A stretch of DNA of 64,000 bases from an archaeon. GTDB taxonomy: Archaea; Thermoproteota; Nitrososphaeria; Nitrososphaerales; Gagatemarchaeaceae. The translations under genes and the position numbers were made by a program. Below the pieces are notes generated by a model. It did not search any database and was not told the DNA's origin. It worked only from the letters and a program-made list of their open reading frames with translations. Where the stretch lies: positions 128,448-192,447 of the forward strand of contig JAKASK010000001.1 of the NCBI GenBank assembly GCA_021819105.1. The letters run 5' to 3'. Each line of letters begins with the position of its first letter. Position 1 is the stretch's first letter. Shown here one piece after another: positions 1-64,000 of this stretch.

Positions 1-2
1 GG

Positions 3-359
3 TCCAAGTGGGGGGCCGGAGGGACTGCGGCCACCGTCCCCCTCGAGTGGTGCGGCTGGCTCCACAACTACCAGGGGTACATCGCGATGGCGCACACCCA
101 GCTGTCCACGAAGGCAGGGTCGCAGTTCTTCATCAACCTGTCCAACAGCTCGGCCAACCTCGCCCTTGACGGCAACTACACGGTGTTCGGGAAGGTGATC
201 AGCAACTGGAACGTCGTGCAGGCCATCGCAAAGTCCCCTCTCTGCCTCCCCCCTACCTGCCCCCAGGGGTGGCAGCCCGACGAGCCCCTGCCCCCAGTCT
301 TCATCGACAGCGTGGTCATCCTCGGCCAGGCGAACGGCACCACGAGCTCCACGGCCTAG
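3..359 (+). CDS. Cyclophilin-type peptidyl-prolyl isomerase, C-terminal part (truncated by window start)
   Basis: The reading frame is open from the first bases of the window, so the N-terminal part lies outside. The visible 118 residues carry the cyclophilin signatures SQFFINL and LDGNYTVFGKV, which form part of the active site and core barrel of cyclophilin-type prolyl isomerases. The part covering PLEW is slightly unusual. There is a low-complexity Thr/Ser tail. Several Cys residues occur near the C-terminus (LCLPPTC), so this may be a secreted or membrane-anchored form, but the signal region is not visible. The methyltransferase gene follows after 18 nt. The family is clear; localisation cannot be judged. 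Confidence 0.85.
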   Translation, partial: SKWGAGGTAATVPLEWCGWLHNYQGYIAMAHTQLSTKAGSQFFINLSNSSANLALDGNYTVFGKVISNWNVVQAIAKSPLCLPPTCPQGWQPDEPLPPVFIDSVVILGQANGTTSSTA

Positions 360-377
360 GCGGAGGATGAACTTTAC

Positions 378-1550
378 ATGGCGCGACGGGGGCCGAGAGG
401 GGGGTTGAGCGCGCCGTCGATGTTCCCTACCACCGTGGTCGGGAGCCTCCCTAGGCCGGAGTGGCTCCTGGAAGGCATCTCCGCCTTCGAAGAAGGCTCG
501 ATGACAGGGGCCCAGCTGAAGGAGTACTACGACGAGGCCGTGGTCCTCGCGATAAAGCAGCAGGAGCTGGCGGGGCTGGACGAGGTCTCCGACGGGGAGC
601 AGAGGCGGTTCTCGTTCCTTGCGTTCGTGGCCGAAAGGATCCCTTCATTCAAGCTCGTCCCCACGGCGGAGCTGATGACCAGGGACGCGGAGCGGTACGC
701 GAGGTCCATGAACCTCCACGTTGGGGTCATCAGCAACCCCATCATCGTGGGGAAGATCGAGAGGACGGCGCCGCTGGTCGCCGACGAGGTCAGGTTCGCC
801 ATGGAGCGCACCCAGAAACCGGTGATGGCCCCCCTGATAGGGCCGCTCACCCTGCTCATCAACTCCTGGAACAGCAGGCTGTCCAGCGGCTACTACAGGG
901 CCCCGGAGGACGCCTTCGGCGACCTCACCAGGCTGCTGAGGGAGGAGATCCTGGCGCTCAGGGACGCGGGGGCTAGCTTCGTCCAGCTCGACGAGCCGGC
1001 CGTGGGAAACTTCGTGGACTTCCGCTACACAAAGTGGCTCCTGGCCCTCAACGGCTGGAAGCTTGGAGACCTCGGCGAGCTGCACAGGGTGGCATCGGAG
1101 CTGGTCAACAGGACTGTGAAGGGGGTCACGGGGATAAAGGTGGGAGTGCACATCTGCAGGGGGAACTGGCGCTCCGACGAGCTGCACTACTCCCACGGCG
1201 GCTACGAGAAGATGATCGGCGAGATACTCGAGATGAAGGTGAAGAGGCTGGTCCTGGAGTACGCCACGAAGAGGGCGGGGACCTACCGGGTGTTCAAGGA
1301 CAATCCCTGGCACGGCGAGATAGGGCTGGGAGTGATCGACGTGAAGGACCCCAGGGTGGAGGCCCCCAGGGAGATAGTTCGCCGGGTCGAAGAGGCGTCC
1401 AAGGTCTTCGGCGCCGAGAACATCGTGCTGAACCCCGACTGCGGCTTCGCCTCGGGGAGGCCCTGGCCGGTGGTGACGAGGCAGATAGCCTACGCGAAGC
1501 TCGCCGCCCAGACGGAAGCCGCGAAGCTGCTGAGGAAGAAGTACGCCTAG
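378..1550 (+). CDS. MetE-like cobalamin-independent methionine synthase family protein
   Basis: This 390-residue protein matches the catalytic C-terminal half of MetE, the zinc-dependent methyltransferase that makes methionine. The start of the barrel reads TTVVGSLPRP, FVQLDEPAVG is the conserved Asp/Glu loop, and the zinc ligands fit His and Cys of GVHICRGNW, a Glu in LVLEYA and Cys of LNPDCGF. It lacks the N-terminal half of bacterial MetE, as is normal for archaeal core MetE proteins, which may take methyl groups from a corrinoid protein rather than a folate; that donor is inferred. A GGAGG Shine-Dalgarno at 362-366 supports the ATG at 378, although homologs would align from the Met at 420. 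Confidence 0.88.
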   Translation: MARRGPRGGLSAPSMFPTTVVGSLPRPEWLLEGISAFEEGSMTGAQLKEYYDEAVVLAIKQQELAGLDEVSDGEQRRFSFLAFVAERIPSFKLVPTAELMTRDAERYARSMNLHVGVISNPIIVGKIERTAPLVADEVRFAMERTQKPVMAPLIGPLTLLINSWNSRLSSGYYRAPEDAFGDLTRLLREEILALRDAGASFVQLDEPAVGNFVDFRYTKWLLALNGWKLGDLGELHRVASELVNRTVKGVTGIKVGVHICRGNWRSDELHYSHGGYEKMIGEILEMKVKRLVLEYATKRAGTYRVFKDNPWHGEIGLGVIDVKDPRVEAPREIVRRVEEASKVFGAENIVLNPDCGFASGRPWPVVTRQIAYAKLAAQTEAAKLLRKKYA

Positions 1551-1675
1551 CCACACCGTCTGCGGCCCGGGGGCCGGCTCGCCGGACCTGCAGGTTTCAG
1601 GACGTAGCAGGGCGTGCTTGCCCGGGTCGACGGAAAGCGAGACTGAACCAGTGACTCGGAAGGTTGTGCTGCCGC

Positions 1676-1951
1676 TTACCAGCTGCGCCTTTCTTTCTTC
1701 GCTCTTACCTTTACGATCCCGTAGTGTACGCTGCAGCTGATGCAGTAGTACCTCACGGTGGTGGGCGAAGCGATGTAGGCGCCTGCCGCCCTGAGCTCCC
1801 TGGCGAGGGTCGGTTCGACGAGGCTGGTCCTCGTGGTGACCTTCTTCGCCTTGTCCCTCGGGACCGCGGCCCCGCAGTTGCTGCAGTAGATGATGTCGCT
1901 CCGTCCCTTCCCTCCCTTCGACCGGCCGCGACTCTTCCTCTTCTTAGACAA
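1676..1951 (-). CDS. rps26e: 30S ribosomal protein S26e
   Basis: This 91-residue basic protein begins with a KKRKSRGRSKG-type tail and has two CxxC pairs (YCSNCG and YYCISC) that bind zinc, plus the conserved VPRDKA segment. Those are the hallmarks of S26e, a small-subunit protein shared by eukaryotes and the Thermoproteota/Thaumarchaeota side of Archaea and missing from most Euryarchaeota. The start is TTG. A TATA-like TTTAAGA on the minus strand around 1984 lies about 33 nt upstream, fitting a leaderless transcript. Confidence 0.95.
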   Translation of the reverse strand: MSKKRKSRGRSKGGKGRSDIIYCSNCGAAVPRDKAKKVTTRTSLVEPTLARELRAAGAYIASPTTVRYYCISCSVHYGIVKVRAKKERRSW

Positions 1952-2005
1952 CTTTGGCTTTTGGCCTCGAATGCTGACTGTTCTTAAACATATGCGGAGC
2001 CTGGG

Positions 2006-2932
2006 CTACTCCTTCTTGTAGGGCAGGGCCAGGGCCGCCGGAGGACGGAGGCGCTTGGATGCGATCCCGAGCACTATCACCGTCACGATGTACGGGAGGG
2101 TGGTGAAGAGGTACCCCTGGGCCGATGAGACAGCGAGGACCGGGCGGAGGGCCTCGGTGACCCCGAACAGTATGCTCACAGCCAGGACGTAGCCCGGCTT
2201 CCACCCGCCTGCGATGACCGCGGCCAGGGCGATGAAGGCTGGGAAGATCGCCTGGGCGTAGTCAGGGACGAAGTTGGGGTTGAAGTCCACGGTGAGGTAG
2301 GCGCCCCCGAGGCCCAGGAGCATCCCGCCGATGGCGGTGGCGGCTATCCGCACCCATGCCACGTCCACCCCCGCGGCTTCCGCCGCCTTCGGGTTCTCCC
2401 CCACGGCCCTGATGTGCAGCCCCAGCTTCGTCCTCCCTAGGAACAGGTAGACCAGGATGGGGAGCAGGAACATGGCGGCCATGAGCGGGCTTATGCTGAT
2501 GCGGAGGTTCTGCGCCAGCCCCGTTATCGAGAAGAGGGGGGCTACGGTGTTCCCGTTGGGCGTCCCGTCGACGGTGTAGTAGCGCTGGAGGAAGACGGCC
2601 GTTATCCCCACCGCGAATATGTTGATCCCGATCCCTGCGATCACCTGGTCGATGTGTATCTTCGTCGAAAGGTAGGCGAAGACGAAGTTCAGTCCCGCTC
2701 CCGTGGCCATGGCCGCCAGGAGCCCCATGTACGCCGACCCACCCCCGAGGACGGGCCCGAAGGCGAGGTCCGCCGCCGCAGCCGCGAAGGCAGGTATCGC
2801 CATCCCCCCGTAGATCCCGATGTTGAGTATCCCGGACTTCTCAGTGATCAGCTCCCCCTGGGCGGCGAGGCCGATGGGGACGGCGTTCTCGAGCCCGAAG
2901 GCGGCCAGGAGTATCAGCCAGGTCAGGTCCAT
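2006..2932 (-). CDS. Nucleoside ABC transporter permease (NupQ/YufQ type)
   Basis: This 308-residue integral membrane protein has about eight to ten hydrophobic segments and the BPD_transp_2 signature: GLAAQGELITEKSGILNIG near the N-terminus and the cytoplasmic loop LGLHIRAVGENPKAAEAAG. It is the second permease of a BMP-family importer for purine or pyrimidine nucleosides. I place the start at the ATG at 2932, which has a GAGG motif just upstream and overlaps the end of the first permease by 10 nt. A longer in-frame extension exists but overlaps coding sequence of the neighbour and looks spurious. It is the last gene of the importer operon running from 6893. Confidence 0.92.
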   Translation of the reverse strand: MDLTWLILLAAFGLENAVPIGLAAQGELITEKSGILNIGIYGGMAIPAFAAAAADLAFGPVLGGGSAYMGLLAAMATGAGLNFVFAYLSTKIHIDQVIAGIGINIFAVGITAVFLQRYYTVDGTPNGNTVAPLFSITGLAQNLRISISPLMAAMFLLPILVYLFLGRTKLGLHIRAVGENPKAAEAAGVDVAWVRIAATAIGGMLLGLGGAYLTVDFNPNFVPDYAQAIFPAFIALAAVIAGGWKPGYVLAVSILFGVTEALRPVLAVSSAQGYLFTTLPYIVTVIVLGIASKRLRPPAALALPYKKE

Positions 2933-4005
2933 TTCCTCTTCCCCCTTTGAGTCAGTATCATCCTGCTGAGCTCCGGCGCCGCCATGAAGATGATTATGAT
3001 CCCCTGCATCGCCCAGACGATGTAGATGTTCTGGTAGGCGAAGGGCATCCCCGCGGCGAGGATGGAAAAGAAGACGGCCGAGAAGATCGACGCCAGAGGG
3101 TCGTTGACGGCGACGAGGGCGACCGCGATCCCCGCGAACCCGAACCCGCCGAACCAGCCGCTGGCGAACCCGTCCTGGTAGCAGGCCACGGTGCCGCAAC
3201 CGTGGCCGACGCTCATGACGGCCCCGGCCCCGGCGAGGCCGGCTATTCCCCCGCCGATGATCATTGCGATGACCTTGGTGGTCCTTGGGTTGATCCCCTT
3301 GGACTCGGCGGGCCTAGAGCCCAGGCCCGTCGCCCTGATCTTGTACCCAAGGGTCGTCCTGCTGAGGAAGAAGGCGGTGCCGACGGCCACCAGCACGGCC
3401 ACGATTATCATAATCGACGTCGTGAAGTACGGAAGGGTGAGCAGGGTCGCCCCTGCCGGGAAGTCGACCTCGTTGTAGAAGCTGGGGACGTGCGCCTTCG
3501 GGATGAGCACGTAGTAGAGTATGAAGGTGGCGAGGTTGGCGGCGATGAAGTTGGTCATGATGGTCGTGACTATCGCCGACGCGTTCCTGTAGGCCTCCAA
3601 CAGCCCGCAGATGGCCGCCCAGGCCGCCCCCGTAAGGATGGCGACGACGATGGCCGCCAGGGGCCACACAACCGGCGGCAGGGCCACGAACTCCACCAGC
3701 AGCGCCGCAGCCACCCCGCCGAGGATGGCCTGGCCCTGGCCCCCGATGTTCCAGATGCCGGCCTTGCCCGGGAGGAGGAAGGCGAGCGCGAGGAGGATGT
3801 ACGAGTACATGTAGTTGAGGACCGACGACTGCCCGAACTGGGTCGTGAGGGCCCCCCTGAAGAGGGCGCTGAAGATGCCCACCGGGTCTTCGCCGAAGGC
3901 GAGCATCACGGCTGAGGCGACAAGGAGCCCCAGGGCGAGGGCCACCAGGGAGGGGACCGCTGACTTCAGGACCCCCGTCAGCATCGGCCGCTTTGCGTCG
4001 CTCAC
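2923..4005 (-). CDS. Nucleoside ABC transporter permease (NupP/YufP type)
   Basis: This 360-residue permease carries the family signature AFLLPGKAGIWNIGGQGQ and a cytoplasmic loop LGYKIRATGLGSRPAESKGI, the coupling-helix region that contacts the ATPase. About ten hydrophobic stretches are visible. It pairs with the downstream permease to form the membrane channel. A short hydrophilic loop with two Cys residues (HGCGTVACYQDG) near residue 270 is unusual and could form an external disulfide; this is inference. Its ATG overlaps the ATPase stop by 4 nt, so translation is probably coupled. Confidence 0.92.
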   Translation of the reverse strand: MSDAKRPMLTGVLKSAVPSLVALALGLLVASAVMLAFGEDPVGIFSALFRGALTTQFGQSSVLNYMYSYILLALAFLLPGKAGIWNIGGQGQAILGGVAAALLVEFVALPPVVWPLAAIVVAILTGAAWAAICGLLEAYRNASAIVTTIMTNFIAANLATFILYYVLIPKAHVPSFYNEVDFPAGATLLTLPYFTTSIMIIVAVLVAVGTAFFLSRTTLGYKIRATGLGSRPAESKGINPRTTKVIAMIIGGGIAGLAGAGAVMSVGHGCGTVACYQDGFASGWFGGFGFAGIAVALVAVNDPLASIFSAVFFSILAAGMPFAYQNIYIVWAMQGIIIIFMAAPELSRMILTQRGKRKWT

Positions 4006-5513
4006 TTGGCCGCTATCCCTCCGAGCAGCCTTCCGAGCTCCCCTATGCCCGCGCCCCTGTTGAGCTCCCCGATGATCTTCCCTTCGTAGAGCACGAGGAT
4101 CCTGTCGCTGAGGTCGAGAATCTCGTCGAAGTCAGCGCTCACCAGCAGCACCCCCCTCCCCGCGTTCCTGGAGTCGACCAGGAGGGACTGGATGTACTCG
4201 GTGCTGGCGACGTCCAGCCCGCGGGTGGGCTGGTGGGCGATGAGCAGGTGCGGCTGGCCTGCGAGCTCCCTGCCGACGATGATCTTCTGCTGGTTCCCCC
4301 CCGAAAGGTTCCTTGCCTTGACGTCGATCCCTGCGGCGGAGACGTTGAACAGCTTTACGATCTTCCTGGCGAAGTCGCGGATTTTCCTGGGGGCCATTAC
4401 CCCCCGCCTGGAGAAGTCGGTGCTCTCCGTGGCCCCGAGGACCACGTTCTCCGCGACGGAGAAGTCCAGTATTAGCCCGTTCAGGGCCCTGTCTTCGGGG
4501 ACGTGCCCCACCGAGAGCTTGAGCACTTCTGAGGTGGGGAGCTTGTTGATCAGCTTGGTGCCGAGGCGGATGGCCCCCCCGGTGGGCTTCATCAGCCCCA
4601 TGATGCACTCGACAAGCTCGGTCTGCCCGTTCCCCTCGACCCCGGCCACGCCGACGATCTCGCCGGCGTTCACGCTGAACGAAAGCCCGTCCAGGGCCTC
4701 CGTCTTGTGCTTTGAGGCGGCCCTGAGGCCCTCGACCTGGAGCAGGAGCTCCCCTGGCTTGTAGGGGCCGAAGTTGAACTTCCTCTGGACCTGCCTCCCG
4801 ACCATGGCGTTTGCAAGCACGTCGAAGTTGGCGTCTTTCGTGTCGAGGGTGGTCACCACCTTCCCCCTCCGCATGATGGTTATCCTGTTTGTGATGGCCA
4901 TCACCTCCTTCAGCTTGTGGGTGATGAATATGACGGTGGAACCCCCCTGGGTCAACCTCCTCACGGACTTGAACAGCTCCTCCGCCTCGATGGGGGTTAG
5001 GACTGCGGTGGGCTCGTCAAGGATGAGCACCTTCGCCCCGCGGTGGAGCGCCTTCAGGATCTCGACCCTCTGCTTGAACCCGGTCGGCAGGTCTTCGGCC
5101 ATGGTGTCGAGGTCGATGTCGAGGCCCACCTGCTTGACAAGGGCCAGCACCTGCGCCCTGGCGCGCCCCCTGTCGACGACCCCCGCCCTCGAAGGCTCCG
5201 ACCCCAGGATGATGTTCTCCATCACCGTGAGGTTCGGGACGAGCGTGAACGCCTGGTGGACCATCCCAAGGCCGAGGCCGATGGCGTCGGCCGAGTTGCG
5301 GATGTGGACCTTCTTCCCCTGCATCTCGATGGTGCCAGCGTCCATCGTGTAGAGGCCGTACAGGATGTTCATCAGGGTGCTCTTGCCCGCGCCGTTCTCC
5401 CCGAGTATCCCCATGACCTCGCCCTGGCCGACCGTAAGGTCTACCCCGTCAAGGGCGACGACTCCAGGGAATGTCTTCCTGATACCGGCCATCCGTAGCA
5501 TCGTTTCGTTCAT
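4002..5513 (-). CDS. Nucleoside ABC transporter ATP-binding protein, two fused nucleotide-binding domains (NupO/YufO type)
   Basis: Two ATPase domains lie in tandem in about 503 residues, as in sugar and nucleoside importers. Domain 1 has Walker A GENGAGKST near residue 40 and a Walker B ending LILDEPTAVL. Domain 2 has a relaxed Walker A (GVEGNGQTELV), the signature LSGGNQQK near residue 405 and HQPTRGLDVAS. A degenerate second Walker A is normal in this family, leaving one main hydrolysis site. I chose the ATG at 5513; the annotated-looking extension to 5552 adds a sequence unlike family members. The gene lies between the binding protein and the permeases. Confidence 0.92.
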   Translation of the reverse strand: MNETMLRMAGIRKTFPGVVALDGVDLTVGQGEVMGILGENGAGKSTLMNILYGLYTMDAGTIEMQGKKVHIRNSADAIGLGLGMVHQAFTLVPNLTVMENIILGSEPSRAGVVDRGRARAQVLALVKQVGLDIDLDTMAEDLPTGFKQRVEILKALHRGAKVLILDEPTAVLTPIEAEELFKSVRRLTQGGSTVIFITHKLKEVMAITNRITIMRRGKVVTTLDTKDANFDVLANAMVGRQVQRKFNFGPYKPGELLLQVEGLRAASKHKTEALDGLSFSVNAGEIVGVAGVEGNGQTELVECIMGLMKPTGGAIRLGTKLINKLPTSEVLKLSVGHVPEDRALNGLILDFSVAENVVLGATESTDFSRRGVMAPRKIRDFARKIVKLFNVSAAGIDVKARNLSGGNQQKIIVGRELAGQPHLLIAHQPTRGLDVASTEYIQSLLVDSRNAGRGVLLVSADFDEILDLSDRILVLYEGKIIGELNRGAGIGELGRLLGGIAAK

Positions 5514-5558
5514 GTTTCCCACAAAAAGGTAGGGTAGGTGAGGTGCCCTCACCTATCA

Positions 5559-6893
5559 CTACTGGAAGAGTGGTGTGGTGCCGGTGTCTGTGTATATTTC
5601 AGGGATCCTGATGGAACCGTTGATGATTCCGTTCTCGATCTGGGTGAGTACCGCATGGGCGTTCGCTGTGAGGAACTGGCTGGTGTACTGGAAGTCGGTC
5701 GGGCCCACGGCGTGCTGCGCGTAGCCGAGGAGGAAGACGCCTCTGACATGGCAGGGCGACGCCCCGTCGGTGCCGCAGAGTTGGGTCTCGCCGTTGTAGA
5801 ACGATGGAGCGAACTTTGCTGGGTTGTTCCAGACGCCGCTGAAGTTGCCCTCGACCATCCACTTCGCCACGTCATAGACGCCGAGGTCCACCTTCTTGAT
5901 CTCTGACGTCAGGATGAAGGAGGGCGGAGTGAGGTTGGAGGCTGTCTTGTTCTGCTGTGCGGCCGAGAAGAACTGCTGTGTGCCGTAGTAGTCCTGGTTG
6001 GCGTCGACGCCGATTGCCCACACCGGTGGAGCGGTGGAGTTCGACCAGTTCCAGCCCTGCTGCTGGTCGTACTGGCCGATGGCGTTGAACGTGCCGATCC
6101 CGGTGCCGCCCGCCGCAGTGAAGATGACCTTGTCGCCTCTGGCGATCATGGCCTGGCCGTTGGTGAAGCCCCCGCTCGGGTCAGCGAACCCGTTGAACCC
6201 GCTGGAGTCGTAGACCTCGTCCAGGGGGTTGTTCCAGGTCGTGCCCGTGGTGTTCGTGAGGTAGCTGTCAGCCCATTCGATGCCGTACTTGTAGCCGTTC
6301 CAGAACTTGTAGATGATTCCGATGGATACGCCGCCGAGGAAGCCCACCTTGCCGGTCGGGCCTGCCATGGCTGCGGCCAGTGCGCCAACTATGGCGCTAC
6401 CCACGTGCTCCTGGAACTTGATGGCTATGACGTTGGACGTGTTGTATACGTCGCCGTCAACTTGGGCGAACATCTGGTTGGGGTACTGGGCCGAGTACTG
6501 CTGGATCGCCTGGTCGTCGTCGAACCCGACGCCGATGATCAGGTTGAGGTGGTCAGAGATGAGGGTGGCGAAGAGCGCCGGGATGTCGTTGGTCGATGTG
6601 GCAATCACGTACTTGTAGTCGACGCCAAGGGTCTGGTTCGCCTGTATCATGCCCGCATGGGCCAGGTCGTTGAACCCGCGGTCCCCGAGGCCTCCGACGT
6701 CGAAGACCACACCGATGGACATCCCCTTGCCGGGGAGGCCGACGGTGGTCGTCGTCGTGGTGGTTGTTGTTGTGGAGTTAGAAGGCGTGTAGTAGGCGAT
6801 GTAGTAGTAGGCTCCCGCCGCGATGACGAGGAGCACGACGACTACAGCAACGCCTGCACCTGTGCTTATTGCCTTTCTATATTGAACATCCAA
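5559..6893 (-). CDS. BMP-family nucleoside-binding protein (substrate-binding component of ABC importer)
   Basis: This 444-residue protein starts with a short basic stretch, one hydrophobic anchor helix (about residues 13-33) and a Thr-only run of ten residues, the usual membrane-proximal linker of archaeal binding proteins. The rest is the BMP/PnrA fold: GVVFDVGGLGDRGFND, LIIGVGFDDD and VIFTAAGGTGIGTF are the typical ligand-pocket segments. BMP proteins bind purine and pyrimidine nucleosides outside the cell. The start is TTG, with a TATA box at 6927-6935 giving an 11-nt leader. It heads the operon for the complete importer; highly expressed binding proteins are usually first. Confidence 0.93.
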   Translation of the reverse strand: MDVQYRKAISTGAGVAVVVVLLVIAAGAYYYIAYYTPSNSTTTTTTTTTTVGLPGKGMSIGVVFDVGGLGDRGFNDLAHAGMIQANQTLGVDYKYVIATSTNDIPALFATLISDHLNLIIGVGFDDDQAIQQYSAQYPNQMFAQVDGDVYNTSNVIAIKFQEHVGSAIVGALAAAMAGPTGKVGFLGGVSIGIIYKFWNGYKYGIEWADSYLTNTTGTTWNNPLDEVYDSSGFNGFADPSGGFTNGQAMIARGDKVIFTAAGGTGIGTFNAIGQYDQQQGWNWSNSTAPPVWAIGVDANQDYYGTQQFFSAAQQNKTASNLTPPSFILTSEIKKVDLGVYDVAKWMVEGNFSGVWNNPAKFAPSFYNGETQLCGTDGASPCHVRGVFLLGYAQHAVGPTDFQYTSQFLTANAHAVLTQIENGIINGSIRIPEIYTDTGTTPLFQ

Positions 6894-6926
6894 AATGCTT
6901 TCTCGTCCGGCGGCTTTGCCCTTTGG

Positions 6927-6935
6927 TTATTTAAA
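6927..6935 (-). promoter_or_regulatory. TATA box of the nucleoside importer operon
   Basis: The minus-strand TTTAAATAA is centred 38 nt upstream of the binding-protein start, predicting transcription from about 6904. The facing gene on the plus strand has a weaker element, TTCTTAAGA at 6981-6989, 28 nt before its TTG. The two promoters lie back to back, so importer and kinase could share regulation. Confidence 0.6.
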
Positions 6936-7012
6936 CGGCAAGACCCCCGCGTCCACGGACTTCGAGAATCCGGCAAAGCGTTCTTAAGACAACCGACCGC
7001 CCGCCGACCCGA

Positions 7013-7918
7013 TTGAATATTCTGGTTGCTGGATTCATCACCATCGACTCGATCCAGCTCCCGATGCGCCTCATAACTTCAGTCGGCGGGCCGCCGTCCT
7101 ACGCGGGCCTGCTCTGCGCGAGGTTCGGGCACTCGGTCACCCCTCTGACCAAGGTGGGGAGCGACTTCCCGGACGAGCAGTCTGTCTGGCTCGCAAGGAA
7201 CGGGATGGTCCTCAGAGGGTCCGACAGGAGCACCACCAAGCCCACCACCAGGTTCACGATCGCCAACGGGGGCGGAGAGCGGTCCCTCCATCTCGCATCC
7301 AGGTGCGAGGACCTGTCCGCCACGCAGATCGTCTCCGAGAGGAGGTACAACGCGGCCCTGGTCAGCCCGGTGGCAGGGGAGGTGTCGCAGTCGCTGCTCG
7401 CGGAGATCTCGTCCAGGTCCGACTTCACCTTCCTCGACCCCCAGGGGTTCGTGAGGACCTTCGACGCGGGCGGGAAGGTCTCCTACGCCCCGGTCGAGGA
7501 CAGGAACATCCTGTCCAGGGTGGACGCGGTCAAGATGGACACGGTGGAGGCCGAGATGCTGACCGGCAGGAGCAACCCCAGAGCTGCCCTGGAGAAGGTC
7601 TCTGCCATAGGGATCAGGAAGGCGATAGTGACCCAGGGGGGAGAGGCGTGCCACGTGCTCGACGGAGCGCGGATCTACAAAGTCGAGGTGCCCAAGTCCC
7701 AGGTGATCGACGCCACCGGGGCGGGAGACATACTGAGCGGGGCCACAGTCTGCTGGTACCTCAAGACCAGGGACTTCCTGCGGAGCGCCTGCTTCGGCAT
7801 AGCCGCTGCCGCGCTTTCGCTGCACATGATAGCTCTGGCGAAGGTCGACCTCCCGATGAGCGTGGACGAGGGCGCCCAGAGGCTCTACACTACCGCGAGC
7901 CCTGTCGCCGCCCTCTGA
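7013..7918 (+). CDS. PfkB-family carbohydrate/nucleoside kinase
   Basis: This 301-residue protein has the ribokinase-fold features GGPPSYAGLL near the N-terminus and the catalytic anion-hole motif IDATGAGDILSG near residue 230, whose last Asp is the catalytic base. The substrate cannot be read from sequence. Standing divergently from a nucleoside importer, it may be a nucleoside kinase of the kind known in archaea; this is inference. The start is TTG 28 nt after a TATA-like TTCTTAAGA, so the mRNA is probably leaderless. Its 3' end overlaps the convergent second PfkB gene by 29 nt. Confidence 0.85.
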   Translation: MNILVAGFITIDSIQLPMRLITSVGGPPSYAGLLCARFGHSVTPLTKVGSDFPDEQSVWLARNGMVLRGSDRSTTKPTTRFTIANGGGERSLHLASRCEDLSATQIVSERRYNAALVSPVAGEVSQSLLAEISSRSDFTFLDPQGFVRTFDAGGKVSYAPVEDRNILSRVDAVKMDTVEAEMLTGRSNPRAALEKVSAIGIRKAIVTQGGEACHVLDGARIYKVEVPKSQVIDATGAGDILSGATVCWYLKTRDFLRSACFGIAAAALSLHMIALAKVDLPMSVDEGAQRLYTTASPVAAL

Positions 7919-8882
7919 CTTCCCTGAGAAGGCGCATCTTCTCTTCGAGTGCCCCCCTCGTGGGGCTCCCCCTCGTCTCGGCGCTGGCCGCCTTCAGAGC
8001 TCCGGAGAGGTTCCCCCACTCTGCAGCCTCCCGGGGCTGCAGTCCGAAGAGGGAGTAGCAGGCGTAGGCCGCCAGGAAGGCGTCCCCTGACCCGGTGCTG
8101 TTGACCGCCGCGAGGCCCAGGTCTGCCAGGTCCACCGGCGCTACCCGCGACACAGAGCCGCCTGCGGCCACGAGGCACCCCTCAGGTCCCAGGGTGGCTA
8201 CCACCGTGATCCCTTCGTGGCGTTGTAGCAGGGCCTCGACCCCCTCCTCAGGATCGCTGCGCCCGCTCAGCTTCGCCAGCTCGATCCTGTCCAACACGAG
8301 GTCGTCGGCCCTGGAGAGGATCGACGCCAGCCGCTCCTCCTGGCCTGCCCCCCTTACCCCCGGGCAGTAGACGACCCTCGACTGCTTGGACGCACCCTCG
8401 GCCGCCGCCTCGGCGGCAGCCAGCGGAAGGTCCATGATCACGGTGACGGCGGAAGCCGACAGGATGGCGGCCGAGGCGGGGTTCCGCAGGAACCTGGGCT
8501 CGTAGGCCTCGTTTGCCCCAAAATGCGTGTGGATGGTCTTCCTCCCGGCGCCGTCGACGACAATCATCGCCCTGCCCGTGGCTGCCCCCTTGATGACCTC
8601 GACCCCGTCGGTCCTGACCCCCTCGGCCGCGAGGCTCTCGAGGAGCTCCCCCTTCACCTGGTCGCTCCCAAGGGCGCCGAGGAAGGCCACGGCTCCCCTC
8701 CCAAGGATCCTGGCCGCGGCGACAGCGGTGTTCGCCCCCTTCCCTCCCGGGAACTCCTCGAGCCTGACGACCGGGACCTCCTCCCCGGGGGAGGCGAAGT
8801 CATGCTCGAAGACGGTGGTGTCCCAGTTGATGGCGCCGAGCACCGCGACCTCGACGGCCCTGCGCGGAGGCTGCGTTGCCAT
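7890..8882 (-). CDS. PfkB-family kinase, ribokinase-like
   Basis: This protein of about 330 residues resembles ribokinase more than its convergent neighbour does. GAINWDTTVF opens the fold, FPGGKGANTAVAAARI near residue 45 is the first PfkB signature, and NSTGSGDAFLAAYA near residue 265 holds the catalytic Asp. It phosphorylates a sugar or nucleoside using ATP. A longer open frame runs upstream into proS, but that part is out-of-frame proS sequence; the ATG at 8882 lies 11 nt after the proS stop and is preferred. It is co-directional with proS and probably co-transcribed. Confidence 0.85.
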   Translation of the reverse strand: MATQPPRRAVEVAVLGAINWDTTVFEHDFASPGEEVPVVRLEEFPGGKGANTAVAAARILGRGAVAFLGALGSDQVKGELLESLAAEGVRTDGVEVIKGAATGRAMIVVDGAGRKTIHTHFGANEAYEPRFLRNPASAAILSASAVTVIMDLPLAAAEAAAEGASKQSRVVYCPGVRGAGQEERLASILSRADDLVLDRIELAKLSGRSDPEEGVEALLQRHEGITVVATLGPEGCLVAAGGSVSRVAPVDLADLGLAAVNSTGSGDAFLAAYACYSLFGLQPREAAEWGNLSGALKAASAETRGSPTRGALEEKMRLLREVRGRRQGSR

Positions 8883-8893
8883 GGCCGGCCCGC

Positions 8894-10351
8894 CTAGTAT
8901 GACCTGCCGTAGAGGGCGAAGGTGGGCGCGTCCCTCCCGCAGGCGAGGCAGACCCCCTTCGTGGGCTTCTGGTCCAGGGGGACGTTGAGGATTTTGCCGC
9001 CGGCTGCTTCCTTCATCGTCGACTCGCACTTCACGTCGCCGCACCACCTCACCCGGACCATCCCTCCCTTCGCGGAGAGGGTCTCCTTCAGCTCGGCCAG
9101 GGTGCCGGCGTCCCTGGTGTTCTCTGCGAGGAACGCCGAAGCCCTCTGAAGTAGGCTGGCCTGGATCGACTCGAGCTCCTTCGACACTTCAGCGGCCAGG
9201 GACGACAGCTTGACGGAGCGCTTCGCCCCGGTGTCCCGCCTGACCATGACCGCCTGGCCCTCCTTCATGTCTCTGGGGCCGAACTCCACCCTCAGTGGCA
9301 CTCCCTTGAGCTCCCACTCGTTGAACTTCCGCCCAGGGGTGAGGTTGTCCCTGTCGTCGAGGCGGGCCCTGAACCCGGCGAGGGCTCCCATGAGCTTCCT
9401 GGCTTCGGCGAGGACCGCCTCCTTGCTTTCGTCGTTCACTATGGGCACCACCACCACCTGGATGGCGGCGAGGCGCGGAGGGACCACCGCCCCTCTGTCG
9501 TCGCTGTGGGTGGCCAGCATCACCCCGATCTCCCGGGTCGATATGGCCCAGGTGTTCTGGTATGCGTACTGCTTGTTCCCCTCCCTGTCGATGAACACGA
9601 TGTTGAACGCCTTCGAGAAGTTCTGGCCGTCCGAGTGCCAGTCCGGCCCCTGTATCGCCTTGCCGTCCGGAAGGAGGTGCTCGATGCTGTAGGTCCCCTC
9701 TGCTCCCGCGAACGTCTCGGCCTTGGACTTCTTCCCCAGATAGCCGGGGAGGGCGAGGTACTCTTCCGTGACCTTCCTGTAGATCCCCATGATCCTCTCC
9801 CGCTCCGCGTCCGCCTCCTCCCTGGTCGCGAAGATGGAGTGCCCTTCGTTCCAGAGGAACTCCCTGGACCTGAGTATGAAGGTCGGGTTCTTGGTCTCCC
9901 AGCGGACGACGTTGTTCCACTGGTTCAGCCTCATGGGCAGGTCCCTCCAGGACCTGATCCAACGGCCGACGACCTCGTACATGAGCGACTCCGACGTGGG
10001 CCTTACCGCCAGCCTCTCGTCTAGCTTCGAGCTCCCGGTCTCGGTTACCCAGGCTACCTCGGGCGCGAACCCCTCCACGTGCTCCGCCTCCTTCTTCAGC
10101 AGCCTTTCTGGGATGAACAGCGGGAAGTAGGTGTTGCTGACCCCGTCCTGCTTGAGGAGGGCGTCGGTCTCTTTCTGGATGGCCTCCCAGATGGCATACC
10201 CCAGGGGCCTGTAGACGACGCACCCGGAGACCGGGCTGTAGTCTGCGACCTCAGACTTCAGTATGACCTGGGTGTACCACTCGTCGAAGTCGTCCGCCTT
10301 CCTGGCCGTGATCCCCTCCTGGCTCCCTCCGGACACGCTGGCTGCTGGCAC
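8894..10351 (-). CDS. proS: Prolyl-tRNA synthetase
   Basis: This 485-residue class II synthetase charges tRNA-Pro. Motif 1 region VYRPLGYAIWEAIQ, motif 2 MRLNQWNNVVRWE near residue 150 and the C-terminal zinc-type region with CGDVKCE and CLACGRD, ending in Tyr, are those of the archaeal/eukaryotic-type ProRS. Length is normal for that type. The start is GTG at 10351 or the second GTG at 10336; a TATA-like CATTAAG around 10365 lies about 29 nt before 10336 and would favour the shorter form. Confidence 0.96.
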   Translation of the reverse strand: MPAASVSGGSQEGITARKADDFDEWYTQVILKSEVADYSPVSGCVVYRPLGYAIWEAIQKETDALLKQDGVSNTYFPLFIPERLLKKEAEHVEGFAPEVAWVTETGSSKLDERLAVRPTSESLMYEVVGRWIRSWRDLPMRLNQWNNVVRWETKNPTFILRSREFLWNEGHSIFATREEADAERERIMGIYRKVTEEYLALPGYLGKKSKAETFAGAEGTYSIEHLLPDGKAIQGPDWHSDGQNFSKAFNIVFIDREGNKQYAYQNTWAISTREIGVMLATHSDDRGAVVPPRLAAIQVVVVPIVNDESKEAVLAEARKLMGALAGFRARLDDRDNLTPGRKFNEWELKGVPLRVEFGPRDMKEGQAVMVRRDTGAKRSVKLSSLAAEVSKELESIQASLLQRASAFLAENTRDAGTLAELKETLSAKGGMVRVRWCGDVKCESTMKEAAGGKILNVPLDQKPTKGVCLACGRDAPTFALYGRSY

Positions 10352-10363
10352 CGTGAGACGCGC

Positions 10364-11596
10364 TTAATGAAGGTGCCCCCGCATGACGGCGGCCAGGGAC
10401 CTGAACAGGTCAAGCCTCCCGGGGGTCCTGGCGAACTCGAAGGCGGACAGCAGCAGGTAGGCGGCGGTCACTTCGAGCCTGGCCTCGGGGAGGACGAACT
10501 GCACCAGGAACAGAGTCAGGAGGGCGGACGCATCGAACCTGCTCAGCTTCAGGTCGAGCAGGCATGCGAAGCCGTAGAGGGACTGGGCCGCGGTGAGGAG
10601 GATTTCGCTGGTCTGAAGCCCCGTCAGGTGGATGCTCGCGAACCCCCCAAGGGCGACGTCGTAGACCGCTGGGATGGTGGCCACGAGGATAGTCCACTGG
10701 TTGAGCTTGGAGGAGACGAGGCTGGACAGGGCGAGAGAGGCCTTGCCGCTCTTGGCTGCCCAGTAGAAGACGGTGATTGCCTCGGGGAGCTCGGTCAGGA
10801 TGGGGGTGAGCCACTGTATCAGGAGATATTGGACCCCGGCGCCGACGTTCAGGAGGGACGCGAGGGCGAGGAAGCTCACCAAGAACGGCTCGGAGCCGAA
10901 GGCGACGGCTGCCGCCCCCAGCCCCACGAAGAACAGGATCGCCAGCGCCTTCAGCGGCCCACTGAGGGCTGAGACCGCCCTCGCCGGGCCCTCCAACTCG
11001 TCCATCAGGTCCCTCGAGCGGGGTGGGATGCGGCTCCCCGCGTAGACGTAGACCCCGAAGATCGAGAGGAGGACCAGCGCGTCTTCGGGCCCCAGGGTCC
11101 CCTTCATGGCGATGACGAAGGAGTAGAGTGTAGCCGCCCCGAGAAACACCACCCCGACCCCCTGGCTCCTTTCGAGCTCCAGGGACTTCGGCTCCCCCGC
11201 CCTCCGCGCCGCGAAGAAGTTCAGGGCATAGACCACCGGCCACCCGAGGCCGAGTAGGAGCCTGTTGGCTCCCGTCATGGACGCCGTCGCGTAGTGCAGC
11301 AGGGTGGGGTCGGTCGCCCCCCGATAGGCGAGCACCACCTCGACGGAGTACTCGGGGATGACGTTGACAACCGCGAGGACGGTCAGAGCGAGCGCCTGGG
11401 ACACCACGAACTGGAGGGACTCGGTCCCCCAGGCCAGCGAGAACCCTGCCGAGGCGATGGCCAGCCCGGTGGAGGCCACGACGGCCCAGGGGTCCTTGGC
11501 TTCGACCCCGAAGAAGACATTGGCGACGAAGGGGACCAGGCACGCGAGGAGGATCAGGACCTGGGTCCTATCCTTCCGTGTGAAGGCGGAAGGCAC
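10364..11596 (-). CDS. Sodium/calcium exchanger family membrane protein
   Basis: This 410-residue protein has about ten to twelve membrane helices. The two CaCA alpha repeats are recognisable: the first around residue 80 (VNVIPEYSVEVVLAY, then ASMTGANRLLLGLGWP) and the second around residue 270 (TELPEAITVFYWAAKSG, then LNQWTILVATIP). In this family the acidic residues of both repeats bind the cation that is exchanged for sodium or protons. GANRLLLG varies from the usual GSN-type motif, so ion specificity is open. The start is GTG. It lies upstream of proS on the same strand with a 12-nt gap. Confidence 0.8.
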   Translation of the reverse strand: MPSAFTRKDRTQVLILLACLVPFVANVFFGVEAKDPWAVVASTGLAIASAGFSLAWGTESLQFVVSQALALTVLAVVNVIPEYSVEVVLAYRGATDPTLLHYATASMTGANRLLLGLGWPVVYALNFFAARRAGEPKSLELERSQGVGVVFLGAATLYSFVIAMKGTLGPEDALVLLSIFGVYVYAGSRIPPRSRDLMDELEGPARAVSALSGPLKALAILFFVGLGAAAVAFGSEPFLVSFLALASLLNVGAGVQYLLIQWLTPILTELPEAITVFYWAAKSGKASLALSSLVSSKLNQWTILVATIPAVYDVALGGFASIHLTGLQTSEILLTAAQSLYGFACLLDLKLSRFDASALLTLFLVQFVLPEARLEVTAAYLLLSAFEFARTPGRLDLFRSLAAVMRGHLH

Positions 11597-11680
11597 TGCT
11601 ATCTCCGCGCTGGGTGCAGAGGGCCGCTTTTGTCCCTGACGGGCTGTGCCCTGCGGCGCCTACGCGAGGGGCGGGGGAGG

Positions 11681-12310
11681 CTACTCTGCAGGCTCGTTCT
11701 GCTTTGAGGGCGTTCCCCTCATCTGTGGAAGGATGAAGGTCCCGACCCCTATCAGCAGAAATACGAAGGCCACTCCGATGCCGAGCCCCAGCTGGCGCTT
11801 GCCGACCTCGTAGATGGACGCGGGGACCAGCAGGAGCGCGACTATCCCGAGCACCTTCGTGCTACGGAGCGAGGAGAAGTCGAACCGGGCGGTTATCAGA
11901 TAGCTCAGGAGGACAAGGACCGCCGGGAAGATGAGGCCGTACCTTCCCACCATGAAGTCGTCGACGGCCCCGCCCAGGCCCAGAAACCCGTTGGCGTAGA
12001 GGGCCGCTATCAGCGTGAGGACGAGGCTTGCGATCGCCAGCGACTGCAAGGTGTTCCCGAGGGGCGCGAGCCTGGCCCGCCTCTGCGACTGGGGGGTGCC
12101 GCTCAGCTCCAGGACTATGGCGAGCATGACCGCCAAAGACCCGACCATGAAGACGTAGGGGTCTCTGGTGACCGTGAGGTAGACGGATGATGGGAGAGTG
12201 GACGAGAGCCCGGCCTGCACCCAGAGGTAGAGGCCGTAGACGCCGCTCACTGCGAACGGGACCAGATAGAGGATCGCCGAGACGTCTCCATAGCGCTCGC
12301 TGCTGCTCAT
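11681..12310 (-). CDS. Hypothetical membrane protein, about six helices
   Basis: I do not recognise this 209-residue protein. It shows about six hydrophobic segments (roughly residues 10-32, 52-70, 86-108, 122-140, 152-168, 172-192) joined by short loops, and a charged C-terminus. No catalytic motif is visible. The ATG at 12310 has a minus-strand TATA element (TTTTAA at about 12336-12342) 29 nt upstream, so the gene is leaderless with its own promoter. It precedes the exchanger gene on the same strand by 84 nt and could be co-transcribed with it. Confidence 0.7.
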   Translation of the reverse strand: MSSSERYGDVSAILYLVPFAVSGVYGLYLWVQAGLSSTLPSSVYLTVTRDPYVFMVGSLAVMLAIVLELSGTPQSQRRARLAPLGNTLQSLAIASLVLTLIAALYANGFLGLGGAVDDFMVGRYGLIFPAVLVLLSYLITARFDFSSLRSTKVLGIVALLLVPASIYEVGKRQLGLGIGVAFVFLLIGVGTFILPQMRGTPSKQNEPAE

Positions 12311-12346
12311 CGATTTCGCTTCGCGACGTTGCCGGGGTTAAAACCG

Positions 12347-13132
12347 TTACGATGGACGGGGCAGACCCAGGGTGCTCCTGCCGAAGGTGAGGTAGGCGGT
12401 GTGCCCGACCATGATGTTGGAAGGTCTCGTCATCCCGACCCTGGCTTCGAGGTGCCGGAGGAGTATCTCCATGGACTCGACGGCGACGAACCCCTCCTCT
12501 CTCATCTTCGCCACGAGCTTCTCCGCCTGGTTTGTCGTGGGGGTCACCGCAGCCATGGGCGCCGAGGGCTTCAGGGCTTCCCTCATGCTGTGGACCACCT
12601 CCCAGGGGTCGCCCACGTCCAGGACCCCGGCGTCGAAGTCCTTCTCGTCGAAGCCAAGCCGCGAGTCGGCTATCTTGAACGTCACATACTGCGAAAGTCC
12701 GAGCCTTTCGATGTTCTTCTTCGCCACCGCCTGGAACTCGGGGTTAAGGTCGTAGGTGCAGACCATCCCGGTCGGACGGACGAGGTGCGCCATCAGCGCG
12801 GTGGTGGCGCCGCTCCCTGTCCCCGTCTCGATTATCCTCGACCCGGAGCGTATCCCGAGCTTCACGACCATCAGTCCCAGGTCCTTTGGGTAGATCACCT
12901 GGGTCTTCCTCGCCAGCTTCATGACCAGGTCTTCGATGGTAGGCTCCAGGATAGTGAGCTCGTCCCCCATGGTAGTGGTCGCGGTCACACCGTAGTCCTG
13001 GCCGACCAGGGCCGAGACGTCCAGGATCCCCAGGTGGGTGTGGAGCTTGGGGGTGTCCCTGGGCCTGACGAGCCACCTGCGCCTGCGGTCCCTGTACACG
13101 AGGACAAAGGAGTCGTCGGAGATCTTGGTCAC
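12347..13132 (-). CDS. trmI: tRNA (adenine-N1)-methyltransferase TrmI
   Basis: This 261-residue Rossmann methyltransferase has an N-terminal beta domain with a DTPKLHTHLGILD-type stretch, followed by the SAM-binding loop IIETGTGSGATTALMAH near residue 98 and an acidic loop (AGVLDVGDPWEV) near residue 165. These match TrmI, which methylates A57 and A58 in the T-loop of archaeal tRNAs as a homotetramer. The start is GTG, 28 nt downstream of a minus-strand CATATAGA at about 13156-13163, so it is probably leaderless. That promoter lies inside the 3' end of the MBL gene. Confidence 0.93.
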   Translation of the reverse strand: MTKISDDSFVLVYRDRRRRWLVRPRDTPKLHTHLGILDVSALVGQDYGVTATTTMGDELTILEPTIEDLVMKLARKTQVIYPKDLGLMVVKLGIRSGSRIIETGTGSGATTALMAHLVRPTGMVCTYDLNPEFQAVAKKNIERLGLSQYVTFKIADSRLGFDEKDFDAGVLDVGDPWEVVHSMREALKPSAPMAAVTPTTNQAEKLVAKMREEGFVAVESMEILLRHLEARVGMTRPSNIMVGHTAYLTFGRSTLGLPRPS

Positions 13133-13156
13133 GGAAGGGCGCCCCGGTTGGGAGTT

Positions 13157-13963
13157 CTATATGCTTGTGCCGGGCTGCCCCTCGGCCGGCCTCCAGCTGC
13201 GCCTCCCTCTCGAAAGGGAGATGAACCCCGGCTGCATGTGCCCTGAAAGCACGAGGGCTCCTTCGTTCGAAGCGGTGGAGGCGAACCTCCTCTGGCTCGC
13301 GGCTAGCGTCTTCCTGTCCGTCCAGACAGCCGCGAGGCCGGGGTGCTCGACCTCCTGGACGATGTGGAAGAGGTCGCCGATGCAATAGACCCTGCTCCCC
13401 CCCGCGGACAAGGCCAGTACCTGGTGCCCGGGGCTCTCCCCCGGGTACGGCTCCACAGCCAGTCCGTGCGCCACCTGGACCCTCCCGTCCACCAGGTCGA
13501 CCAGCCCCGCCTTCTCGATGACCTCCAGGGTGCCTTCGATGTCCTTGTCCCCCTTCTTCCTCCCTTCAGCGATGTCCGGCATGTCCCAGTCCCTCTTCGG
13601 GATGATGTGCCTCGCCTTGGGATAGACGGCCGCCCACCGGCCCCCCTTCCCTGCGGTGACCCCGGCGAAATGGTCGAAGTGCAAGTGGGTGACGACGACG
13701 TGGGTCACCTCGCTGGGGGCCACTCCGACTTCCGCCAGCTGCGAGACGAGGGGGACGGGCCTGAACCGTCGGGGGTCTGGCCTCGGGTCCATCGAGGCGG
13801 CGAGCTTCGCCGAGTCCCCCGGGTCGACCAGGACCTTCGCCTCTGGGGTGGTTATCAGGATCGAGTTGCTCGGGAACCATGCCTTCAGGGCCCCCTTCGC
13901 GAAGCGCTTTGCGGCCACCGCCGGCCCGTAGACCTCAGCCAGGTCTATGGGGAAGTCGCCCAC
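13157..13963 (-). CDS. MBL-fold metallo-hydrolase
   Basis: This 268-residue metallo-beta-lactamase-fold enzyme has the dinuclear metal site VTHLHFDHFAG near residue 94, the ESPGHQVLAL His ligand near 165 and the Asp of CIGDLFHI near 192. Such enzymes hydrolyse esters, thioesters or lactones; the substrate cannot be read. The ATG at 13963 has no Shine-Dalgarno, and the frame stays open for 21 codons upstream to a TAG, including a plausible GYVFN beta strand, so a non-ATG start further upstream is possible. It follows the splicing endonuclease gene and is probably in its operon. Confidence 0.85.
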   Translation of the reverse strand: MGDFPIDLAEVYGPAVAAKRFAKGALKAWFPSNSILITTPEAKVLVDPGDSAKLAASMDPRPDPRRFRPVPLVSQLAEVGVAPSEVTHVVVTHLHFDHFAGVTAGKGGRWAAVYPKARHIIPKRDWDMPDIAEGRKKGDKDIEGTLEVIEKAGLVDLVDGRVQVAHGLAVEPYPGESPGHQVLALSAGGSRVYCIGDLFHIVQEVEHPGLAAVWTDRKTLAASQRRFASTASNEGALVLSGHMQPGFISLSRGRRSWRPAEGQPGTSI

Positions 13964-14032
13964 GTTGAAGACGTAGCCCCGGAAGCCGGCCTCGTCGAAG
14001 GCTGGCCTCCTTGTCTTCCTATGCGGGATGGG

Positions 14033-14590
14033 CTACGCCCTCCACCAGTCGTACCTGAGGAAGTCGATGGTCTTCTCGTCCTTGTCAGAGATTGCGATTA
14101 TGAACTGCTTCCTAACGGTGGTCGCCAGCCTGCCGGACCTGACCATAGAGGTGGCCGTCATCTTCGAGTCGGGAGAGACGACCTGGACGATGTAAGGAGC
14201 GTGGTCGATTCCTGGGCCGTGCTCATACACGGCGAAGTCGGAGCCGAACTTGATCCCCGGGGTCACCACGTACCCCTCCTCCCTGAGCTTCTTGTAGACG
14301 AGGAACTTCTCCGCGAACTCGGTGTAGGAGGACTCGCACACCTCGTGCAGCTTCTTCTGGGTGATCCCCCTGCCGGACTGGTCCTCCACTTCGATGACCT
14401 TCTTCATGGCCAGGTAGTACCCTTCCATCAGGTCGAGGATCAGGGGGGCGTCGAACTCGAAGTCCTTGGGCTTGGGGATCCCAAGCGGCTTGCCGTAGTA
14501 CCCCTCCTTGAAGAGCCGCCTGGAGTCTTCGATGTCCCACACCACGATCCTGTTCTCGAAGAGCCTGCCCCTCGCCCGCTGCTTGGGCAT
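14033..14590 (-). CDS. endA: tRNA-splicing endonuclease EndA
   Basis: This 185-residue protein removes introns from precursor tRNAs by cutting at the bulge-helix-bulge. The catalytic triad is visible: Tyr in FGSDFAVYEHG near residue 130, His in IDHAPYIV and Lys in TVRKQFIIAI near residue 165. The size fits a single-domain subunit (homotetramer or mixed tetramer). The N-terminal half has the usual basic LFENRIVVWD segment. It starts 4 nt after the DUF47 gene stop, so the two are in one operon. Confidence 0.95.
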   Translation of the reverse strand: MPKQRARGRLFENRIVVWDIEDSRRLFKEGYYGKPLGIPKPKDFEFDAPLILDLMEGYYLAMKKVIEVEDQSGRGITQKKLHEVCESSYTEFAEKFLVYKKLREEGYVVTPGIKFGSDFAVYEHGPGIDHAPYIVQVVSPDSKMTATSMVRSGRLATTVRKQFIIAISDKDEKTIDFLRYDWWRA

Positions 14591-14593
14591 GGC

Positions 14594-15247
14594 CTACATT
14601 CCCAGAGCCAGGATTGTGCTGGCGTTGGCCGCGTCCAGCATCGCGTCGGCGCAGTTCTCCACCGACTCCATGACTTCCTTTACGGTGATCAGCTCCTTCA
14701 CGTTGGTGGCCGTCTTCATCACCGTGGCGGCTGCCTCCCTGTATGTGTCGTCGATGGAGCTCTCGATCTTCTGGACCTGGGCCGCCATCAGGATGGACTG
14801 GTCGGGGTTGATCGAAAGCGCCCTGATGCTCTCGTTGAGCTTTGAGATCCCGTCTACCAGCAGCCCGAGGAGCTGGACGATGGAGTCCCTGTACTTCTTG
14901 TTCCTAGCTGAAGACTTTTGCAGCTGAGACATCTTGAAAGCGACGCCGTTGATGTGGCCGAAGATGTCCTCGACGGCGAATGCCCCTCTGAGTATGTCTT
15001 CCCTGTTGACAAGCAACGTACCTACCTGGGACAGCTCCCTGATCAGCGCGGTGCGGAGCGTCATGACGTCGTCCTCAGCCTGCTTGACCCTTTCCAGCGC
15101 GGCCGAGACCTGGGCCCTCTCCCCCTTTGCGATGGCGTTGAACTCCTCCAGCAGCACCCTTGTGGCATCCAGCACCCTCCTCATCTCGTCCTGGAGGACG
15201 ACCACAGTCCGCCGCCTTGCTTGTATCTCTCCTTCTTGTCCCGACAA
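14594..15247 (-). CDS. DUF47/PhoU-like helical protein
   Basis: This protein of about 217 residues is almost entirely helical, with amphipathic heptad-like stretches and the segments VEDIFGHINGVAF and ENCADAMLDAAN that recall the DUF47 family, related to PhoU. DUF47 proteins usually accompany PiT phosphate transporters; none is next to this gene, so its role is open. A TATA element (GTTTTAAATC, 15279-15288) predicts transcription from about 15257, so the TTG at 15247 is preferred over the TTG at 15265. It heads the operon with endA and the MBL gene. Confidence 0.65.
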   Translation of the reverse strand: MSGQEGEIQARRRTVVVLQDEMRRVLDATRVLLEEFNAIAKGERAQVSAALERVKQAEDDVMTLRTALIRELSQVGTLLVNREDILRGAFAVEDIFGHINGVAFKMSQLQKSSARNKKYRDSIVQLLGLLVDGISKLNESIRALSINPDQSILMAAQVQKIESSIDDTYREAAATVMKTATNVKELITVKEVMESVENCADAMLDAANASTILALGM

Positions 15248-15446
15248 TTGAACCGCTCCCTCCAACCCTTCAGTTGCTTTGGATTTAAAACTGAGGCAAT
15301 ATTTAGAGATGTTGTTGGAAGTTTTTGATTTTAGGTGTCGGTAATCGCCATTTCTCGGGGTGGCTCCCGCGAAGGGAGAACCAGGTCAGCCGAGCTGGCG
15401 CCTGGGACGGCCCGTGACCGCTGACCCTCGGCCCGGCGAGTGCGCC

Positions 15447-16820
15447 CTACGGTGGCGGTGGCAGGGGTGGCGGTAGCAGGGCAGAGTAGGCCCAGTTGAC
15501 GGTGATGGTGCCTGCCGAGTAGAACGACGCCACTATCTGGACCTTCCACCCAGCGGCGCTGGTGGTGAACATCTGGGTGTCGCCGCCGTATGTGACCAAC
15601 TGTTGGACATAGAGGCTGGGGTCGCTCGGGTTGGTGTATATCCTGATGGTCACCCCGTCCCGATAGGCCACCCCGGCCGTGTTCAGGGTGACGGTCACGC
15701 TGCCTACCTTGTTGGACGGGCTCGTGTAGATGGTCGAGGTTGCCGAGAGTGGGGTCAGGGTGCTCGCGCCGCTGTTGGCGACAAGCTGGGGGGTGCTCCT
15801 CAAGTTCGAGAGCTCAGACTGAAGGGTGGTGAGCTGGGTCGAGATCCCGCCCAGGTCGGATTCGACGGTGGCGAAGCCGTCGGTCACAGAGGTGGAAAGG
15901 GTGGAGAGCGTTCCGGACAGGGCTGAGTAGTCGGTGGAGAGGTCGCTGGTGAGCGTGCTGATGCTCCCCGATAGGCTCGTGAAGTTCCCCTTGAGGTCGG
16001 TCTGCAGGGTCGCGAAGTCAGAGGTGAGGCCGGAGAGCGAGAGCCCCGAGAGGGTGGTCTGAATGCTTGTCAGGGACTGCTCTATTGAGAGGTATACGGG
16101 GCCGCAGGCGTAGGTGTAGGTCGTCCCACTCGGGAAGGTGCCGGCGTAGTCGCTTCCGCACTCCTCATAGAAGGCCCCGGTGTTGGCGAATCCGCTTCCG
16201 CCGTTGGTGTTGTCGATGTAGCCGTAGTTCGTGACAACGCCGCCGGTCTGTATGTTGATGGAGGTCGTCGTGCTGGAAAGGAAGATGGTACCATAGTTTG
16301 TCAGCGTGGAGCCCGCTCCGAATGATTCGACGACGACCCCGTTGCTGAAACCGCAGCCGCTGCAAGAGTTTTGCACGTTCAAGACCGCGCCCACCTCGTT
16401 GTACATGTTGCTGACATGCAGGTCGATGCCGTCATACGCCGAGTTCTGCACGAGGACCGTGCCGTAATTGTAGAACTGGGTAAACTCGACGTAGAGCCCG
16501 ATGGTGGAGCAGGAGCCACAGGCGGCGTTCTGAATTTCGATCGAGCCGTAGTTGGTGAAGGGGACTGCGACGTCAAGACCTCCATAGCTGGCTATCACAA
16601 GGGTGGTCCCTGATGTTACCGTGAAGGTACCTATGTCCGCCAGATACCCGACATCACTGCTGAAGGTGCAGGTGCTCACCCCGTCCCAGCTGCCGCCTAT
16701 GGTCGAGCAGTAGGCGGGCTCGGCTGAAGCATGGGCGACAGGAACGGCGGCGAAGACAGCGGAGAGCGCGAGAAGGGCCAACGCCAAAAGCGCGCCGGTT
16801 CTGGTCTGCGTCCCTTGCAA
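15447..16820 (-). CDS. Secreted repeat protein: NYG beta repeats, Ser/Thr-rich coiled-coil-like stalk, proline tail
   Basis: I do not recognise a family. The 457-residue protein begins with a signal peptide (basic residues, about 20 hydrophobic residues, AHASAEP cleavage region). Residues 75-215 hold four repeats around TNYGSI, YNYGTV, TNYGTI and TNYGYI spaced 30-40 residues, suggesting a short beta-helix, with several Cys pairs. Residues 240-345 are heptad-like Leu with Ser/Thr (LTSDLSTDYSALSGTLSTL style), resembling a stalk. A beta-rich C-terminal domain ends in PPPLPPPP at the stop. It is likely a cell-surface or S-layer-associated protein. TTG start, 30 nt after a TATA-like CAATATC. Confidence 0.75.
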   Translation of the reverse strand: MQGTQTRTGALLALALLALSAVFAAVPVAHASAEPAYCSTIGGSWDGVSTCTFSSDVGYLADIGTFTVTSGTTLVIASYGGLDVAVPFTNYGSIEIQNAACGSCSTIGLYVEFTQFYNYGTVLVQNSAYDGIDLHVSNMYNEVGAVLNVQNSCSGCGFSNGVVVESFGAGSTLTNYGTIFLSSTTTSINIQTGGVVTNYGYIDNTNGGSGFANTGAFYEECGSDYAGTFPSGTTYTYACGPVYLSIEQSLTSIQTTLSGLSLSGLTSDFATLQTDLKGNFTSLSGSISTLTSDLSTDYSALSGTLSTLSTSVTDGFATVESDLGGISTQLTTLQSELSNLRSTPQLVANSGASTLTPLSATSTIYTSPSNKVGSVTVTLNTAGVAYRDGVTIRIYTNPSDPSLYVQQLVTYGGDTQMFTTSAAGWKVQIVASFYSAGTITVNWAYSALLPPPLPPPP

Positions 16821-16949
16821 TTAGGGTCCCCCGTCGCGAAGGGGTAGATATTGATATTGGAAGGGGGACCCGCCGCGATTAGGGGTTCAACCGGATAGCT
16901 TGGACCAGTCCAGCGAAGGCGACTTCCGCGACGCGGCCGACGGGAGCCC

Positions 16950-17855
16950 CTACTTCTTTTCGCTCTCTTTCGCGTAGTCCCTCAGCGGGGCTATCAGGTT
17001 CGTGAACTCGAGCGGGAAGATGTACTTCGTTGCCGGGGACGCTCCCAGCGCCTTCAGGGTGTCCAGGTACTGCAGCACCATCGTCTTCGAGTCGATCCCC
17101 TTCGCCGCCCCGAAGATCTGGCTGAGCGCGCCTGCATATCCTTCGGCCCTGAGTATCTGCGCCTGCTTGTCCCCCTCAGCGCGGAGGACGTTGGACTTCT
17201 TCTCGCCCTCGGCGACCAGTATCGACGCCTCCCTCTTGCCGTCCGCCTCGGTGACCGTCGCCCTCCTGGTCCTCTCCGCCGACATCTGGCGGACCATCGC
17301 CTCCTGGACGTCCTGCGGCGGCCTGATCTCGCGTATCTCGACGTTCGTCACCTTGATCCCCCACCTCTCGGTGACCTCGTCCAGCTTCGTCCTCAGCACC
17401 TGGTTGATCTGCTCCCTCTTCGCCAGCAGCTCGTCCAGAGGGATGTCGCCGACCACCGCCCTGAGCGTGGTGGTGGCTATGCCTATCGACGCCCCTTCGA
17501 AGTTCTGCACCTGGACTATGCTCTGGGTGGACTCAATGACCTTGTAGTAGATCAGGAAGTCGATGTCAGTCGGCGCGTTGTCTTTGGTGATGCAGGTCTG
17601 GTGCGGCACCTCCAGGAACCGCTCCCTGAGGTCGACCTTGTTCACCCTGTTGATGAGGGGGAAGATGAAGACCACCCCTGGCCCCCTTGCCCCGACCAGC
17701 CTCCCCAGCCTGAAGACCACCAGCCTCTCGTACTCCCTGATGATCTTGATGGTCGCCCCGATCAGGGCGATGATTATGATGACGACTATGCCGTAGATGG
17801 CATAGTTGATGATGTCCCCGACTGTCTGGAGCTGTATCGGTCCCAAGAGGCTCAA
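16950..17855 (-). CDS. Stomatin/SPFH (band 7) membrane protein
   Basis: This 301-residue protein has an N-terminal membrane segment (about residues 12-32), then REYERLVVFRLGRLVGARGP, the start of the SPFH domain, and a long charged helix rich in Ala, Glu and Lys (ERTRRATVTEADGKREAS) that drives oligomerisation. It belongs with prokaryotic stomatins that form membrane scaffolds and are cleaved near the C-terminus by the partner NfeD protease. Its ATG overlaps the NfeD gene stop by 4 nt, the classical stomatin-STOPP operon. Confidence 0.95.
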   Translation of the reverse strand: MSLLGPIQLQTVGDIINYAIYGIVVIIIIALIGATIKIIREYERLVVFRLGRLVGARGPGVVFIFPLINRVNKVDLRERFLEVPHQTCITKDNAPTDIDFLIYYKVIESTQSIVQVQNFEGASIGIATTTLRAVVGDIPLDELLAKREQINQVLRTKLDEVTERWGIKVTNVEIREIRPPQDVQEAMVRQMSAERTRRATVTEADGKREASILVAEGEKKSNVLRAEGDKQAQILRAEGYAGALSQIFGAAKGIDSKTMVLQYLDTLKALGASPATKYIFPLEFTNLIAPLRDYAKESEKK

Positions 17856-19225
17856 GTTTCCTTCTTCTCTACGACCAACGTGTTACCTTGGACTCCTTTA
17901 ACCCTTACCGCGTCGCCTCGCCTGAGGTCCTGGTCCGACGTGACGGTCCACTCCTCGGATGCTATCTCCGCGACGCCCCTCCCTCCCTTGACGTGATCGG
18001 ACTCCATGGTGCCTTCTCGCCCGATGAGCGCGGTGGGCTCGTTGACCTTGGGGCGCTTCCTGAGCCCCTCCCTTATCGACCGGAGGTAGAGGCTTCCGAT
18101 GACTATCGCCGCGCCCAGGGCGACGATGAGCCCGTAGGTGATGTCGGGGATGCCTGAGAAGTTCACGGGCGGGAGCTGCCCCGACCCCTGATTAGAGGGT
18201 GACGCCGGAGGCAACTGGTAGACCAGGAGGAACCCGAAGACGAAGATGACCACGCCCAGCAGCGCGCTGATTCCATGCTGGGTCTTCACCTCCAGGAAGA
18301 TGAAGGCCGCGCCGACTATCATCAGGAGTACCGCCAGGGGAGAGGCGCCGAAGACCCCCAGCCCGAAAAGGGCGATGGCGATGACCACCACCCCGACTAC
18401 GGATAGGACGATCGTCGGATGGTAGATGTCTGCCATGACCGCGAACACCCCGACGAGGAAGAGGAGGCTCGAGACGTTGGGGTCGCTGAGGATGGAAATC
18501 AGCGACGACCTGATGCCAGGGGTGTTGACGGGCGTAGATGCGGGGACCCCCAGGTCGGCCAGGGCGCCCTGAAGGGTCGTCGCGCTGAGCACGGCGTCCA
18601 CGACGTGATACTTCAGCGCCGAAGGGCACGGGATCGCGGAAGACGCGGGGGTGCTGCAGTAGGAGACCCCCTTGGTGACCATCAGGGCGGTGGCCGTCGC
18701 GTTCCGGCCGTGGGCGGAGGTGAGCGTCTGCATGTAGGAAGCGAAGGCGTTGATGTCCTTGGTCATGGTGGTGTTCTCCTCGCCGGTCGGGATCCCTGAG
18801 ACTATCGGCGTGGCGGAGCCTATGGTGGTCCCGGGCGCCATGAAGATGCTGTTCGAAGCCTCGGCGATGTACGACCCGGCGGAGAATGCGTAGGCCCCTT
18901 CGGGGGCGACCAGTGTGGTGAAGTTCCCGCCCCATGCCTGGTAGCTTTCGATCGACGTCACCATGGACTGCATGCTGGCTCCGTCTCCCCCGTCGGTGGT
19001 CAGGACGAAGACTATGCTGCACGCGTGCAGAGACTCGGCGTTGGAGACCGTGGTGGACATGAAGTCTGCGGCGCCCGGGTCGATGTTCCCGTTGAGCGAT
19101 GCGACATAGGGGGACCCTGCCTGGCACGCGTTCGAGCCAGCCTGGGCGTGGATGGGCGCCAGCTGGGCTGCCAGGACGACCAGGAGGGCGGCCGCGAAGA
19201 CGAGCCTTAGAGCCTTCAATCCCAT
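17852..19225 (-). CDS. NfeD-family membrane serine protease (stomatin operon partner)
   Basis: This 457-residue protein has a signal peptide (residues 1-29), a ClpP-like protease domain (30-230), four to five membrane helices (about 245-375) and a C-terminal OB-fold NfeD domain with GREGTMESD and GDAVRVKGVQGNTLVV. The catalytic Ser is probably in YAFSAGSYIA and the Lys in ALMVTKGVSY, the Ser-Lys dyad of 1510-N-type proteases. The partner stomatin follows with a 4-nt overlap. A TATA element (TATTTATG around 19249) is shared back-to-back with the upp promoter; both messages would be leaderless. Confidence 0.93.
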   Translation of the reverse strand: MGLKALRLVFAAALLVVLAAQLAPIHAQAGSNACQAGSPYVASLNGNIDPGAADFMSTTVSNAESLHACSIVFVLTTDGGDGASMQSMVTSIESYQAWGGNFTTLVAPEGAYAFSAGSYIAEASNSIFMAPGTTIGSATPIVSGIPTGEENTTMTKDINAFASYMQTLTSAHGRNATATALMVTKGVSYCSTPASSAIPCPSALKYHVVDAVLSATTLQGALADLGVPASTPVNTPGIRSSLISILSDPNVSSLLFLVGVFAVMADIYHPTIVLSVVGVVVIAIALFGLGVFGASPLAVLLMIVGAAFIFLEVKTQHGISALLGVVIFVFGFLLVYQLPPASPSNQGSGQLPPVNFSGIPDITYGLIVALGAAIVIGSLYLRSIREGLRKRPKVNEPTALIGREGTMESDHVKGGRGVAEIASEEWTVTSDQDLRRGDAVRVKGVQGNTLVVEKKET

Positions 19226-19281
19226 TCCGCGGCCCCGCTCTCACATAAATACTATCTCAGGGACGCTCGCAGTGGTCTCAG

Positions 19282-19926
19282 GTGAAGCCAAGGGTCACCG
19301 TGGTTGACCACCCCAAGGTCATGGAGCAGCTCACTCTGGCGCGGGACAGGCGGACGAACCAGGTCGCGTTCAGGAAGGCGATCTACAGGCTCGGGAGGTA
19401 CATGGCCTACGAGTTCCTGAGGACGCTGGAGACCGAAGTGGTCGAGGTGGACTCGCCGCTCGGAGCGGCCGTGGGACGCCGGGTCAAGGGCGACGACAAG
19501 ATAGTGATCATCCTCGTCCTCAGGGCGGCGATCCCGTTCGTGGAGGGGATGTACAAGAACTTCCCCATGGCCAGGACCGGTGTGATGAGCGCATGGAGGG
19601 GGCCCGGCCCCAGGTTCCCCATCGAGGTGAACTACGCCAAGATCCCCCAGATACACAGGGACGACGTGGTCATCATAGCCGACCCGATGCTCGCGACAGG
19701 GCACACCCTGATGGAAGTGGCGAAGCGGGTGGCGAGGCAGGGGAAACCCAAACGGCTGGCCTTCTTCTCCGTGATAGCCACCCGACAGGGGATAGGGTAC
19801 GTGGCGAAGTCCTTCCCGAGTGCGGAGTTCTACACATGCGCCATCGACCCGAAGCTGAACGAGCGGGGGTACATAGTGCCGGGCCTCGGAGACGCAGGCG
19901 ACCGGTCCTTCGGCGCGCCGCGCTAG
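19282..19926 (+). CDS. upp: Uracil phosphoribosyltransferase
   Basis: This 214-residue enzyme converts uracil and PRPP to UMP. The PRPP-binding loop IADPMLATGHT near residue 133 and the C-terminal uracil-recognition segment GLGDAGDRSFG are both intact, and the length is typical. The start is GTG, 29 nt downstream of an AAATACTATC element in the short region shared with the divergent NfeD gene. With the nucleoside importer and uridine phosphorylase in this window, it can close a uridine-to-UMP salvage route. Confidence 0.95.
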   Translation: MKPRVTVVDHPKVMEQLTLARDRRTNQVAFRKAIYRLGRYMAYEFLRTLETEVVEVDSPLGAAVGRRVKGDDKIVIILVLRAAIPFVEGMYKNFPMARTGVMSAWRGPGPRFPIEVNYAKIPQIHRDDVVIIADPMLATGHTLMEVAKRVARQGKPKRLAFFSVIATRQGIGYVAKSFPSAEFYTCAIDPKLNERGYIVPGLGDAGDRSFGAPR

Positions 19927-19939
19927 GACGCCGAACCGC

Positions 19940-19946
19940 TTTATAC
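19940..19946 (+). promoter_or_regulatory. TATA box (TTTATA type) for the small membrane protein gene
   Basis: CTTTATACC lies just after the upp stop and is centred 28 nt before a TTG that opens a 103-codon frame. The spacing fits a leaderless transcript and decides the start of that gene. Confidence 0.5.
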
Positions 19947-19970
19947 CCTCGACCACGGCGTGGGCAGAGT

Positions 19971-20282
19971 TTGATCCTCCTGAGAGACGCGGTCTGGAAC
20001 CTCGTTACGGGGGCGTTCCTCCTCGCTGTGCTGGGGTACGCCTACTGGCTCCACTCTGCGTTCAGGGGCGGGGCGATAAGGCGGGCCTATGGCTATATGC
20101 TGGCCGCGCTGGCTGTGATGTGCGCCTCGTTCCTGGGGAAGGTGCCCCTGAACCTCTATGGGGTGTCCGATCCTCTTGCCTACTATGGGATTACATACAC
20201 CAACTTCGGAGTCCTCATCGGCGCCATCTTCCTCCTGCTGTCGCTGAGGGACCTGGCGAAGATCTGGCGCCCCTCCGGCTGA
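19971..20282 (+). CDS. Small hypothetical membrane protein, three to four helices
   Basis: This 103-residue protein has hydrophobic segments at about residues 8-26, 38-55, 60-68 and 76-92 and a short basic end (LRDLAKIWRPSG). I recognise no family. A much longer open frame runs upstream through upp in another frame, but only the part after the TTG at 19971 looks like protein, and a TATA box sits 28 nt upstream of that TTG. It converges on the DNA ligase gene with a 15-nt gap. Confidence 0.65.
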   Translation: MILLRDAVWNLVTGAFLLAVLGYAYWLHSAFRGGAIRRAYGYMLAALAVMCASFLGKVPLNLYGVSDPLAYYGITYTNFGVLIGAIFLLLSLRDLAKIWRPSG

Positions 20283-20297
20283 GCGGCAGCTGGACAG

Positions 20298-22052
20298 TCA
20301 GCCGATCTTCTTCGTCTGGCGGTTGTACATAGCCACTATCTCCTCGACTGACGTGGAGTCCTCCGGGCTCTTGTCGTCCCTGACCTTCCCGGTGAACTTC
20401 GGGAACCTTAGCGAGATGCCGGCGCCGGGCCGTATCCTGCCAATGGCCGCGGTGTGGATGGGGGACAGGGTGAGCTCTGCGGCTATTATCTCGATCACGA
20501 CGTGGGGCCTGAACCAGACGTCGGGGACCATGTTCGACTCGACCCCGGGGGGCCTGACGTGGCTCTCGAAGGGCTTCAGGAGCTTCGGGAGCTTCTCCAG
20601 GTCCTCGTCGGAGAACCCGGTTCCGACCTTCGCCACGCTGGTGAAGACCGACCTCCTGCCGTCGAAGGTGCCGAGGAGATACGTCCCGTAGGTCCCCGCC
20701 CTCCTGCCGCGCCCGTGGAAGGCGCCGATTATGGCCAGGTCCATGGTGTCGGTCAGCTCGCTCCTGTACTCCCGCTTCAGCTTGATCCAGGCGAACTCCC
20801 TCGCTCCCGCCCTGTAGGTCGACGCGGGGTCCTTGACCACCAGCCCTTCGCACCCGTTCTCGATGGCCTCCTCCATGTAGGCCTCGATCTCGGCGGGGGC
20901 CGAGGTTGTCTTCGCCGGCACGAGCCTAGTCCTCTCCGTCTCCTCGACGGCCTCTACCAGCTTCTTCCTCCTGAAGGTGTAAGGCTTCCCGGTAAGGTCG
21001 GACTTGCCTACAAGGAGCATGTCGAAGAAGTTCAGGGCTACGGGATAGTCGGCTATGGCCTGGTCGACCCCGTGCTTGCGCCTCCTGTGCATCAGCTCCT
21101 GGAAGGGGAGGTACTCCCCGGTGTCTTCGTTGATGGCGACGACCTCGGCTTCGAGGATCGCCCGCTTCGCGGACACGTGCTTCTTGACCAGGTCGGCGGC
21201 GTCCGGATAGTGCGAGGTGATCACCTCAAGGCGCCTGGAGAAGAGCTCCACGACGTCTCCGTCCCTGTGAATCTGGAGCCTCTCGCCGTCGAGCTTGTAC
21301 TCGGCCGTCACCGCCTTGTCCCCCATCTTCCTGACGATGTCGGCGGCGGAGCTGAGGCGTTCGGCGAGCATCGGCCGTATGGGGACCCCTACCTCCACGG
21401 TTATGGCCTCGATCCCCTTCATGCCCTTCGACGCCACGCTTTCGACGACGAACCCCAGGTCGGGGTGGACGTTGTAGGCGCGCTCGATGTCCGCCCTGGC
21501 CCCCTTGCCGCCGAGGAAAGCCTCGGCCGCCGCGTCGAGGACAGTGTAGTCTGCGACCCCCAGCCTGAGCTCTCCGGTCACCGTCCGCATGATGAACCTC
21601 GCCTCGAGGGGCGATGCGTCGTTGAGGAGGGAGGCCACCCCCCTGAGCTTCGTCTCGACCGAGCCGGAACCGCTCTGCTTCGCCGTCCTGAGCAGCGTGT
21701 CATAGACCCTCCTCAGGGTGAGCCCTTCGTTGAAGAGGGTCCCCTGGCCCCTGTTCCTCAGCAGGTCCTCCGCCGCGGTCCCGAGGTCGCCGTGTTTGAC
21801 GTAGGCGGCGTAGACCTTGTCCTGAGGGACCCCGGACGCGGAGGAGAGCGCCCGCAGCGCGAGCTTCTCGGCCAGCCCCAGCTCCACCCCTTCGTAGTCG
21901 GGCCTCAGCTTCCCCTGGGTCAGGTAGACGAGAAGCGCCAGCTCGTCCCTGGGGGTCTCCCTCAGGAGTTCGGCGAGGACGCTCGTCATCTCGTTCCTCC
22001 CCGAGATGGCTTCGAGGGCCGCGTACTTCGATGCAACCTCTGAATATAGCAC
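20298..22052 (-). CDS. lig: ATP-dependent DNA ligase
   Basis: This 584-residue replicative ligase has the N-terminal DNA-binding domain starting LYSEVASKYAALEA, then the adenylation motif TAEYKLDGERLQIHRDG with the nucleophilic Lys near residue 253, motif III-IV elements (AILEAEVVAI, EGLVVKDP), and the OB-fold with a VPDVWFRPHVVIEI segment. It seals nicks using ATP, interacting with PCNA in other archaea. The GTG start is supported by alignment of the N-terminus with archaeal ligases and by a GATTAGAC TATA-like element about 29 nt upstream. Confidence 0.97.
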   Translation of the reverse strand: MLYSEVASKYAALEAISGRNEMTSVLAELLRETPRDELALLVYLTQGKLRPDYEGVELGLAEKLALRALSSASGVPQDKVYAAYVKHGDLGTAAEDLLRNRGQGTLFNEGLTLRRVYDTLLRTAKQSGSGSVETKLRGVASLLNDASPLEARFIMRTVTGELRLGVADYTVLDAAAEAFLGGKGARADIERAYNVHPDLGFVVESVASKGMKGIEAITVEVGVPIRPMLAERLSSAADIVRKMGDKAVTAEYKLDGERLQIHRDGDVVELFSRRLEVITSHYPDAADLVKKHVSAKRAILEAEVVAINEDTGEYLPFQELMHRRRKHGVDQAIADYPVALNFFDMLLVGKSDLTGKPYTFRRKKLVEAVEETERTRLVPAKTTSAPAEIEAYMEEAIENGCEGLVVKDPASTYRAGAREFAWIKLKREYRSELTDTMDLAIIGAFHGRGRRAGTYGTYLLGTFDGRRSVFTSVAKVGTGFSDEDLEKLPKLLKPFESHVRPPGVESNMVPDVWFRPHVVIEIIAAELTLSPIHTAAIGRIRPGAGISLRFPKFTGKVRDDKSPEDSTSVEEIVAMYNRQTKKIG

Positions 22053-22159
22053 TGTGAGGGGCTCGACCCCTGCCCGTCTAATCTCCCTATCGGTGACGTC
22101 GCGGAGGAGCTCCTGAGGAAAACCTTAACTGCGGACTGGGGCGGTCGTCCCTGACAGCC

Positions 22160-22528
22160 ATGGGCGGAGTCAAGAAGAAGTCACTGGCTTCGATGGAGAA
22201 GTCCCAGGACTCGCAGGATACCGCGCAGGAACAGGGGGAGCCTGCGAAGGGGAAGAAGGCTGAGAAGAAGTCAGGGCCGCAGCAGAAGAAGCAGCTGGCT
22301 TTCCTTCCTCCGAAGATGAGCGACGCCGAGTTCCTGAAGACGTTGACCCCCCTGAAGGCGATCACGGTTTACACTGCGTCCAGGGCGCTCGGGGTGAACG
22401 CCTCGGTCGCATCCGGGGTCATCAAAGACCTCGAGTCGAAGAACTTGCTGGCGCGGGTCGGCGGGTTCAGCGGACACGGGGTATGGTCGACGAAGAGCGG
22501 AGTCACTGCTTCGGCGCAGAGACCCTGA
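22160..22528 (+). CDS. rps25e: 30S ribosomal protein S25e
   Basis: This 122-residue protein starts MGGVKKKSLA, has a Lys-rich unstructured tail of about 50 residues and then a winged-helix domain (ITVYTASRALGVNASVA, then IKDLESKNLL). That arrangement is S25e, a small-subunit protein found in Thermoproteota/Thaumarchaeota and eukaryotes but not in most euryarchaea. The tail is longer than usual. An ACCTTAACT TATA-like element lies 30 nt before the ATG, so it is probably leaderless. Its end overlaps the convergent cyclophilin-like gene by 26 nt. Confidence 0.85.
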   Translation: MGGVKKKSLASMEKSQDSQDTAQEQGEPAKGKKAEKKSGPQQKKQLAFLPPKMSDAEFLKTLTPLKAITVYTASRALGVNASVASGVIKDLESKNLLARVGGFSGHGVWSTKSGVTASAQRP

Positions 22529-22901
22529 CGACGTCACCTGGCCTCACGGCGTCGAACGTTTCTATCCCTGACTCGACCTTTCCCAGCGGATTCAACGGCC
22601 GGTCGCTCCTGGCGCTCCCGACGAACACGCAGACGAGCCCCCCCGACGGGAGGAAGGCCACGTCCCCTCGGGCGAACTGGACCCTCGGCTTTTCGACCCC
22701 CACCCGCAACTGGGTGAAGAGCGAGACCATGGCTGGCTGGACAGTCACCCTGCTGTCGAAGGGGAGGATCCGGACGACCGAGTTGACCGTGACAGGAGCC
22801 AGGTGACGGAAGAACGAGACAGTCGCCGTGCCCCTGCCGCCTACGGTCACTTCGCACTCTATCTTCGAGACCGAGCCTGCTGCCTGGGCTTCAGACGGCA
22901 A
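22503..22901 (-). CDS. Cyclophilin-like fold protein (TM1367/DUF369 type)
   Basis: The 132-residue protein is all beta with the pattern IECEVTVGGRGTATVSF, HLAPVTVNSVVRILPF and RGDVAFLPSGGLVCVFVG, resembling the small cyclophilin-like proteins of the TM1367 family. Their function is unknown; catalytic prolyl isomerase residues are not obvious here. The frame is open to an ATG at 22976, but that codon sits in the rpoK promoter. A TATA-like TTTTAG (22927-22934) lies 29 nt before the TTG at 22901, which I prefer. Confidence 0.7.
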   Translation of the reverse strand: MPSEAQAAGSVSKIECEVTVGGRGTATVSFFRHLAPVTVNSVVRILPFDSRVTVQPAMVSLFTQLRVGVEKPRVQFARGDVAFLPSGGLVCVFVGSARSDRPLNPLGKVESGIETFDAVRPGDVVRVSAPKQ

Positions 22902-23003
22902 ATCAGGACCGCCCCCGCGAACGGGGCTAAAACCGTTTTCGAGGGCACGGGGAAAATACTTATCTTCCGACCACAATGGGCGAAGGCAACTCCTGGGTTC
23001 TAG

Positions 23004-23294
23004 ATGTCACCTGCAAAAACAGCCAGAAAGGCGAAGCAACCGTCAATTGCCGAATTCGAGGTCAAGATAGGGCCCCCGAAGCTTACCCGCTTCGAGAGAG
23101 CCCGCATCGTGGGAGCCAGGTCTCTCCAGCTGGCCATGGGAGCGCCCGCCTTCGTACCGATCGAGGGAGCCTATCGTGGCCCGATTCAAACCGCGATGCA
23201 GGAGCTGGAGGAAGACGCCCTCCCCTTGTCCATCAGAAGGTCCCTCCCGAACGGGATAACCCAGGACATACCTATCAAGGCCCTCGCGAAGTAG
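23004..23294 (+). CDS. rpoK: DNA-directed RNA polymerase subunit K (Rpb6/omega)
   Basis: This 96-residue protein contains LTRFERARIVGARSLQLAMGAP and LPLSIRRSLPNG, the strongly conserved core of RpoK/Rpb6, which clamps the largest RNA polymerase subunit during assembly. An N-terminal basic tail of about 20 residues precedes it. A TATA-like AAATACTTATC (22955-22965) lies about 45 nt upstream of the ATG, giving a leader near 20 nt. The dehydrogenase gene follows after 11 nt and is probably co-transcribed. Confidence 0.95.
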   Translation: MSPAKTARKAKQPSIAEFEVKIGPPKLTRFERARIVGARSLQLAMGAPAFVPIEGAYRGPIQTAMQELEEDALPLSIRRSLPNGITQDIPIKALAK

Positions 23295-23305
23295 CCGGTC
23301 GGAAC

Positions 23306-24223
23306 ATGCCGGAACGGGTCGCCGTCTTTGTGACCGACACCCTCCCTCAGGAGGCAAGAGCCGTCCTCGGAGATTTCGTGGTCCACGAGTCCCAGGCCGA
23401 CGACGGGACCCTGGCCGAGTGCGAGGCGCTGATCTGCTGGCCCAGGCAGGCGAGAGGCGGACTTCTCCTGAAGATGAAGAAGCTGAAGATGGTCCAGACG
23501 CTGTCGGCGGGGGTCGACACCTTCGACTTCGCGTCGCTTCCCGGGGGCGCACAGGTATACTCGAACGCCGGGGCGTTCACCGAGTCGGTCGCCGAGCACG
23601 CCTGGGGGATGCTGCTGGGGGTCGCGAAGGGAATCCATCTCAGGAATCAGAGGACCACTCCGCGGAGGCTCCGGGGGAAGACGCTGCTCGTCCTTGGGGC
23701 GGGAGCCATAGGGTCTGAGGTGGCCAGGCTTTCGAAGTCGCTCGGGATGAAGACCGTCGGGGTCTCCAGGTCGTTCAGGGTCCCGGAGGCGTTCGACGAG
23801 CGCTATCCGCTGGAATACCTGCGGGATAAAATCCCGGAGGCCGACGCCGTGGTGATGGCGCTCCCCCTGACCAACTCGACGAGGGGGCTGATGAGCCACG
23901 AGCTGCTGAGCAGGGCGAAGGAGGCGGCGATAATAGTCAACGTCGGCAGGGCTGAGAGCGTCCCCGAGGACGACCTGGTCGCCTGGCTTGGCGAGAGGCC
24001 CGAAAGCAGGTTCGCCACCGACGTCTTCTGGGTCAAAGACGGGCGAGAGGTGTATTCCACCCCTGCCTGGCAGCTCCCCAACTTCGCCGGGACGCTTCAC
24101 ATCTCGGGGGTCCCCCTGGGGGAAGACCTTGCGGGGATGAAAGTGGCGGCCGCCCTTAACGTGAGAAGGTATTTCGAGACCGGAAGCGCGGCGAACCACG
24201 TGGACGTCAGCGAATACATCTAG
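23306..24223 (+). CDS. D-2-hydroxyacid dehydrogenase family protein
   Basis: This 305-residue NAD-dependent enzyme has the Rossmann motif LVLGAGAIGSEVARLSKS near residue 130, the conserved LPLTNSTRGLM segment and NVGRAESVPEDDL, where the active-site Arg region lies. It reduces 2-keto acids or oxidises D-2-hydroxy acids; the substrate is not evident. The usual catalytic His position falls in ADVFWVKDGREVYSTPAWQ-like sequence and is not clearly a His-Pro-aromatic, so activity may be atypical. A long frame extends upstream through rpoK, but the ATG at 23306 is where the family fold starts. Confidence 0.85.
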   Translation: MPERVAVFVTDTLPQEARAVLGDFVVHESQADDGTLAECEALICWPRQARGGLLLKMKKLKMVQTLSAGVDTFDFASLPGGAQVYSNAGAFTESVAEHAWGMLLGVAKGIHLRNQRTTPRRLRGKTLLVLGAGAIGSEVARLSKSLGMKTVGVSRSFRVPEAFDERYPLEYLRDKIPEADAVVMALPLTNSTRGLMSHELLSRAKEAAIIVNVGRAESVPEDDLVAWLGERPESRFATDVFWVKDGREVYSTPAWQLPNFAGTLHISGVPLGEDLAGMKVAAALNVRRYFETGSAANHVDVSEYI

Positions 24224-24249
24224 GGAACCCCCGATTCCCCCCAATGCGG

Positions 24250-24257
24250 TTATATAC
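24250..24257 (+). promoter_or_regulatory. TATA box of the alba gene
   Basis: TTATATAC is a near-consensus archaeal TATA box. It predicts transcription from about 24280, which lies downstream of the in-frame GTG at 24272 and upstream of the ATG at 24293. It therefore decides the start of Alba. Confidence 0.7.
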
Positions 24258-24292
24258 GCGGGCGGACGGCCGTGCCGAGCAAGGTCAGTCAT

Positions 24293-24658
24293 ATGCCAAA
24301 GAAGAGATCCGACACAAACGAGTCAGAGGGACACAAGGCCGATGAACAGGCCACAGCACCAGCACACGAAAGCGCACCAACCCAAAGGTCTGCGCCGCTC
24401 AACCACATCTTTGTAGGCCAGAAGCCTGTGATGAACTACGCCATGAGCGCACTCATCCAGCTAGCTTCCGCCGGCGAAGTGACGGTGAAGGCCAGAGGGA
24501 TGGCGATCAGCAGAGCCGTCGACGTCGCAGAGATCGTCACAAAGAGGCTGGGCAACGGCCAGTTCAAGATCAAGGACATCGGCATCAACACCGAGGTCGT
24601 TGGCGAAGGCCCAGAGCAAAGGAACATCTCCTCGATCGAAATAGTCGTCGGAAAGTAA
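24293..24658 (+). CDS. alba: Alba chromatin protein
   Basis: This 121-residue protein has a hydrophilic N-terminal tail of about 35 residues, then NHIFVGQKPVMNYAMSALIQL and the DNA-binding hairpin region VKARGMAISRAVDVAEIV, ending in SSIEIVVGK. This is Alba, an abundant DNA- and RNA-binding chromatin protein working as a dimer. The usual acetylatable Lys region (IFVGQKPVMNY) is kept. The acidic/His-rich tail is an addition seen in some lineages. A strong TATA box drives it, and a weak stem-loop plus T-rich run follows the gene. Confidence 0.96.
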   Translation: MPKKRSDTNESEGHKADEQATAPAHESAPTQRSAPLNHIFVGQKPVMNYAMSALIQLASAGEVTVKARGMAISRAVDVAEIVTKRLGNGQFKIKDIGINTEVVGEGPEQRNISSIEIVVGK

Positions 24659-24698
24659 GCGCCAAAACACCAACAAACCAACCGTTGGACAGCGTGAA

Positions 24699-24726
24699 GC
24701 AGCGTAAGCTGCGGATCATATTTTCT
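24699..24726 (+). terminator. Possible stem-loop terminator after alba
   Basis: GCAGC-GTAA-GCTGC forms a 5-bp stem with a 4-base loop, followed a few bases later by ATATTTTCTG. Archaeal termination mainly needs T-rich tracts, so the T-run is probably the functional part. The stem is short and could be chance. Confidence 0.35.
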
Positions 24727-24825
24727 GTTCATCCAAACTTACCAGGGCCCCCCGTCCACCTCCCAGGATTCCCATGAGGCAGGCAGGGAGCAGGCGGACC
24801 CGCGAAGTCGAAGCAGGACGCCGAA

Positions 24826-25182
24826 GTGCTGGCCAATCGGAAGAAAGCCGAGCGCGCTGGGGTGGTCGAGCCGGTTCTTTCTGAAGCCGACAAAGCGGCG
24901 AACACCGAAGAGGTGGACGCATTCTTCCAATCCCGGTTTGAAGAGGGGTTCAGGGACGGGATAGGAGGGAACACAGACGACGCCCTCGCGACGGCGATGC
25001 CCCGGGGTTTCGAGCCTTCTTCAATCAGGGTCCGGCTCCAGATCTGGCATGGGAAGCACGACAGGTTCGTCCACTTTTCGCACGGCCGGTGGCTGGCCGC
25101 CGGCATCCCCAAGGCCGAAGCGCATCTGGAGGGGGATGAAGGCCACATTTCGATGTTCGTGAACAGGGTTTCCGAAGTCTAA
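24826..25182 (+). pseudogene. C-terminal remnant of an alpha/beta hydrolase (proline iminopeptidase-like)
   Basis: The 118-codon frame encodes only the last part of an alpha/beta hydrolase. It shows the IRVRLQIWHGKHDRFVHFS segment holding the catalytic Asp and the EGDEGHISMF segment holding the catalytic His. The N-terminal half with the nucleophile elbow (GxSxG) is absent: an in-frame TGA lies about 55 bases upstream at the ATGAGG of 24774, and no frame of the preceding 160 bases encodes a hydrolase core. No promoter or Shine-Dalgarno is evident. A decayed or truncated gene is the simplest reading; translation as a short protein from the GTG cannot be excluded. Confidence 0.6.
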
Positions 25183-25299
25183 GGATGGCCCGCCTCGCGA
25201 TTCTGAAGGCCGCCTACCCCCCAAGATGTGATTGAAACAAGCGGAACCGGCCGCCGTCGCGTCCATCCCTCGTAGCCTGGGGAGCAAACTGCGCCACAG

Positions 25300-25707
25300 C
25301 TAGCCGAACCCCTTGAGAATTGCCATGTCGATGCCGGCAAACACGAACACCACGAGGAAAAGCAGGGCCAGCCCGAGGTACAGGTTGACAGACCTGGACG
25401 GTGTCGTCTGCCTCCCGCTCAGATAGGCGAGGTAGATTCCCGCGCCTCCGACAGCGACGATGAAGGAGTTCACTATCGCTTCCGGGATCGTCTCGGCTGC
25501 GGTGCCCGGGTATGGTATGTAGGTCTGGTTCGGGACCGGGTACACCAGCGCATTGACGAAACCCGCCATCACCGCGACCATGATCGTCACGTAGAGGGCC
25601 TGCATCCACCCCCCTCTCCGCGCTACCGACGAACCAAGGCTGGCGGCGGCGCCCCCCAGCGCGCCGATGGTCCTCGAGTACGCAGACTCCAGAGCTTCCC
25701 TGAGCAC
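25300..25707 (-). CDS. Hypothetical membrane protein next to the Rieske gene
   Basis: I do not recognise this protein of about 135 residues. It has three hydrophobic segments (about residues 36-55, 80-98 and 108-130), an external-looking loop VYPVPNQTYIPYPGTAAE between the first two, and a short end LKGFG. The GTG at 25707 has a GGGGTGA Shine-Dalgarno 5 nt upstream; a TTG at 25722 is the alternative. It follows the Rieske gene by about 90 nt on the same strand, so it might be a small subunit of the same respiratory complex; that is inference from position only. Confidence 0.6.
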   Translation of the reverse strand: MLREALESAYSRTIGALGGAAASLGSSVARRGGWMQALYVTIMVAVMAGFVNALVYPVPNQTYIPYPGTAAETIPEAIVNSFIVAVGGAGIYLAYLSGRQTTPSRSVNLYLGLALLFLVVFVFAGIDMAILKGFG

Positions 25708-25795
25708 GAAGTCACCCCGCAAAGGAAGAAGACCGTACGCGAGATGCCGGCGGTCTCTTCAAAGCAGGCAGATTTAGTGTCCCCATCGACTCTTG

Positions 25796-26773
25796 TCACC
25801 CGAGGGCGCCTGCCGAGGCCGTGCTTGTGGAAGCGCTCCCCTCTTCGGCTGGCTTGATGTACGTCTCGTAGGTGTCGTAGTACCTGCCGTAGCCCACCAC
25901 GCCGTTGTGGTTCACGTCAAACGTCGGGACTTCGATGTAGAGGTCGCCGCCGCTGTCTGAGGAAAGCGTGAGCATCGGGATCGCGTTGGTAGGCGGAGAT
26001 TGGAGGGACGCCGGACCGGCGATGGACAGCCCGTCCGGGATCCGATAGATGCTCCCGTGGCAGGGGCACTGATAGGTCTCGTTTGTGGGGTTGGAGGACT
26101 TCTCTGGGTCGTAGTTCGGGCTGCACCAGAGGTGGACGCAGACTTTGCTGAAGGCAACGAAGGCATCCACGGCGGGCTTGTCCCCTCCCAGCTCGGCGGG
26201 CAGCCTGATGAGCTGCCATTTGACGAAGGTATCGGGGTTCTGGGAGTCGACGGTGAGGTCGCCGGACGATGGATAAGTGACGAGCCAAGAAGAGTTGGGA
26301 GGATACGTGGCGAGGTCGTTGATGTTGACCGCCTTGCCCGAGCCGGCGCCGTTCACCGGGTTGATGTCGGTCACGACCTTCTGGCGCTTGTAAGATCCGG
26401 TCCCAGAGACGGAGGATGAGAGGTACTGGCCCCACGGAACGTAGGGGATTATTGCGAGCGCGGCGCCCAGAACCAGCATCCCCTTGAGGAAGCTCCTTCT
26501 CCCCGAACCGCTTGGCGCCTGAGGACGGGAGGGCGGAGTCACTGGAGGCCTGGGAGGCGGAGACGCGACCTGCGGTTCCGACGCTGAGATCGGAGCGACC
26601 GGCGTGACTGGAACCGGGTCGCGCTCCGCGGTCGCTGGACCACGGACTGATTGAGCCCGCGCTGAACGGCCCCGTCCCGCGCCCCACGCAGCTCCATTGT
26701 TCGCCCCTCCGGCTTGCACCGCTCTTCGATGGCCGCCTTCTTTTCGCCGAGTCTGCTGTGCGGGACGCTCCAC
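25796..26773 (-). CDS. Rieske iron-sulfur protein with Tat signal
   Basis: The protein carries both cluster-binding boxes, CVHLWC and CPCHGSIY, with the disulfide Cys residues present, so it holds a Rieske [2Fe-2S] cluster used in cytochrome bc-type electron transfer or a related oxidoreductase. A twin-arginine signal (SGRRSFLKG, then a hydrophobic helix) sits near residue 95 after a long Pro/Arg-rich cytoplasmic tail (PPPRPPVTPPSRP). The GTG at 26773 has a GGTGAGG Shine-Dalgarno 8 nt upstream. The frame is also open to a TTG at 27007, 32 nt from the TATA box, which would add 78 residues of unconvincing sequence. No cytochrome b gene is adjacent. Confidence 0.88.
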   Translation of the reverse strand: MERPAQQTRRKEGGHRRAVQAGGANNGAAWGAGRGRSARAQSVRGPATAERDPVPVTPVAPISASEPQVASPPPRPPVTPPSRPQAPSGSGRRSFLKGMLVLGAALAIIPYVPWGQYLSSSVSGTGSYKRQKVVTDINPVNGAGSGKAVNINDLATYPPNSSWLVTYPSSGDLTVDSQNPDTFVKWQLIRLPAELGGDKPAVDAFVAFSKVCVHLWCSPNYDPEKSSNPTNETYQCPCHGSIYRIPDGLSIAGPASLQSPPTNAIPMLTLSSDSGGDLYIEVPTFDVNHNGVVGYGRYYDTYETYIKPAEEGSASTSTASAGALG

Positions 26774-27035
26774 ATGGGCGCCCTCACCGGCCTCTTTCGC
26801 TGACCTGTTGTAGGCTGTCAAACCAACTTCATCCGCTTCTAGGCGAGGCCCTCCTTTCCCTCGGTCAGTCAGCCTCTCCCCAGATACGAATCCACGGTTC
26901 CGGCAGATCAGTTCGCCGGCACCGGCGTAGGGAATAAGCGAGCGGATACCATGTCTGGAGGGCCTCGTGCGCGAGCATCGGAGCCCCTCCGTTCTTGAGA
27001 GAGTCAACCTATCCGTGCGAAAAGCGGATGCGATT
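26774..27035 (-). other. Long leader of the Rieske gene
   Basis: About 240 nt separate the predicted Rieske transcription start (near 27012) from the Shine-Dalgarno-preceded GTG. The frame stays open throughout and could be read from a TTG at 27007, but the translation is low-complexity, Arg-rich and unlike a folded domain, and third-position GC is lower than in the neighbouring genes. It may be an untranslated regulatory leader. I see no clear riboswitch fold. The stretch 27067-27148 beyond the promoter holds nothing I can name. Confidence 0.35.
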
Positions 27036-27043
27036 CTATAATT
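27036..27043 (-). promoter_or_regulatory. TATA box of the Rieske transcript
   Basis: The minus strand reads AATTATAG, a good archaeal TATA box, predicting transcription near 27012. It is preceded at exactly 6 nt by the conserved 17-base box also present before two regulator genes. Confidence 0.6.
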
Positions 27044-27049
27044 GCCATT

Positions 27050-27066
27050 TGGTGCGGATGTCTAAT
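27050..27066 (-). promoter_or_regulatory. Shared upstream box, copy 1 (Rieske promoter)
   Basis: On the minus strand the box reads ATTAGACATCCGCACCA. The same 17 bases occur, identical, before the Lrp-like gene (28784-28800) and with four changes before the winged-helix regulator (28094-28110). In all three the box ends 6 nt before the TATA element, the usual position for an activator or a BRE-overlapping regulator. Confidence 0.7.
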
Positions 27067-27148
27067 CATCCGCTCGACATCATGCCTTGGCGCTCTTGCG
27101 TACGGGGAGCCACAGGACGCTAGCTGCGGGGCAGGCGGTCCCAACCGG

Positions 27149-27466
27149 CTAGCTTCTGACCACAGCCAAGAAGAAGAACAGGAGCGTCACAAAGTCGAGG
27201 CCCCCTCTGAGCAGGTCTACTACGTCCAGAGAAAGGGAGGGGAACAGTAGCGAAAGATTCTCGACCACGAGGACCCTCGCAAGAAACACGACGAACGCGC
27301 CCGAAACGAACAGCAGTCTCGTCGACTTGTTCCTCCCGTACGCCGTCAGTGAGATGACGAGCAGTATGAGAGCGAACCCCGCGACTACCAGCCTCACTCC
27401 TACCAGGAGGCTGATAGAACCGAGCAGCCCGAGAGTCTGGAGGACCAAAGGAAGAAGGGCGGGCAT
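27149..27466 (-). CDS. Small membrane protein partnered with a winged-helix regulator
   Basis: This 105-residue protein has three to four hydrophobic helices (about residues 5-24, 28-45, 52-70 and 85-102) with one charged loop YGRNKSTR. I recognise no enzyme motif. The ATG begins 1 nt after the stop of the upstream winged-helix regulator (TGACATG arrangement), so translation is coupled. Pairs of a helix-turn-helix regulator and a small multi-helix membrane protein are common in archaea, where the membrane protein may sense a signal for the regulator; that role is inferred. Confidence 0.75.
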   Translation of the reverse strand: MPALLPLVLQTLGLLGSISLLVGVRLVVAGFALILLVISLTAYGRNKSTRLLFVSGAFVVFLARVLVVENLSLLFPSLSLDVVDLLRGGLDFVTLLFFFLAVVRS

Positions 27467-27467
27467 G

Positions 27468-28040
27468 TCACTCCTCCGATGCCGCTTTCTGAGCTTTGAG
27501 GTCGAGCATCAGCGTCACGTCGTGCATCCTGCTGGCCCACTTCTCCCAAATTGTCGGGTGGTAACGAACGATGAAGTTGATCAGGTCTTCACGTCTTGTG
27601 ATCACTTCGTACGAAACGGACTTCCCCTCCTTCTTTCGCCCCACCACCCCTAGGCGAAGAAGCCTGTCCATGTGCCACCATATGGTCGGCGCCGAAAGCT
27701 TCAGTTCATCCGCAAGTTCCTTCTGTGTGATTCCGGGGCTCCTCGTTATGCACAACAGGATCTCGCGTGGAGTCTCCTGAGTGAGCAACCCTATGAGAAC
27801 TTCCTGCTTCTCTCCGAAGATGTTCGAAGGGAAGATGAACCTGGTGCCGCTTCCCCAGGCCGATATCAGGTCGGCCCTCGTAAGCTTGTTCAGGTGGTAT
27901 CGCAAGTCTCCAGTTGCGATGCCCAGCTCCTTCTCTATTTCGCGCTCGTGGGTGCCAGGGTGAGACTTGATGTAATCGTAGATCTTTCGTCGTACTCCGT
28001 CCAAGCTGATCTCTTCGACTCTACCATCCAGGAATGACAA
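27468..28040 (-). CDS. Transcriptional regulator with two winged-helix domains
   Basis: The 190-residue protein holds two winged-helix units: residues about 14-75 (THEREIEKELGIATGDLRYHLNKL) and 80-150 (ITQKELADELKLSAPTIWWHMDRLL), the second with an ArsR/MarR-like wing (GKSVSYEVI). It probably binds DNA as a dimer. The frame is open to 28121, upstream of its own TATA box at 28080-28087, so that start is excluded. The TTG at 28040 has GGAGAAGG 6 nt upstream and gives an 18-nt leader. The promoter has a divergent copy of the shared box, consistent with autoregulation. Confidence 0.85.
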   Translation of the reverse strand: MSFLDGRVEEISLDGVRRKIYDYIKSHPGTHEREIEKELGIATGDLRYHLNKLTRADLISAWGSGTRFIFPSNIFGEKQEVLIGLLTQETPREILLCITRSPGITQKELADELKLSAPTIWWHMDRLLRLGVVGRKKEGKSVSYEVITRREDLINFIVRYHPTIWEKWASRMHDVTLMLDLKAQKAASEE

Positions 28041-28079
28041 CGCCTTCTCCTTCTGATGCTGGCCCGTGAAGCCGTATTT

Positions 28080-28087
28080 TGATATAT
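28080..28087 (-). promoter_or_regulatory. TATA box of the winged-helix regulator
   Basis: The minus strand reads ATATATCA. It predicts transcription near 28058 and rules out the upstream start at 28121. A variant of the shared box begins 6 nt upstream. Confidence 0.6.
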
Positions 28088-28093
28088 TGATAT

Positions 28094-28110
28094 TGGTGCA
28101 GCAGTCTAAA
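28094..28110 (-). promoter_or_regulatory. Shared upstream box, copy 3 (winged-helix regulator promoter, variant)
   Basis: On the minus strand TTTAGACTGCTGCACCA matches the other two copies at 13 of 17 positions, keeping TTAGAC and GCACCA. Its distance to the TATA box is the same 6 nt. Confidence 0.55.
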
Positions 28111-28215
28111 CGTGCCCCCACTGGCGGCCCCCGCCCGTCATCGACTGACGTCAGGGAAGGAGGCTGCCCCTGGTCCGCGGGTTGAGTGATGAATCTGAAA
28201 AAAGGAGGGTGGGGC

Positions 28216-28740
28216 CTATCGCCAGGTGGGCTGGTAGGCCAGCAGTGTCTCGCTTGTCCGCACCCCGTCCATCTCGGCCACCTTCGAAACCTGGGAAAGG
28301 ACCTCGTCGTGGTTCTTGCCGCTTATGGTCGCGATGATGTCGAATTCGCCGGGTACGGCGAATGCGTTACGGACTTGGGGCTGCTGCTCCAGCAACTGCA
28401 GGATCTTCTCGGACCTTCCCTTGACCTGCAGCATTGCGAGCGCAAGGGAATCGGTGGCCTGGGTGCCCCTGCCTTCTCTTGCGAAGCCCCCGCGGGGGAT
28501 GTATGTTCTTGTCGCTGTGATGCCCTCTATGGCCCGGATCTTGTCAACGAGCTCGTGGACCTGTTCTCGTTCCGCCGCCTTCAATTCGATGGCCAGGTTG
28601 AACCTGCCCACGAGCGGGGAGAAGTAGGTTATCCCCTCGATGGTCTCGAGCTGTTCTGTCACTTTGCTGAGCGACTTTGGTTGGATTGTTGCGATGATGG
28701 TCGTCGGATGCATTTCGGTTTGTGCTTCGATCTGTGTCAT
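28216..28740 (-). CDS. Lrp/AsnC-type protein with two ligand-binding (RAM) domains and no DNA-binding domain
   Basis: The 174-residue protein contains two tandem alpha-beta RAM/AsnC ligand-binding domains: residues about 12-85 (TIIATIQPKSLSKVTEQL, LVGRFNLAIELKA) and 96-172 (LALAMLQVKGRSEKILQL, VPGEFDIIATISG). Each keeps the beta-alpha-beta pattern and the G-x-FD/N core that binds amino acids at dimer interfaces. There is no helix-turn-helix, so it may act by pairing with DNA-binding Lrp proteins. The ATG lies 8 nt after the predicted transcription start. Its promoter carries the shared box. Confidence 0.8.
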   Translation of the reverse strand: MTQIEAQTEMHPTTIIATIQPKSLSKVTEQLETIEGITYFSPLVGRFNLAIELKAAEREQVHELVDKIRAIEGITATRTYIPRGGFAREGRGTQATDSLALAMLQVKGRSEKILQLLEQQPQVRNAFAVPGEFDIIATISGKNHDEVLSQVSKVAEMDGVRTSETLLAYQPTWR

Positions 28741-28770
28741 TTTTCTTCGAGCCGAAGCGGGCCGGCATTC

Positions 28771-28777
28771 TATAATT
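28771..28777 (-). promoter_or_regulatory. TATA box of the Lrp-like gene
   Basis: The minus strand reads AATTATA, within the same AATTATAGAAT as in the Rieske promoter. It predicts transcription near 28748, 8 nt before the ATG. Confidence 0.6.
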
Positions 28778-28783
28778 CACTTG

Positions 28784-28800
28784 TGGTGCGGATGTCTAAT
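28784..28800 (-). promoter_or_regulatory. Shared upstream box, copy 2 (Lrp-like promoter)
   Basis: On the minus strand the box is ATTAGACATCCGCACCA, identical to the Rieske copy over 17 bases, and again ends 6 nt before the TATA box. The bases between box and TATA differ, which argues for selection on the box and not for a recent duplication. Confidence 0.7.
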
Positions 28801-28862
28801 GATGGGACGCCGAGTCGCCCAATTCAACACGATAGGCACGGTGGTGAACGGACCTCCCCATC

Positions 28863-29171
28863 TTACGGTGCGTCGCGCTCCGACGGACGGAGTGTTGGGG
28901 CGCGGCCCAGTGAAACGGCGTGCAGGTTCGCACCGCACAGAAGGAGCTTCGCCTTCCTGCTGAGCTTCTTTATCTCGGCCTCCCTTTTCAGAGCCCCGCC
29001 CAGGGAAGACGCTGGCTCCGAGTAGACGACGCTCACCGGGAGCCTCGACCTGGTGTACTTCGAGGCGCGCCCCCTCCTGTGAGCCGCCAGCCTTTCGTCC
29101 AGGTCGACCGTGTATCCGGTGTACAGGCTTCCGTCGGAGCACCTGAGCATGTACACCCAGTAGCGACGCAC
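28863..29171 (-). CDS. GIY-YIG nuclease domain protein (UPF0213 type)
   Basis: This 102-residue protein begins YWVYMLRCSDGSLYTGYT, the GIY-YIG core in its YVYM/YTGYT form, followed by the catalytic Arg region (RLAAHRRGRASKYTR) and an acidic EAEIKKLSRKAK helix with the metal-binding Glu. It is a stand-alone small nuclease family widespread in prokaryotes, often with no defined substrate. The GTG start lies 27 nt after a TTTCTAAC element. A 25-residue tail after the core is poorly structured. Confidence 0.88.
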   Translation of the reverse strand: MRRYWVYMLRCSDGSLYTGYTVDLDERLAAHRRGRASKYTRSRLPVSVVYSEPASSLGGALKREAEIKKLSRKAKLLLCGANLHAVSLGRAPTLRPSERDAP

Positions 29172-29357
29172 CGCCCGCCGGGGTGGGGTTTGCGTTAGAA
29201 ACTTTGCCCGTGCCCCCTCTGTGGACCGGCGCCGGAAAAGGTTCCGCGCAGAACCGCGACCGGCGGCTGTGCGCTATGGCTCGGCGTCCGCGACTTTTCC
29301 GTTCTCGCGGAGATATCTTTTTAAGAGAAAATTCGGCGGCGGTCGCCTAACAAAAAG

Positions 29358-30677
29358 TTGGTCGACACTCGCACGCAGCCCGTATCGCGGACGGGTGTTG
29401 CGGCGCCGAGATTTTCTGACGCGGATCTATACAGCCTAGCAGAGAGATACGGCACGCCCTACTTCCTCATCGACGAAGCGACCCTGAGGAGGAAGGTCTC
29501 CGAGATGGAGCAGGGATTCAGCGAATACAAGGGGGTGTTCAGGGTCGCCTACTCCGTGAAGGCGAACTTCAACCCCTCGGTGATCAAGGCATTCGTCAGC
29601 GAAGGGATACTTTTCGACCTTACGGCCCCGAGCGAGCTCGTCTTCGTCCTGAAGGCCGGAGGGTCCTCGGAGAACGTGATGTACACCAGCATCACCGAGA
29701 GCGCTGACGAGTACGAACGGGTGATCAGGATGGGCGTCCGGAAGATAGTCGTGGCGAGCCACAACGGGCTTGTCAACCTCACCGACGCCGCCGCGAAGGC
29801 CGGGGTTGTCGTCAAGACTATGATCAGGGTCAACCCCGAGGTCCACGTCCACGCCGAGCTGAGAGGGTCAATGGGGCACGGCAAGTTCGGGCTCCAGTTC
29901 AACGGAGGGAGCCAGGACAGCGCCTTCTACGTGCTGAAGAAGGTGCTCGGAACGCCGGGGCTCGAGTTCGAAGGGTTCCACTTCCACCTAGGGAGCCAGA
30001 TCGAAGACCCCGCCTGCTATGCCGACGCCATCGAGAAGCTGGAGGCGTTCGTGCTGAGCGCGAGGCGGCAGCTGGGGCCGTTCAGGGTGAAGACCCTGGA
30101 CATAGGCGGCGGGCTCCCGGTGCCCTACGGCAAGAAGGTCCCGAGCCCGAAGGACCTGGGGGGCAAGATAGTAGAGCAGCTCAACAGCCTCGTGGAGAGC
30201 ATTGGAGACCGGTTCACGCTGGTAGCAGAGAGCGGTAGGTTCCTTTCGGCCGAGTCGACGGTCCTCGTCAGCCGGGTGGTGAACATCAAAAACTTCGGGG
30301 AGGCGAAGTACATCTACGTCGACGCGGGCTATCACGTGCTCCTCGACTCGGCCCTGCTCCGGCACGAGTATCCGGTGGAGGTGGTCCCCGGCGGGAAGCC
30401 TTCGCCCCAGAAGGTCGCCCTGGTGGGGAGGCTCTGCGACCCCCTCGACGTCTTCCCCATCTCGAGCAGGTCAAAGCTCGGCGGGGCCGAGGTCGGCAAG
30501 CTAGTGGTCTTCCGGGAAGTCGGAGCATACTCCCTGGTCATGAACATGCCCTTCCACAGTCAGCCCAGGCCCCCGGTCCTGATGCGCAACGGCCAGGGGA
30601 CCTACGGCGTCGCAAGGAAGGCGCAGGACGTTGAGAAGCTCTTCGCAGACGAAGGCGGAGACTGCCTCTCCAACTGA
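29358..30677 (+). CDS. lysA: Diaminopimelate decarboxylase
   Basis: This 439-residue PLP enzyme converts meso-diaminopimelate to lysine. The Schiff-base Lys is in VAYSVKANFNP near residue 68, HFHLGSQI and LDIGGGLPV bind the cofactor phosphate, ESGRFLSA follows, and the catalytic Cys from the partner subunit is in GRLCDPLDVF. The C-terminal MNMPFHSQPRP differs from the usual NYNSRPRP, so a related amino-acid decarboxylase cannot be fully excluded. The TTG start is about 36 nt after TTTTTAAGA. No other lysine genes are present here. Confidence 0.88.
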   Translation: MVDTRTQPVSRTGVAAPRFSDADLYSLAERYGTPYFLIDEATLRRKVSEMEQGFSEYKGVFRVAYSVKANFNPSVIKAFVSEGILFDLTAPSELVFVLKAGGSSENVMYTSITESADEYERVIRMGVRKIVVASHNGLVNLTDAAAKAGVVVKTMIRVNPEVHVHAELRGSMGHGKFGLQFNGGSQDSAFYVLKKVLGTPGLEFEGFHFHLGSQIEDPACYADAIEKLEAFVLSARRQLGPFRVKTLDIGGGLPVPYGKKVPSPKDLGGKIVEQLNSLVESIGDRFTLVAESGRFLSAESTVLVSRVVNIKNFGEAKYIYVDAGYHVLLDSALLRHEYPVEVVPGGKPSPQKVALVGRLCDPLDVFPISSRSKLGGAEVGKLVVFREVGAYSLVMNMPFHSQPRPPVLMRNGQGTYGVARKAQDVEKLFADEGGDCLSN

Positions 30678-30724
30678 AGCCCCCCGATAAACGATAAATC
30701 CCCCCTGGGAGGGCGCGGTGAAAG

Positions 30725-31291
30725 TTGACACTAGAAGTCATAATAGGCCCGATGTTCTCCGGCAAGACCTCCGAGCTCATCAGGCTCGTGGAGCGCGAGG
30801 TCTACGCGAAGAGGAAGGGGGCCATCTTCAAGATCGCCTTCGACAGGCGCTACAGCGCGAAGCAGGTGGTGACGCACAACGGCCTGCGCTACGACGCCTA
30901 CACCATAGCGTCGTCGGACGAGGGGGTGGAGAAGATCAGAGAGGTCGCGAAGTCCAACGGCCTCGACGCCATCGGAGTGGACGAAGTGAACTTCTTCCCC
31001 GAGTCCGTGGTCGGGCTCCTGGACGAGCTGGCAGTCAGGAGGAGAGTTATCGCCTGCGGCCTGAACCTGAACTTCAAGGCAGAGCCGTTCCAGACGACCA
31101 TGGAGCTGGCCGCCAGGGCCGACAGGGTAAGGTACCTGAGCGCCGTCTGCGTCGTGTGCGGCCAGGAGGCGACGAGGACCCAGAGGCTCATCGGAGGGAA
31201 CCCCGCGCCCAAGGAGTCACCGGTGATAGTCGTCGGCGGGAAGGAGATGTACGAGCCGCGCTGCCGCAGCTGCTTCGTCGCCCCGCGGTGA
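30725..31291 (+). CDS. tdk: Thymidine kinase
   Basis: This 188-residue type II thymidine kinase phosphorylates thymidine to dTMP. It has Walker A GPMFSGKTSELI at the N-terminus, the DEVNFF acidic motif near residue 82, the GLNLNF lasso start and zinc Cys pairs CVVCG and CRSC. All active-site features look intact. The TTG start lies about 28 nt after an AACGATAAATC element, so the message is probably leaderless. It is upstream of the nucleoside phosphorylase gene on the same strand. Confidence 0.95.
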   Translation: MTLEVIIGPMFSGKTSELIRLVEREVYAKRKGAIFKIAFDRRYSAKQVVTHNGLRYDAYTIASSDEGVEKIREVAKSNGLDAIGVDEVNFFPESVVGLLDELAVRRRVIACGLNLNFKAEPFQTTMELAARADRVRYLSAVCVVCGQEATRTQRLIGGNPAPKESPVIVVGGKEMYEPRCRSCFVAPR

Positions 31292-31348
31292 CCGGTTCAA
31301 TTCGAACCATTGATAACTCCCCGGGAACGGTCCAGGGAGGCGAGAGCC

Positions 31349-32119
31349 TTGGCGCATGAACCGAAGGACCAGCTGGGGAGGCCCTATCACATCAGGCTTC
31401 AGAAGAAAGACGTCGGCAGGGTCGCGCTCCTCCCCGGAGACCCAGGAAGGGTCCCGATGATAGCCGAGCGGCTGTCCGGCCCGAAGCCCCTCGGATCGAA
31501 CAGGGAGTACGCGGCCTACGGGGGGAAGGTCGGAGGGGAGAAGGTGGTCGTGGTCAGCACGGGGATAGGGGGTCCGTCCACCGCCATAGCGGTGGAAGAG
31601 CTCGCGAGGCTCGGGGTCAAGGTCATGATCAGAGTGGGGACCTGCGGGGCGATCCAGCCTTCCATAAAGGTGGGGTCGCTGATAATCGCGGACGCGGCGG
31701 TGCGCATGGACGGGACGAGCCTGCAGTACGTGCACGCCGGGTACCCCGCCGCTGCCGCGCCGGGGGTTGTCGCGGCGCTGTCCGGGGCCGCAGCGTCTCT
31801 CGGAAAGGACTCGGTCGTCGGCATATCCGCCACCACAGACTCGTTCTACGTCGGCCAGGGCAGGAGGGGCTTCGGCGGATACCTGCCACCCTGGAAGGCG
31901 AACATAGTGGACGAGCTGAGGTCGGCCCGGGTCCTCTGCTTCGAGATGGAGTCGGCTACCCTGTTCACCCTGGGGAGGCTGTTCGGCATCAGCACGGGCG
32001 CGGTCTTCGCGGTGGTGGCGAACAGGGTGACCAACGACTTCAGGGTCGAGGCTGGGGTCGACGACGCCATCGACGTCGCGGTCGAGGCGGTAAGGAACCT
32101 GAAGAAGCGCTCAGTCTGA
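31349..32119 (+). CDS. Nucleoside phosphorylase (uridine phosphorylase-like)
   Basis: This protein of about 256 residues belongs to the PNP/UDP family: ALLPGDPGRVPMIAE, the ribose-1-phosphate loop VSTGIGGPSTAIA, RVGTCGAIQPSIKVG and CFEMESATLFTLG near residue 195, whose Glu-Met-Glu contacts ribose. The closest recognisable type is uridine phosphorylase, cleaving uridine to uracil and ribose-1-phosphate. The TTG at 31349 has GGAGG 8 nt upstream; the frame is open to 31310. Its end overlaps the convergent apgM by 9 nt. Confidence 0.9.
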   Translation: MAHEPKDQLGRPYHIRLQKKDVGRVALLPGDPGRVPMIAERLSGPKPLGSNREYAAYGGKVGGEKVVVVSTGIGGPSTAIAVEELARLGVKVMIRVGTCGAIQPSIKVGSLIIADAAVRMDGTSLQYVHAGYPAAAAPGVVAALSGAAASLGKDSVVGISATTDSFYVGQGRRGFGGYLPPWKANIVDELRSARVLCFEMESATLFTLGRLFGISTGAVFAVVANRVTNDFRVEAGVDDAIDVAVEAVRNLKKRSV

Positions 32120-33334
32120 GCCGAGGACCCGCTTCAGGACGTCCCGGCCCATCATGTGGCCCAGGGACCCCCTGGCGGAGTTCGCTTCGGTGAACCGCAT
32201 GCCGTCCCCCTTCTCTGAAGATATCAGCAGGGGAACCGGGTCGGCCGAATGCATCTTGATCGTGCATGGGGTGGCGTGGTCGCAGGAGACAGCGAGCTTC
32301 AACCCTTCCACTCCGGCGCAGGCGGAAAAGAACCCCCGGTCGATGGCCTCGATGCTGCGCTTCTTCCCCGCGGCGTCTCCGTCGTGGCCGAACTCGTCGG
32401 GGCCCTTGATGTGGACATAGACAGCGGTCCCTTCCCTGAGCTCAGAGGTGAAGGTCGAGGCCTTCGCCGCCATGTCGTTCCTGTCCTTGACGGCTGCCAT
32501 CTTCATCCCTAGCATCTTTGCGATCCCGACCTCCGCGGGCATCTCGACCAGGGCGGTCCCCTTCATGCCGTATCTTTCTTCGAACGAGGCGAGCCGCGGC
32601 AGGTGGTCCCCGGCGTCCCTGAGTAGTATGCAGTTTGCGGGGAGCTTCCCCGAGCTGACCCTTTCCCTGTTGACTTCGCTCCGCTCGAGCGCCTTCTGCG
32701 CCTTGGATGTGAACTCGTTCACCAGGCGGGCGGCGAGCAGCGCCCCCTCGGACTTCGACTCGGGGAGAGACTTCAGGACGCTCTCGGAGCCCGTCGTCAC
32801 CTTGGCCGCACCGAACCCTCCCACCCTGGCGTAGGCAGGGTCTGTGTTCGATATCGCCGCCGAAAGCGGCTTCGGGGCCCTGATGACCAGCACCCCCCTG
32901 TAGGACACCGTCGCCCTGAACTCGAAGCTCGCTCCGCCCAGGCTGACCTCCCCGACGTCGCGGGCCAGCCTCTCCGCTTCTTCCTGGGTGAGGTTCCGCC
33001 CCGCTCGCCTGTCCACTATCATACGCCCCTTCGCCGAGGCCAGGTTGGCTCTCAGGGCAAGGTAGCCGTCGCGCATCTCGAGCCCCGACCCGACGGCTTC
33101 GACCACCCCCCTCCCCGGATATCCGCTCTCGAACGAGTAGCCGAGCATGTTGAACACGGCAATGTCAGATTCCGGGGCGATCCCCTCTCCGACGCTGGTG
33201 ACCGTCCCGAGCTTCGACCTGCCGGCGACCCTGTCAAGGCTCGGGGTGAACGCAGACTCCAGCGGAGTCGTGTAGTTCAGCCCCGGGACAGGCCTGTCCC
33301 CGCAGCCGTCGAGCAGCACGTATCCTGCCTTCAA
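32111..33334 (-). CDS. apgM: 2,3-bisphosphoglycerate-independent phosphoglycerate mutase, archaeal type
   Basis: This 407-residue alkaline-phosphatase-superfamily enzyme interconverts 3- and 2-phosphoglycerate. It shows the N-terminal metal motif VLLDGCGDRP, ESDIAVFNMLGY where the Ser nucleophile region lies, YVHIKGPDEFGHDGD with metal ligands near residue 320, and SCDHATPCTIKMHSADPVP near 365. Length and order fit archaeal ApgM. The start is TTG with an A/T-rich element about 32 nt upstream. Confidence 0.95.
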   Translation of the reverse strand: MKAGYVLLDGCGDRPVPGLNYTTPLESAFTPSLDRVAGRSKLGTVTSVGEGIAPESDIAVFNMLGYSFESGYPGRGVVEAVGSGLEMRDGYLALRANLASAKGRMIVDRRAGRNLTQEEAERLARDVGEVSLGGASFEFRATVSYRGVLVIRAPKPLSAAISNTDPAYARVGGFGAAKVTTGSESVLKSLPESKSEGALLAARLVNEFTSKAQKALERSEVNRERVSSGKLPANCILLRDAGDHLPRLASFEERYGMKGTALVEMPAEVGIAKMLGMKMAAVKDRNDMAAKASTFTSELREGTAVYVHIKGPDEFGHDGDAAGKKRSIEAIDRGFFSACAGVEGLKLAVSCDHATPCTIKMHSADPVPLLISSEKGDGMRFTEANSARGSLGHMMGRDVLKRVLGSD

Positions 33335-33419
33335 GTCTTCCGCACCGAAGGCGGCCGGGGGCGCAATTTCTCCCTTTCTCGGATAACTCTAATACCCTCG
33401 GATGGGCGTTGGTGCGCCC

Positions 33420-34454
33420 ATGGTCGAGATAAGGAAGGACTACTTCACCGAGAAGATCTCGATCACCCTCCCCGACAGGGGCGTCAAGCCGGGCCAGGTC
33501 ATCCCGCAGAAGGCAGAGAAGTGCAACTACTGCGCAGGGAACGAGGAGATGACCCCGCCGGCCGACCTGGTGCTCGTGAAGCGCGGTGACACCCTGCTCA
33601 AGCAGACGGACTCCGAAGGGGACGTCGTGAAGAACTGGTCAGTGAGGATCTTCCCAGCGAGGAACCCCGTGGTCGTCCCCAACGCCCCGCCCTCCTATGG
33701 GGACTCGCCGCACTACAGCGAGCCGGCGGTCGGGTACCACTACGTGCTGGTGGCGACCCCGAAGCACGACCACACGTTCCCCAAGATAGACATCGAGCAG
33801 TGGACGAACATACTCGCTTCGCTGCAGGACAAGGTCCGTTGGCTCTACTCGCAGAAGGGGGTCAGCTACGTCCTCGTCTATGTCAACAGCGAGAAGGAGG
33901 GCTCCCCGACCACGGTGCACCCGAGCATCCAGATGGTTACCACCCCGAGGGTCCCGCCGGCCGTGGAGGTCGAGGCCGAGACGGTGCAGACGTCGCTCAA
34001 CGACCTTGGGGTCTGCCCCATGTGCCAGGTGGTGACCACGGAGACAGGCGGCCCGAGGCAGATACTGGCGACCGACTTCTTCCTCGCCTTCGCGCCCTGG
34101 GTCTCCACCCACCCCTTCGAGTACTGGATCTATCCCAAGAGGCACATGACGAGCATCCTGAAGCTTTCACAGAAGGAGATGATGGACCTCGCGCTGATGC
34201 TCAGGTCGACCCTTGGCGGAATGGCGAAGGCGCTCGACTCGCCGAGCTTCACCATGGTGTTCCACAGCTCCTCGGAGAAGAAGACCACCAAGCAGATCCA
34301 CTGGCACATCGAAGTCTACCCCAGGCGGGCCCAGTGGACGGGTCTCGAGCTGGGAGGAGGGATCTACGTGAGCGACGTGACGCCAGAAGCAGCGGCCCAG
34401 GTGCTGGGGGCGAGCGCCAGGAAAGAGCTTGCCCAGCTGGTCGGCATCCGCTAG
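33420..34454 (+). CDS. Galactose-1-phosphate uridylyltransferase-like protein (HIT superfamily)
   Basis: The 344-residue protein resembles GalT in length and two-domain layout: a zinc-type CNYCAGNEEMTPP near the N-terminus, FPARNPVV, the motif region TTVHPSIQ near residue 167, a second CPMC pair and QIHWHIEVYPR near residue 298. In canonical GalT the first motif is HPHxQ, whose second His is the uridylylated nucleophile; here that position is Ser, whereas the C-terminal H-W-H-I-E looks like a full HIT-type site. It may therefore be a nucleotidyltransferase or phosphorylase with altered chemistry. The ATG at 33420 is 29 nt after CTCTAATA; an ATG at 33402 is too close. Confidence 0.75.
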   Translation: MVEIRKDYFTEKISITLPDRGVKPGQVIPQKAEKCNYCAGNEEMTPPADLVLVKRGDTLLKQTDSEGDVVKNWSVRIFPARNPVVVPNAPPSYGDSPHYSEPAVGYHYVLVATPKHDHTFPKIDIEQWTNILASLQDKVRWLYSQKGVSYVLVYVNSEKEGSPTTVHPSIQMVTTPRVPPAVEVEAETVQTSLNDLGVCPMCQVVTTETGGPRQILATDFFLAFAPWVSTHPFEYWIYPKRHMTSILKLSQKEMMDLALMLRSTLGGMAKALDSPSFTMVFHSSSEKKTTKQIHWHIEVYPRRAQWTGLELGGGIYVSDVTPEAAAQVLGASARKELAQLVGIR

Positions 34455-35470
34455 CCGCCTGGACGCTTCAGCCTTTCAAGGAGCCCTGTCGGGAGCGGGT
34501 CCCTGCCGAGGGCCACCGCGAGGTAGTATGAAGACAGGTCTAGCCTGTAAGCCAAGGACATGAGCTGCGCCAGGCGGGTGCTCCCCCTCCCTCTCACCTG
34601 CGCCGGGGCCTTGCCCAGCCCCCGGAGGATCTCCACCATCTGGTCGAGCTTGGCGGAGTCCCGGGCGCTCTCGGAAGAGTGGCGGAGGAAGACAGGCAGG
34701 AAGTCGGTGGCCGGGTCCTCCCAGGCCTCTATCTCGTTGTGGAACGCCTCAGGGACCGCGTCGAAGTGGGCGTGCCTCTTGGAGTTCTCGTTGACGACGT
34801 TCTTGAACCGGACCCCCACGCCGAACGCGACCTCGTCGCAGTAGATGGCCGCCGTCTTCGACACCAGCGCGGCCGCAAGGGCTTTGGCCCCGTTCCTCGG
34901 CTCCGGTACGCTCGGTCCGGAGTCTGCCCACTCGGCGTCCAGCGCGGCCATGGACTCCGCTGCCTCGGACTCGCACTTCAGGTCGAAGGCGGAGTTCAGC
35001 ACCGAGAGCCCAGCGTAGACCAGGAACGGCAGCATGAGCCTCTGGGCAAGCGCCTTCGGGACCACGATGTTCGGCACCCTCAGTCTCCGCGCCGTTTCGC
35101 TGACCTTGCCCGCTCCAGATATCGAGACCGCGTCGGCCCCCCCTTCCACGGCGGCGGCCAGCATCCTGACCGTCTCCTCGGTGTTGCCGGAGACGCTGCA
35201 GGCGATGGCGAGGGAGCCCTTCAGGCCGCCGACGGGGACGCCCCCCTTCAGGACGCTGACCTGGACACCGCTCCCCGTGAGCCACCCTGCCAGGATGTCC
35301 CCTGCCGCAGCCGAGCCGCCCATCCCCATGATGTAGGCCCTGTCTGGCCGGGACTTCGTCGCCTGGGACGCCCTGAACCCTTCCCTGGCGAGGGAGGGCC
35401 ACCTTTCGTAGGCCGAGATCATGCCGCCCCTGTCCGCGCGCTTGGCCTGAGCATCAGAATACAATCGCAT
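34451..35470 (-). CDS. Bifunctional phosphoglucose/phosphomannose isomerase
   Basis: This 339-residue SIS-domain protein has AYIMGMGGSAAAGDILAGW near residue 46, SVSGNTEETVRML near 93 and NENSKRHAHFDAVPEAFHNE near 235, the last containing the catalytic Glu and His of the crenarchaeal-type PGI/PMI family. It interconverts glucose-6-phosphate, fructose-6-phosphate and mannose-6-phosphate, feeding sugar-nucleotide synthesis by the genes just upstream. ATG start; its end overlaps the convergent GalT-like gene by 4 nt. Confidence 0.93.
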   Translation of the reverse strand: MRLYSDAQAKRADRGGMISAYERWPSLAREGFRASQATKSRPDRAYIMGMGGSAAAGDILAGWLTGSGVQVSVLKGGVPVGGLKGSLAIACSVSGNTEETVRMLAAAVEGGADAVSISGAGKVSETARRLRVPNIVVPKALAQRLMLPFLVYAGLSVLNSAFDLKCESEAAESMAALDAEWADSGPSVPEPRNGAKALAAALVSKTAAIYCDEVAFGVGVRFKNVVNENSKRHAHFDAVPEAFHNEIEAWEDPATDFLPVFLRHSSESARDSAKLDQMVEILRGLGKAPAQVRGRGSTRLAQLMSLAYRLDLSSYYLAVALGRDPLPTGLLERLKRPGG

Positions 35471-35571
35471 TCACCTGGAGGAAGAGTGCAGAACTCCGTC
35501 GGGCCGGCCGGGGTTCCGCTTTAAGCTCGCCGATGGCGACGGACCTCCCCCTTCGTCCGGTGCCCAGACCG

Positions 35572-36807
35572 TCAACGTATCGCTCCCTTCTTGACGGCGC
35601 CCTTGACCCTCTCGGGGACCGTCGTCCCGAAAGCCCTCCGGATCACCTCTTCCTCGGCCCTCGTGAGAGAGCGACCGCGCCTCTCCATCATCCTCCGCTG
35701 GGTCTCGAGGACCGAGTCGAGAAGCAGCTCGACCTTCTTCTGGGCCACGGAGTCGTAGAAGGTGAAGCTGGGGACGTCATCTGACGCCAGCCCCGACACG
35801 TGAGACCCTGCCCCCACCGACTTTCCTGCGTAGACGAGCGCCCCGATGGAAAGCTTCGCCATGTCTCCGATCACCGGCCCGAGCTTGACCATGCCGGTGT
35901 CAAGCCTCTTCCCCCCGACCCGGAGCCGCACGTTCCCGTAGGTGTTCTTCAGGTTGCTGAAGGTGCACCCCGCCCCCAGGTTCACCCAGGACCCGACGTA
36001 GGCGTCCCCCACGTAGCCGTGATGCGCCTTGTTGGTGAACGGCATTATGATGGAGTTGTCCACCTGGCCCCCGACCTTGCAGGACTCGAAGACCGAAGTC
36101 CCCCCGCCGACAAGGGCGGAGAGTATCTTCGTCTTCTGGCCGACGTAGCAGGGCCCCATCACCCTGCTGAAGCTTTCTACGGACGCACCCCGCTCTATCA
36201 CAATCGGACCCAGCCTGGCGTCGAAGGTCACCTGCCCCTCGACGTCCGCCCCCGAGTCGACCATCAGGTTGGACGCCGGTCCCCTGACCTCGACCGACCT
36301 CGGGAGGCTGATTGGGTCCTCGGGCCTGCGCGCTTGGTCCGCTATCGCTAGCCCGTTGCTCTCCACCAGGTCCCAGTAGCCGTTGAAGAGGGGCTCGGGA
36401 GCTGGGGCCGCCCTCTTCCCCTTCTTGGAGACTGCTGCGACGGCCTTCCTGGCGATGACCCCCGGGCGCAGGGTGGCAGAGTCGAGCCTCGCCGCGACGA
36501 GGTCCCCTCCCGAAAGGGCGACGAACTGCTCAGACCGCGAAGCGGCGGAGAGGAACCCGAGGGTGGGCCTGGCCCTGGCGTTGACGAAGAGGGCCTGGCC
36601 GTAGACCTTTTCGTTGTACCCCTTCCCCGTCGCCTCCCTAGCGGCCGCAGCGAGCTCCGGCCGTCCCCATAGGACTACGTCGGTGGCGTCGGGGATCTTC
36701 TCGACGAGGGCGTCCAGCAGCGTCTTCGTCCCCCAGCGGAGCTGGCTGACATGCCTCAGGAGGGTAAGGGGGCCGAACCCTGCGAGCCCGTCGTCCTCGA
36801 AGACCAC
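35572..36807 (-). CDS. GlmU-like putative sugar nucleotidyltransferase with left-handed beta-helix
   Basis: The 411-residue protein starts VFEDDGLAGFGPLTLLRHV, typical of the GlmU-like nucleotidyltransferase-related proteins, and from about residue 180 shows hexapeptide repeats (SGADVEGQVTFDARLGPIVI, then YVGQKTKILSALVGGG) forming a left-handed beta-helix with a NKAHHGYVGDAYVGSW acetyltransferase-type turn. The N-terminal part lacks a clear GxGxRL nucleotide loop, so it may act together with the partner nucleotidyltransferase. Its GTG start shares one base with the TAG stop of that upstream gene, so translation is tightly coupled. Confidence 0.78.
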   Translation of the reverse strand: MVFEDDGLAGFGPLTLLRHVSQLRWGTKTLLDALVEKIPDATDVVLWGRPELAAAAREATGKGYNEKVYGQALFVNARARPTLGFLSAASRSEQFVALSGGDLVAARLDSATLRPGVIARKAVAAVSKKGKRAAPAPEPLFNGYWDLVESNGLAIADQARRPEDPISLPRSVEVRGPASNLMVDSGADVEGQVTFDARLGPIVIERGASVESFSRVMGPCYVGQKTKILSALVGGGTSVFESCKVGGQVDNSIIMPFTNKAHHGYVGDAYVGSWVNLGAGCTFSNLKNTYGNVRLRVGGKRLDTGMVKLGPVIGDMAKLSIGALVYAGKSVGAGSHVSGLASDDVPSFTFYDSVAQKKVELLLDSVLETQRRMMERRGRSLTRAEEEVIRRAFGTTVPERVKGAVKKGAIR

Positions 36808-37517
36808 TACCTTCGTTTCGAGATGTCACCCTTTGGCATGTTCCGGGTGTACAAGTCGTTGGCGTCCCTGAAGGACTTCCTGTCCCCGATGTCCATGAAG
36901 GTCCCGGCGACCTTGACGGCGTAGATGCGCGCGCCGCCCGACTCCGCCTCCTTGAACGCGTCGTTCATCTCGTACACCCGACCCGGCTTTAGGTACTTCA
37001 AGAACGCCTTTTCCATGACGTAGCACCCGACGTTGATGTAGCCCGATATGGTGGGCTTCTCCTTCCACTCGACGAGCCTCCCCTCTCTGTCGGTCTCCAT
37101 GAATCCGTACTTCAGCTCGGTGCTGTATTTCATGAGCACCATGGTCGCGCTCGCGCGCTTCTCCTCGTGGAAGCTGACGGCCTTGCCCAGGTCGAAGTCG
37201 AAGAGCTGGTCGCCGTAGAGGCAGACGAACCTCCCCCTGATCTTCGGCTCGGCCGACTTCAGCTGCCCCGCGGTCCCGAGGGGGTGAGGAGAGGTGGCGT
37301 AGGTAACGTCCACCCCCCACTCCGAGCCGTCCCCGAAGTACTCCTGAATCATCTTCCCCAGGTAGCCGGTGGAGACCACGACGTCGGTTATGCCCCACTT
37401 CTTCAGCCACTCGAGTAGGTGCTCCATTATCGGCTTGGGCCCGACCGGGAGCATCGCCTTGGGGAGGAGGAAGGTGTAGGGCCTCAGCCTGGTCCCCAGG
37501 CCTCCGGCCAGAATCAC
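36807..37517 (-). CDS. Sugar-1-phosphate nucleotidyltransferase
   Basis: This 236-residue enzyme has ILAGGLGTRLRPYTFLLPK at the N-terminus (nucleotide loop with the catalytic Arg and Lys), CLYGDQLFDFD near residue 97 (metal Asp) and GTFMDIGDRKSF near 210. It makes NDP-sugars, most like glucose- or mannose-1-phosphate nucleotidyltransferases. The GTG at 37517 opens the family fold, but in-frame sense codons KLQA precede it inside the gene upstream, so a slightly longer start is possible. It is the middle gene of a three-gene operon. Confidence 0.9.
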   Translation of the reverse strand: MILAGGLGTRLRPYTFLLPKAMLPVGPKPIMEHLLEWLKKWGITDVVVSTGYLGKMIQEYFGDGSEWGVDVTYATSPHPLGTAGQLKSAEPKIRGRFVCLYGDQLFDFDLGKAVSFHEEKRASATMVLMKYSTELKYGFMETDREGRLVEWKEKPTISGYINVGCYVMEKAFLKYLKPGRVYEMNDAFKEAESGGARIYAVKVAGTFMDIGDRKSFRDANDLYTRNMPKGDISKRR

Positions 37518-37527
37518 GGCTTGTAAC

Positions 37528-38247
37528 TTACTGTCCTTCAGAAGCAGGTCGCCTTGGGCCGAGGCTGGCTATCTCATCTTTATACGCTTCATCTGTCCCC
37601 GAAAGGATGCAGGGATCTACCACCAGCCCCTTCACCCCCAGCTTCACCACCCTCTGGATGTCTGACGTCGTCACCTTCTTCTGAGTGCGGAGGAGCACGG
37701 GCTTCGCCGAAAGGTTCGAGATGACTCCGAGGGTGGCGTAGTCCAGGACGCTGAAAGGGCCCCCCCTCGCCTGGTGGGGAACCGTCGCCACGTCGACGGC
37801 CTCGATCCCCTCCATCTCGGAGAGCTGCCTCACCTGTTCGAGGATGTATCCGGTCGAGATGGCGCTGATCTTCTTCACCCTCCGGTCGGAAAGGACGAAG
37901 GTCGGCATCTGGTGGGCGTACATCTCGACGAAGCTGAATGCGCTCGACATGATCCGCTCCCAGTACTCCTCGGTGAGCAGCCTGGCCCCTCCTATGAAGA
38001 GCCCGCAGGGGACAGACACTGTTGATATCACGTCGTTGATGTAGACGTCATGCAGGTCGTAGCTTCCGAAGTGGTTGGGGGAGGACGACTCGTCCCCCTC
38101 GATGTTCAGCATCACGGCGTCGGCGCCCCCCTCGACGGCCTGGGTGGCGAGCGAGGTGCTGTTCTTCGGAAGGCTGGCTATGACGGTGTATGGTGCCCCC
38201 TCCTTGACTACCTCCAGTGGCCTTCGCAGTTGGCCTACGGACTCCAT
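37528..38247 (-). CDS. Predicted TIM-barrel protein of unknown function
   Basis: I do not recognise a named family. The protein of about 239 residues has the alternating strand-helix pattern of a TIM barrel: VIASLPKNS, GADAVMLNIEGDES, CGLFIGGARLL, AISTGYILEQ, IEAVDVATVP, KPVLLRTQKKV and VKGLVVDPCIL. The last strands resemble phosphate-binding barrels. The ATG at 38247 has GGAGGGTGA 5 nt upstream; a longer start at 38295 would cover the likely transcription start. It leads the operon with the nucleotidyltransferase and GlmU-like genes, so it may act on a sugar or sugar phosphate; that is inference. Confidence 0.7.
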   Translation of the reverse strand: MESVGQLRRPLEVVKEGAPYTVIASLPKNSTSLATQAVEGGADAVMLNIEGDESSSPNHFGSYDLHDVYINDVISTVSVPCGLFIGGARLLTEEYWERIMSSAFSFVEMYAHQMPTFVLSDRRVKKISAISTGYILEQVRQLSEMEGIEAVDVATVPHQARGGPFSVLDYATLGVISNLSAKPVLLRTQKKVTTSDIQRVVKLGVKGLVVDPCILSGTDEAYKDEIASLGPRRPASEGQ

Positions 38248-38422
38248 ACTGTCACCCTCCGAGGGCCCGGGACCCCTTAGAAGAGAACTGCTCAAATGTA
38301 AGCAACCATTTGATATGTGTGTTTTAACAAGCAGGTCCGCCCTGGGAGGGGCTTCCGGAAGTCCTGGCCGCCAAATCGAGCCGGGGGGGCAGGCCGGGTC
38401 TCCCGGCGCACGCGGGGGGTTC

Positions 38423-39310
38423 CTAGGCGGCGACCCAGACGGTCAGCCCGAGGACCAAGAAGATGATGGTCAGGTAAGGGCTGGTGAGTTTGAACAGGGT
38501 CCAGGCGGTCTTCCTGCTCTGGGTCATGGCGAGCCTCCCGCTATAGAGCAGGACCAGCCCGCCGAGCACGACTGCCGTCAGGGTGTAGAAGATGCTGACG
38601 GCGGGGGTGAAGAGGAAGATCGCCACCGAAAAGACCGTGAGCAGGGCGCTCGTCGCGGCGACGCAGATGGAAGCGACCCTGTCTCCGAACACGATGGGGA
38701 GCATCGGGACCTTGGCCGCTTCGTAGTCGTTCCTGTTGAAGATTGCCAGGCTCCAGATGTGGGTAGGAATCCAGACGATGACCAGGGCCGACATGTAGAC
38801 CGCGATCGGCGTGACCGTCCCGGCGACGGCGGTGTACCCTACCAGGACCGGCATCCCGCCGGATATCCCTCCGAGGATGATGTTGAGCCAAGTCCTCCTC
38901 TTCAGGAGCAGCGAGTATACCACTATGTTGTCGACCAGGCCCAGGAGCATGAACGCGGCAGAGACGGCGTTAATGAAAAAGAGCGGGACAAGCACCGACG
39001 GCAGCGCGAGGGCAAGGCCGAAGGCGAGTGCGCTGCGGGGCCTGATCCTGCCGGCAGGGAGCGCCCTCTGCTTTGTCCTGTTCATCATGCCGTCGATGTC
39101 ACGGTCGTGGTAGTTGGTCAGCACCTCGGCTGACGCGCTCCCCAGGACCAGCGACGCGGTGCCAAGGGCGAGGAGCGAGGGCGACAGGGCGACGCCGGGG
39201 GTGTCTTTGACGGCGACAAGCATGGCGATGAACCCAGTGAAGACGAGGAGCCCCCATATCCGCGGCTTTGTCAGCCTCCAGAAGTCTTCGACCGTGGTGG
39301 CGAGCGGCAC
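38423..39310 (-). CDS. ctaB: Protoheme IX farnesyltransferase (heme O synthase)
   Basis: The UbiA-family enzyme adds a farnesyl group to heme B, giving heme O for terminal oxidases. It has the prenyl-diphosphate site NYHDRDIDGMMNRT near residue 60, the second motif HIWSLAIFNRNDYEAAKVPM near 185 that is specific for heme O synthase, and about nine membrane helices. A TATA box (GTTTTATGC, 39332-39340) lies 26 nt before the GTG at 39310, so I prefer that leaderless start to the GTG at 39358, which is upstream of the promoter. Confidence 0.93.
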   Translation of the reverse strand: MPLATTVEDFWRLTKPRIWGLLVFTGFIAMLVAVKDTPGVALSPSLLALGTASLVLGSASAEVLTNYHDRDIDGMMNRTKQRALPAGRIRPRSALAFGLALALPSVLVPLFFINAVSAAFMLLGLVDNIVVYSLLLKRRTWLNIILGGISGGMPVLVGYTAVAGTVTPIAVYMSALVIVWIPTHIWSLAIFNRNDYEAAKVPMLPIVFGDRVASICVAATSALLTVFSVAIFLFTPAVSIFYTLTAVVLGGLVLLYSGRLAMTQSRKTAWTLFKLTSPYLTIIFLVLGLTVWVAA

Positions 39311-39331
39311 GAAGGGCGCCGCGCCTCGGGA

Positions 39332-39340
39332 GCATAAAAC
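39332..39340 (-). promoter_or_regulatory. TATA box of ctaB
   Basis: Minus-strand GTTTTATGC is centred 26 nt before the preferred GTG start of ctaB and excludes the more upstream start codon. The tatA promoter lies 50 nt away on the other strand. Confidence 0.5.
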
Positions 39341-39384
39341 GTTAGCGCGAACGCTCACTCTTGAGACCGAAAGGGGAGCAAAAG

Positions 39385-39392
39385 CGTATAAA
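39385..39392 (+). promoter_or_regulatory. TATA box of tatA
   Basis: GTATAAAC is centred 29 nt before the tatA ATG at 39417, giving a leaderless message. Confidence 0.6.
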
Positions 39393-39416
39393 CCTCATGC
39401 GGAAATCGCGCGACGT

Positions 39417-39716
39417 ATGGCGCTTGGAGACCCGCTTCAGTGGATCATCATAGGCGTCATCGTGGTGGTCATCTTCCTCTGGGGACCGCAGAAGATCCCT
39501 GAGCTGGCCCGGGGGCTGGGGAGGGCGAAGGGGGAGTTCGACAAGGCTTCCAAGGAGTTCCAGGCGTCGGCGACGGCCGCGTCCAGCTCTCCGCCGGTGC
39601 CAAAGTCAGCCGACCAGATCCTCCTGGAGACGGCGATGCAGCTGGGCATCGCCACCGAGGGGAAGACGAGAGAGCAGATATCCCAAGAGATAGTAGCGAA
39701 GGCCAAAAGCCAATAG
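39417..39716 (+). CDS. tatA: Sec-independent translocase protein TatA
   Basis: This 99-residue protein has one N-terminal membrane helix (about residues 8-23), the GPQKIPELARGLGRAKGEF hinge and amphipathic helix that define TatA, and a charged Ala/Ser-rich tail. It forms the pore of the twin-arginine pathway exporting folded proteins such as the Rieske protein at 25.8-26.8 kb. tatC follows after 35 nt on the same strand. The frame is open upstream but the ATG at 39417 lies 29 nt after a TATA box. Confidence 0.93.
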   Translation: MALGDPLQWIIIGVIVVVIFLWGPQKIPELARGLGRAKGEFDKASKEFQASATAASSSPPVPKSADQILLETAMQLGIATEGKTREQISQEIVAKAKSQ

Positions 39717-39751
39717 CGTGAAATAGGCAGCCAGGGCGGTCCGCTGTCGAG

Positions 39752-40645
39752 TTGTTCTCGGGCAGGCTGCCTTTCTCCGAGCACATCGAGGAGCTCAGGC
39801 GGAGGCTGAAGGTAGTAGCTTACAGCTTCCTGATCATCTTCGTCGTGGTGCTCCTCTTCCCGGTGAGCCCGCTCTCTTCGATCCGAGACCCGGGCCAGTA
39901 CCTCAACCTCACCTTCCTCGAAGGGACGGTCATAGCGGCGTTCCTCCGCACCGTGGTGACGGACCTCCTCCCGGCGAGCTGGCGCATCATCTCCGGCACC
40001 GGAATCGGGGAGCCGATGGAGATCTACATCATGGCCAGCCTGCTCCTCTCGGTGGCGCTGGACATGCCCGTCATCGCCTATGAGACTTACAAGTTCGTGG
40101 GGCCCGCTCTGACGGAACGCGAGAGGGGGCTGATCTATCCGTTCGTGGCCGCAGCCTCGGCGCTCTTCGCCGTCGGGGTGGGGTTCGGGTACTTCGTCAT
40201 AGCGAGATACCTCCTGATATTCCTGGGCCCCTTCTACGTCGCCACCGGGACGACCCCCTTCGTCGACGCCGCTTCCTTCTACTACATCATATTCCTGATA
40301 ATCGGCGCGACGGGGGTCTCCTTCACAAGCCCAGTCTTCGTGTACTCCCTTATCAGGCTCCGAGTGCTCGAGGCGGACCTCTTCTCCAAGAACCGGGTCA
40401 TAATCTGGTTCGTAATCTGGGTGGTCACCGGGCTCTTCCTGACGCCGGACGGGGGCCCGCTCCTGGACCTCGTGATCTTCATCCCCATCGTGACCATGGT
40501 GGAGATAGCGGTGGCCCTCGGCAGGCGGAGCGTCAGAGGGCAGCCCCCCAAGGTCAGGGAGGGGAGGATTGTCTGCCCGTCGTGCGGGAAGCCCCTATCG
40601 AGGCCGATGCTCTTCTGCGAGCACTGCGGAAGATCGATAGCCTAG
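39752..40645 (+). CDS. tatC: Sec-independent translocase protein TatC with C-terminal zinc ribbon
   Basis: TatC recognises twin-arginine signals. The 297-residue protein starts LPFSEHIEELRRRLKVV, the conserved cytoplasmic N-terminus, and has six membrane helices with the conserved YKFVGPALTERER loop near residue 115. After the last helix, residues about 260-297 form CPSCG-x9-CEHCG, a zinc-ribbon not part of standard TatC. A long periplasmic loop between helices 1 and 2 is also present. The start is TTG. The last 4 nt overlap the convergent AbrB gene. Confidence 0.93.
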   Translation: MFSGRLPFSEHIEELRRRLKVVAYSFLIIFVVVLLFPVSPLSSIRDPGQYLNLTFLEGTVIAAFLRTVVTDLLPASWRIISGTGIGEPMEIYIMASLLLSVALDMPVIAYETYKFVGPALTERERGLIYPFVAAASALFAVGVGFGYFVIARYLLIFLGPFYVATGTTPFVDAASFYYIIFLIIGATGVSFTSPVFVYSLIRLRVLEADLFSKNRVIIWFVIWVVTGLFLTPDGGPLLDLVIFIPIVTMVEIAVALGRRSVRGQPPKVREGRIVCPSCGKPLSRPMLFCEHCGRSIA

Positions 40646-40839
40646 CCAGACGCCTCTTTCTTGTCCTTCTCGAGCTGCTTCTTGCTCCTCCCCTTCTTGA
40701 TGGTGACCTCCCCCTCGGAGACGTAGAGGACTATCTCGTCCCCGTCTTCCCAGTTGAAGCCCTCCACAATCGGGCGCGGGAGCGTGATCCTGAGGCTGTT
40801 CCCGGTCTTGCCGAGGAGGACGCGAAAGACTACCGGCAC
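40642..40839 (-). CDS. AbrB/SpoVT-type DNA-binding protein
   Basis: This 65-residue protein has the swapped-hairpin sequence LRITLPRPIVEGFNWEDGD followed by EIVLYVSEGEVTI, the AbrB/MazE DNA-binding fold, and a Lys-rich tail. It probably binds DNA as a dimer. It is not paired with a toxin gene, so it is more likely a regulator than an antitoxin. A CTTAAATCC TATA element around 40860-40868 is 25 nt before the ATG. Confidence 0.85.
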   Translation of the reverse strand: MPVVFRVLLGKTGNSLRITLPRPIVEGFNWEDGDEIVLYVSEGEVTIKKGRSKKQLEKDKKEASG

Positions 40840-40957
40840 TGCGACGGCTGGTTATTACGTGGATTTAAGCCTAGGTTTGTCAACTATCAGCGCACCGCAG
40901 GTCAATTCGGTTCACTCACAGGCGATATATCATCTCTGTTATTACACAGGTGTTAAC

Positions 40958-41065
40958 GTGGCCCCGCAAGCTCAGGCCGAACCGGTTCTGAAAGGGCAGG
41001 TCCGCTGGGAAGACATCGGAGTCAAGCTCTACGACATGGAAGGGACATCCGACGACCTCACCTAG
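40958..41065 (+). CDS. Possible 35-residue leaderless small protein
   Basis: A CGATATATC TATA box (40922-40931) is centred 32 nt before a GTG that opens a 36-codon frame. The product is hydrophilic with the segment VRWEDIGVKLYDMEG and no recognisable family. The Hsp20-like gene begins 58 nt after its stop in another frame, and the frame of that gene is also open across this region, so the ORF could instead mark the leader of the Hsp20-like message. Confidence 0.4.
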   Translation: MAPQAQAEPVLKGQVRWEDIGVKLYDMEGTSDDLT

Positions 41066-41123
41066 CGAACCCGACCCCCTCGAGGACGCCCTGGCCGAGC
41101 TGGTCAGAGCGGCCCAGCAGGAC

Positions 41124-41375
41124 ATGGACGGTTTGCGCGCGGTGGAGGAGGAAAGGGGCGAGCTCATAGAGGACGCCCGCTCCGTCACCTTCGTCCTTCT
41201 GGCGCCGGGCTACAGCAGGAGAGACATCGGGGTCAGGACCGAGGCGGACCGGCTGAAGGTCGAGGCCTTCGATTTCAAGCTGGTGAAGCCCCTCGGGTGC
41301 ACAGTGGACCCAACGACCGCAAGGTCGACCTACGTGAACGGGGTCCTGAGCGTCCGGGTCGAGAAGAAGCTCTGA
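41124..41375 (+). CDS. Hsp20/alpha-crystallin-like small protein
   Basis: The 83-residue protein is mostly an alpha-crystallin (ACD) beta-sandwich: VTFVLLAPGYSRRDIGVRTE, DRLKVEAFDF and the closing YVNGVLSVRVEKK. The classical C-terminal IxI anchor is missing, so it may not form large oligomers. The frame upstream of the ATG is open and reads SEPDPLEDALAELVRAAQQD, which looks coding, so the true start may be a non-standard codon further upstream. It is compact for a chaperone and may be an ACD/CS-domain adaptor. Confidence 0.75.
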   Translation: MDGLRAVEEERGELIEDARSVTFVLLAPGYSRRDIGVRTEADRLKVEAFDFKLVKPLGCTVDPTTARSTYVNGVLSVRVEKKL

Positions 41376-41416
41376 GCAGGGCGCGATTTAATTACCTCCC
41401 CGGGTCTGAATGTCCG

Positions 41417-41911
41417 TTGACCATCTACGACCACAGGCGCACCCTGTCTTCCGCGGCCGGGTTCGACGACATATTCGAGCTCGTGAAGGCGGCCACCGAA
41501 AGGTCGCTGAAGCTGCACAGAGCAGGGCTTACGCTGGTGCTGGGGGACATACCCAACTCCGTCGGGGCGTACCACGAGATGGGCTCCAACGCCATAGTGA
41601 TGAACCGCAACATACTGAGGATCATCGAGAAACTTTCAAACTCCAGGTCGAAGAGGAACGCCTACGTGTTCATGATCCTCCTCCACGAGTACCTCCACAG
41701 CCTCGGCTACTCCAGCGACAGGCAGGTCAGGGAGCTGGGGAAGCAAATCACCGACGCCTACCTGGGCAGGAGCCACGTGGCCGGAGAGATGGCGGTGAGG
41801 CCGCTGGACCAGTTCTTCCCAGAGCTTGGCCAGCTCTCCGGGTTCAGGGACAAGGGGGAGTATCAGACCATCCGCAGGTTCGACTCTTCGAGCACTCCCT
41901 ACATCGCCTGA
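41417..41911 (+). CDS. Putative small zinc metalloprotease (HExxH)
   Basis: The 164-residue protein has VFMILLHEYLHSLGYSSD near residue 85, an HExxH zinc motif in a helix, followed by a regular helix RQVRELGKQITDAY. A third ligand is not obvious. No signal peptide or membrane segment is seen, so it is probably cytoplasmic. I do not recognise a named family. The TTG at 41417 lies 29-30 nt after GATTTAATT (41383-41391), suggesting a leaderless message; a longer frame upstream overlaps the Hsp20-like gene and is not coding-like. Confidence 0.65.
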   Translation: MTIYDHRRTLSSAAGFDDIFELVKAATERSLKLHRAGLTLVLGDIPNSVGAYHEMGSNAIVMNRNILRIIEKLSNSRSKRNAYVFMILLHEYLHSLGYSSDRQVRELGKQITDAYLGRSHVAGEMAVRPLDQFFPELGQLSGFRDKGEYQTIRRFDSSSTPYIA

Positions 41912-41922
41912 GCCGGCAATCT

Positions 41923-41929
41923 GTATATA
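41923..41929 (+). promoter_or_regulatory. TATA box of the double-permease ABC transporter
   Basis: GTATATAC is centred 35 nt upstream of the GTG at 41961, predicting a short leader of about 8 nt. It separates this operon from the metalloprotease gene. Confidence 0.6.
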
Positions 41930-41960
41930 CGCTGGAAAACGCGCCGCCCCAGCTTCGACG

Positions 41961-43562
41961 GTGACACTAGAGTTCGGACTGGTCGCCCTGGACATCGTCT
42001 CGTCCTGGGTCAGGATGATCCTGGCACTGGGGCTGAGCATCCTCTTCGCACTCGCGATCGGCATCTGGGCCGCGCGGAACAGGCGGGCCGAGGCGGTGAT
42101 ACTCCCGCTCCTGGACATATTCCAGTCCATCCCCATACTGGGGTTCTTCCCGCTCGTCATACTCGGCATCTACGGCGCCATCCCCAACTTCATAGGCGCC
42201 AACCTCGCGGTGATCGTGCTCATCTTCACGAGCATGTCCTGGAACATCGCCTTCGGGGTCTACGAAGCGGTGAAGGCCATCCCCCAGGACTACCTCGACC
42301 TCCTCGACGTCTCGAAGTCGAGCTCCTGGGAGAGGATCAAGAACCTGTACATCCCGGCCTCCATGAGCAGGATCGCCTACAACACCCAGATATCCTGGGC
42401 CGTCGGGCTCTTCTTCCTCGTCGCCAGCGAGATCATAGTCGTGGGGACCAGCAGCGGGAACGTCCAGATACCGATCGCCTACGGCATAGGGATTGGGGCC
42501 ACCTACTTCCCGGCCAACAACGACTACGCCGACTACGCACTACTGATCGGCGGCATAGTGGTGGCAGTGCTGCTGTGGAGGTACCTGTTCCTGAGGGCCT
42601 TCGCACTCTGGTCGGAGAAGTACAAGATGATGGAGGAGCCCAGGGAGCTGCACAGGGACCCCATCACCAGGTTCTACTCCTGGGTGAACCACAGGGCAAT
42701 ATCGAAGCTCTTCCTCCTTTCGCACGGCGTGGGGGGGGTGACCAGGTTCAGCTCCACCATCGCCAGGTTCCGGCGTGGACTCAAGTACGCGGTGCTGATC
42801 TTCTTCGTACTTTTCGGCCTTCTGCTATTCAGTTCGATGGCGAGCTCAGGAGACCTCGCCATCTCCAACCTGCCTTCGGCCGGCCAGGTGGTCTCCACCG
42901 AGGCGACCGTCCTCGTGGCCCTTGCGACCTCCTTCGTCAGGGTGTGGTACGTGTACGCAATCTGCGTTGCCATCGGGCTCCCGCTGGGGATAGCCATCTC
43001 CCTGAACTTCAAGCTCTATGACTCGGTCTCCCCCGTCCTCGAGGTGGTCTCCTCCATCCCTGCCCCCATACTCCTCCCCGCCATCGTCCTCGTCCCCGTG
43101 ATAGGGCACGCCCCCGAAGCGGTGGCAGCCATCGTGATCATCCTGGCGATCATCTGGTACATCATCTTCAACGTGATGGCCGGCGTGAGGACCCTCCCGG
43201 CGGACCTGAAGGAGCTGCCCAACGCCTACCACGTGGGGAGGTGGGCCGCCTGGCGGAACGTGTACATCCCGGGCGCGCTCACAGGTTTCGTCACCGGGTC
43301 GATAACAGCCATCGGGGGGGCCTGGAACGCGCTGATCATCGCCGAGTACTTCACCGAGACCCTGTCCAACGGGAAGACGATACTCCTGACCCAGGTGGGG
43401 AACGGCATAGGGAAGACCATAGTCGTCGCCACGGCGAAGGGACAGAACCTCACCCTTGCGCTGGCCATCCTTACGATGACGGCCCTCATCGTGACCTTCA
43501 ACCTGACCGTCTGGCGCAGGATCTACCACAGGGTCACCAAGCGCTACACGTATAACCGCTAG
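41961..43562 (+). CDS. ABC transporter permease, two fused NitT/TauT-type domains
   Basis: The 533-residue protein contains two BPD_transp_1 permease domains in one chain. Domain 1 (about residues 15-215) has the coupling loop SWERIKNLYIPASMSRIAYN; domain 2 (290-525) has GRWAAWRNVYIPGALTGFV and SITAIGGAWNALIIAEY. About eleven helices are visible. The type matches transporters for nitrate, sulfonates or similar anions. The ATPase follows, but no substrate-binding protein is nearby. The GTG at 41961 lies 35 nt after a TATA box; a longer frame to 41826 overlaps the metalloprotease gene. Confidence 0.85.
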   Translation: MTLEFGLVALDIVSSWVRMILALGLSILFALAIGIWAARNRRAEAVILPLLDIFQSIPILGFFPLVILGIYGAIPNFIGANLAVIVLIFTSMSWNIAFGVYEAVKAIPQDYLDLLDVSKSSSWERIKNLYIPASMSRIAYNTQISWAVGLFFLVASEIIVVGTSSGNVQIPIAYGIGIGATYFPANNDYADYALLIGGIVVAVLLWRYLFLRAFALWSEKYKMMEEPRELHRDPITRFYSWVNHRAISKLFLLSHGVGGVTRFSSTIARFRRGLKYAVLIFFVLFGLLLFSSMASSGDLAISNLPSAGQVVSTEATVLVALATSFVRVWYVYAICVAIGLPLGIAISLNFKLYDSVSPVLEVVSSIPAPILLPAIVLVPVIGHAPEAVAAIVIILAIIWYIIFNVMAGVRTLPADLKELPNAYHVGRWAAWRNVYIPGALTGFVTGSITAIGGAWNALIIAEYFTETLSNGKTILLTQVGNGIGKTIVVATAKGQNLTLALAILTMTALIVTFNLTVWRRIYHRVTKRYTYNR

Positions 43563-43580
43563 GCGGTGGGAGCCGGAAAG

Positions 43581-44366
43581 TTGTCGCAGAGCGGGCCAGG
43601 TCTTCCGCGGGGGGCTCCGGTAGTGAAGGTCGAGCACGTCAGGCTCGACTACCACAAGGAGAAGGAGCCGCTCCCGGTCCTCGCCGACGTCTCCCTGCAG
43701 GCGGGGAGGGACGAGCTGGTGGCCATCACGGGCCCGTCGGGGTGCGGGAAGTCGACCCTCCTAAGGATCGTCGCCGGGCTCATAAAGCCCTCCTCGGGCG
43801 TGGTGAGGGTCCTCGAGTCCGAGGTGAAGGGGCCCCGGGAGGACGTCGCCATGGTCTTCCAGAACTTCGTCCTGCTTCCATGGAGGACCGCCCTGGAGAA
43901 CGTGGTGTTCGGCCTGAGCTCCAGGAAGGACCTCACCGAAGTGCAGAAGCGGCAGAAGGCGCAGGAGGCCCTCGACTCGGCGGGGCTGACCGGCTTCGAG
44001 AACGTCTACCCGGGGGAGCTCTCAGGGGGGATGAAGCAGAGGGTGGGGGTCGCCCGGGCGCTGGCGACGGAGCCGAAGGTGATGCTCATGGACGAGCCGT
44101 TCAGCTCCCTCGACGACATCACGGCAGAAAGGCTGCGCGTGGAGACCCACAGCCTGCTGATCAGCCCTTCGACCTCGATCCAGTCCGTAATCCTGGTGAG
44201 CCACAACGTGGAGGAGATCATAGAGCTGGCCGACAAGGTGGTGGTGCTTTCTGGGAGGCCGGCCCACGTGGCCGGAGAGCTGACGGTTGACCTCCCCAGG
44301 CCCAGGAACAAGAAGTCCGACGAGTTCTTCAAATGGGTGGACAGGGTGTACGCGTACCTGTCATGA
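43581..44366 (+). CDS. ABC transporter ATP-binding protein, NitT/TauT type
   Basis: The 261-residue ATPase has Walker A GPSGCGKST near residue 55, Q-loop VFQNFVLLPWRTALENV, signature LSGGMKQRVGVARAL, Walker B VMLMDEPFSSLD and switch His in LVSHNVEE. FVLLPWRTALENV is typical of nitrate/sulfonate/taurine importers. The TTG at 43581 has a GGAG about 9 nt upstream; a GTG at 43566 is the alternative. It is 18 nt from the double permease and energises it. Confidence 0.92.
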   Translation: MSQSGPGLPRGAPVVKVEHVRLDYHKEKEPLPVLADVSLQAGRDELVAITGPSGCGKSTLLRIVAGLIKPSSGVVRVLESEVKGPREDVAMVFQNFVLLPWRTALENVVFGLSSRKDLTEVQKRQKAQEALDSAGLTGFENVYPGELSGGMKQRVGVARALATEPKVMLMDEPFSSLDDITAERLRVETHSLLISPSTSIQSVILVSHNVEEIIELADKVVVLSGRPAHVAGELTVDLPRPRNKKSDEFFKWVDRVYAYLS

Positions 44367-44419
44367 GCCCCGCTAGTCTGCTTAAATCACCGGGGGAGAG
44401 CGCCGTGGTGGACTTCTAG

Positions 44420-44929
44420 TTGGCAGAACCACACAGGCCGCTCCCCACCGCCCTCCTGATGCCGGGGCCCGTCAGGGCCGGCCAGGTCATCAGCCTGGTG
44501 GAGATCACAGGGAGCATAGGCGGCAAGGTCGACGCCCCGAAGCTCGCGGACGAGCTGGGGGCAGACCTGGCGGTGCTGCTCCCCATCCTCGACGCGGCGG
44601 AGATGCTTGGGCTGGTGAGGAGCGAGAAGGCGGACGTGCACCTCACGGACCTGGGGCTGAAGTTCCAGAAGACGACCAAGAACAAGGTCAGGCTCCTGAA
44701 GGAAAGGATCGCCATGATCGAGCCCTTCAGGACCGCCCTGGAGCTCGCATCCAAGGGGAGGCCGGTCACCGCTTCTCAGGTCGCAGACGCCCTTGGCGAG
44801 ATGGGCCTCCGCTGGCACTACAACCCTGAGCTCAACGAGGCGCTGGTCAAGACCCTCATGATACACTGGGCCATCTACGCCGGACTCCTGAGCTACGACG
44901 GCAAGTCTAACAGGTTCCAGAAGATCTAG
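44420..44929 (+). CDS. Stand-alone AAA-associated C-terminal domain protein (ABC-linked)
   Basis: The 169-residue protein matches the AAA-associated C-terminal domain that is usually fused to the ATPase of NitT/TauT-type transporters: GQVISLVEITGSIGGKVDAP, then LADELGADLAVLLPILDAAEMLGLV, a winged-helix-like part, and a helical second half. Here it is a separate gene with its own TATA box (CTTAAATC, 44381-44388). It may regulate the transporter or sense its substrate. TTG start. Its end overlaps the convergent amidohydrolase gene by 4 nt. Confidence 0.75.
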   Translation: MAEPHRPLPTALLMPGPVRAGQVISLVEITGSIGGKVDAPKLADELGADLAVLLPILDAAEMLGLVRSEKADVHLTDLGLKFQKTTKNKVRLLKERIAMIEPFRTALELASKGRPVTASQVADALGEMGLRWHYNPELNEALVKTLMIHWAIYAGLLSYDGKSNRFQKI

Positions 44930-46455
44930 CCGGCGCCGTAGGAGTGGACGGCGACTCCGTTGACCACGGTGGCCAGGACCCCCACCTTCCTGAGCAGCGC
45001 CGGATGCATCCCCTCGATGTCGGAGTCGAAGAGGGTGAAGTCAGCCGGGGACCCTTCCTTCAGCGCCAGTTCGTCGAAGCCGTTGGACGCCGCAAACGAA
45101 GTGTAGAGCGCCAGCGCCTGCTCCAGGGTGACGGACTCGCTGGGGACGGACCCTCCGCGGGTCATCGCCGACCACATCCCGAGCACAGGGCTCAGCGACT
45201 CGACCGGGCAGTCAGACCCGCCCGACGCGACTATCCCCTCCTCGAGCATGGACCTGAAGGGGTGGAGGTCCCTCAGACGCTCTTCGCCGAGCCTTTCAGC
45301 CGCCCAGGTGTCCGAAGTGACGAAGGAGGGCTGCACCGCGGCCCTGATGCCGTGCCTGGCCATCTTGCTCCTCAGGTCCCTGGGGACGACGCTGGCGTGC
45401 TCTATCCTGTGCCGCCGCGGGTTGCCGCCCCCGGTCACAAGGGACAGCGCCTCGACCGCCTGCTCGACAGCCCTGTCGCCGATGGCGTGCACCACGGCCT
45501 GGTATCCCAGCGAGTCGACCTTTTCGACCAGCCGTCCCAGCTCCGAGTCGGTCATGCGCAGCATCCCGGAGTTCCCCGGGTCGTCGGAGTAGGGTTCCCT
45601 CAGGGCCGCGGTCCTCGCGCCCAGCGAGCCGTCTGTGAATATCTTGACCCCGTTCAGCCTCATGCCGCCCCCGCCCGCCCCGTCCAAGAGCCGCTTCTCC
45701 TTGACGAACCCGAGGGCCTCGAAGGGGACGTAGACGCGGTAGCGGAGCGAAAGAGCCCCCGCCGCCCGGAGCCCGGCCAGGGCCGTCAGCTCCTCCCTGT
45801 ACCCCTCCGGGGAGACGATGCAGTGGAGCCCGGTGAGCCCGAGCTTCGCCGCCTCGGCGTCCACAGTCAGGAGGTCGGACCCGAGCCTCTCGGGGGCCTT
45901 CGGCACCATCCGCAGGGCGTCGACGAGCGCGGTCTCTTTCACTATCCCGGTCAGCTCCCCGCGGGGGTCCCTTTCGTACTCCGGGCCCGACCCCCGCCCC
46001 AGTCCCAACCGACGGATTGCTTCGCCGTTGAGCAGTCCGATGTGGCCGCAGATCCGTGACAGGACCACTGGGTTGGACGGGGCGACGTCGTCGATGTCTC
46101 CCCGCGAGGGCATGCTCTTGTCAGGGAACGCCTCCTGGTCCCACCCCATCCCCACCACCCACTCGCCGGGGGCGGCCCTCAGGACCCCCGAGGTGAGCCT
46201 CATTCTCAGGGCGGTCACGTTGCTGGTCCCCCTCAGGTCGACGCAGCGCTTCAGCCAGCCGTAGTCGAAGGGATGGCAGTGGGAGTCGATCAGCCCGGGG
46301 TGGAGGGAACCCCCGCTGGCTTCTATCACCTCCGCGTCGGCGGGGACGTCTGGCTCTTCGCCGCGGTAGACCCTTGCGATATTCCCCCCTTCGCAGTAGA
46401 CCGACCCCGGGGTCCCGTCCCAAAGTGTGCACCCGCGTATCAGGAGGCCGCTCAT
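44926..46455 (-). CDS. Amidohydrolase family protein (YtcJ-like)
   Basis: The 509-residue enzyme has an LHPGLIDSHCHPFDYGW metal site near residue 54, a Lys/His region FTDGSLGARTAALREPY, VHAIGDRAVEQAV near 322 and HRIEHASVVPRD near 350, then GGSDCPVES near 410 with the metal-binding Asp. This is the amidohydrolase-3 (YtcJ) group, acting on amide or similar bonds; the substrate is unknown. Its ATG overlaps the cofC stop by 4 nt, so it belongs to the F420 operon and might act on a related metabolite. Confidence 0.9.
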   Translation of the reverse strand: MSGLLIRGCTLWDGTPGSVYCEGGNIARVYRGEEPDVPADAEVIEASGGSLHPGLIDSHCHPFDYGWLKRCVDLRGTSNVTALRMRLTSGVLRAAPGEWVVGMGWDQEAFPDKSMPSRGDIDDVAPSNPVVLSRICGHIGLLNGEAIRRLGLGRGSGPEYERDPRGELTGIVKETALVDALRMVPKAPERLGSDLLTVDAEAAKLGLTGLHCIVSPEGYREELTALAGLRAAGALSLRYRVYVPFEALGFVKEKRLLDGAGGGGMRLNGVKIFTDGSLGARTAALREPYSDDPGNSGMLRMTDSELGRLVEKVDSLGYQAVVHAIGDRAVEQAVEALSLVTGGGNPRRHRIEHASVVPRDLRSKMARHGIRAAVQPSFVTSDTWAAERLGEERLRDLHPFRSMLEEGIVASGGSDCPVESLSPVLGMWSAMTRGGSVPSESVTLEQALALYTSFAASNGFDELALKEGSPADFTLFDSDIEGMHPALLRKVGVLATVVNGVAVHSYGAG

Positions 46456-47084
46456 TGTGCGGCCGCCCTGGCGAGCCTGGCGCTCTCGGTCCTGGCTCCC
46501 GACCCCGCGAGGGTCCGCAGGTCAGCTGGGGAGTCGACGTCGAACATTATCCCTTTCCGCGCGCAGACGCCGACGGTGAGCCCGAGCCGGGAGGCTCCCG
46601 CTAGGTGGTTCCAGAAGCTGTCGCTGTCGAAGCTCAGGGGGAAGTCTGGCGCCCGGGGGAAGAGCAGGGCGTTGGTCCCGTCGAAAGTGAGGGAGGGAGC
46701 CATGACCACCGTTGACCCGAGCCTCCTCAGCCTCAGCAGCGCGGCGAGGTCCGAGGCCCTCAGGAGGGGAAGGTCCGAGGGGAGCACAAGGAACTCGCTG
46801 GCCCCCCGGGCGTCTCTCACCCCGGCGAGGACCGCTGCGTTGACCCCGGAGTCGGAGCCTTCGATGACGGGGGTCGCCCCGAAGGAGCGGGCAGCGTCTA
46901 GGACACGCCTGTCAGAGGAGACCACTCTGCATGAGGCGACGAGCCCTGCCCTGGTCAGGGTAGCCATCAGCCCCCTGAACAGCGAAGCTGCGAGGGCCTT
47001 CCTTTGGCTGTCCGAGAGGACCGGCGACAGCCTCGACTTCGCGTCCGACGACTTGACCGGGACCAGCACCGCGAGGGCGGTCAA
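46452..47084 (-). CDS. cofC: 2-phospho-L-lactate guanylyltransferase
   Basis: The 210-residue enzyme activates phospholactate (or a related phosphate) with GTP in coenzyme F420 synthesis. It has the nucleotidyltransferase start LVPVKSSDAKSRLSPVLSD, LVLPSDLPLLRASDL with the metal Asp near residue 98, and GVCARKGIMFDVDSPADL. I choose the TTG at 47084, which overlaps the cofD stop as TTGA, because the longer open frame to 47156 lies inside cofD. Confidence 0.9.
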   Translation of the reverse strand: MTALAVLVPVKSSDAKSRLSPVLSDSQRKALAASLFRGLMATLTRAGLVASCRVVSSDRRVLDAARSFGATPVIEGSDSGVNAAVLAGVRDARGASEFLVLPSDLPLLRASDLAALLRLRRLGSTVVMAPSLTFDGTNALLFPRAPDFPLSFDSDSFWNHLAGASRLGLTVGVCARKGIMFDVDSPADLRTLAGSGARTESARLARAAAQ

Positions 47085-47995
47085 AGCCGGAGCAGCTCCT
47101 TCGCCAGCCTCAGCTCGTCGTCTGGGCCCCGCATCAAGGTGTCCGAGGCTTCGCACTCGACCCCGAGCGCCTGTATCTTCCTCCGCATCCCCTCGTCCTC
47201 CCTGGAGACAATGATCGCGTCGAGGAACGATGAATACAAGCCTGCGACCCCTACCGAGTCAGCCTCTCGCCCCAACGCCTTCATGAACTTCCCTGCTGGC
47301 CCGCTTATGGGGCGCCTCCCCGACATGGGCGATAGGGCGACGACCCTGGCGTCGGAGTCTGCGAGGAGCCGCCGGAGACCTGGCACCGCGAGCATCGGTC
47401 CGATGCTGGTCACTGGGTTGGCCGGGCAGAGCACCACCCGCTCTGCCTCCAGGATCGCCTCCCTGACCCTCGCGGTAGGCCGGGCAGACCTGGCCCCCTT
47501 GTATCTCACGGCAGTGACCCGGGGGAGCCCCCTTTCCCTGACCCAGAACTCCTGCAGGTGGAGGTCTCCCATGGGGGTGTCGACCCTCGTCTCCAGCTCC
47601 TGGTCGCTGGCAGGGAGCACCGGAGACCGGACCCCGAGCCCCCTGCGGACCTTCTCGGTGGCTTCTGTGAGGGTCGAACCCCTGCGCATCATCTCTGTCC
47701 TGGCCATGCAGACCGAGAGGTCCCTGTCCCCGAGGCGGAACCAGGTCTCCAGCCCGGCCCGGGCGAACATGCCCAGGGCGGCGAAGGTGTCCCCGTCGAT
47801 CCCCCAGCCGCGAGAGCTGTCGGCGATCCCCGAAAGGGTGTAACACGTGACGTCGATGTCGGGGCAGACGTAGGCGCCGTACATCCAGACGTTGTCCCCC
47901 ACGTTGGCCACCACGCTCAGGTCGATGTCGAGGCGGCTGAGCCCCCGGAGGAGCTTGGCGGACCCGGTCCCTCCGGCGAGTGCGGCGACCTTCAT
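47081..47995 (-). CDS. cofD: 2-phospho-L-lactate transferase
   Basis: This 304-residue enzyme transfers the phospholactyl group to the deazaflavin Fo to give F420-0. ALAGGTGSAKLLRGLSRL at the N-terminus, VANVGDNVWMYGAYVCPDID near residue 36 and CPANPVTSIGPMLAVPGLR near 200 are the conserved CofD segments. The ATG lies 4 nt after the cofE stop. All three genes for the late steps are contiguous; the Fo synthase (CofG/H) genes are not in the window. Confidence 0.95.
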   Translation of the reverse strand: MKVAALAGGTGSAKLLRGLSRLDIDLSVVANVGDNVWMYGAYVCPDIDVTCYTLSGIADSSRGWGIDGDTFAALGMFARAGLETWFRLGDRDLSVCMARTEMMRRGSTLTEATEKVRRGLGVRSPVLPASDQELETRVDTPMGDLHLQEFWVRERGLPRVTAVRYKGARSARPTARVREAILEAERVVLCPANPVTSIGPMLAVPGLRRLLADSDARVVALSPMSGRRPISGPAGKFMKALGREADSVGVAGLYSSFLDAIIVSREDEGMRRKIQALGVECEASDTLMRGPDDELRLAKELLRL

Positions 47996-47999
47996 GGGG

Positions 48000-48749
48000 T
48001 CACCTGAAGAGGTCCCTGCGCCTGGGCATCAACACTGACTTCACCCCCGCCTCGCCGCGGGTGTACTTCACCCCCCTCACGACCGCCGCTGGTATCCCGT
48101 CGAGCTTGCCGGCCGCCAGCTCTGCGGCGCCAGCGATCTCGTCCGCGACCGCCGGCTCGGTCACCCTGAGCGCGTAACCGTAGCTGTCCCTCCGGCCGGC
48201 GTATCGGACCAGGGGGACTATGCCCGAGCAGCCTATGGCCACGTCGGTCTGCCCCCTCCTCCAGGGCCTGCCGAAGGTGTCGGTGACGACCACCGCGAGC
48301 CTGGCGCCGGACTTCGCCTCCAGGGACCTCCTGATCCGCCTGGCGCTCCTGTCCGGGTCCACGGGGAGGAGCACGGCTAGCCCCACCCCGGCGTTGGACT
48401 GGTCCACGCCGGAGTTGGCGCAGACGAACCCGTGCCTCGTCTGGGTGATTATGACGCCGTGCCCCGAGCGCACGACCCTGACCGCCTCCCTCAGTATGAG
48501 CTCCACCAGCCTCGGGTCCTTCCCCTCCTTCCTGGCGAGCGCCCTCGCCCGGCGCGAAGGCTCCACCTGGGAGAGGCTGACGACCCTCCCCTCCGCCTTG
48601 GAGACCGCCTTCTGCTTGACCACGACGACGTCCCCGTCCATGAGCGACTCCCCGACCTTCGCCAGGGACCCGACGATGAGCTCGCCGAGGTCTGAACCCT
48701 TCCGGATCTCCGGGATGCCGGGGACCGGGAGGACTTCTATCCGGTTCAA
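48000..48749 (-). CDS. cofE: F420-0:gamma-glutamyl ligase
   Basis: This enzyme of about 249 residues adds the glutamates to F420-0. Conserved segments include DGDVVVVKQKAVSKAEGR near residue 45, VCANSGVDQSNAGVG near 118, VVVTDTFGRPWRRGQTDVAI near 165 and GIPAAVVRGVKY near the end. The TTG at 48749 opens the family fold and lies 31 nt after CTTTATCG, so it is leaderless; the frame to 49052 is antisense to mrp and not real. It heads the operon cofE-cofD-cofC-amidohydrolase and is divergent from mrp. Confidence 0.95.
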   Translation of the reverse strand: MNRIEVLPVPGIPEIRKGSDLGELIVGSLAKVGESLMDGDVVVVKQKAVSKAEGRVVSLSQVEPSRRARALARKEGKDPRLVELILREAVRVVRSGHGVIITQTRHGFVCANSGVDQSNAGVGLAVLLPVDPDRSARRIRRSLEAKSGARLAVVVTDTFGRPWRRGQTDVAIGCSGIVPLVRYAGRRDSYGYALRVTEPAVADEIAGAAELAAGKLDGIPAAVVRGVKYTRGEAGVKSVLMPRRRDLFR

Positions 48750-48836
48750 GCCTCTCGCCCGGGGCGGTTTCAGGTGCGATAAAGGCTCTGCCGCAGGGGG
48801 TATGTTTTTGACCCCCCGAACGGGTGTAGCCAGAGG

Positions 48837-50969
48837 ATGCCCAAGGTGGAAGACGTCCTCAGAGTCCTCGCAGAGGTGAAGGACCCTGAGCTCGGAAGGG
48901 ACGTCGTGTCCCTCCGCATGATAGACGGGGTGAAGGTGGATGGGGACAGGGTCGAGTTCACCCTGAACCTGACGACCCCTGCGTGCCCACTGAGGACGAG
49001 GCTCGAAGAGTCTGCCAAGGGCGCGGTGGCCCGCATCCCGGGGGTCAAGCATGTGGAGATGAAGACTTCGGCGAAGGTCTTCGCCACCAGAGACTTTGCC
49101 GAGGCGGAAGTACTGAAGGGGGTGAAGAACGTGATCGCGGTGGCCAGCGGCAAGGGGGGCGTTGGCAAGTCCACAGTGGCGGTGAACCTCGCCGTTGCGC
49201 TGGCAGAGTCGGGGGCGAAGGTTGGGATCTTGGACGCCGACGTATACGGCCCGAACATCCCGCTGATGATGGGGGTGACCGAGGCGCCCCAGGTCCGCGC
49301 AGAGTTGATCGTCCCTCCCGTCGCCTATGGAGTCAAGGTCGCCTCCCTGGGCTTCTTCTACAACGAGGCGACCCCCGTGATCTGGAGGGGACCCCTGGTG
49401 GCCGGGGCGGTCAGGCAGCTGCTCACCCAGGTGGAGTGGGGGGAGCTGGACTACCTGGTGTGCGACCTCCCCCCCGGATGCCTTCCGGCAGGGACGATGG
49501 TACTTACCGCGGGGAACGTCCCGAAGCCCATCGAGGAGGTCGAAGTGGGAGAGTTCGTGTTGAGCTTCGACGGCGAGTCCCTGGTGCCGAGGCGGGTCCT
49601 GGGGGTCGTCCCCCAGGGGAAGCAGGAGGTATTCAGGCTCACCGCCTCAGGCCGGGAGATCGTCGCAAGCGCTAACCATCCCTTCCTGCGACGCCGCAGG
49701 GGAGACTCGTGGGTCAGGCTTGACCGCCTGAAGTCCGGAGACAGGCTCCTGGTCCCGAATTGCGTGGCCGGCGGTCAGTCCATGCCGCTCCCGAAGGTCG
49801 GGCACGACCGGGCGTCCGTCCGGTTTCCGACAGCCACCACCACGGGGTTCATGCGGGTCGTGGGGCACTTCGTGGGCTGCGGGGCCCTGAAGCGGCAGAG
49901 GGGGAGCCGTCGCTTCGCCGGGGTCGAACTGTGCGAGCCACGAGGGAACAGGTTCAGGGAGACCTACGAGGACTTCTACCGCAAGGCCTTCGGCGTGAGG
50001 ATCTTGGAGGAGGTCGACGGCCAGCGATTCACCGTCGCCTCTGCGCCTATGGCCGAACTCTTCGCCGCCCTTGACCTCGACCGCGGGGAGGAGGACAGGC
50101 GCGTGCCGCCATGGGTCTACGGGCTCCCGTTGGACCAGAGGCTCTCGTTCATCCGGGGGTACGCAGAAGCGGCTGGGAGCATAAGGCTCAGTGAATCGCA
50201 CAGGGACCTCCCAAGCCGGGGGGCGGCAAGCGTCGCAAAGGAGGTCGTTCAGGAGACCGCGGCGATAGTAAGCGCCAACGGGAGTCTGGCGGCCCAGGTT
50301 CACGAGCTGTGCCTGATGAGCGGCGTCCCTGCCACCGCGGTCAAGTCGCAGCCCGGGGGGCGCCATGTCCGCCCCAGGGGAGGGAGCGCGCCCCGGGCTG
50401 TCAAGTTTGCCTTCCGGCTCTCTCTGAAGCACGACCCCGAGCCCTTCAAGCTCGCCAGGGTGAGGCTCATCGAGCCCCTCGGGGAGGCCGAGACCTACGA
50501 CCTTCAGGTCGACCAGTACGAGAACTTCGTCGCGAACTCGATGCTCGTCCACAACACAGGCGACGCGAGCCTGACCCTCGCGCAGACCGTCCCGTTGGGG
50601 GGCATCCTCGTTGTCACCACGCCGCAGGAAGCGGCGCTCAACATAGCGGCCAAGGCCCTCGCCATGTTCAAGCGCCTGGACGTGCCGATACTTGGGGTCG
50701 TGGAGAACATGAGCTACTTCGTCTGCCCCCACTGCGGCGAGAGGACCCCCATCTTCTCCAGCGGGGGCGGGAAGAAGATCGCCGCCGAGAGGGGGGTCGA
50801 CTTCCTGGGCGAGATCCCCCTGGCCGTGGCCATCAGGGAGCAGTCCGACAGGGGAGCTCCCATCGTCGCGTCCCTCCCAAGCTCGCCGGAGGCCGTGGTC
50901 TACAAGGAGCTGGCGTTCAAGGTGGCCGGGATGCTCAGCATAGTGGCCTGGGCAAAGATGAAGAAATGA
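48837..50969 (+). CDS. Mrp/NBP35-type iron-sulfur carrier ATPase interrupted by an intein
   Basis: The precursor is 710 residues. An N-terminal MIP18/DUF59 domain (residues 1-85) precedes the P-loop ATPase: Walker A SGKGGVGKST at 104-113, LDADVYGPNIP at 132-142, then VCDLPPG, where the intein begins at residue 215. The reading resumes at residue 574 with TGDASLTLAQ, so splicing restores DLPPGTGD, the invariant switch region. A CPHCG pair near the C-terminus suits Fe-S binding. The spliced host would be 351 residues, the normal length. It likely carries Fe-S clusters to apoproteins. A TATGTTTTT element lies about 32 nt before the ATG. Confidence 0.93.
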   Translation: MPKVEDVLRVLAEVKDPELGRDVVSLRMIDGVKVDGDRVEFTLNLTTPACPLRTRLEESAKGAVARIPGVKHVEMKTSAKVFATRDFAEAEVLKGVKNVIAVASGKGGVGKSTVAVNLAVALAESGAKVGILDADVYGPNIPLMMGVTEAPQVRAELIVPPVAYGVKVASLGFFYNEATPVIWRGPLVAGAVRQLLTQVEWGELDYLVCDLPPGCLPAGTMVLTAGNVPKPIEEVEVGEFVLSFDGESLVPRRVLGVVPQGKQEVFRLTASGREIVASANHPFLRRRRGDSWVRLDRLKSGDRLLVPNCVAGGQSMPLPKVGHDRASVRFPTATTTGFMRVVGHFVGCGALKRQRGSRRFAGVELCEPRGNRFRETYEDFYRKAFGVRILEEVDGQRFTVASAPMAELFAALDLDRGEEDRRVPPWVYGLPLDQRLSFIRGYAEAAGSIRLSESHRDLPSRGAASVAKEVVQETAAIVSANGSLAAQVHELCLMSGVPATAVKSQPGGRHVRPRGGSAPRAVKFAFRLSLKHDPEPFKLARVRLIEPLGEAETYDLQVDQYENFVANSMLVHNTGDASLTLAQTVPLGGILVVTTPQEAALNIAAKALAMFKRLDVPILGVVENMSYFVCPHCGERTPIFSSGGGKKIAAERGVDFLGEIPLAVAIREQSDRGAPIVASLPSSPEAVVYKELAFKVAGMLSIVAWAKMKK
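49479..50555 (+). mobile_element. Intein (359 residues) within the Mrp ATPase, with degenerate LAGLIDADG endonuclease
   Basis: The intein starts with Cys (CLPAGTMVLTAGN, block A) and ends with the His-Asn pair of NSMLVHN, followed by Thr as the +1 residue. The block B His is in VASANHPFL (intein residue 67), and block F is AETYDLQVDQYENFVANS. The middle contains two LAGLIDADG-like motifs, VVGHFVGCGAL (about 127-137) and FIRGYAEAAGSI (224-235), in which the catalytic Asp positions are Cys and Ala. Splicing residues are intact, so the intein should splice; the endonuclease looks inactive. Insertion in the DLPPG/TGD motif is a typical active-site position. Confidence 0.92.
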
Positions 50970-51067
50970 CGGCGCGGCAGGACGAGCTCGTGGCCGACTC
51001 CGCCCGGAGGAAGAAGGCACGGCGCAGACGGCGCGGGCCCTACAGGAAGGCCTGGTCCCCCAGATAG
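50966..51067 (+). CDS. Possible 33-residue basic protein coupled to mrp
   Basis: An ATG overlaps the mrp stop as ATGA and opens a 34-codon frame with very basic composition (KKARRRRRGPYRKAW). Overlapping start-stop codons often mark real coupled genes, but the size, Arg-rich composition and GC bias leave room for chance. No family is recognised. It ends 3 nt before the convergent RidA stop. Confidence 0.35.
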   Translation: MTARQDELVADSARRKKARRRRRGPYRKAWSPR

Positions 51068-51070
51068 CGT

Positions 51071-51442
51071 TCAGCGTACAGCGACCGCGTCTATCTCGAC
51101 CCGGGCCCCCTTTGGGAGGGCCGCGACCTGGACGGTCGAGCGAGCCGGGAACGGCCGGTTGAAGTGCTTCGCGTATTCCTCGTTCATCTGCTGGAACTCC
51201 GACAGGTCCACCATGAAGACCGTGGTTTTCACGACGTTCCCCATCCCCAGCCCAGCCTGGGAGAGGACAGAGCCGAGGTTGGTCAGCGCCCTGCGTGTCT
51301 GTGCCGCCACCCCCTCGGCGAGGGCCCCGGTCTGGGGGTCGGCGCCTATCTGCCCTGAGCAGTAGACCGCTCCTGCGTCGACGGCCTGCGAGTAGGGCCC
51401 TATGGGCGCCGGCGCCCCCTTCGAGACGATCTCGCTGTTCAT
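51071..51442 (-). CDS. RidA-family reactive intermediate deaminase
   Basis: This 123-residue protein has GAPAPIGPYSQAVDAGAVYCSGQIG at its N-terminus spread over the trimer interface and FPARSTVQVAALPKGARVEIDAVAV at the end, including the conserved Arg and the Glu of the active site. RidA hydrolyses 2-aminoacrylate and related reactive imines released by PLP enzymes. Its ATG overlaps the stop of the upstream gene by 4 nt (ATGA), so the pair is one operon. Confidence 0.95.
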   Translation of the reverse strand: MNSEIVSKGAPAPIGPYSQAVDAGAVYCSGQIGADPQTGALAEGVAAQTRRALTNLGSVLSQAGLGMGNVVKTTVFMVDLSEFQQMNEEYAKHFNRPFPARSTVQVAALPKGARVEIDAVAVR

Positions 51443-51873
51443 GGCTGCCGAGCCGGGCGGGGGGATAAATCGGTTGTGCGGGGCTGCAGGAGAGCCCGGA
51501 CGCCGGCGTAGACTTCCTGGTCGCGGCCGTACTCGACCGTCTCCTTGCGGTCCATGTGCGTCAGCATCCTCGAAGTGACCTTCCCTTTCTTGACGACGAG
51601 TATTATCCTCCGGTGCGCCTTGTATGCGGCCATGAGCTCCATCCCCACCCCGATGCTCGGCTCGGTGACGTCCGCGACGATCGCGTCTGACTCCTCCGTC
51701 GCCCTGGTGTCCCGCTGGAAGACGTCGACGGCCAGGGGGTCGAGGTTCTCGACGGGTCCCAGCACCCAGGGGGACGAGACCGTGTGCCCGGCGTCAGTGA
51801 TCGCCTTCGCGATGAGCTTGGCCCGGGGGAGGGCCCTGTTAGCGATCATGGGGACCGATAGGTAGACCTTCAA
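51439..51873 (-). CDS. Nucleoside 2-deoxyribosyltransferase-like protein (DNPH1/Rcl type)
   Basis: This 144-residue protein begins VYLSVPMIANRALPRA and has SDAIVADVTEPSIGVGMELMAAY near residue 70, where the Glu is the nucleophile of the nucleoside deoxyribosyltransferase/DNPH1 superfamily. It probably cleaves deoxynucleoside monophosphates or transfers deoxyribose. A TATA element (GATAAACC, about 51897-51904) lies 27 nt before the TTG, giving a leaderless message that continues into RidA. Confidence 0.85.
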   Translation of the reverse strand: MKVYLSVPMIANRALPRAKLIAKAITDAGHTVSSPWVLGPVENLDPLAVDVFQRDTRATEESDAIVADVTEPSIGVGMELMAAYKAHRRIILVVKKGKVTSRMLTHMDRKETVEYGRDQEVYAGVRALLQPRTTDLSPRPARQP

Positions 51874-51904
51874 TGGCAGCCGGTCCGCCGGCGGGGGTTT
51901 ATCC

Positions 51905-52102
51905 CTATCTTAGGAAGGGCGCCTTCACGGTCGGCGCCTTCTGCTTGACGTGGCTGCACTTCGCCGGGGCGTGGGCGTAGCAGTAGCTCTGGCTGCATAC
52001 GTGGCAGGAGTAGTAGTACCCGACCCCGAGCTTCCGGCCGCAGAGCGCACAGGTTGGCGTGGCCGTCTGCTCTACGCTGGTGTACACGCTTGCAACACCC
52101 AA
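51905..52102 (-). CDS. Small AN1-like zinc-finger protein
   Basis: The 65-residue protein has the pattern CALCG, then YYYSCHVCSQSYCYAHAPAKCSH, a string of Cys and His close to the AN1 zinc finger that binds two zinc ions. Flanks are short and basic. AN1-like stand-alone proteins occur in archaea with unknown roles. The start is uncertain: a TTG at 52102 suits a TTAATAA element upstream, while the frame is open to a TTG at 52135. A GTG at 52087 is also possible. Confidence 0.75.
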   Translation of the reverse strand: MGVASVYTSVEQTATPTCALCGRKLGVGYYYSCHVCSQSYCYAHAPAKCSHVKQKAPTVKAPFLR

Positions 52103-52212
52103 AGCAGAGATAACCCGGTTGTTATTAAGGGACAATGCATTATTTTCAGTAAAAAGTGCAGGGTTGTGTGAAACTATTATTCACTTGTCATACTCTGATA
52201 CGTGAATGCGGT

Positions 52213-52695
52213 CTAGCGCTTGTAGCCGATCTTCCGGAGGAACTCCCTCCTCTCAGCGGCGTCCGCTGCGCCCTCCTCCCCGTTCGGATAGCCGCCGTCC
52301 ACCACCCCGAGGACCCCTCTCCCCTTCGCGGTGTCGGCGACGACCACCGTGACCGGGTTCGAGGTGGCGCAGTAGACGTTGGCGACCTCCTCCACCGACT
52401 TTATGCGGTTCAGGACGTTGATTGGGTAGGACCCTGACAGGACGACGGCGAACGCGTGACCTGCGCCTATCGCGGACGCGCATCTCACCGCCAGCTTCGT
52501 GCACTCGTCGTCGGTGCCGTCCCGGCGGACCAGGGACTTCCCTGAAGCTTCGCAGAAGGCAACGCCGAACTTTATGCCCGGCATGGACGTGGCCAGGGCC
52601 TCGTACAGGTCCTCGACGGTCTTGATGAAGTGCGACTGACCGAGGATCAGCTGGCACCCCTCCGGGACCTTCACTTCGACTTCCTCGATCTTCAC
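52213..52695 (-). CDS. Adenosine-specific kinase family protein
   Basis: This 160-residue protein matches the archaeal adenosine-specific kinase family (DUF355): [41 protein letters not shown] and [21 protein letters not shown], then [21 protein letters not shown] function in adenosine phosphorylation is reported for this structural family, though poorly characterised. The GTG at 52695 lies 27 nt after AATTAGAAA, so it is leaderless; the longer frame to 52941 is antisense to the pilus ATPase gene. Confidence 0.88.
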
Positions 52696-52796
52696 GGGCC
52701 GTGCGGGGGAGGGGTGGTTTCTAATTCCTTCGCCTCTGCCATGCGGGAAGAAGCCAGGGCCATGGCGCGTTAAATGCGCCCGGCGGATGGACGGCC

Positions 52797-54482
52797 ATGT
52801 CCAAGGTCCGCCAGCTCTTCCGGAGGGAGGACGACAGCCCCGGGAAGGGGGCGGAGCAGGCGCCCGCGGTCGAGCCGCCGGAGCAGATCGCCGGGGTGGT
52901 GGACACCTACAGGGTCCCCGCGGGAGGAGGGCCCGAGGCATCGGCCGAGGTCTTTGTCGTCGACGAGGACGGGGCCGGGAGGTACCTGGTGAGGGTCCCG
53001 AAGCTGAGCGAAGAGGAGGCCCGGACCCTGGAGCTGCTCAAGCTGAACCTGCTCGACTCCATCCCCGCGGACGCCAAGGGGGAGCCGCGCGATGTCGTGG
53101 CCGACTACGTCTGGAAGACGTCGGAGGCTGCGGGGCTGGCCGACGTGATCCACGAATCGCAGGACAAGCTGCTCTACTTCCTGATGAGGGACTTCGCGGG
53201 CTTCTGGGAGGTTGACCCCCTGATGAACGACGACAACCTGGAAGAGATCTCGGTCTGCAGGTTCGACAGGCCGGTCAGGGTCCTGCACCGGAAATTTTCG
53301 GAGTACATGTTCATGCAGACCGACATCACTTACCCCTCGGAAGAAAGGCTGCAGGCCTTCGTGAGGAGGCTGGCGCAGCTGGGAGGGACGACGGTCTCCC
53401 TCGCGCAGCCCTCCCTCGAGGTGACGCTGCACGGCCAGTCGGACAGGAGGGTCACAGCGACGCTGGGGGACGAGATCTCCAGGCCCGGGTCGTCCTATGC
53501 GATAAGGAAGCAGAGGGAGTCCCCAATCACCCTCGCCCAGCTGGCGGCTCCCGAGCGCGCGAGGTGGCCCGCCCTCCTCGGCCAGGCTGCCCCCGACCCC
53601 ACCAGCCCCTACGACGAAGTCCATTCGCACAAGACCCTGTCCGTTTTGATGGCCGCCTACTTCTGGCTCCTCCTTGAGAGGACGAGCAACGTACTGATCG
53701 CGGGCGAGACGAACTCGGGGAAGACCACCCTGATGAACTCGATCTTGGCGCTTTCCAACCCGAAGTACAAGATAGTGACGGCAGAGGACGTCCTCGAGAT
53801 CAACCTCCCCGACCACCTCCACTGGCAGAGACTGAAGACGAGGTCATACAGGGCGGGGCTCTCCCCCGTATCGGGGCGCTACGAGTACGGGCTGCCGGAG
53901 CTCCTCAAGATCGCGCTCCGGTTCTCCCCGACGATCCTGAGCCTCGGCGAGATGAGGGGGGAGGAATCTGAGACGGTGGCCGCCGCCATCACCCTGGGAT
54001 TCTCGACGATGACCACGGTCCACGCCGAGAGCGCCGAGAGGTGCGTCCAGAGGCTCACCACCCCCCCGATGAGGTTCTCCGAAGGGCACGTCAGGGACAT
54101 CTCCGCCATAGCCACCATGAGGAAGGTCGTCCTGCAAGACGGCAGGGTGGTCAGGAGGGTCGTGAGCGTGGACGAGGTCAAGCCCTCGGCCGGGTACGGC
54201 CACGAGACCGTCAACGTCTTCCGCTACGACCCTGCCACCGACTCGTTTTCTCCTACGACTCCGGCGGAGGTCCTCGACAGGTCCTACAGGCTGAACGAGA
54301 TCGCCGAGAGCTTCGGCTGGACCCCGGCCGCGGTCCAGGGGAGCCTCGCCATCAGAGCGGCCAGGATGGCCGGGCTCATCGCCGGAGGCGAGCTGGACCC
54401 CAGGGCCCTCTCCAAGATGGTGAAGGAGTTCGCTGTGGACGAGTCGAAGCGCGGTGCCGGCGGAGCTTGGGGCAGAGCCTAG
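52797..54482 (+). CDS. Type II/IV secretion-system ATPase (VirB11/FlaI/TadA family)
   Basis: The 561-residue ATPase drives pilus or secretion assembly. An N-terminal domain (1-170) leads to an N2-type region, then Walker [18 protein letters not shown] near residue 305, an Asp box (AEDVLEI), [19 protein letters not shown] as Walker B near 385, and [14 protein letters not shown] as the His box. It starts the pilus-like locus. The ATG is 26 nt after CGTTAAATG, giving a leaderless message. The first 60 residues are Pro/Glu-rich and likely flexible. Confidence 0.92.
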
Positions 54483-56143
54483 CCGGCGGCTGGGGGAGGC
54501 TGCTCCTCGGACGGCCCCCGGTCCTCAGGCTCGTCCTTAGAAGGTCGAAGAGGTTCTCGGAGCTGCTCAAGCGCTCGGGGCGGATAGGGAACCCTGTGGC
54601 CCTGGCTGCGGAGTCGGTCACCTGGGCGGTCGCCGGTGCCCTGGTCGCCGTCCCCCTGTCAGTGGCCTGCGGGCTGTTCTTGTCCCCCTGGTGCTACGCC
54701 GGGTGCGCCGTCCCGCTCGCGCTGTACTTCGCGCCAGAGATCAGGCTGAAGGACCAGGTCGCCCAGAGGAGGGAGGGGGTGGAGCGCGAGCTCCCGTTCT
54801 TCTCCGTGCTGGTGGGGGTGCTGGGGGGAGCGGGGGTGCCTCTCTATTCCATCCTCGAAGACATGGCCGGGAGCGACGTGTTCCCGCGGATGCGGAGCGA
54901 GGCCCTGCTGGTGAAGCGGGACGTGGGGATATTCGGGATGAACCCCAACGACTCGTTCGAGAGGCTGGCATCCAGCCACCCGTCGAAGAGGTTCAGCGAG
55001 TTCCTGCTGGGGTACACGAGCAAGGCCCGGAGCGGGGGAGACGTGCCGGCGTTCCTGTCGGCGGAGAGCGGGGACCTCCTCAGGCGCCTGGAGGAGAGCT
55101 GGTTCAGGTACGTCGCCAGGGTCAGCATCGTCGGGAGCATGATGGTCACGGTGTTCGGGGTGGTCCCCCTGCTGCTGATGGTGGTCGGGGTCTTCTCCCC
55201 CGGATTCTCCATCGTCGGCCTGTCGGCGTTCACGGCGGTGGGGGTCCCCCTGTTCACCCTGGCCCTGCTCTTCATGGCCGGGAGGATGCAGCCTGCGGGG
55301 GAGGACCCGCCCAGGGGGAAGGCGGCAAGGGCGCTCCTGCTTTCCCTCCCCGGGGGTGCGGTCGGGGTGGCCTTGGGGGTGCCATGGCTCGCTGCTGCTG
55401 CGGCGCTCTTCGCGTTCTTCGTCGCCTACGGCGTCTCCGTCAGGCAGCAGCTCGGCGAATCCAGGGCGGTGGACGAAGGGGTCTCCAGGTTCCTCCGGGA
55501 CCTACTGGAGTTCAAGAGGCAGGAGTACGACCTTGGCAGGGCCATTATCGTCCTGGAGGCCCAGGGGCGCTACGACCCCGTCTTCGGAAGGACCCTGGCC
55601 AGGGTGGCGTCCAGGCTCAAGGCGGGGGTCCCCCTGGACGAGGTCAGGGTCGAGTGCAAGAGCAGGGTCGGGAGGCTCGCCTTCCTCCTCCTCGGAGAGA
55701 TGAGCCGCTCGGGAGGGGGGACGGTGGACACGGTGTACCAGGTGTCGAACTTCGCGGACAGGATGCTGGAGATGAGGAAGAGCGCCATGGCCGAAATGAA
55801 GCCCTACCTGGTCCTTTCCTACGTCTCCCCCCTGCTGCTGGCCTTCGGGGTGACCTTCGTGAGGGGGGTGCTGTCGAACTTCAGCGCGGCCCTGAGGCCG
55901 GGGTTCTCGACACTGCACGTCCCGGGGCTGCAGGTGGGGACGGTACCGCCGGGGCTGGCCGAGGTATCGGACGTGCTGATAGTCGTGTCGGCCGCAGCCC
56001 TGGGGCTAATCGGCGCAAAGATCACAGACTTCACGGTGAGGAATACGCTCCGCGCTTCGGTGAACGTGGCCCTCGCCGCCGCGGCTGTGGGTCTGATGGC
56101 GGCGTTCAACACACCTTCTATCTCGGGGCTCCTCTTCCGCTGA
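54467..56143 (+). CDS. Type IV pilus assembly platform protein (TadC/FlaJ-like, two T2SSF domains)
   Basis: The 558-residue membrane protein has two type II secretion F domains, each a cytoplasmic helical bundle (PFFSVLVGVLGGAGVPLYSIL; FLRDLLEFKRQEYDLGRAI) followed by pairs of membrane helices; around seven to nine helices in total. It is the inner-membrane platform that works with the upstream ATPase. The TTG at 54467 overlaps the ATPase end by 16 nt; a GTG at 54597 is an alternative. The frame is open far upstream only through out-of-frame ATPase sequence. Confidence 0.88.
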   Translation: MGQSLAGGWGRLLLGRPPVLRLVLRRSKRFSELLKRSGRIGNPVALAAESVTWAVAGALVAVPLSVACGLFLSPWCYAGCAVPLALYFAPEIRLKDQVAQRREGVERELPFFSVLVGVLGGAGVPLYSILEDMAGSDVFPRMRSEALLVKRDVGIFGMNPNDSFERLASSHPSKRFSEFLLGYTSKARSGGDVPAFLSAESGDLLRRLEESWFRYVARVSIVGSMMVTVFGVVPLLLMVVGVFSPGFSIVGLSAFTAVGVPLFTLALLFMAGRMQPAGEDPPRGKAARALLLSLPGGAVGVALGVPWLAAAAALFAFFVAYGVSVRQQLGESRAVDEGVSRFLRDLLEFKRQEYDLGRAIIVLEAQGRYDPVFGRTLARVASRLKAGVPLDEVRVECKSRVGRLAFLLLGEMSRSGGGTVDTVYQVSNFADRMLEMRKSAMAEMKPYLVLSYVSPLLLAFGVTFVRGVLSNFSAALRPGFSTLHVPGLQVGTVPPGLAEVSDVLIVVSAAALGLIGAKITDFTVRNTLRASVNVALAAAAVGLMAAFNTPSISGLLFR

Positions 56144-56187
56144 CGGGGCTCGTTGGGGGTTAAATCCTCACGGGGGGTGTCCGGGGG

Positions 56188-56739
56188 ATGAAAATCACAA
56201 GGCGGAGGACTGCGATATCTCAGAGCATGGACCTCTTCATCATCATCGCCGCCGTCCTGGGAGTGGGAGGGGTCGTCAGCGCCTCCATCTACAACCTCGT
56301 AAGCAGCGCGACGTCGAACTCGAGCATCACCATCGTCGGGGCGTCTTTGAAGGCGGGCGCGTCGTCGTCGGTCTCGCCCCTCGCCATCGCCATATCCATC
56401 AAGAACAACGGCGGGACCCCGATAGCGTGCCGGGGATCGGGCGCCTGCGAAGTGGTAGTCGCGAACACCAGCACCGGCGCGGGCGGGGCGACGTGCAACG
56501 CTCCCTGCTCCATCATCTCCGGGGGGGCGCTCACCTGGGGGGTCGGGAAGGCGGCCGGACCCCTGACCTTCTACCTCAGCTCCAACTCGACCCAGCTCGC
56601 GGCGGGGTCCGAGGCCTCTTTCGTCCTCACCGGACCTCTCCAGGCCACACTGCCAAGCTACTGGTCGGCCGGGACCCCGGTAACCATCAACGTCCTCTTC
56701 GGTTCTGCGTCCGCCCAGGTCACCGTGGTATCGCAGTAG
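56188..56739 (+). CDS. Pilin-like protein 1
   Basis: This 183-residue protein starts with RRRTAISQSMDLFIIIAAVLG, a basic leader then a hydrophobic helix, the layout of archaeal class III signal/type IV pilins and archaellin-like proteins. The rest is a beta-rich, Ser/Thr/Gly-rich domain with two Cys pairs (ACRGSGAC, CNAPC). A TTAAATC TATA element lies 26 nt before the ATG, so it has its own leaderless promoter, separate from the ATPase and platform genes; pilin subunits are usually needed in greater amount. Confidence 0.8.
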   Translation: MKITRRRTAISQSMDLFIIIAAVLGVGGVVSASIYNLVSSATSNSSITIVGASLKAGASSSVSPLAIAISIKNNGGTPIACRGSGACEVVVANTSTGAGGATCNAPCSIISGGALTWGVGKAAGPLTFYLSSNSTQLAAGSEASFVLTGPLQATLPSYWSAGTPVTINVLFGSASAQVTVVSQ

Positions 56740-56753
56740 GGGGCATAGGAGGA

Positions 56754-57230
56754 GTGGCCCTCTCCCTTCTTTTTCCGCTGCGCCGTCGCCGCGGCGTCAG
56801 CGAGCTCTATGCGGCGGTCCTCATGATCGGGGTCACCCTGTCGATAGGGAGCATCGTGGTGGTGGCGGCGACGAGCCAGTTCGACCTGGCATCGAGCTCG
56901 GCCACCCTGGGGGCGTCGCTGAGGGAAGGCGCAGCGGAGACCCAGCTGGGGCTGGTCTACGCAGCGGTGCGGCCGTCCGCTTCCTGCCCTGCCTATCGGG
57001 GATATCAGGAGGGGACCGACCTGACCGTGGCGCTCTACGACCTCGGGGAGACGGGATTCGCACCTGCCGGGTTCGTGGTCAACGGCACAGACTACGTCGG
57101 GAGCTACTCGGCACTGAGCCCCGGAGCGCTCGGGGAGTACGCCCTGGCGCTGGGGTCCTGCGCCCACCCCGCTGGCCTGACGATACTTGCCTACGACGCC
57201 CAGGGAGACGAGGTGCAGTTTGGGACCTAG
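56754..57230 (+). CDS. Pilin-like protein 2
   Basis: This protein of about 158 residues has the N-terminal leader RRRRGVSELYAAVLMIGVTLS, again basic-then-hydrophobic with a Glu at position 5 of the mature-like part (the GVSELY segment), the hallmark of type IV pilins. A beta-rich domain with Cys at CPAYRGY and GSCAHPAG follows. The GTG at 56754 lies 14 nt after pilin 1. A longer frame upstream overlaps pilin 1 and is not coding-like. Confidence 0.75.
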   Translation: MALSLLFPLRRRRGVSELYAAVLMIGVTLSIGSIVVVAATSQFDLASSSATLGASLREGAAETQLGLVYAAVRPSASCPAYRGYQEGTDLTVALYDLGETGFAPAGFVVNGTDYVGSYSALSPGALGEYALALGSCAHPAGLTILAYDAQGDEVQFGT

Positions 57231-57717
57231 GGGGAAGCGGGGGGTCTCGGGGTACCTGGAGGTGTTCATCCTCATCGGGGTGGCCGTCGGAGGCTCTGGG
57301 CTCGTGTTCGGTGCGGCCGCCAGGTACGTGGGCTCTGGCGCTGGGCCGTCGGTCAGCATAGTCTCCGCTACAATACGGCAGGGCCCCTACTCCGCGGTTG
57401 AGAGCGTCACGGTTTCGGACACGGGGACGGAGCCGCTGGGATCCTTGGTCATCACCACCTCCCCGGCGCCGCCCTCGGCGCCCTACTGCTACTCGGTCGA
57501 GACCCCAGAGAGCGGGGCCCTGATCTCGGAGGCATGCATCTCGCAGGGGGACCCGGGGTCGGTCCTGGTCCTCGCCGGGGCGAGGTCAGGGGGGAGCGTC
57601 CTCCTGGAGCTCGTAATCACCGGGGCGGCCTTCGCGGTGGGGAGCGACCATCAGGTCTCTGTGACGGCGGCCGGCGGGGCCCAGGCGAGCACGGACGTTC
57701 AGGTGGTCCCGACCTAG
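57220..57717 (+). CDS. Pilin-like protein 3
   Basis: This protein of about 165 residues has the leader RGKRGVSGYLEVFILIGVAVG, another basic-hydrophobic pilin-type start, then a beta-rich domain with Cys at APYCYSVE and SEACIS. The TTG at 57220 has GAGGT 7 nt upstream and overlaps pilin 2 by 11 nt. Sequence similarity to the other pilins is limited to the N-terminus, as is common for minor pilins. Confidence 0.75.
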   Translation: MGPRGKRGVSGYLEVFILIGVAVGGSGLVFGAAARYVGSGAGPSVSIVSATIRQGPYSAVESVTVSDTGTEPLGSLVITTSPAPPSAPYCYSVETPESGALISEACISQGDPGSVLVLAGARSGGSVLLELVITGAAFAVGSDHQVSVTAAGGAQASTDVQVVPT

Positions 57718-57727
57718 GTGGGGTGCG

Positions 57728-58675
57728 ATGCGGCTAGGTTCCAGGAAGGGGGTGGCCTCTGTGGTCGGCACTGTCATATTCGTTGTCGTATTCATGCTCG
57801 CGCTCGGGACCCTCGAGTTCGTTTCCGAGCTCCAGGCCCAGGGCGCACACGCGGAGGTGGGGGCGGAGTCACTGGTCGCCGCCAAGGGGGCCGAAAGGCT
57901 CAGCTTCACCGGAGGGGGCGGGGGCATCCTGGTGGAGAACGGAGGCGGAGCTGGGGTCGACGTCAACCACCTGATCCTGATGTACCCCAACGGGACCGTA
58001 TACACCCCGGCAGTCTCCGCCGACGTTCCAGCCGGGGGAGGGGTGAGCCTCGCGTCGCTGGTCCCGTCGGGAGCCTGCCTGCCGGGGACGTCGACCTGCC
58101 AGGCGAGGTACGACTCCATAGTGAGCGGGGCCGCTCCCGGGGGGGCGGTGGGGGTGCTCAGCTCCCTCGGGAACACATTCTGGTACTATCCGGCCGAGGC
58201 CCCTTCGGGAGCTTCCCCGAGCTACTACCGCGCCCCTTCCGTCGAGTCGACGACGTCGACGGCCTATGTGGGGGTCCCTGGGCTCGGCTTCCAGGGGGCT
58301 CCCGGCGCCAGCTATCTCGTGCAGGTCTACGTCGGCTTCTGGCAGTCGGGGCCGACCTCCAACCCGGCGATGTTCGCCATCTCGGTGCCGCCGGGGGCGG
58401 CGTTCATGTTCTGCGGAGGCCTCTACTGGTCGAGCGCCGGGACGGGGAACCAGGCGCCCTACAACCTTTGCACCTCGTCCTCCGGGACCACCATCGGGCC
58501 CACGGAGAACTATGGGGGTTCATGCACTTCGGCTTACCTGGGGTGCGAGTTGGTCGGGACCGCCTTCGTAACCTTCGCCTCTGGGGGGACGTTCCAGCTG
58601 GAGTTCGAAGGGATGACTTCAGGGGCGGCCAACGTCTTCGCCGACTCCCTCGTCGTGGTCACCCCCCAGGGGTGA
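57728..58675 (+). CDS. Pilin-like protein 4, large
   Basis: The largest of the set, 315 residues, begins RKGVASVVGTVIFVVVFMLAL, a pilin-like leader and helix, followed by a long extracellular-looking domain rich in Gly, Ser and Tyr with several Cys (CLPGTSTC, FMFCGG, GSCTSAYLGC). Size suggests a tip adhesin or minor pilin. It ends the locus and overlaps the convergent methyltransferase gene by 17 nt. GGTGGGG upstream of the ATG may serve as Shine-Dalgarno. Confidence 0.75.
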   Translation: MRLGSRKGVASVVGTVIFVVVFMLALGTLEFVSELQAQGAHAEVGAESLVAAKGAERLSFTGGGGGILVENGGGAGVDVNHLILMYPNGTVYTPAVSADVPAGGGVSLASLVPSGACLPGTSTCQARYDSIVSGAAPGGAVGVLSSLGNTFWYYPAEAPSGASPSYYRAPSVESTTSTAYVGVPGLGFQGAPGASYLVQVYVGFWQSGPTSNPAMFAISVPPGAAFMFCGGLYWSSAGTGNQAPYNLCTSSSGTTIGPTENYGGSCTSAYLGCELVGTAFVTFASGGTFQLEFEGMTSGAANVFADSLVVVTPQG

Positions 58676-59453
58676 CGGGACCCTGGCGCTCCGGCCCCTT
58701 GACCCCGACCAAGGTCGGCATTCCCGTCAGGGCCCTCAGGAAGACCAGCCCCGGGGGATATCTTGCCGCTTCCCTGAACGCGCGCACTTCCACCCCTTCG
58801 TCGCGGAGCCAGGCCTTGTATTCGTCGAGGTTCCAGTCGTCGACTATCACGAGGCCGAGCTGGCCCCCGGGCCTCAGTACCCTCACCAGTTCGTGGACGG
58901 CCGCCCTCCGCGCCCCGGCGCCCTTCACGTGGTTGAGGACCGCCCGGGACAGGACCAGGTCGAAGGTCGAGTCAGTGAAGGGGAGGCGCCTGATGTCACC
59001 CTCCCTGACCTCCACCCTGTCGCCCACCCCCTCGATGGCGGCGTTCTCGAGCGCACGGCGGGGGGAGTTTCCCGACTCCAGGCGCCGGTCCCAGATGTCA
59101 ACCCCGGTGACCCTGGAGTCTGGCGCCGCCTTGGCCGACCCCACAAGAAGTAGCCCGGGGCCGCACCCCGCGTCCAGCACTCCGCGCACCCCCTGCCAGT
59201 CTATGTCGCGGAACAGCCTGTCCCGGTCGCGGAGCTTGCCACCCCTCGCGCCAAGGACATAGCTGGCGCCTCTGAGAAGGAAACGCGCTCCCGCCGCGGC
59301 TCCGACGGCGAGGACGACGGCCCTGAGCGCGAAGGGGGCAGGGGTATAGCCGTAGACGGCGGCAGCCAGGGCGACGGAGAGGGCTGCCTCAGAGAATGAG
59401 AGAGCGGCAAGGCTCGGTCTGTCTATGCCGTAGCGCGCCCGGCTGACCTTCAA
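58659..59453 (-). CDS. Class I SAM-dependent methyltransferase with N-terminal membrane helices
   Basis: The protein of about 264 residues has two N-terminal hydrophobic helices (about residues 15-35 and 40-60), then a Rossmann domain: VLDAGCGPGLLLVGSAK near residue 95 as motif I, VTGVDIWDRRL, and LPFTDSTFDLVLSRAVLNHV near 160 as motif IV. The substrate is not evident; membrane anchoring suggests a lipid or quinone-type acceptor, but that is inference. The TTG at 59453 is about 29 nt after a CTTTTAG element; a GTG at 59474 is too close to it. Confidence 0.82.
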   Translation of the reverse strand: MKVSRARYGIDRPSLAALSFSEAALSVALAAAVYGYTPAPFALRAVVLAVGAAAGARFLLRGASYVLGARGGKLRDRDRLFRDIDWQGVRGVLDAGCGPGLLLVGSAKAAPDSRVTGVDIWDRRLESGNSPRRALENAAIEGVGDRVEVREGDIRRLPFTDSTFDLVLSRAVLNHVKGAGARRAAVHELVRVLRPGGQLGLVIVDDWNLDEYKAWLRDEGVEVRAFREAARYPPGLVFLRALTGMPTLVGVKGPERQGPVTPGG

Positions 59454-59494
59454 CCGCAGTCGAGCGCTTCGCACCCCCTAAAAGCGTGCGACGC

Positions 59495-60925
59495 TCAGCT
59501 CAGGGCGCCCACTTCGACCCTGTCTTCGAAGAACCGCCTGGTGAGCCCGCTGGGAGGAGAGTCGAAGTGGTCGACGCTCACCACGACCGGGAGGTCCCTT
59601 ACGGCGTACCCGAGAAGGAGGCACATGCGCGGAGGGAGGGTCCTGACGATTGCCTTCACGGTGTCCGCGTCCGCCATGGAGGCCTGGGAGATGAGGTCCA
59701 GGTCCGAGTCGTTGCTGAAGTTGTAAAGGAAGATGTTGTCCACCTGGCGGTAGATCTTCTGGTCGATGGCGTCGGGCTGGTTGGTGATGAAGATGGTGAA
59801 GACCCCGAAGTGGCGCATCCTGGTGATCAGGTCCTCCCAGTAGGTGTCCCTTAGGTAGAGATGGGCCTCTTCTGCGAACAGGAAGACCGGAGGGATCTTG
59901 CGCCGCTCCAGCAGCTCCACGATCTTCGAGAGCATTAGCTCCACCACCATCTTCCTGTTGAGCGGGGATATCCCGCTGAGCGATACCACAAGGGCCCCCC
60001 CTGACCTGTTGAGGGTGAAGAAGTCCTGGAGGTCGAACTGCTGGTGGGGGGAGTCGGTGAACAGGCCGCATGACGCCAGGGTGTGATACCTGGCGAAGAG
60101 GGCGTCCCTGACAAACTCGTTGCACCGCCACATCTGTATCGCAGTCTCGAGGGAGGCCAGGGAGAGTTCGTCCCTGTTGTCCAGCTGCTCCCATATCTTG
60201 CCGAACTCCCTGAGGGAGGTCCCTGGCATGTCAAGGGAGTGGGACAGGAGGTTGGAGATCGGCCTGATGCCCACGGAGGAGAGGGAGAACTTCAGGTCCC
60301 TCCCCGGCCGGACGACCCTCACCTTTCTTGCCTGGTCCGACTCCGTGCCGTCCCGGCGCTGGCCGACGGTGCCGTACTCGTCGTTCAGGTCGAAGACGAT
60401 GGCATACGCCCTGTTCTCCAGGAGGCTGCGGAGGAGTATCTTCGAGAGGTGAGACTTGCCAGACTCCTTCTTACCGGTGATCACGGTGATCCTCCCGTCC
60501 AGGGCTTCGGCCGGGATGCCGAAGGGAGACTGGGCGTCCACGGTGCCGAGGCGGATGTTCCTTACCCCCAGAGGCTCGACGGCCCCCGCCAGCTCCTCTA
60601 TCATCAGCCTGGTCACGACCGAGCGCGTCCTCGAAGGCATCCAGTTCGCCCTTGGGGTGAGCCTCCCACCAGCGAGTGTCCCCCGGGCCTTGCAGAGGAG
60701 GATCCTCATGTCCCGGATGAGGGTGGATATGGTAGTGAGCTCGGTGGGGTCGGATGTGACCCCCGGCGCCGACGCCGAAAGCACCTCCTCCCTGGCGATC
60801 TCTTCCTCGATGCCTTCGACGTCGAGGTATCTTTCGTCGTAGACCTGCATGACCAGGCTACGCTGGGCCTCCGAAGCGACGAGGTAGTCCCCGACGCTCA
60901 CCGTCTCCCTCGGGGAGGCGATCAC
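59495..60925 (-). CDS. herA: HerA-like DNA translocase ATPase
   Basis: The 476-residue ATPase has an N-terminal beta-barrel-like region (residues about 8-130), Walker A VITGKKESGKSHLSKIL near 150, VFLFAEEAHLYLRDT near 348 as Walker B, and a FITNQPDAIDQKIYRQ sensor-type segment near 380. This is the HerA hexameric translocase that works with NurA in archaeal DNA end resection. NurA lies directly upstream. The frame is open for 13 codons beyond the GTG start (KILKKESDD), so a non-standard start is possible. Confidence 0.9.
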   Translation of the reverse strand: MIASPRETVSVGDYLVASEAQRSLVMQVYDERYLDVEGIEEEIAREEVLSASAPGVTSDPTELTTISTLIRDMRILLCKARGTLAGGRLTPRANWMPSRTRSVVTRLMIEELAGAVEPLGVRNIRLGTVDAQSPFGIPAEALDGRITVITGKKESGKSHLSKILLRSLLENRAYAIVFDLNDEYGTVGQRRDGTESDQARKVRVVRPGRDLKFSLSSVGIRPISNLLSHSLDMPGTSLREFGKIWEQLDNRDELSLASLETAIQMWRCNEFVRDALFARYHTLASCGLFTDSPHQQFDLQDFFTLNRSGGALVVSLSGISPLNRKMVVELMLSKIVELLERRKIPPVFLFAEEAHLYLRDTYWEDLITRMRHFGVFTIFITNQPDAIDQKIYRQVDNIFLYNFSNDSDLDLISQASMADADTVKAIVRTLPPRMCLLLGYAVRDLPVVVSVDHFDSPPSGLTRRFFEDRVEVGALS

Positions 60926-60962
60926 AAGGATGTCGTCCGATTCCTTCTTGAGTATCTTCAGG

Positions 60963-61967
60963 CTAGGCGCCTCCCCTGAAGCTCCCGAGGGCTATCTTCC
61001 TGAGCGGGAAGGTGTGAAGCTGCTTCACCCTGAAGCGCTTCGTCACGTATGCCTTCAGGGCCTGGTCGTCTGCCTTCGAGAAGATCGAGAGGTGGTGGGC
61101 CACCTTCAGGGAGTCAGGGTATCCCGAGGAGAACGCGTCGTTCCAGAGTATCCTCCCCAGGACGGTCTCCGCGGGTTCGGGGCCGGCGATGTCGAGCCTG
61201 AAGACCAGCCCGTCCGTTGTGAACTTTGCCAGCACCGTGCTGCAGCTCCCTCCGTCAAGCATGTGGTATGACGGCAGAGGGGCCCTCGAAAGGACTGCCA
61301 TGGCGTCCTCGGAAAGTATGAGATTGCTGGACTTTGAGAAACCCACCGTCGGCCTCCTCGCCCATCCTCCCCTCAGAGCCGAAGAACCGAGCTGCCCCAG
61401 CGGGTGCTTGAGCGACCCGTCGGCCATGACCACCATGTTCCCGTCTCCGGCTGAGAGTGCCTCGATCACCCTGCGCTCGACTGTGTTTCGTATGAACCTC
61501 TCGGCCACCGCGTGGTCGGAGAGGATGAGGTCCAGCTCGGACGACGGGAGCCGCGAGACGAGCCCGCTGAGCCCGGTAGAGTTGGCGTAGACGAGGATGG
61601 GACCGAACCTGTAGAAGCGCCTGAGGGCGCCCTCGAAGGAGACGCCGACCGCCGTACGGGCGGCGTAGAGCGCCCCCTTGGAAGTCTCCCCCACCAGGAC
61701 GCACGTCGAGTCGACGGACGCGATTGGTCGCCCTTCTTTGATAGGAATTATGCACCCAGGGACCAGGTTCGCGTCAGTCGCCTCGAAGTACGGGTAGAGC
61801 TCCCGGCCGTAGCTGCTGAAGATGAACGGCTTCCCGGAGAGCTCACTTTCTGCGCTCTCGGCCAGTTCTGCGAATGCCTCCTCGAACTCCCTCGTCAGGG
61901 AGTCGAGGACGGTGAGCTGTCCGTCCTGCAGCGGCGGGAGTGTTGTGATGGCCATCTTGCGCATCAT
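60963..61967 (-). CDS. nurA: NurA-domain 5'-3' nuclease
   Basis: The 334-residue protein has the metal motif ASVDSTCVL near residue 83, VVMADGSLKHPL near 180 with the second catalytic Asp, and SYHMLDGGSCS, fitting NurA nucleases. It precedes herA with a 37-nt gap in the typical nurA-herA pair; Mre11 and Rad50 genes, often beside them, are absent here. The promoter faces that of the winged-helix gene on the plus strand, and the TATA-like CTTATCTAC element around 61988 is 21-27 nt before the ATGATG. Confidence 0.85.
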   Translation of the reverse strand: MMRKMAITTLPPLQDGQLTVLDSLTREFEEAFAELAESAESELSGKPFIFSSYGRELYPYFEATDANLVPGCIIPIKEGRPIASVDSTCVLVGETSKGALYAARTAVGVSFEGALRRFYRFGPILVYANSTGLSGLVSRLPSSELDLILSDHAVAERFIRNTVERRVIEALSAGDGNMVVMADGSLKHPLGQLGSSALRGGWARRPTVGFSKSSNLILSEDAMAVLSRAPLPSYHMLDGGSCSTVLAKFTTDGLVFRLDIAGPEPAETVLGRILWNDAFSSGYPDSLKVAHHLSIFSKADDQALKAYVTKRFRVKQLHTFPLRKIALGSFRGGA

Positions 61968-61994
61968 GGACTATGCGACCTGGGTAGATAAGTA

Positions 61995-62013
61995 TTGCGC
62001 AACATATGCGCAA
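61995..62013. promoter_or_regulatory. Perfect 7-bp inverted repeat between nurA and the winged-helix gene
   Basis: TTGCGCA-ACATA-TGCGCAA is a perfect palindrome with a 5-base spacer. It sits just past the TATA-like elements of both divergent promoters and ends 2 nt before the ATG at 62015. A dimeric regulator binding here would cover the start site of the winged-helix gene and could act on both directions. Confidence 0.6.
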
Positions 62014-62014
62014 C

Positions 62015-62563
62015 ATGGCCAATCAGCTTAAAGGGGTGGAGCCGAGGGGAGAGGTGGTCGACGTGGCCGAGGTACAGCAGGTTCCTGCCCATCTCGCGAG
62101 TTCAAATACGGGCATCTTGGACAACAAGCGCAACAAGATAGAGTTGTCCGAAAGCGAAGCGCGCCCGACGGTTACGGTCAGGCTCAAGAGAGGAGCATGG
62201 GAGATCGAGATCAACACCCGGGAGGACAGGGTGCAGCAGGCGGTGGAAAGCGTGCTCGCCGGGATGGCCTCGAAGGAGCCGGTGCTCGTCGAGTCCCAGG
62301 AGGCCCGCCTAGACGACCGCAAGGGCGAGACAAGCAGGAGCGTGCTGACCACCATGTGGAAGGAAGGGTGGTTCGCCACCTCCAGGTCGCTTTCCGAAGT
62401 GCACGAAGAGATGAGCCGGAGGGGGTACCACTACGACAGGACCGCCGTGTCGCACACCCTTGTCGACCTGGTGAGGGAAGGTTCCCTTTTCAGGGACGGG
62501 AGCATGAGGAACTACAGGTACGTCCAGAAGTACCCATTCAAGGGGCAGGCCGGAACTTCTTAG
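62015..62563 (+). CDS. Winged-helix protein with N-terminal beta-hairpin domain (paralog 1)
   Basis: This protein of about 182 residues has an N-terminal segment of a type shared with its two neighbours: strands V-T-V-R-L-K-R-G-A-W-E-I-E-I then a helix RVQQAVESVLAGM (about residues 50-85). The C-terminal half holds a winged helix with RSLSEVHEEMSRRGYHYDRT and AVSHTLVDLV. Function is unknown; a DNA-binding regulator is likely. The ATG at 62015 follows the palindrome; an ATG at 62006 lies inside it. It faces nurA-herA. Confidence 0.7.
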   Translation: MANQLKGVEPRGEVVDVAEVQQVPAHLASSNTGILDNKRNKIELSESEARPTVTVRLKRGAWEIEINTREDRVQQAVESVLAGMASKEPVLVESQEARLDDRKGETSRSVLTTMWKEGWFATSRSLSEVHEEMSRRGYHYDRTAVSHTLVDLVREGSLFRDGSMRNYRYVQKYPFKGQAGTS

Positions 62564-63050
62564 ACAGCTGCTCGGCCAGCCTGCTCGTCCCTACCGTCGT
62601 TATCCTGTACTTGCCCCCCTGGTCCGAGTCGACCCGCTCCACGTTGGCGGACTTTGTCAGCTCGCTCAGCCTGGAGCTTATCGTCTTGGGGTAGAGCCCC
62701 GTGGCCGACTCGATGTCGCCTACCCCCATCGAGTCGGATGCCATCTTCCCGCTCTGGCTCGCGATCCTCGCGGCCACGAGCTGCAGCATGATCACGTCCC
62801 TGTCGCTCAGCTTCTTGTCCTGGGTCCAGACCCTGGGGCCCTCTGGTGTCACCCGCACATATTCCTTGAACATCTGGATCAGGTCGTTCAGGGAGTAGTT
62901 CACGCTGATGACCCTGGCCAGGTCCATGTTTGGGATGATCTTCGAGACGAATTCGTGGAGTGACCGCATCACCACTTCCGGCGGGCCCGAGAACTCCGTC
63001 CTGTCCTCGCCGTAGCTTACCTGCACCCTGAGCTCCCTCTCGCTGGACAT
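62538..63050 (-). CDS. Winged-helix protein with N-terminal beta-hairpin domain (paralog 2)
   Basis: This protein of about 170 residues begins ELRVQVSYGEDRTEFSGPPE followed by a helix MRSLHEFVSKI, the same strand-turn-strand-helix layout as in paralogs 1 and 3, then a linker and a winged helix with MGVGDIESATGLYPKTIS and SRLSELTKS. The ATG at 63050 is about 37 nt after a GATTTAAG element (about 63084-63092). Its end overlaps paralog 1 by 26 nt. The function is unknown; it is probably a regulator. Confidence 0.7.
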   Translation of the reverse strand: MSSERELRVQVSYGEDRTEFSGPPEVVMRSLHEFVSKIIPNMDLARVISVNYSLNDLIQMFKEYVRVTPEGPRVWTQDKKLSDRDVIMLQLVAARIASQSGKMASDSMGVGDIESATGLYPKTISSRLSELTKSANVERVDSDQGGKYRITTVGTSRLAEQLSKKFRPAP

Positions 63051-63129
63051 GGTTACGCCTGCTCGCACCCCGGTTCACGGTCGGCTTAAATCAGTATCGC
63101 GGGGGCGGCTGAAAACGCGACGGGGGCGC

Positions 63130-63627
63130 CTAGTCCTGCTGAGCCGGAGCCAGCTCGCCGAAGACGAAATCTCCGGCGGGCTGCGCCGCAGCGACCGCGG
63201 CCGCTGAGGTGTACACGTACTCCCCGTCCTCCGCCTTGAACCGCCTGAGCTTGGTGGTCTTCGCCAGCCTCAGCAGCGCCACCGCCACCGACTGCTTCGG
63301 GTAGTTCAGCCCGTAGGACTGTAGAGCCTCTCTCACGTCGGAAAGCTTGCGCTTCTCCCTACCCCAGGGCCCTGCGAAGAACTTCCCGATCACGTCGGCG
63401 AGGGAGTCCCCCTTCTCCAGGGCGGCGACGGGGAACTGCGTCGCGAGGCCCTGCGGCGGCGCCTCGGCCCCTTCCGACTGGTCCCGGGGCTCCGCTGGGG
63501 AATCTCTCCCTGCCCTTGGCAGCTTCGCGGCGACCTCCGGGATGAGGTCGATGGCCTCCCTTAGATGCTCGGGCTCGGCCTCGACTTCGGCCTCGACGCT
63601 TCCGAGCTTCACCCTGATCTTCGTCAA
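63130..63627 (-). CDS. Winged-helix protein with N-terminal beta-hairpin domain (paralog 3)
   Basis: This protein of about 165 residues begins TKIRVKLGSVEAEVEAEPE and a helix LREAIDLIPEVAAKL, matching the layout of the two neighbours, followed by a Pro/Glu-rich linker and a winged-helix-type segment KLSDVREALQSYGLNYPK. The TTG at 63627 lies about 34 nt after CTTTAAATT; the TTG at 63657 lies within that element and is excluded. The tail is Ala-rich. Confidence 0.65.
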   Translation of the reverse strand: MTKIRVKLGSVEAEVEAEPEHLREAIDLIPEVAAKLPRAGRDSPAEPRDQSEGAEAPPQGLATQFPVAALEKGDSLADVIGKFFAGPWGREKRKLSDVREALQSYGLNYPKQSVAVALLRLAKTTKLRRFKAEDGEYVYTSAAAVAAAQPAGDFVFGELAPAQQD

Positions 63628-63664
63628 TGGAAACGGCGCTGAGGCGGCCGGTGCCAATTTAAAG

Positions 63665-64000
63665 CTAAACGGGGAGACGGAAGTCTTCCTTCACCGTCGT
63701 GAGGACCACGTGGGAGTTAGTCCGCTCAATGAAAGGCATCCCCAGGAGCCCCTTCGTGAAGCGGCTGAGCTCCTCCCTGTCCCTGCACTTTGATATCACT
63801 ATGGCGTCTATCTCGCCCGTCACGTCGTAGACCGCGCACACCCCTGAAAGCTTCGCTATCTCCTTCTCCATCTCGAGCAGCTTCCCCTTTGAGACGTGTA
63901 TCTCGGTGACGACGGTCAGCTCGTAGCCCAGCCTCTGGAAGTCCACGATGGCCGTGAACCCCCTCAGGATCTGGCGCGCCCTCATCCTCTCGACCCTCAG
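63665..64000 (-). CDS. Lrp/AsnC-family transcription regulator (N-terminal part outside window)
   Basis: The frame continues to the window end. The first visible residues, LRVERMRARQILRGFTAIV, are the end of the helix-turn-helix and linker to the RAM domain. The rest is an intact ligand-binding domain (ELTVVTEIHVSKGKLLEME, CAVYDVTGEIDAIVISKCR). It is the last gene on this strand. Unlike the double-RAM protein at 28.2-28.7 kb, it probably has the usual DNA-binding domain. Confidence 0.85.
   Translation of the reverse strand: MRVERMRARQILRGFTAIVDFQRLGYELTVVTEIHVSKGKLLEMEKEIAKLSGVCAVYDVTGEIDAIVISKCRDREELSRFTKGLLGMPFIERTNSHVVLTTVKEDFRLPV

Follow-up and report, generated by a model that had tools for sequence, protein, structure and literature searches.

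A bipartite box six nucleotides from the TATA element as the likely operator of a winged-helix regulator and membrane protein cassette in Nitrososphaerales

An oriented and conserved promoter element, TTAGAY-N3-T-GYACCA-N6-TATA, is present in the archaeal order Nitrososphaerales, and it tracks one family of tandem winged-helix regulators across the order. We describe it from a window of 64,000 nucleotides (contig JAKASK010000001.1 of assembly GCA_021819105.1, positions 128,448 to 192,447) from a member of the family Gagatemarchaeaceae. The element, its TATA spacing and its linkage to a regulator-membrane cassette are shown by the analysis. Our main reading is that this two-gene cassette, composed of the winged-helix protein encoded at 27468-28040 and the membrane protein encoded at 27149-27466, has the box as its operator. 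We regard this as likely, with a probability of about 0.72; binding, the sign of control and the signal are inferred. Archaeal activator sites upstream of the B-recognition element (BRE) were already known, and what appears new is the operator, the cassette and the link to a published copper motif, none of which we found in the literature searched (open-licence papers). Against the main reading stand, among other points, the absence of binding or expression data for the clade of this regulator (clade A) and for the source organism, and the possibility that related regulators share or cross-read sites.

The features concerned, all on the minus strand, are the following.

25796..26690, minus strand: Tat-motif Rieske 2Fe-2S protein (Pfam Rieske), probable regulon member; start codon uncertain, ~26640-26690
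27033..27043, minus strand: TATA of box 1, AATTATAGAAT (plus-strand ATTCTATAATT), six-nucleotide gap at 27044-27049
27050..27066, minus strand: box 1, gene strand ATTAGACATCCGCACCA, identical to box 3; between the membrane-protein gene and the Rieske gene
27149..27466, minus strand: small hydrophobic membrane protein, DUF7471-like, 105 residues, gene following directly on that of the regulator; proposed as sensor or tether
27468..28040, minus strand: tandem winged-helix regulator, HTH_HVO_0163_N + HTH_24 (Pfam); proposed box-binding protein
28080..28087, minus strand: TATA of box 2, ATATATCA (plus-strand TGATATAT), six-nucleotide gap at 28088-28093
28094..28110, minus strand: box 2, gene strand TTTAGACTGCTGCACCA, in the promoter of the tandem winged-helix gene
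28216..28740, minus strand: double-RAM protein, with two ligand-binding domains of the Lrp/AsnC type (Pfam AsnC_trans_reg, two stretches) and no DNA-binding domain; regulon member
28767..28777, minus strand: TATA of box 3, AATTATAGAAT (plus-strand ATTCTATAATT), six-nucleotide gap at 28778-28783
28784..28800, minus strand: box 3, gene strand ATTAGACATCCGCACCA, in the promoter of the double-RAM gene, with the ATG 59 nt away

On the plus strand the box TGGTGCGGATGTCTAAT occurs exactly at 27050-27066 and at 28784-28800, and positions 28094-28110 read TGGTGCAGCAGTCTAAA, which carries four changes. The consensus of the three on the gene strand is TTAGAC-N4-GCACCA, and the TATA elements read on that strand are AATTATAG at boxes 1 and 3 and ATATATCA at box 2. 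The gap between box and TATA is exactly 6 nt at all three sites, its bases vary from site to site, and the BRE falls inside it. An earlier note, made from the sequence alone, had claimed both the two identical copies with a four-change copy between them and the exact 6-nt gap with differing bases, and both claims held on checking. Searching for the box with up to three mismatches gave 2 matches against 0.04 expected from shuffles. A palindromic or inverted-repeat box was considered and rejected, the two halves being unlike and the orientation relative to TATA being constant among the boxes examined.

The source assembly comprises 914 kb and is 65% complete. The pattern TTAGAC-N4-GCACCA occurs three times in it, always within the window, and the reversed pattern does not occur. 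A fourth box with TATA is found on contig C11 as TTAGAC-N4-GTACCA, again 6 nt from its TATA, so that with GYACCA allowed the genome holds four such elements and no reversed one. In a congeneric genome (G019) box and spacing are kept at the promoters of the regulator (TTAGACCACTGCACCA, same spacing) and of the double-RAM gene (TTAGACGTCCGCACCA), with a different N4. Equally spaced boxes precede other genes in three further genomes of the family (G040, G011 and G020). Order-wide the element is TTAGAY-N4-GYACCA-N6-TATA, in which the last N prefers T and an AA lies two to three bases past the box. The spacing also shows when no TATA filter is applied: among 48 boxes gathered in this way, four A/T stand at offset 24 in 62%. 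Outside offsets 21-25 the share is mostly 2-25%, with 29-31% at 16 and 21, and the TATA peak is at offset 22-25.

By a hand count, box plus TATA matched 88 times in 400 genomes of the order, against about 29 matches of the reversed pattern, and 10 times against 1 in the family of the window, where the exact element is present in only 5 of 46 genomes. In AT-rich genomes the box without TATA was no commoner than its reversed control. Plain box counts therefore prove little, and the evidence rests on TATA spacing and gene context. The matches in most genomes of a marine family (f10) look like chance, the exception being one genus (g35) in which the box precedes the regulator. As a separate observation, one locus (L081:7620 and 7786, plus strand) has tandem boxes 166 nt apart, each with its own TATA, before a 148-residue protein without Pfam match; a second locus (L082) resembles this arrangement, one of its copies having a mismatch.

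The regulator gene starts 69 nt past box 2. Its product belongs by score to the Pfam family PF24266 (HTH_HVO_0163_N; 65.9 bits, cut-off 31), and its second domain is HTH_24 (residues 89-133, E 3e-21). The predicted structure (mean pLDDT 80) consists of two winged-helix units and a C-terminal helical tail, and Foldseek returned generic winged-helix matches only. PF24266 has members also in Haloferax, Methanosarcina and Methanocaldococcus; a narrow profile scan found 11 loci in named relatives, which are mostly Thaumarchaeota and include Ca. Gagatemarchaeum. HVO_0163 is mentioned within an acetylome study, and no description of an operator or regulon for this family was found in the literature searched.

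Linkage between box and regulator was seen in several ways. Among 30 loci fetched by regulator homology alone, the exact box was present in 7 (in ~350 nt upstream) and a box with at most one mismatch in 12. For a larger set of 58 upstream regions of homologues, the figures were 17 exact boxes against none in 100 dinucleotide shuffles, and 22 with at most one mismatch against a shuffle mean of 0.08; this set was fetched partly via the box, which leaves the count from the 30 loci as the one free of that bias. The box with TATA and the regulator co-occur in a set of 151 genomes (17/25 vs 20/126, Fisher p = 4e-7), as they do within the family of the window (4/5 vs 6/41, p = 0.006), p values that take no account of genome kinship. 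Furthermore, the 6-nt spacing recurs where the box stands before the regulator gene in further families of the order. In about half of the homologous regulators no box is recognisable in the regulator's own promoter.

The second member of the cassette adjoins the regulator, and the pair (27149-28040) is usually a tight operon in homologues. Of 54 homologous regulators, 38 have an adjoining hydrophobic open reading frame of similar size, and the two frames often touch or overlap; in a second clade (clade B) the membrane gene precedes the regulator gene. The membrane protein of the window scores 18.1 bits (E 0.0029) against PF24283 (DUF7471), below the cut-off of 27, and a clade B partner (L207) passes it with 28.6 bits. 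The profiles of clade A and clade B partners align (hhalign, 95.9%, E 5.5e-9), and since the two groups align despite the sub-threshold score, we treat the protein of the window as a relative of DUF7471 and not as a filed member.

Seven homologues of the sister clade (L200, L201, L204, L205, L207, L208 and L151) have a sister box, TTC...-N4-GTACCA, 6 nt from an A/T-rich TATA-like stretch and before the membrane gene that opens the operon. The genome of one of these (L200) bears a double copy of the published copper motif before a CopC/D gene. A double copy has been reported upstream of copC/D_b of Nitrososphaera viennensis (PMC7785015), and partly on this basis we infer that L200 comes from that organism; its membrane gene and regulator at the copC/D locus match NVIE_014290 and NVIE_014280 by gene order, an identification that is likewise inferred. 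According to Reyes et al. 2020 (PMC7785015), NVIE_014290-014280 are induced by copper limitation and linked to the motif TTCSGSMTTTGWACYANT. That study describes NVIE_014280 as an ArsR regulator whose gene is upregulated and presumably shares a transcript with the motif-bearing NVIE_014290, and in some promoters the motif lies also on the opposite strand. A second paper calls NVIE_014290 a putative cation channel and reports its induction in biofilms (PMC12448741). The gene that we take to be NVIE_014290 (L200:8454-8861, minus strand) encodes a member of the family of membrane proteins that accompany the regulators, and we infer that a role as regulatory partner is more probable than that of a cation channel.

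The published copper motif TTCSGSMTTTGWACYA fits the 6-4-6 frame of the box. Written as TTCSGS-MTTT-GWACYA, it has the same layout, a common proximal half (G-W/Y-ACC/YA), a similar distance to the start codon and a link to an operon with regulator and membrane protein of the families of the window. The two differ in the distal half, which is TTC.G. in the N. viennensis motif and TTAGAY in the box; the copper motif has no match in the source genome, whose own box is a variant. The known targets of the copper motif are copC/D and multicopper oxidase genes, and the published study names no regulator and describes no cassette. At the Nitrososphaera copC/D promoters a box-to-start distance of 60-63 nt is kept, but no clear TATA was seen at the usual offset. 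The first recognition helix is typically MG-xxQYHL in clade A and NG-xLxYHL in clade B, and the distal half-sites differ likewise, a correlation that speaks for one domain per half-site but is confounded with phylogeny.

We propose that a single regulator molecule, or a head-to-tail pair, would read the asymmetric site with one winged helix per 6-bp half; the half-site centres are 10 bp apart, about one helical turn. Bound directly upstream of the BRE, the regulator would help to recruit TFB/TBP and would most likely be activating. The site has the fixed spacing immediately upstream of BRE/TATA that is the criterion for an archaeal activator site, 6 nt at all sites of the window. The membrane protein most likely would sense a condition of the cell envelope, redox and copper status being candidates, and hold or release the regulator. 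The cassette would control its own gene in many genomes, and its further targets would be exported electron-transfer or copper-handling genes varying by lineage. In the source genome these may be the Rieske gene of contig C11, the double-RAM gene and probably the Rieske gene of the window.

Among known systems, EarA of Methanococcus (PMC5512572), which transcription requires, occupies DNA just upstream of BRE/TATA, a placement like that of the box. It differs in having four 6-bp sites, archaellum genes as targets and no reported membrane partner, whereas the box is one bipartite asymmetric site. The second winged-helix domain of the regulator is alike in sequence and fold to the ArsR/MarR metal sensors SmtB, CadC, CzrA and AdcR; these, however, are single-domain dimers with palindromic sites, in contrast to two winged helices per chain and a non-palindromic site.

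The rival that survives best is a repressor site, at which the same protein bound beside the BRE would block TFB until a signal releases the targets. This remains possible: one-component regulators that control their own gene frequently act as repressors, the second domain is similar to repressors of the ArsR/MarR type, and derepression would equally account for the sister regulon being induced when copper is limiting. Against it, archaeal activators usually bind at fixed spacing upstream of the BRE (EarA, Ptr2 and the ara-box, PMC5512572; CsmR by inference, PMC13286277), repressor sites more often overlap TATA/BRE or fall downstream, and in the sister regulon the TATA boxes before copC/D are poor, as activator dependence predicts.

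It is unlikely that some other factor binds the box, for example a paralogue of TFB or a regulator unrelated to this one, and that the winged-helix gene is merely a target. A regulator gene may be a target without its product binding, and box plus TATA occurs without a detected close homologue in G090, G119 and G011 (53% completeness). However, box and winged-helix family co-occur across families, most box-bearing genomes of family f2 hold more distant members of the regulator family, some of them adjoining the box, the sister clade has a sister box, and no different regulator was seen travelling with the box. That the three boxes are copies of one duplicated promoter segment without continuing function is very unlikely: boxes 1 and 3 agree at all 17 bases and have AATTATAGAAT in common, but the six-base gaps before TATA are not alike, box 2 keeps the spacing despite a different N4 and TATA, and site and spacing are conserved in other genera and families.

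We return to the reading of the box as operator of the regulator-membrane cassette, a pair that is widespread and uncharacterised and to which the evidence points as the effector of the box, binding being inferred. A bolder version, which we put forward tentatively and with the odds slightly against it, is a family of membrane-coupled, one-component two-gene systems distributed across the order to which the ammonia-oxidising archaea belong. Every clade would have its own bipartite operator at a fixed TATA distance, with a shared GYACCA half and a clade-specific distal half; the family would set the make-up of the envelope electron-transfer and copper machinery, and would include the unidentified regulator of the archaeal response to copper limitation. 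Reyes et al. left the regulation of the Cop genes open, and a candidate is now the tandem winged-helix gene beside copC/D together with its membrane partner. In this order, which includes soil and marine ammonia oxidisers, few known operators have a candidate regulator assigned to them, and the sequence rule derived from the box predicts targets in many genomes.

Concerning these targets, the earlier note had suggested a small regulon joining a respiratory Rieske protein to two regulators, possibly bound by the winged-helix product. Co-occurrence of box and regulator supports the latter, direct binding being inferred; the regulon is supported but was drawn too small, the cassette being order-wide and including the membrane protein at 27149-27466. 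The genome-wide search for box plus TATA that it proposed, once run, added the one site on contig C11. Neither finding that it had named as refuting, random spacing at unrelated promoters or lack of conservation in relatives, was obtained: the box with TATA follows the winged-helix gene, and other families keep it at 6-nt spacing.

Its assignment of box 1 to the Rieske promoter held only in part, as box and TATA are real but the gene probably starts ~320-370 nt past the TATA. GC3 drops from ~0.8 to 0.47 upstream of ~26640 and Rieske orthologues begin near there, which gives a leader of ~320-370 nt; both GC3 and the length of the orthologues led us to reject a start directly after the box. Because the box is absent at 26 other loci of relatives of this protein, it is the least certain assignment. 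The Rieske and double-RAM genes were both rejected as core members, their orthologues in other genomes lacking the box (for double-RAM, with G019 as the only exception), and we consider them lineage-specific members. A small GIY-YIG endonuclease-like gene (28863-29171, minus strand) adjoins the double-RAM promoter on its upstream side.

The Rieske link is weaker for the gene of the window and strong for the second Rieske gene, on contig C11. There, and in G020, the regulator-membrane pair is directly followed by the box, and the gene of a membrane-anchored Rieske protein starts 53-55 nt further on. The pair on contig C11 (L093, ~8184-10076, minus strand) is the second of the source genome, with the second Rieske gene, preceded by its box, as the next gene; no recognisable box was found in the pair's own promoter. 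In G045, boxes differing by one base (ATAGAC) flank the regulator-membrane pair and precede two exported proteins. Other box-bearing genes encode the regulator itself, a ferredoxin, CopC-CopD fusions, NHL propellers, CHRD, a secreted-repeat protein and a response regulator. One fusion (L154:2907-5756, plus strand) is a protein of 949 residues joining CopC, CopD and a Vgb-lyase-type propeller, 52 nt past its box, and the copC/D gene of N. viennensis (L200:11718-14684) is likewise long, with 988 residues.
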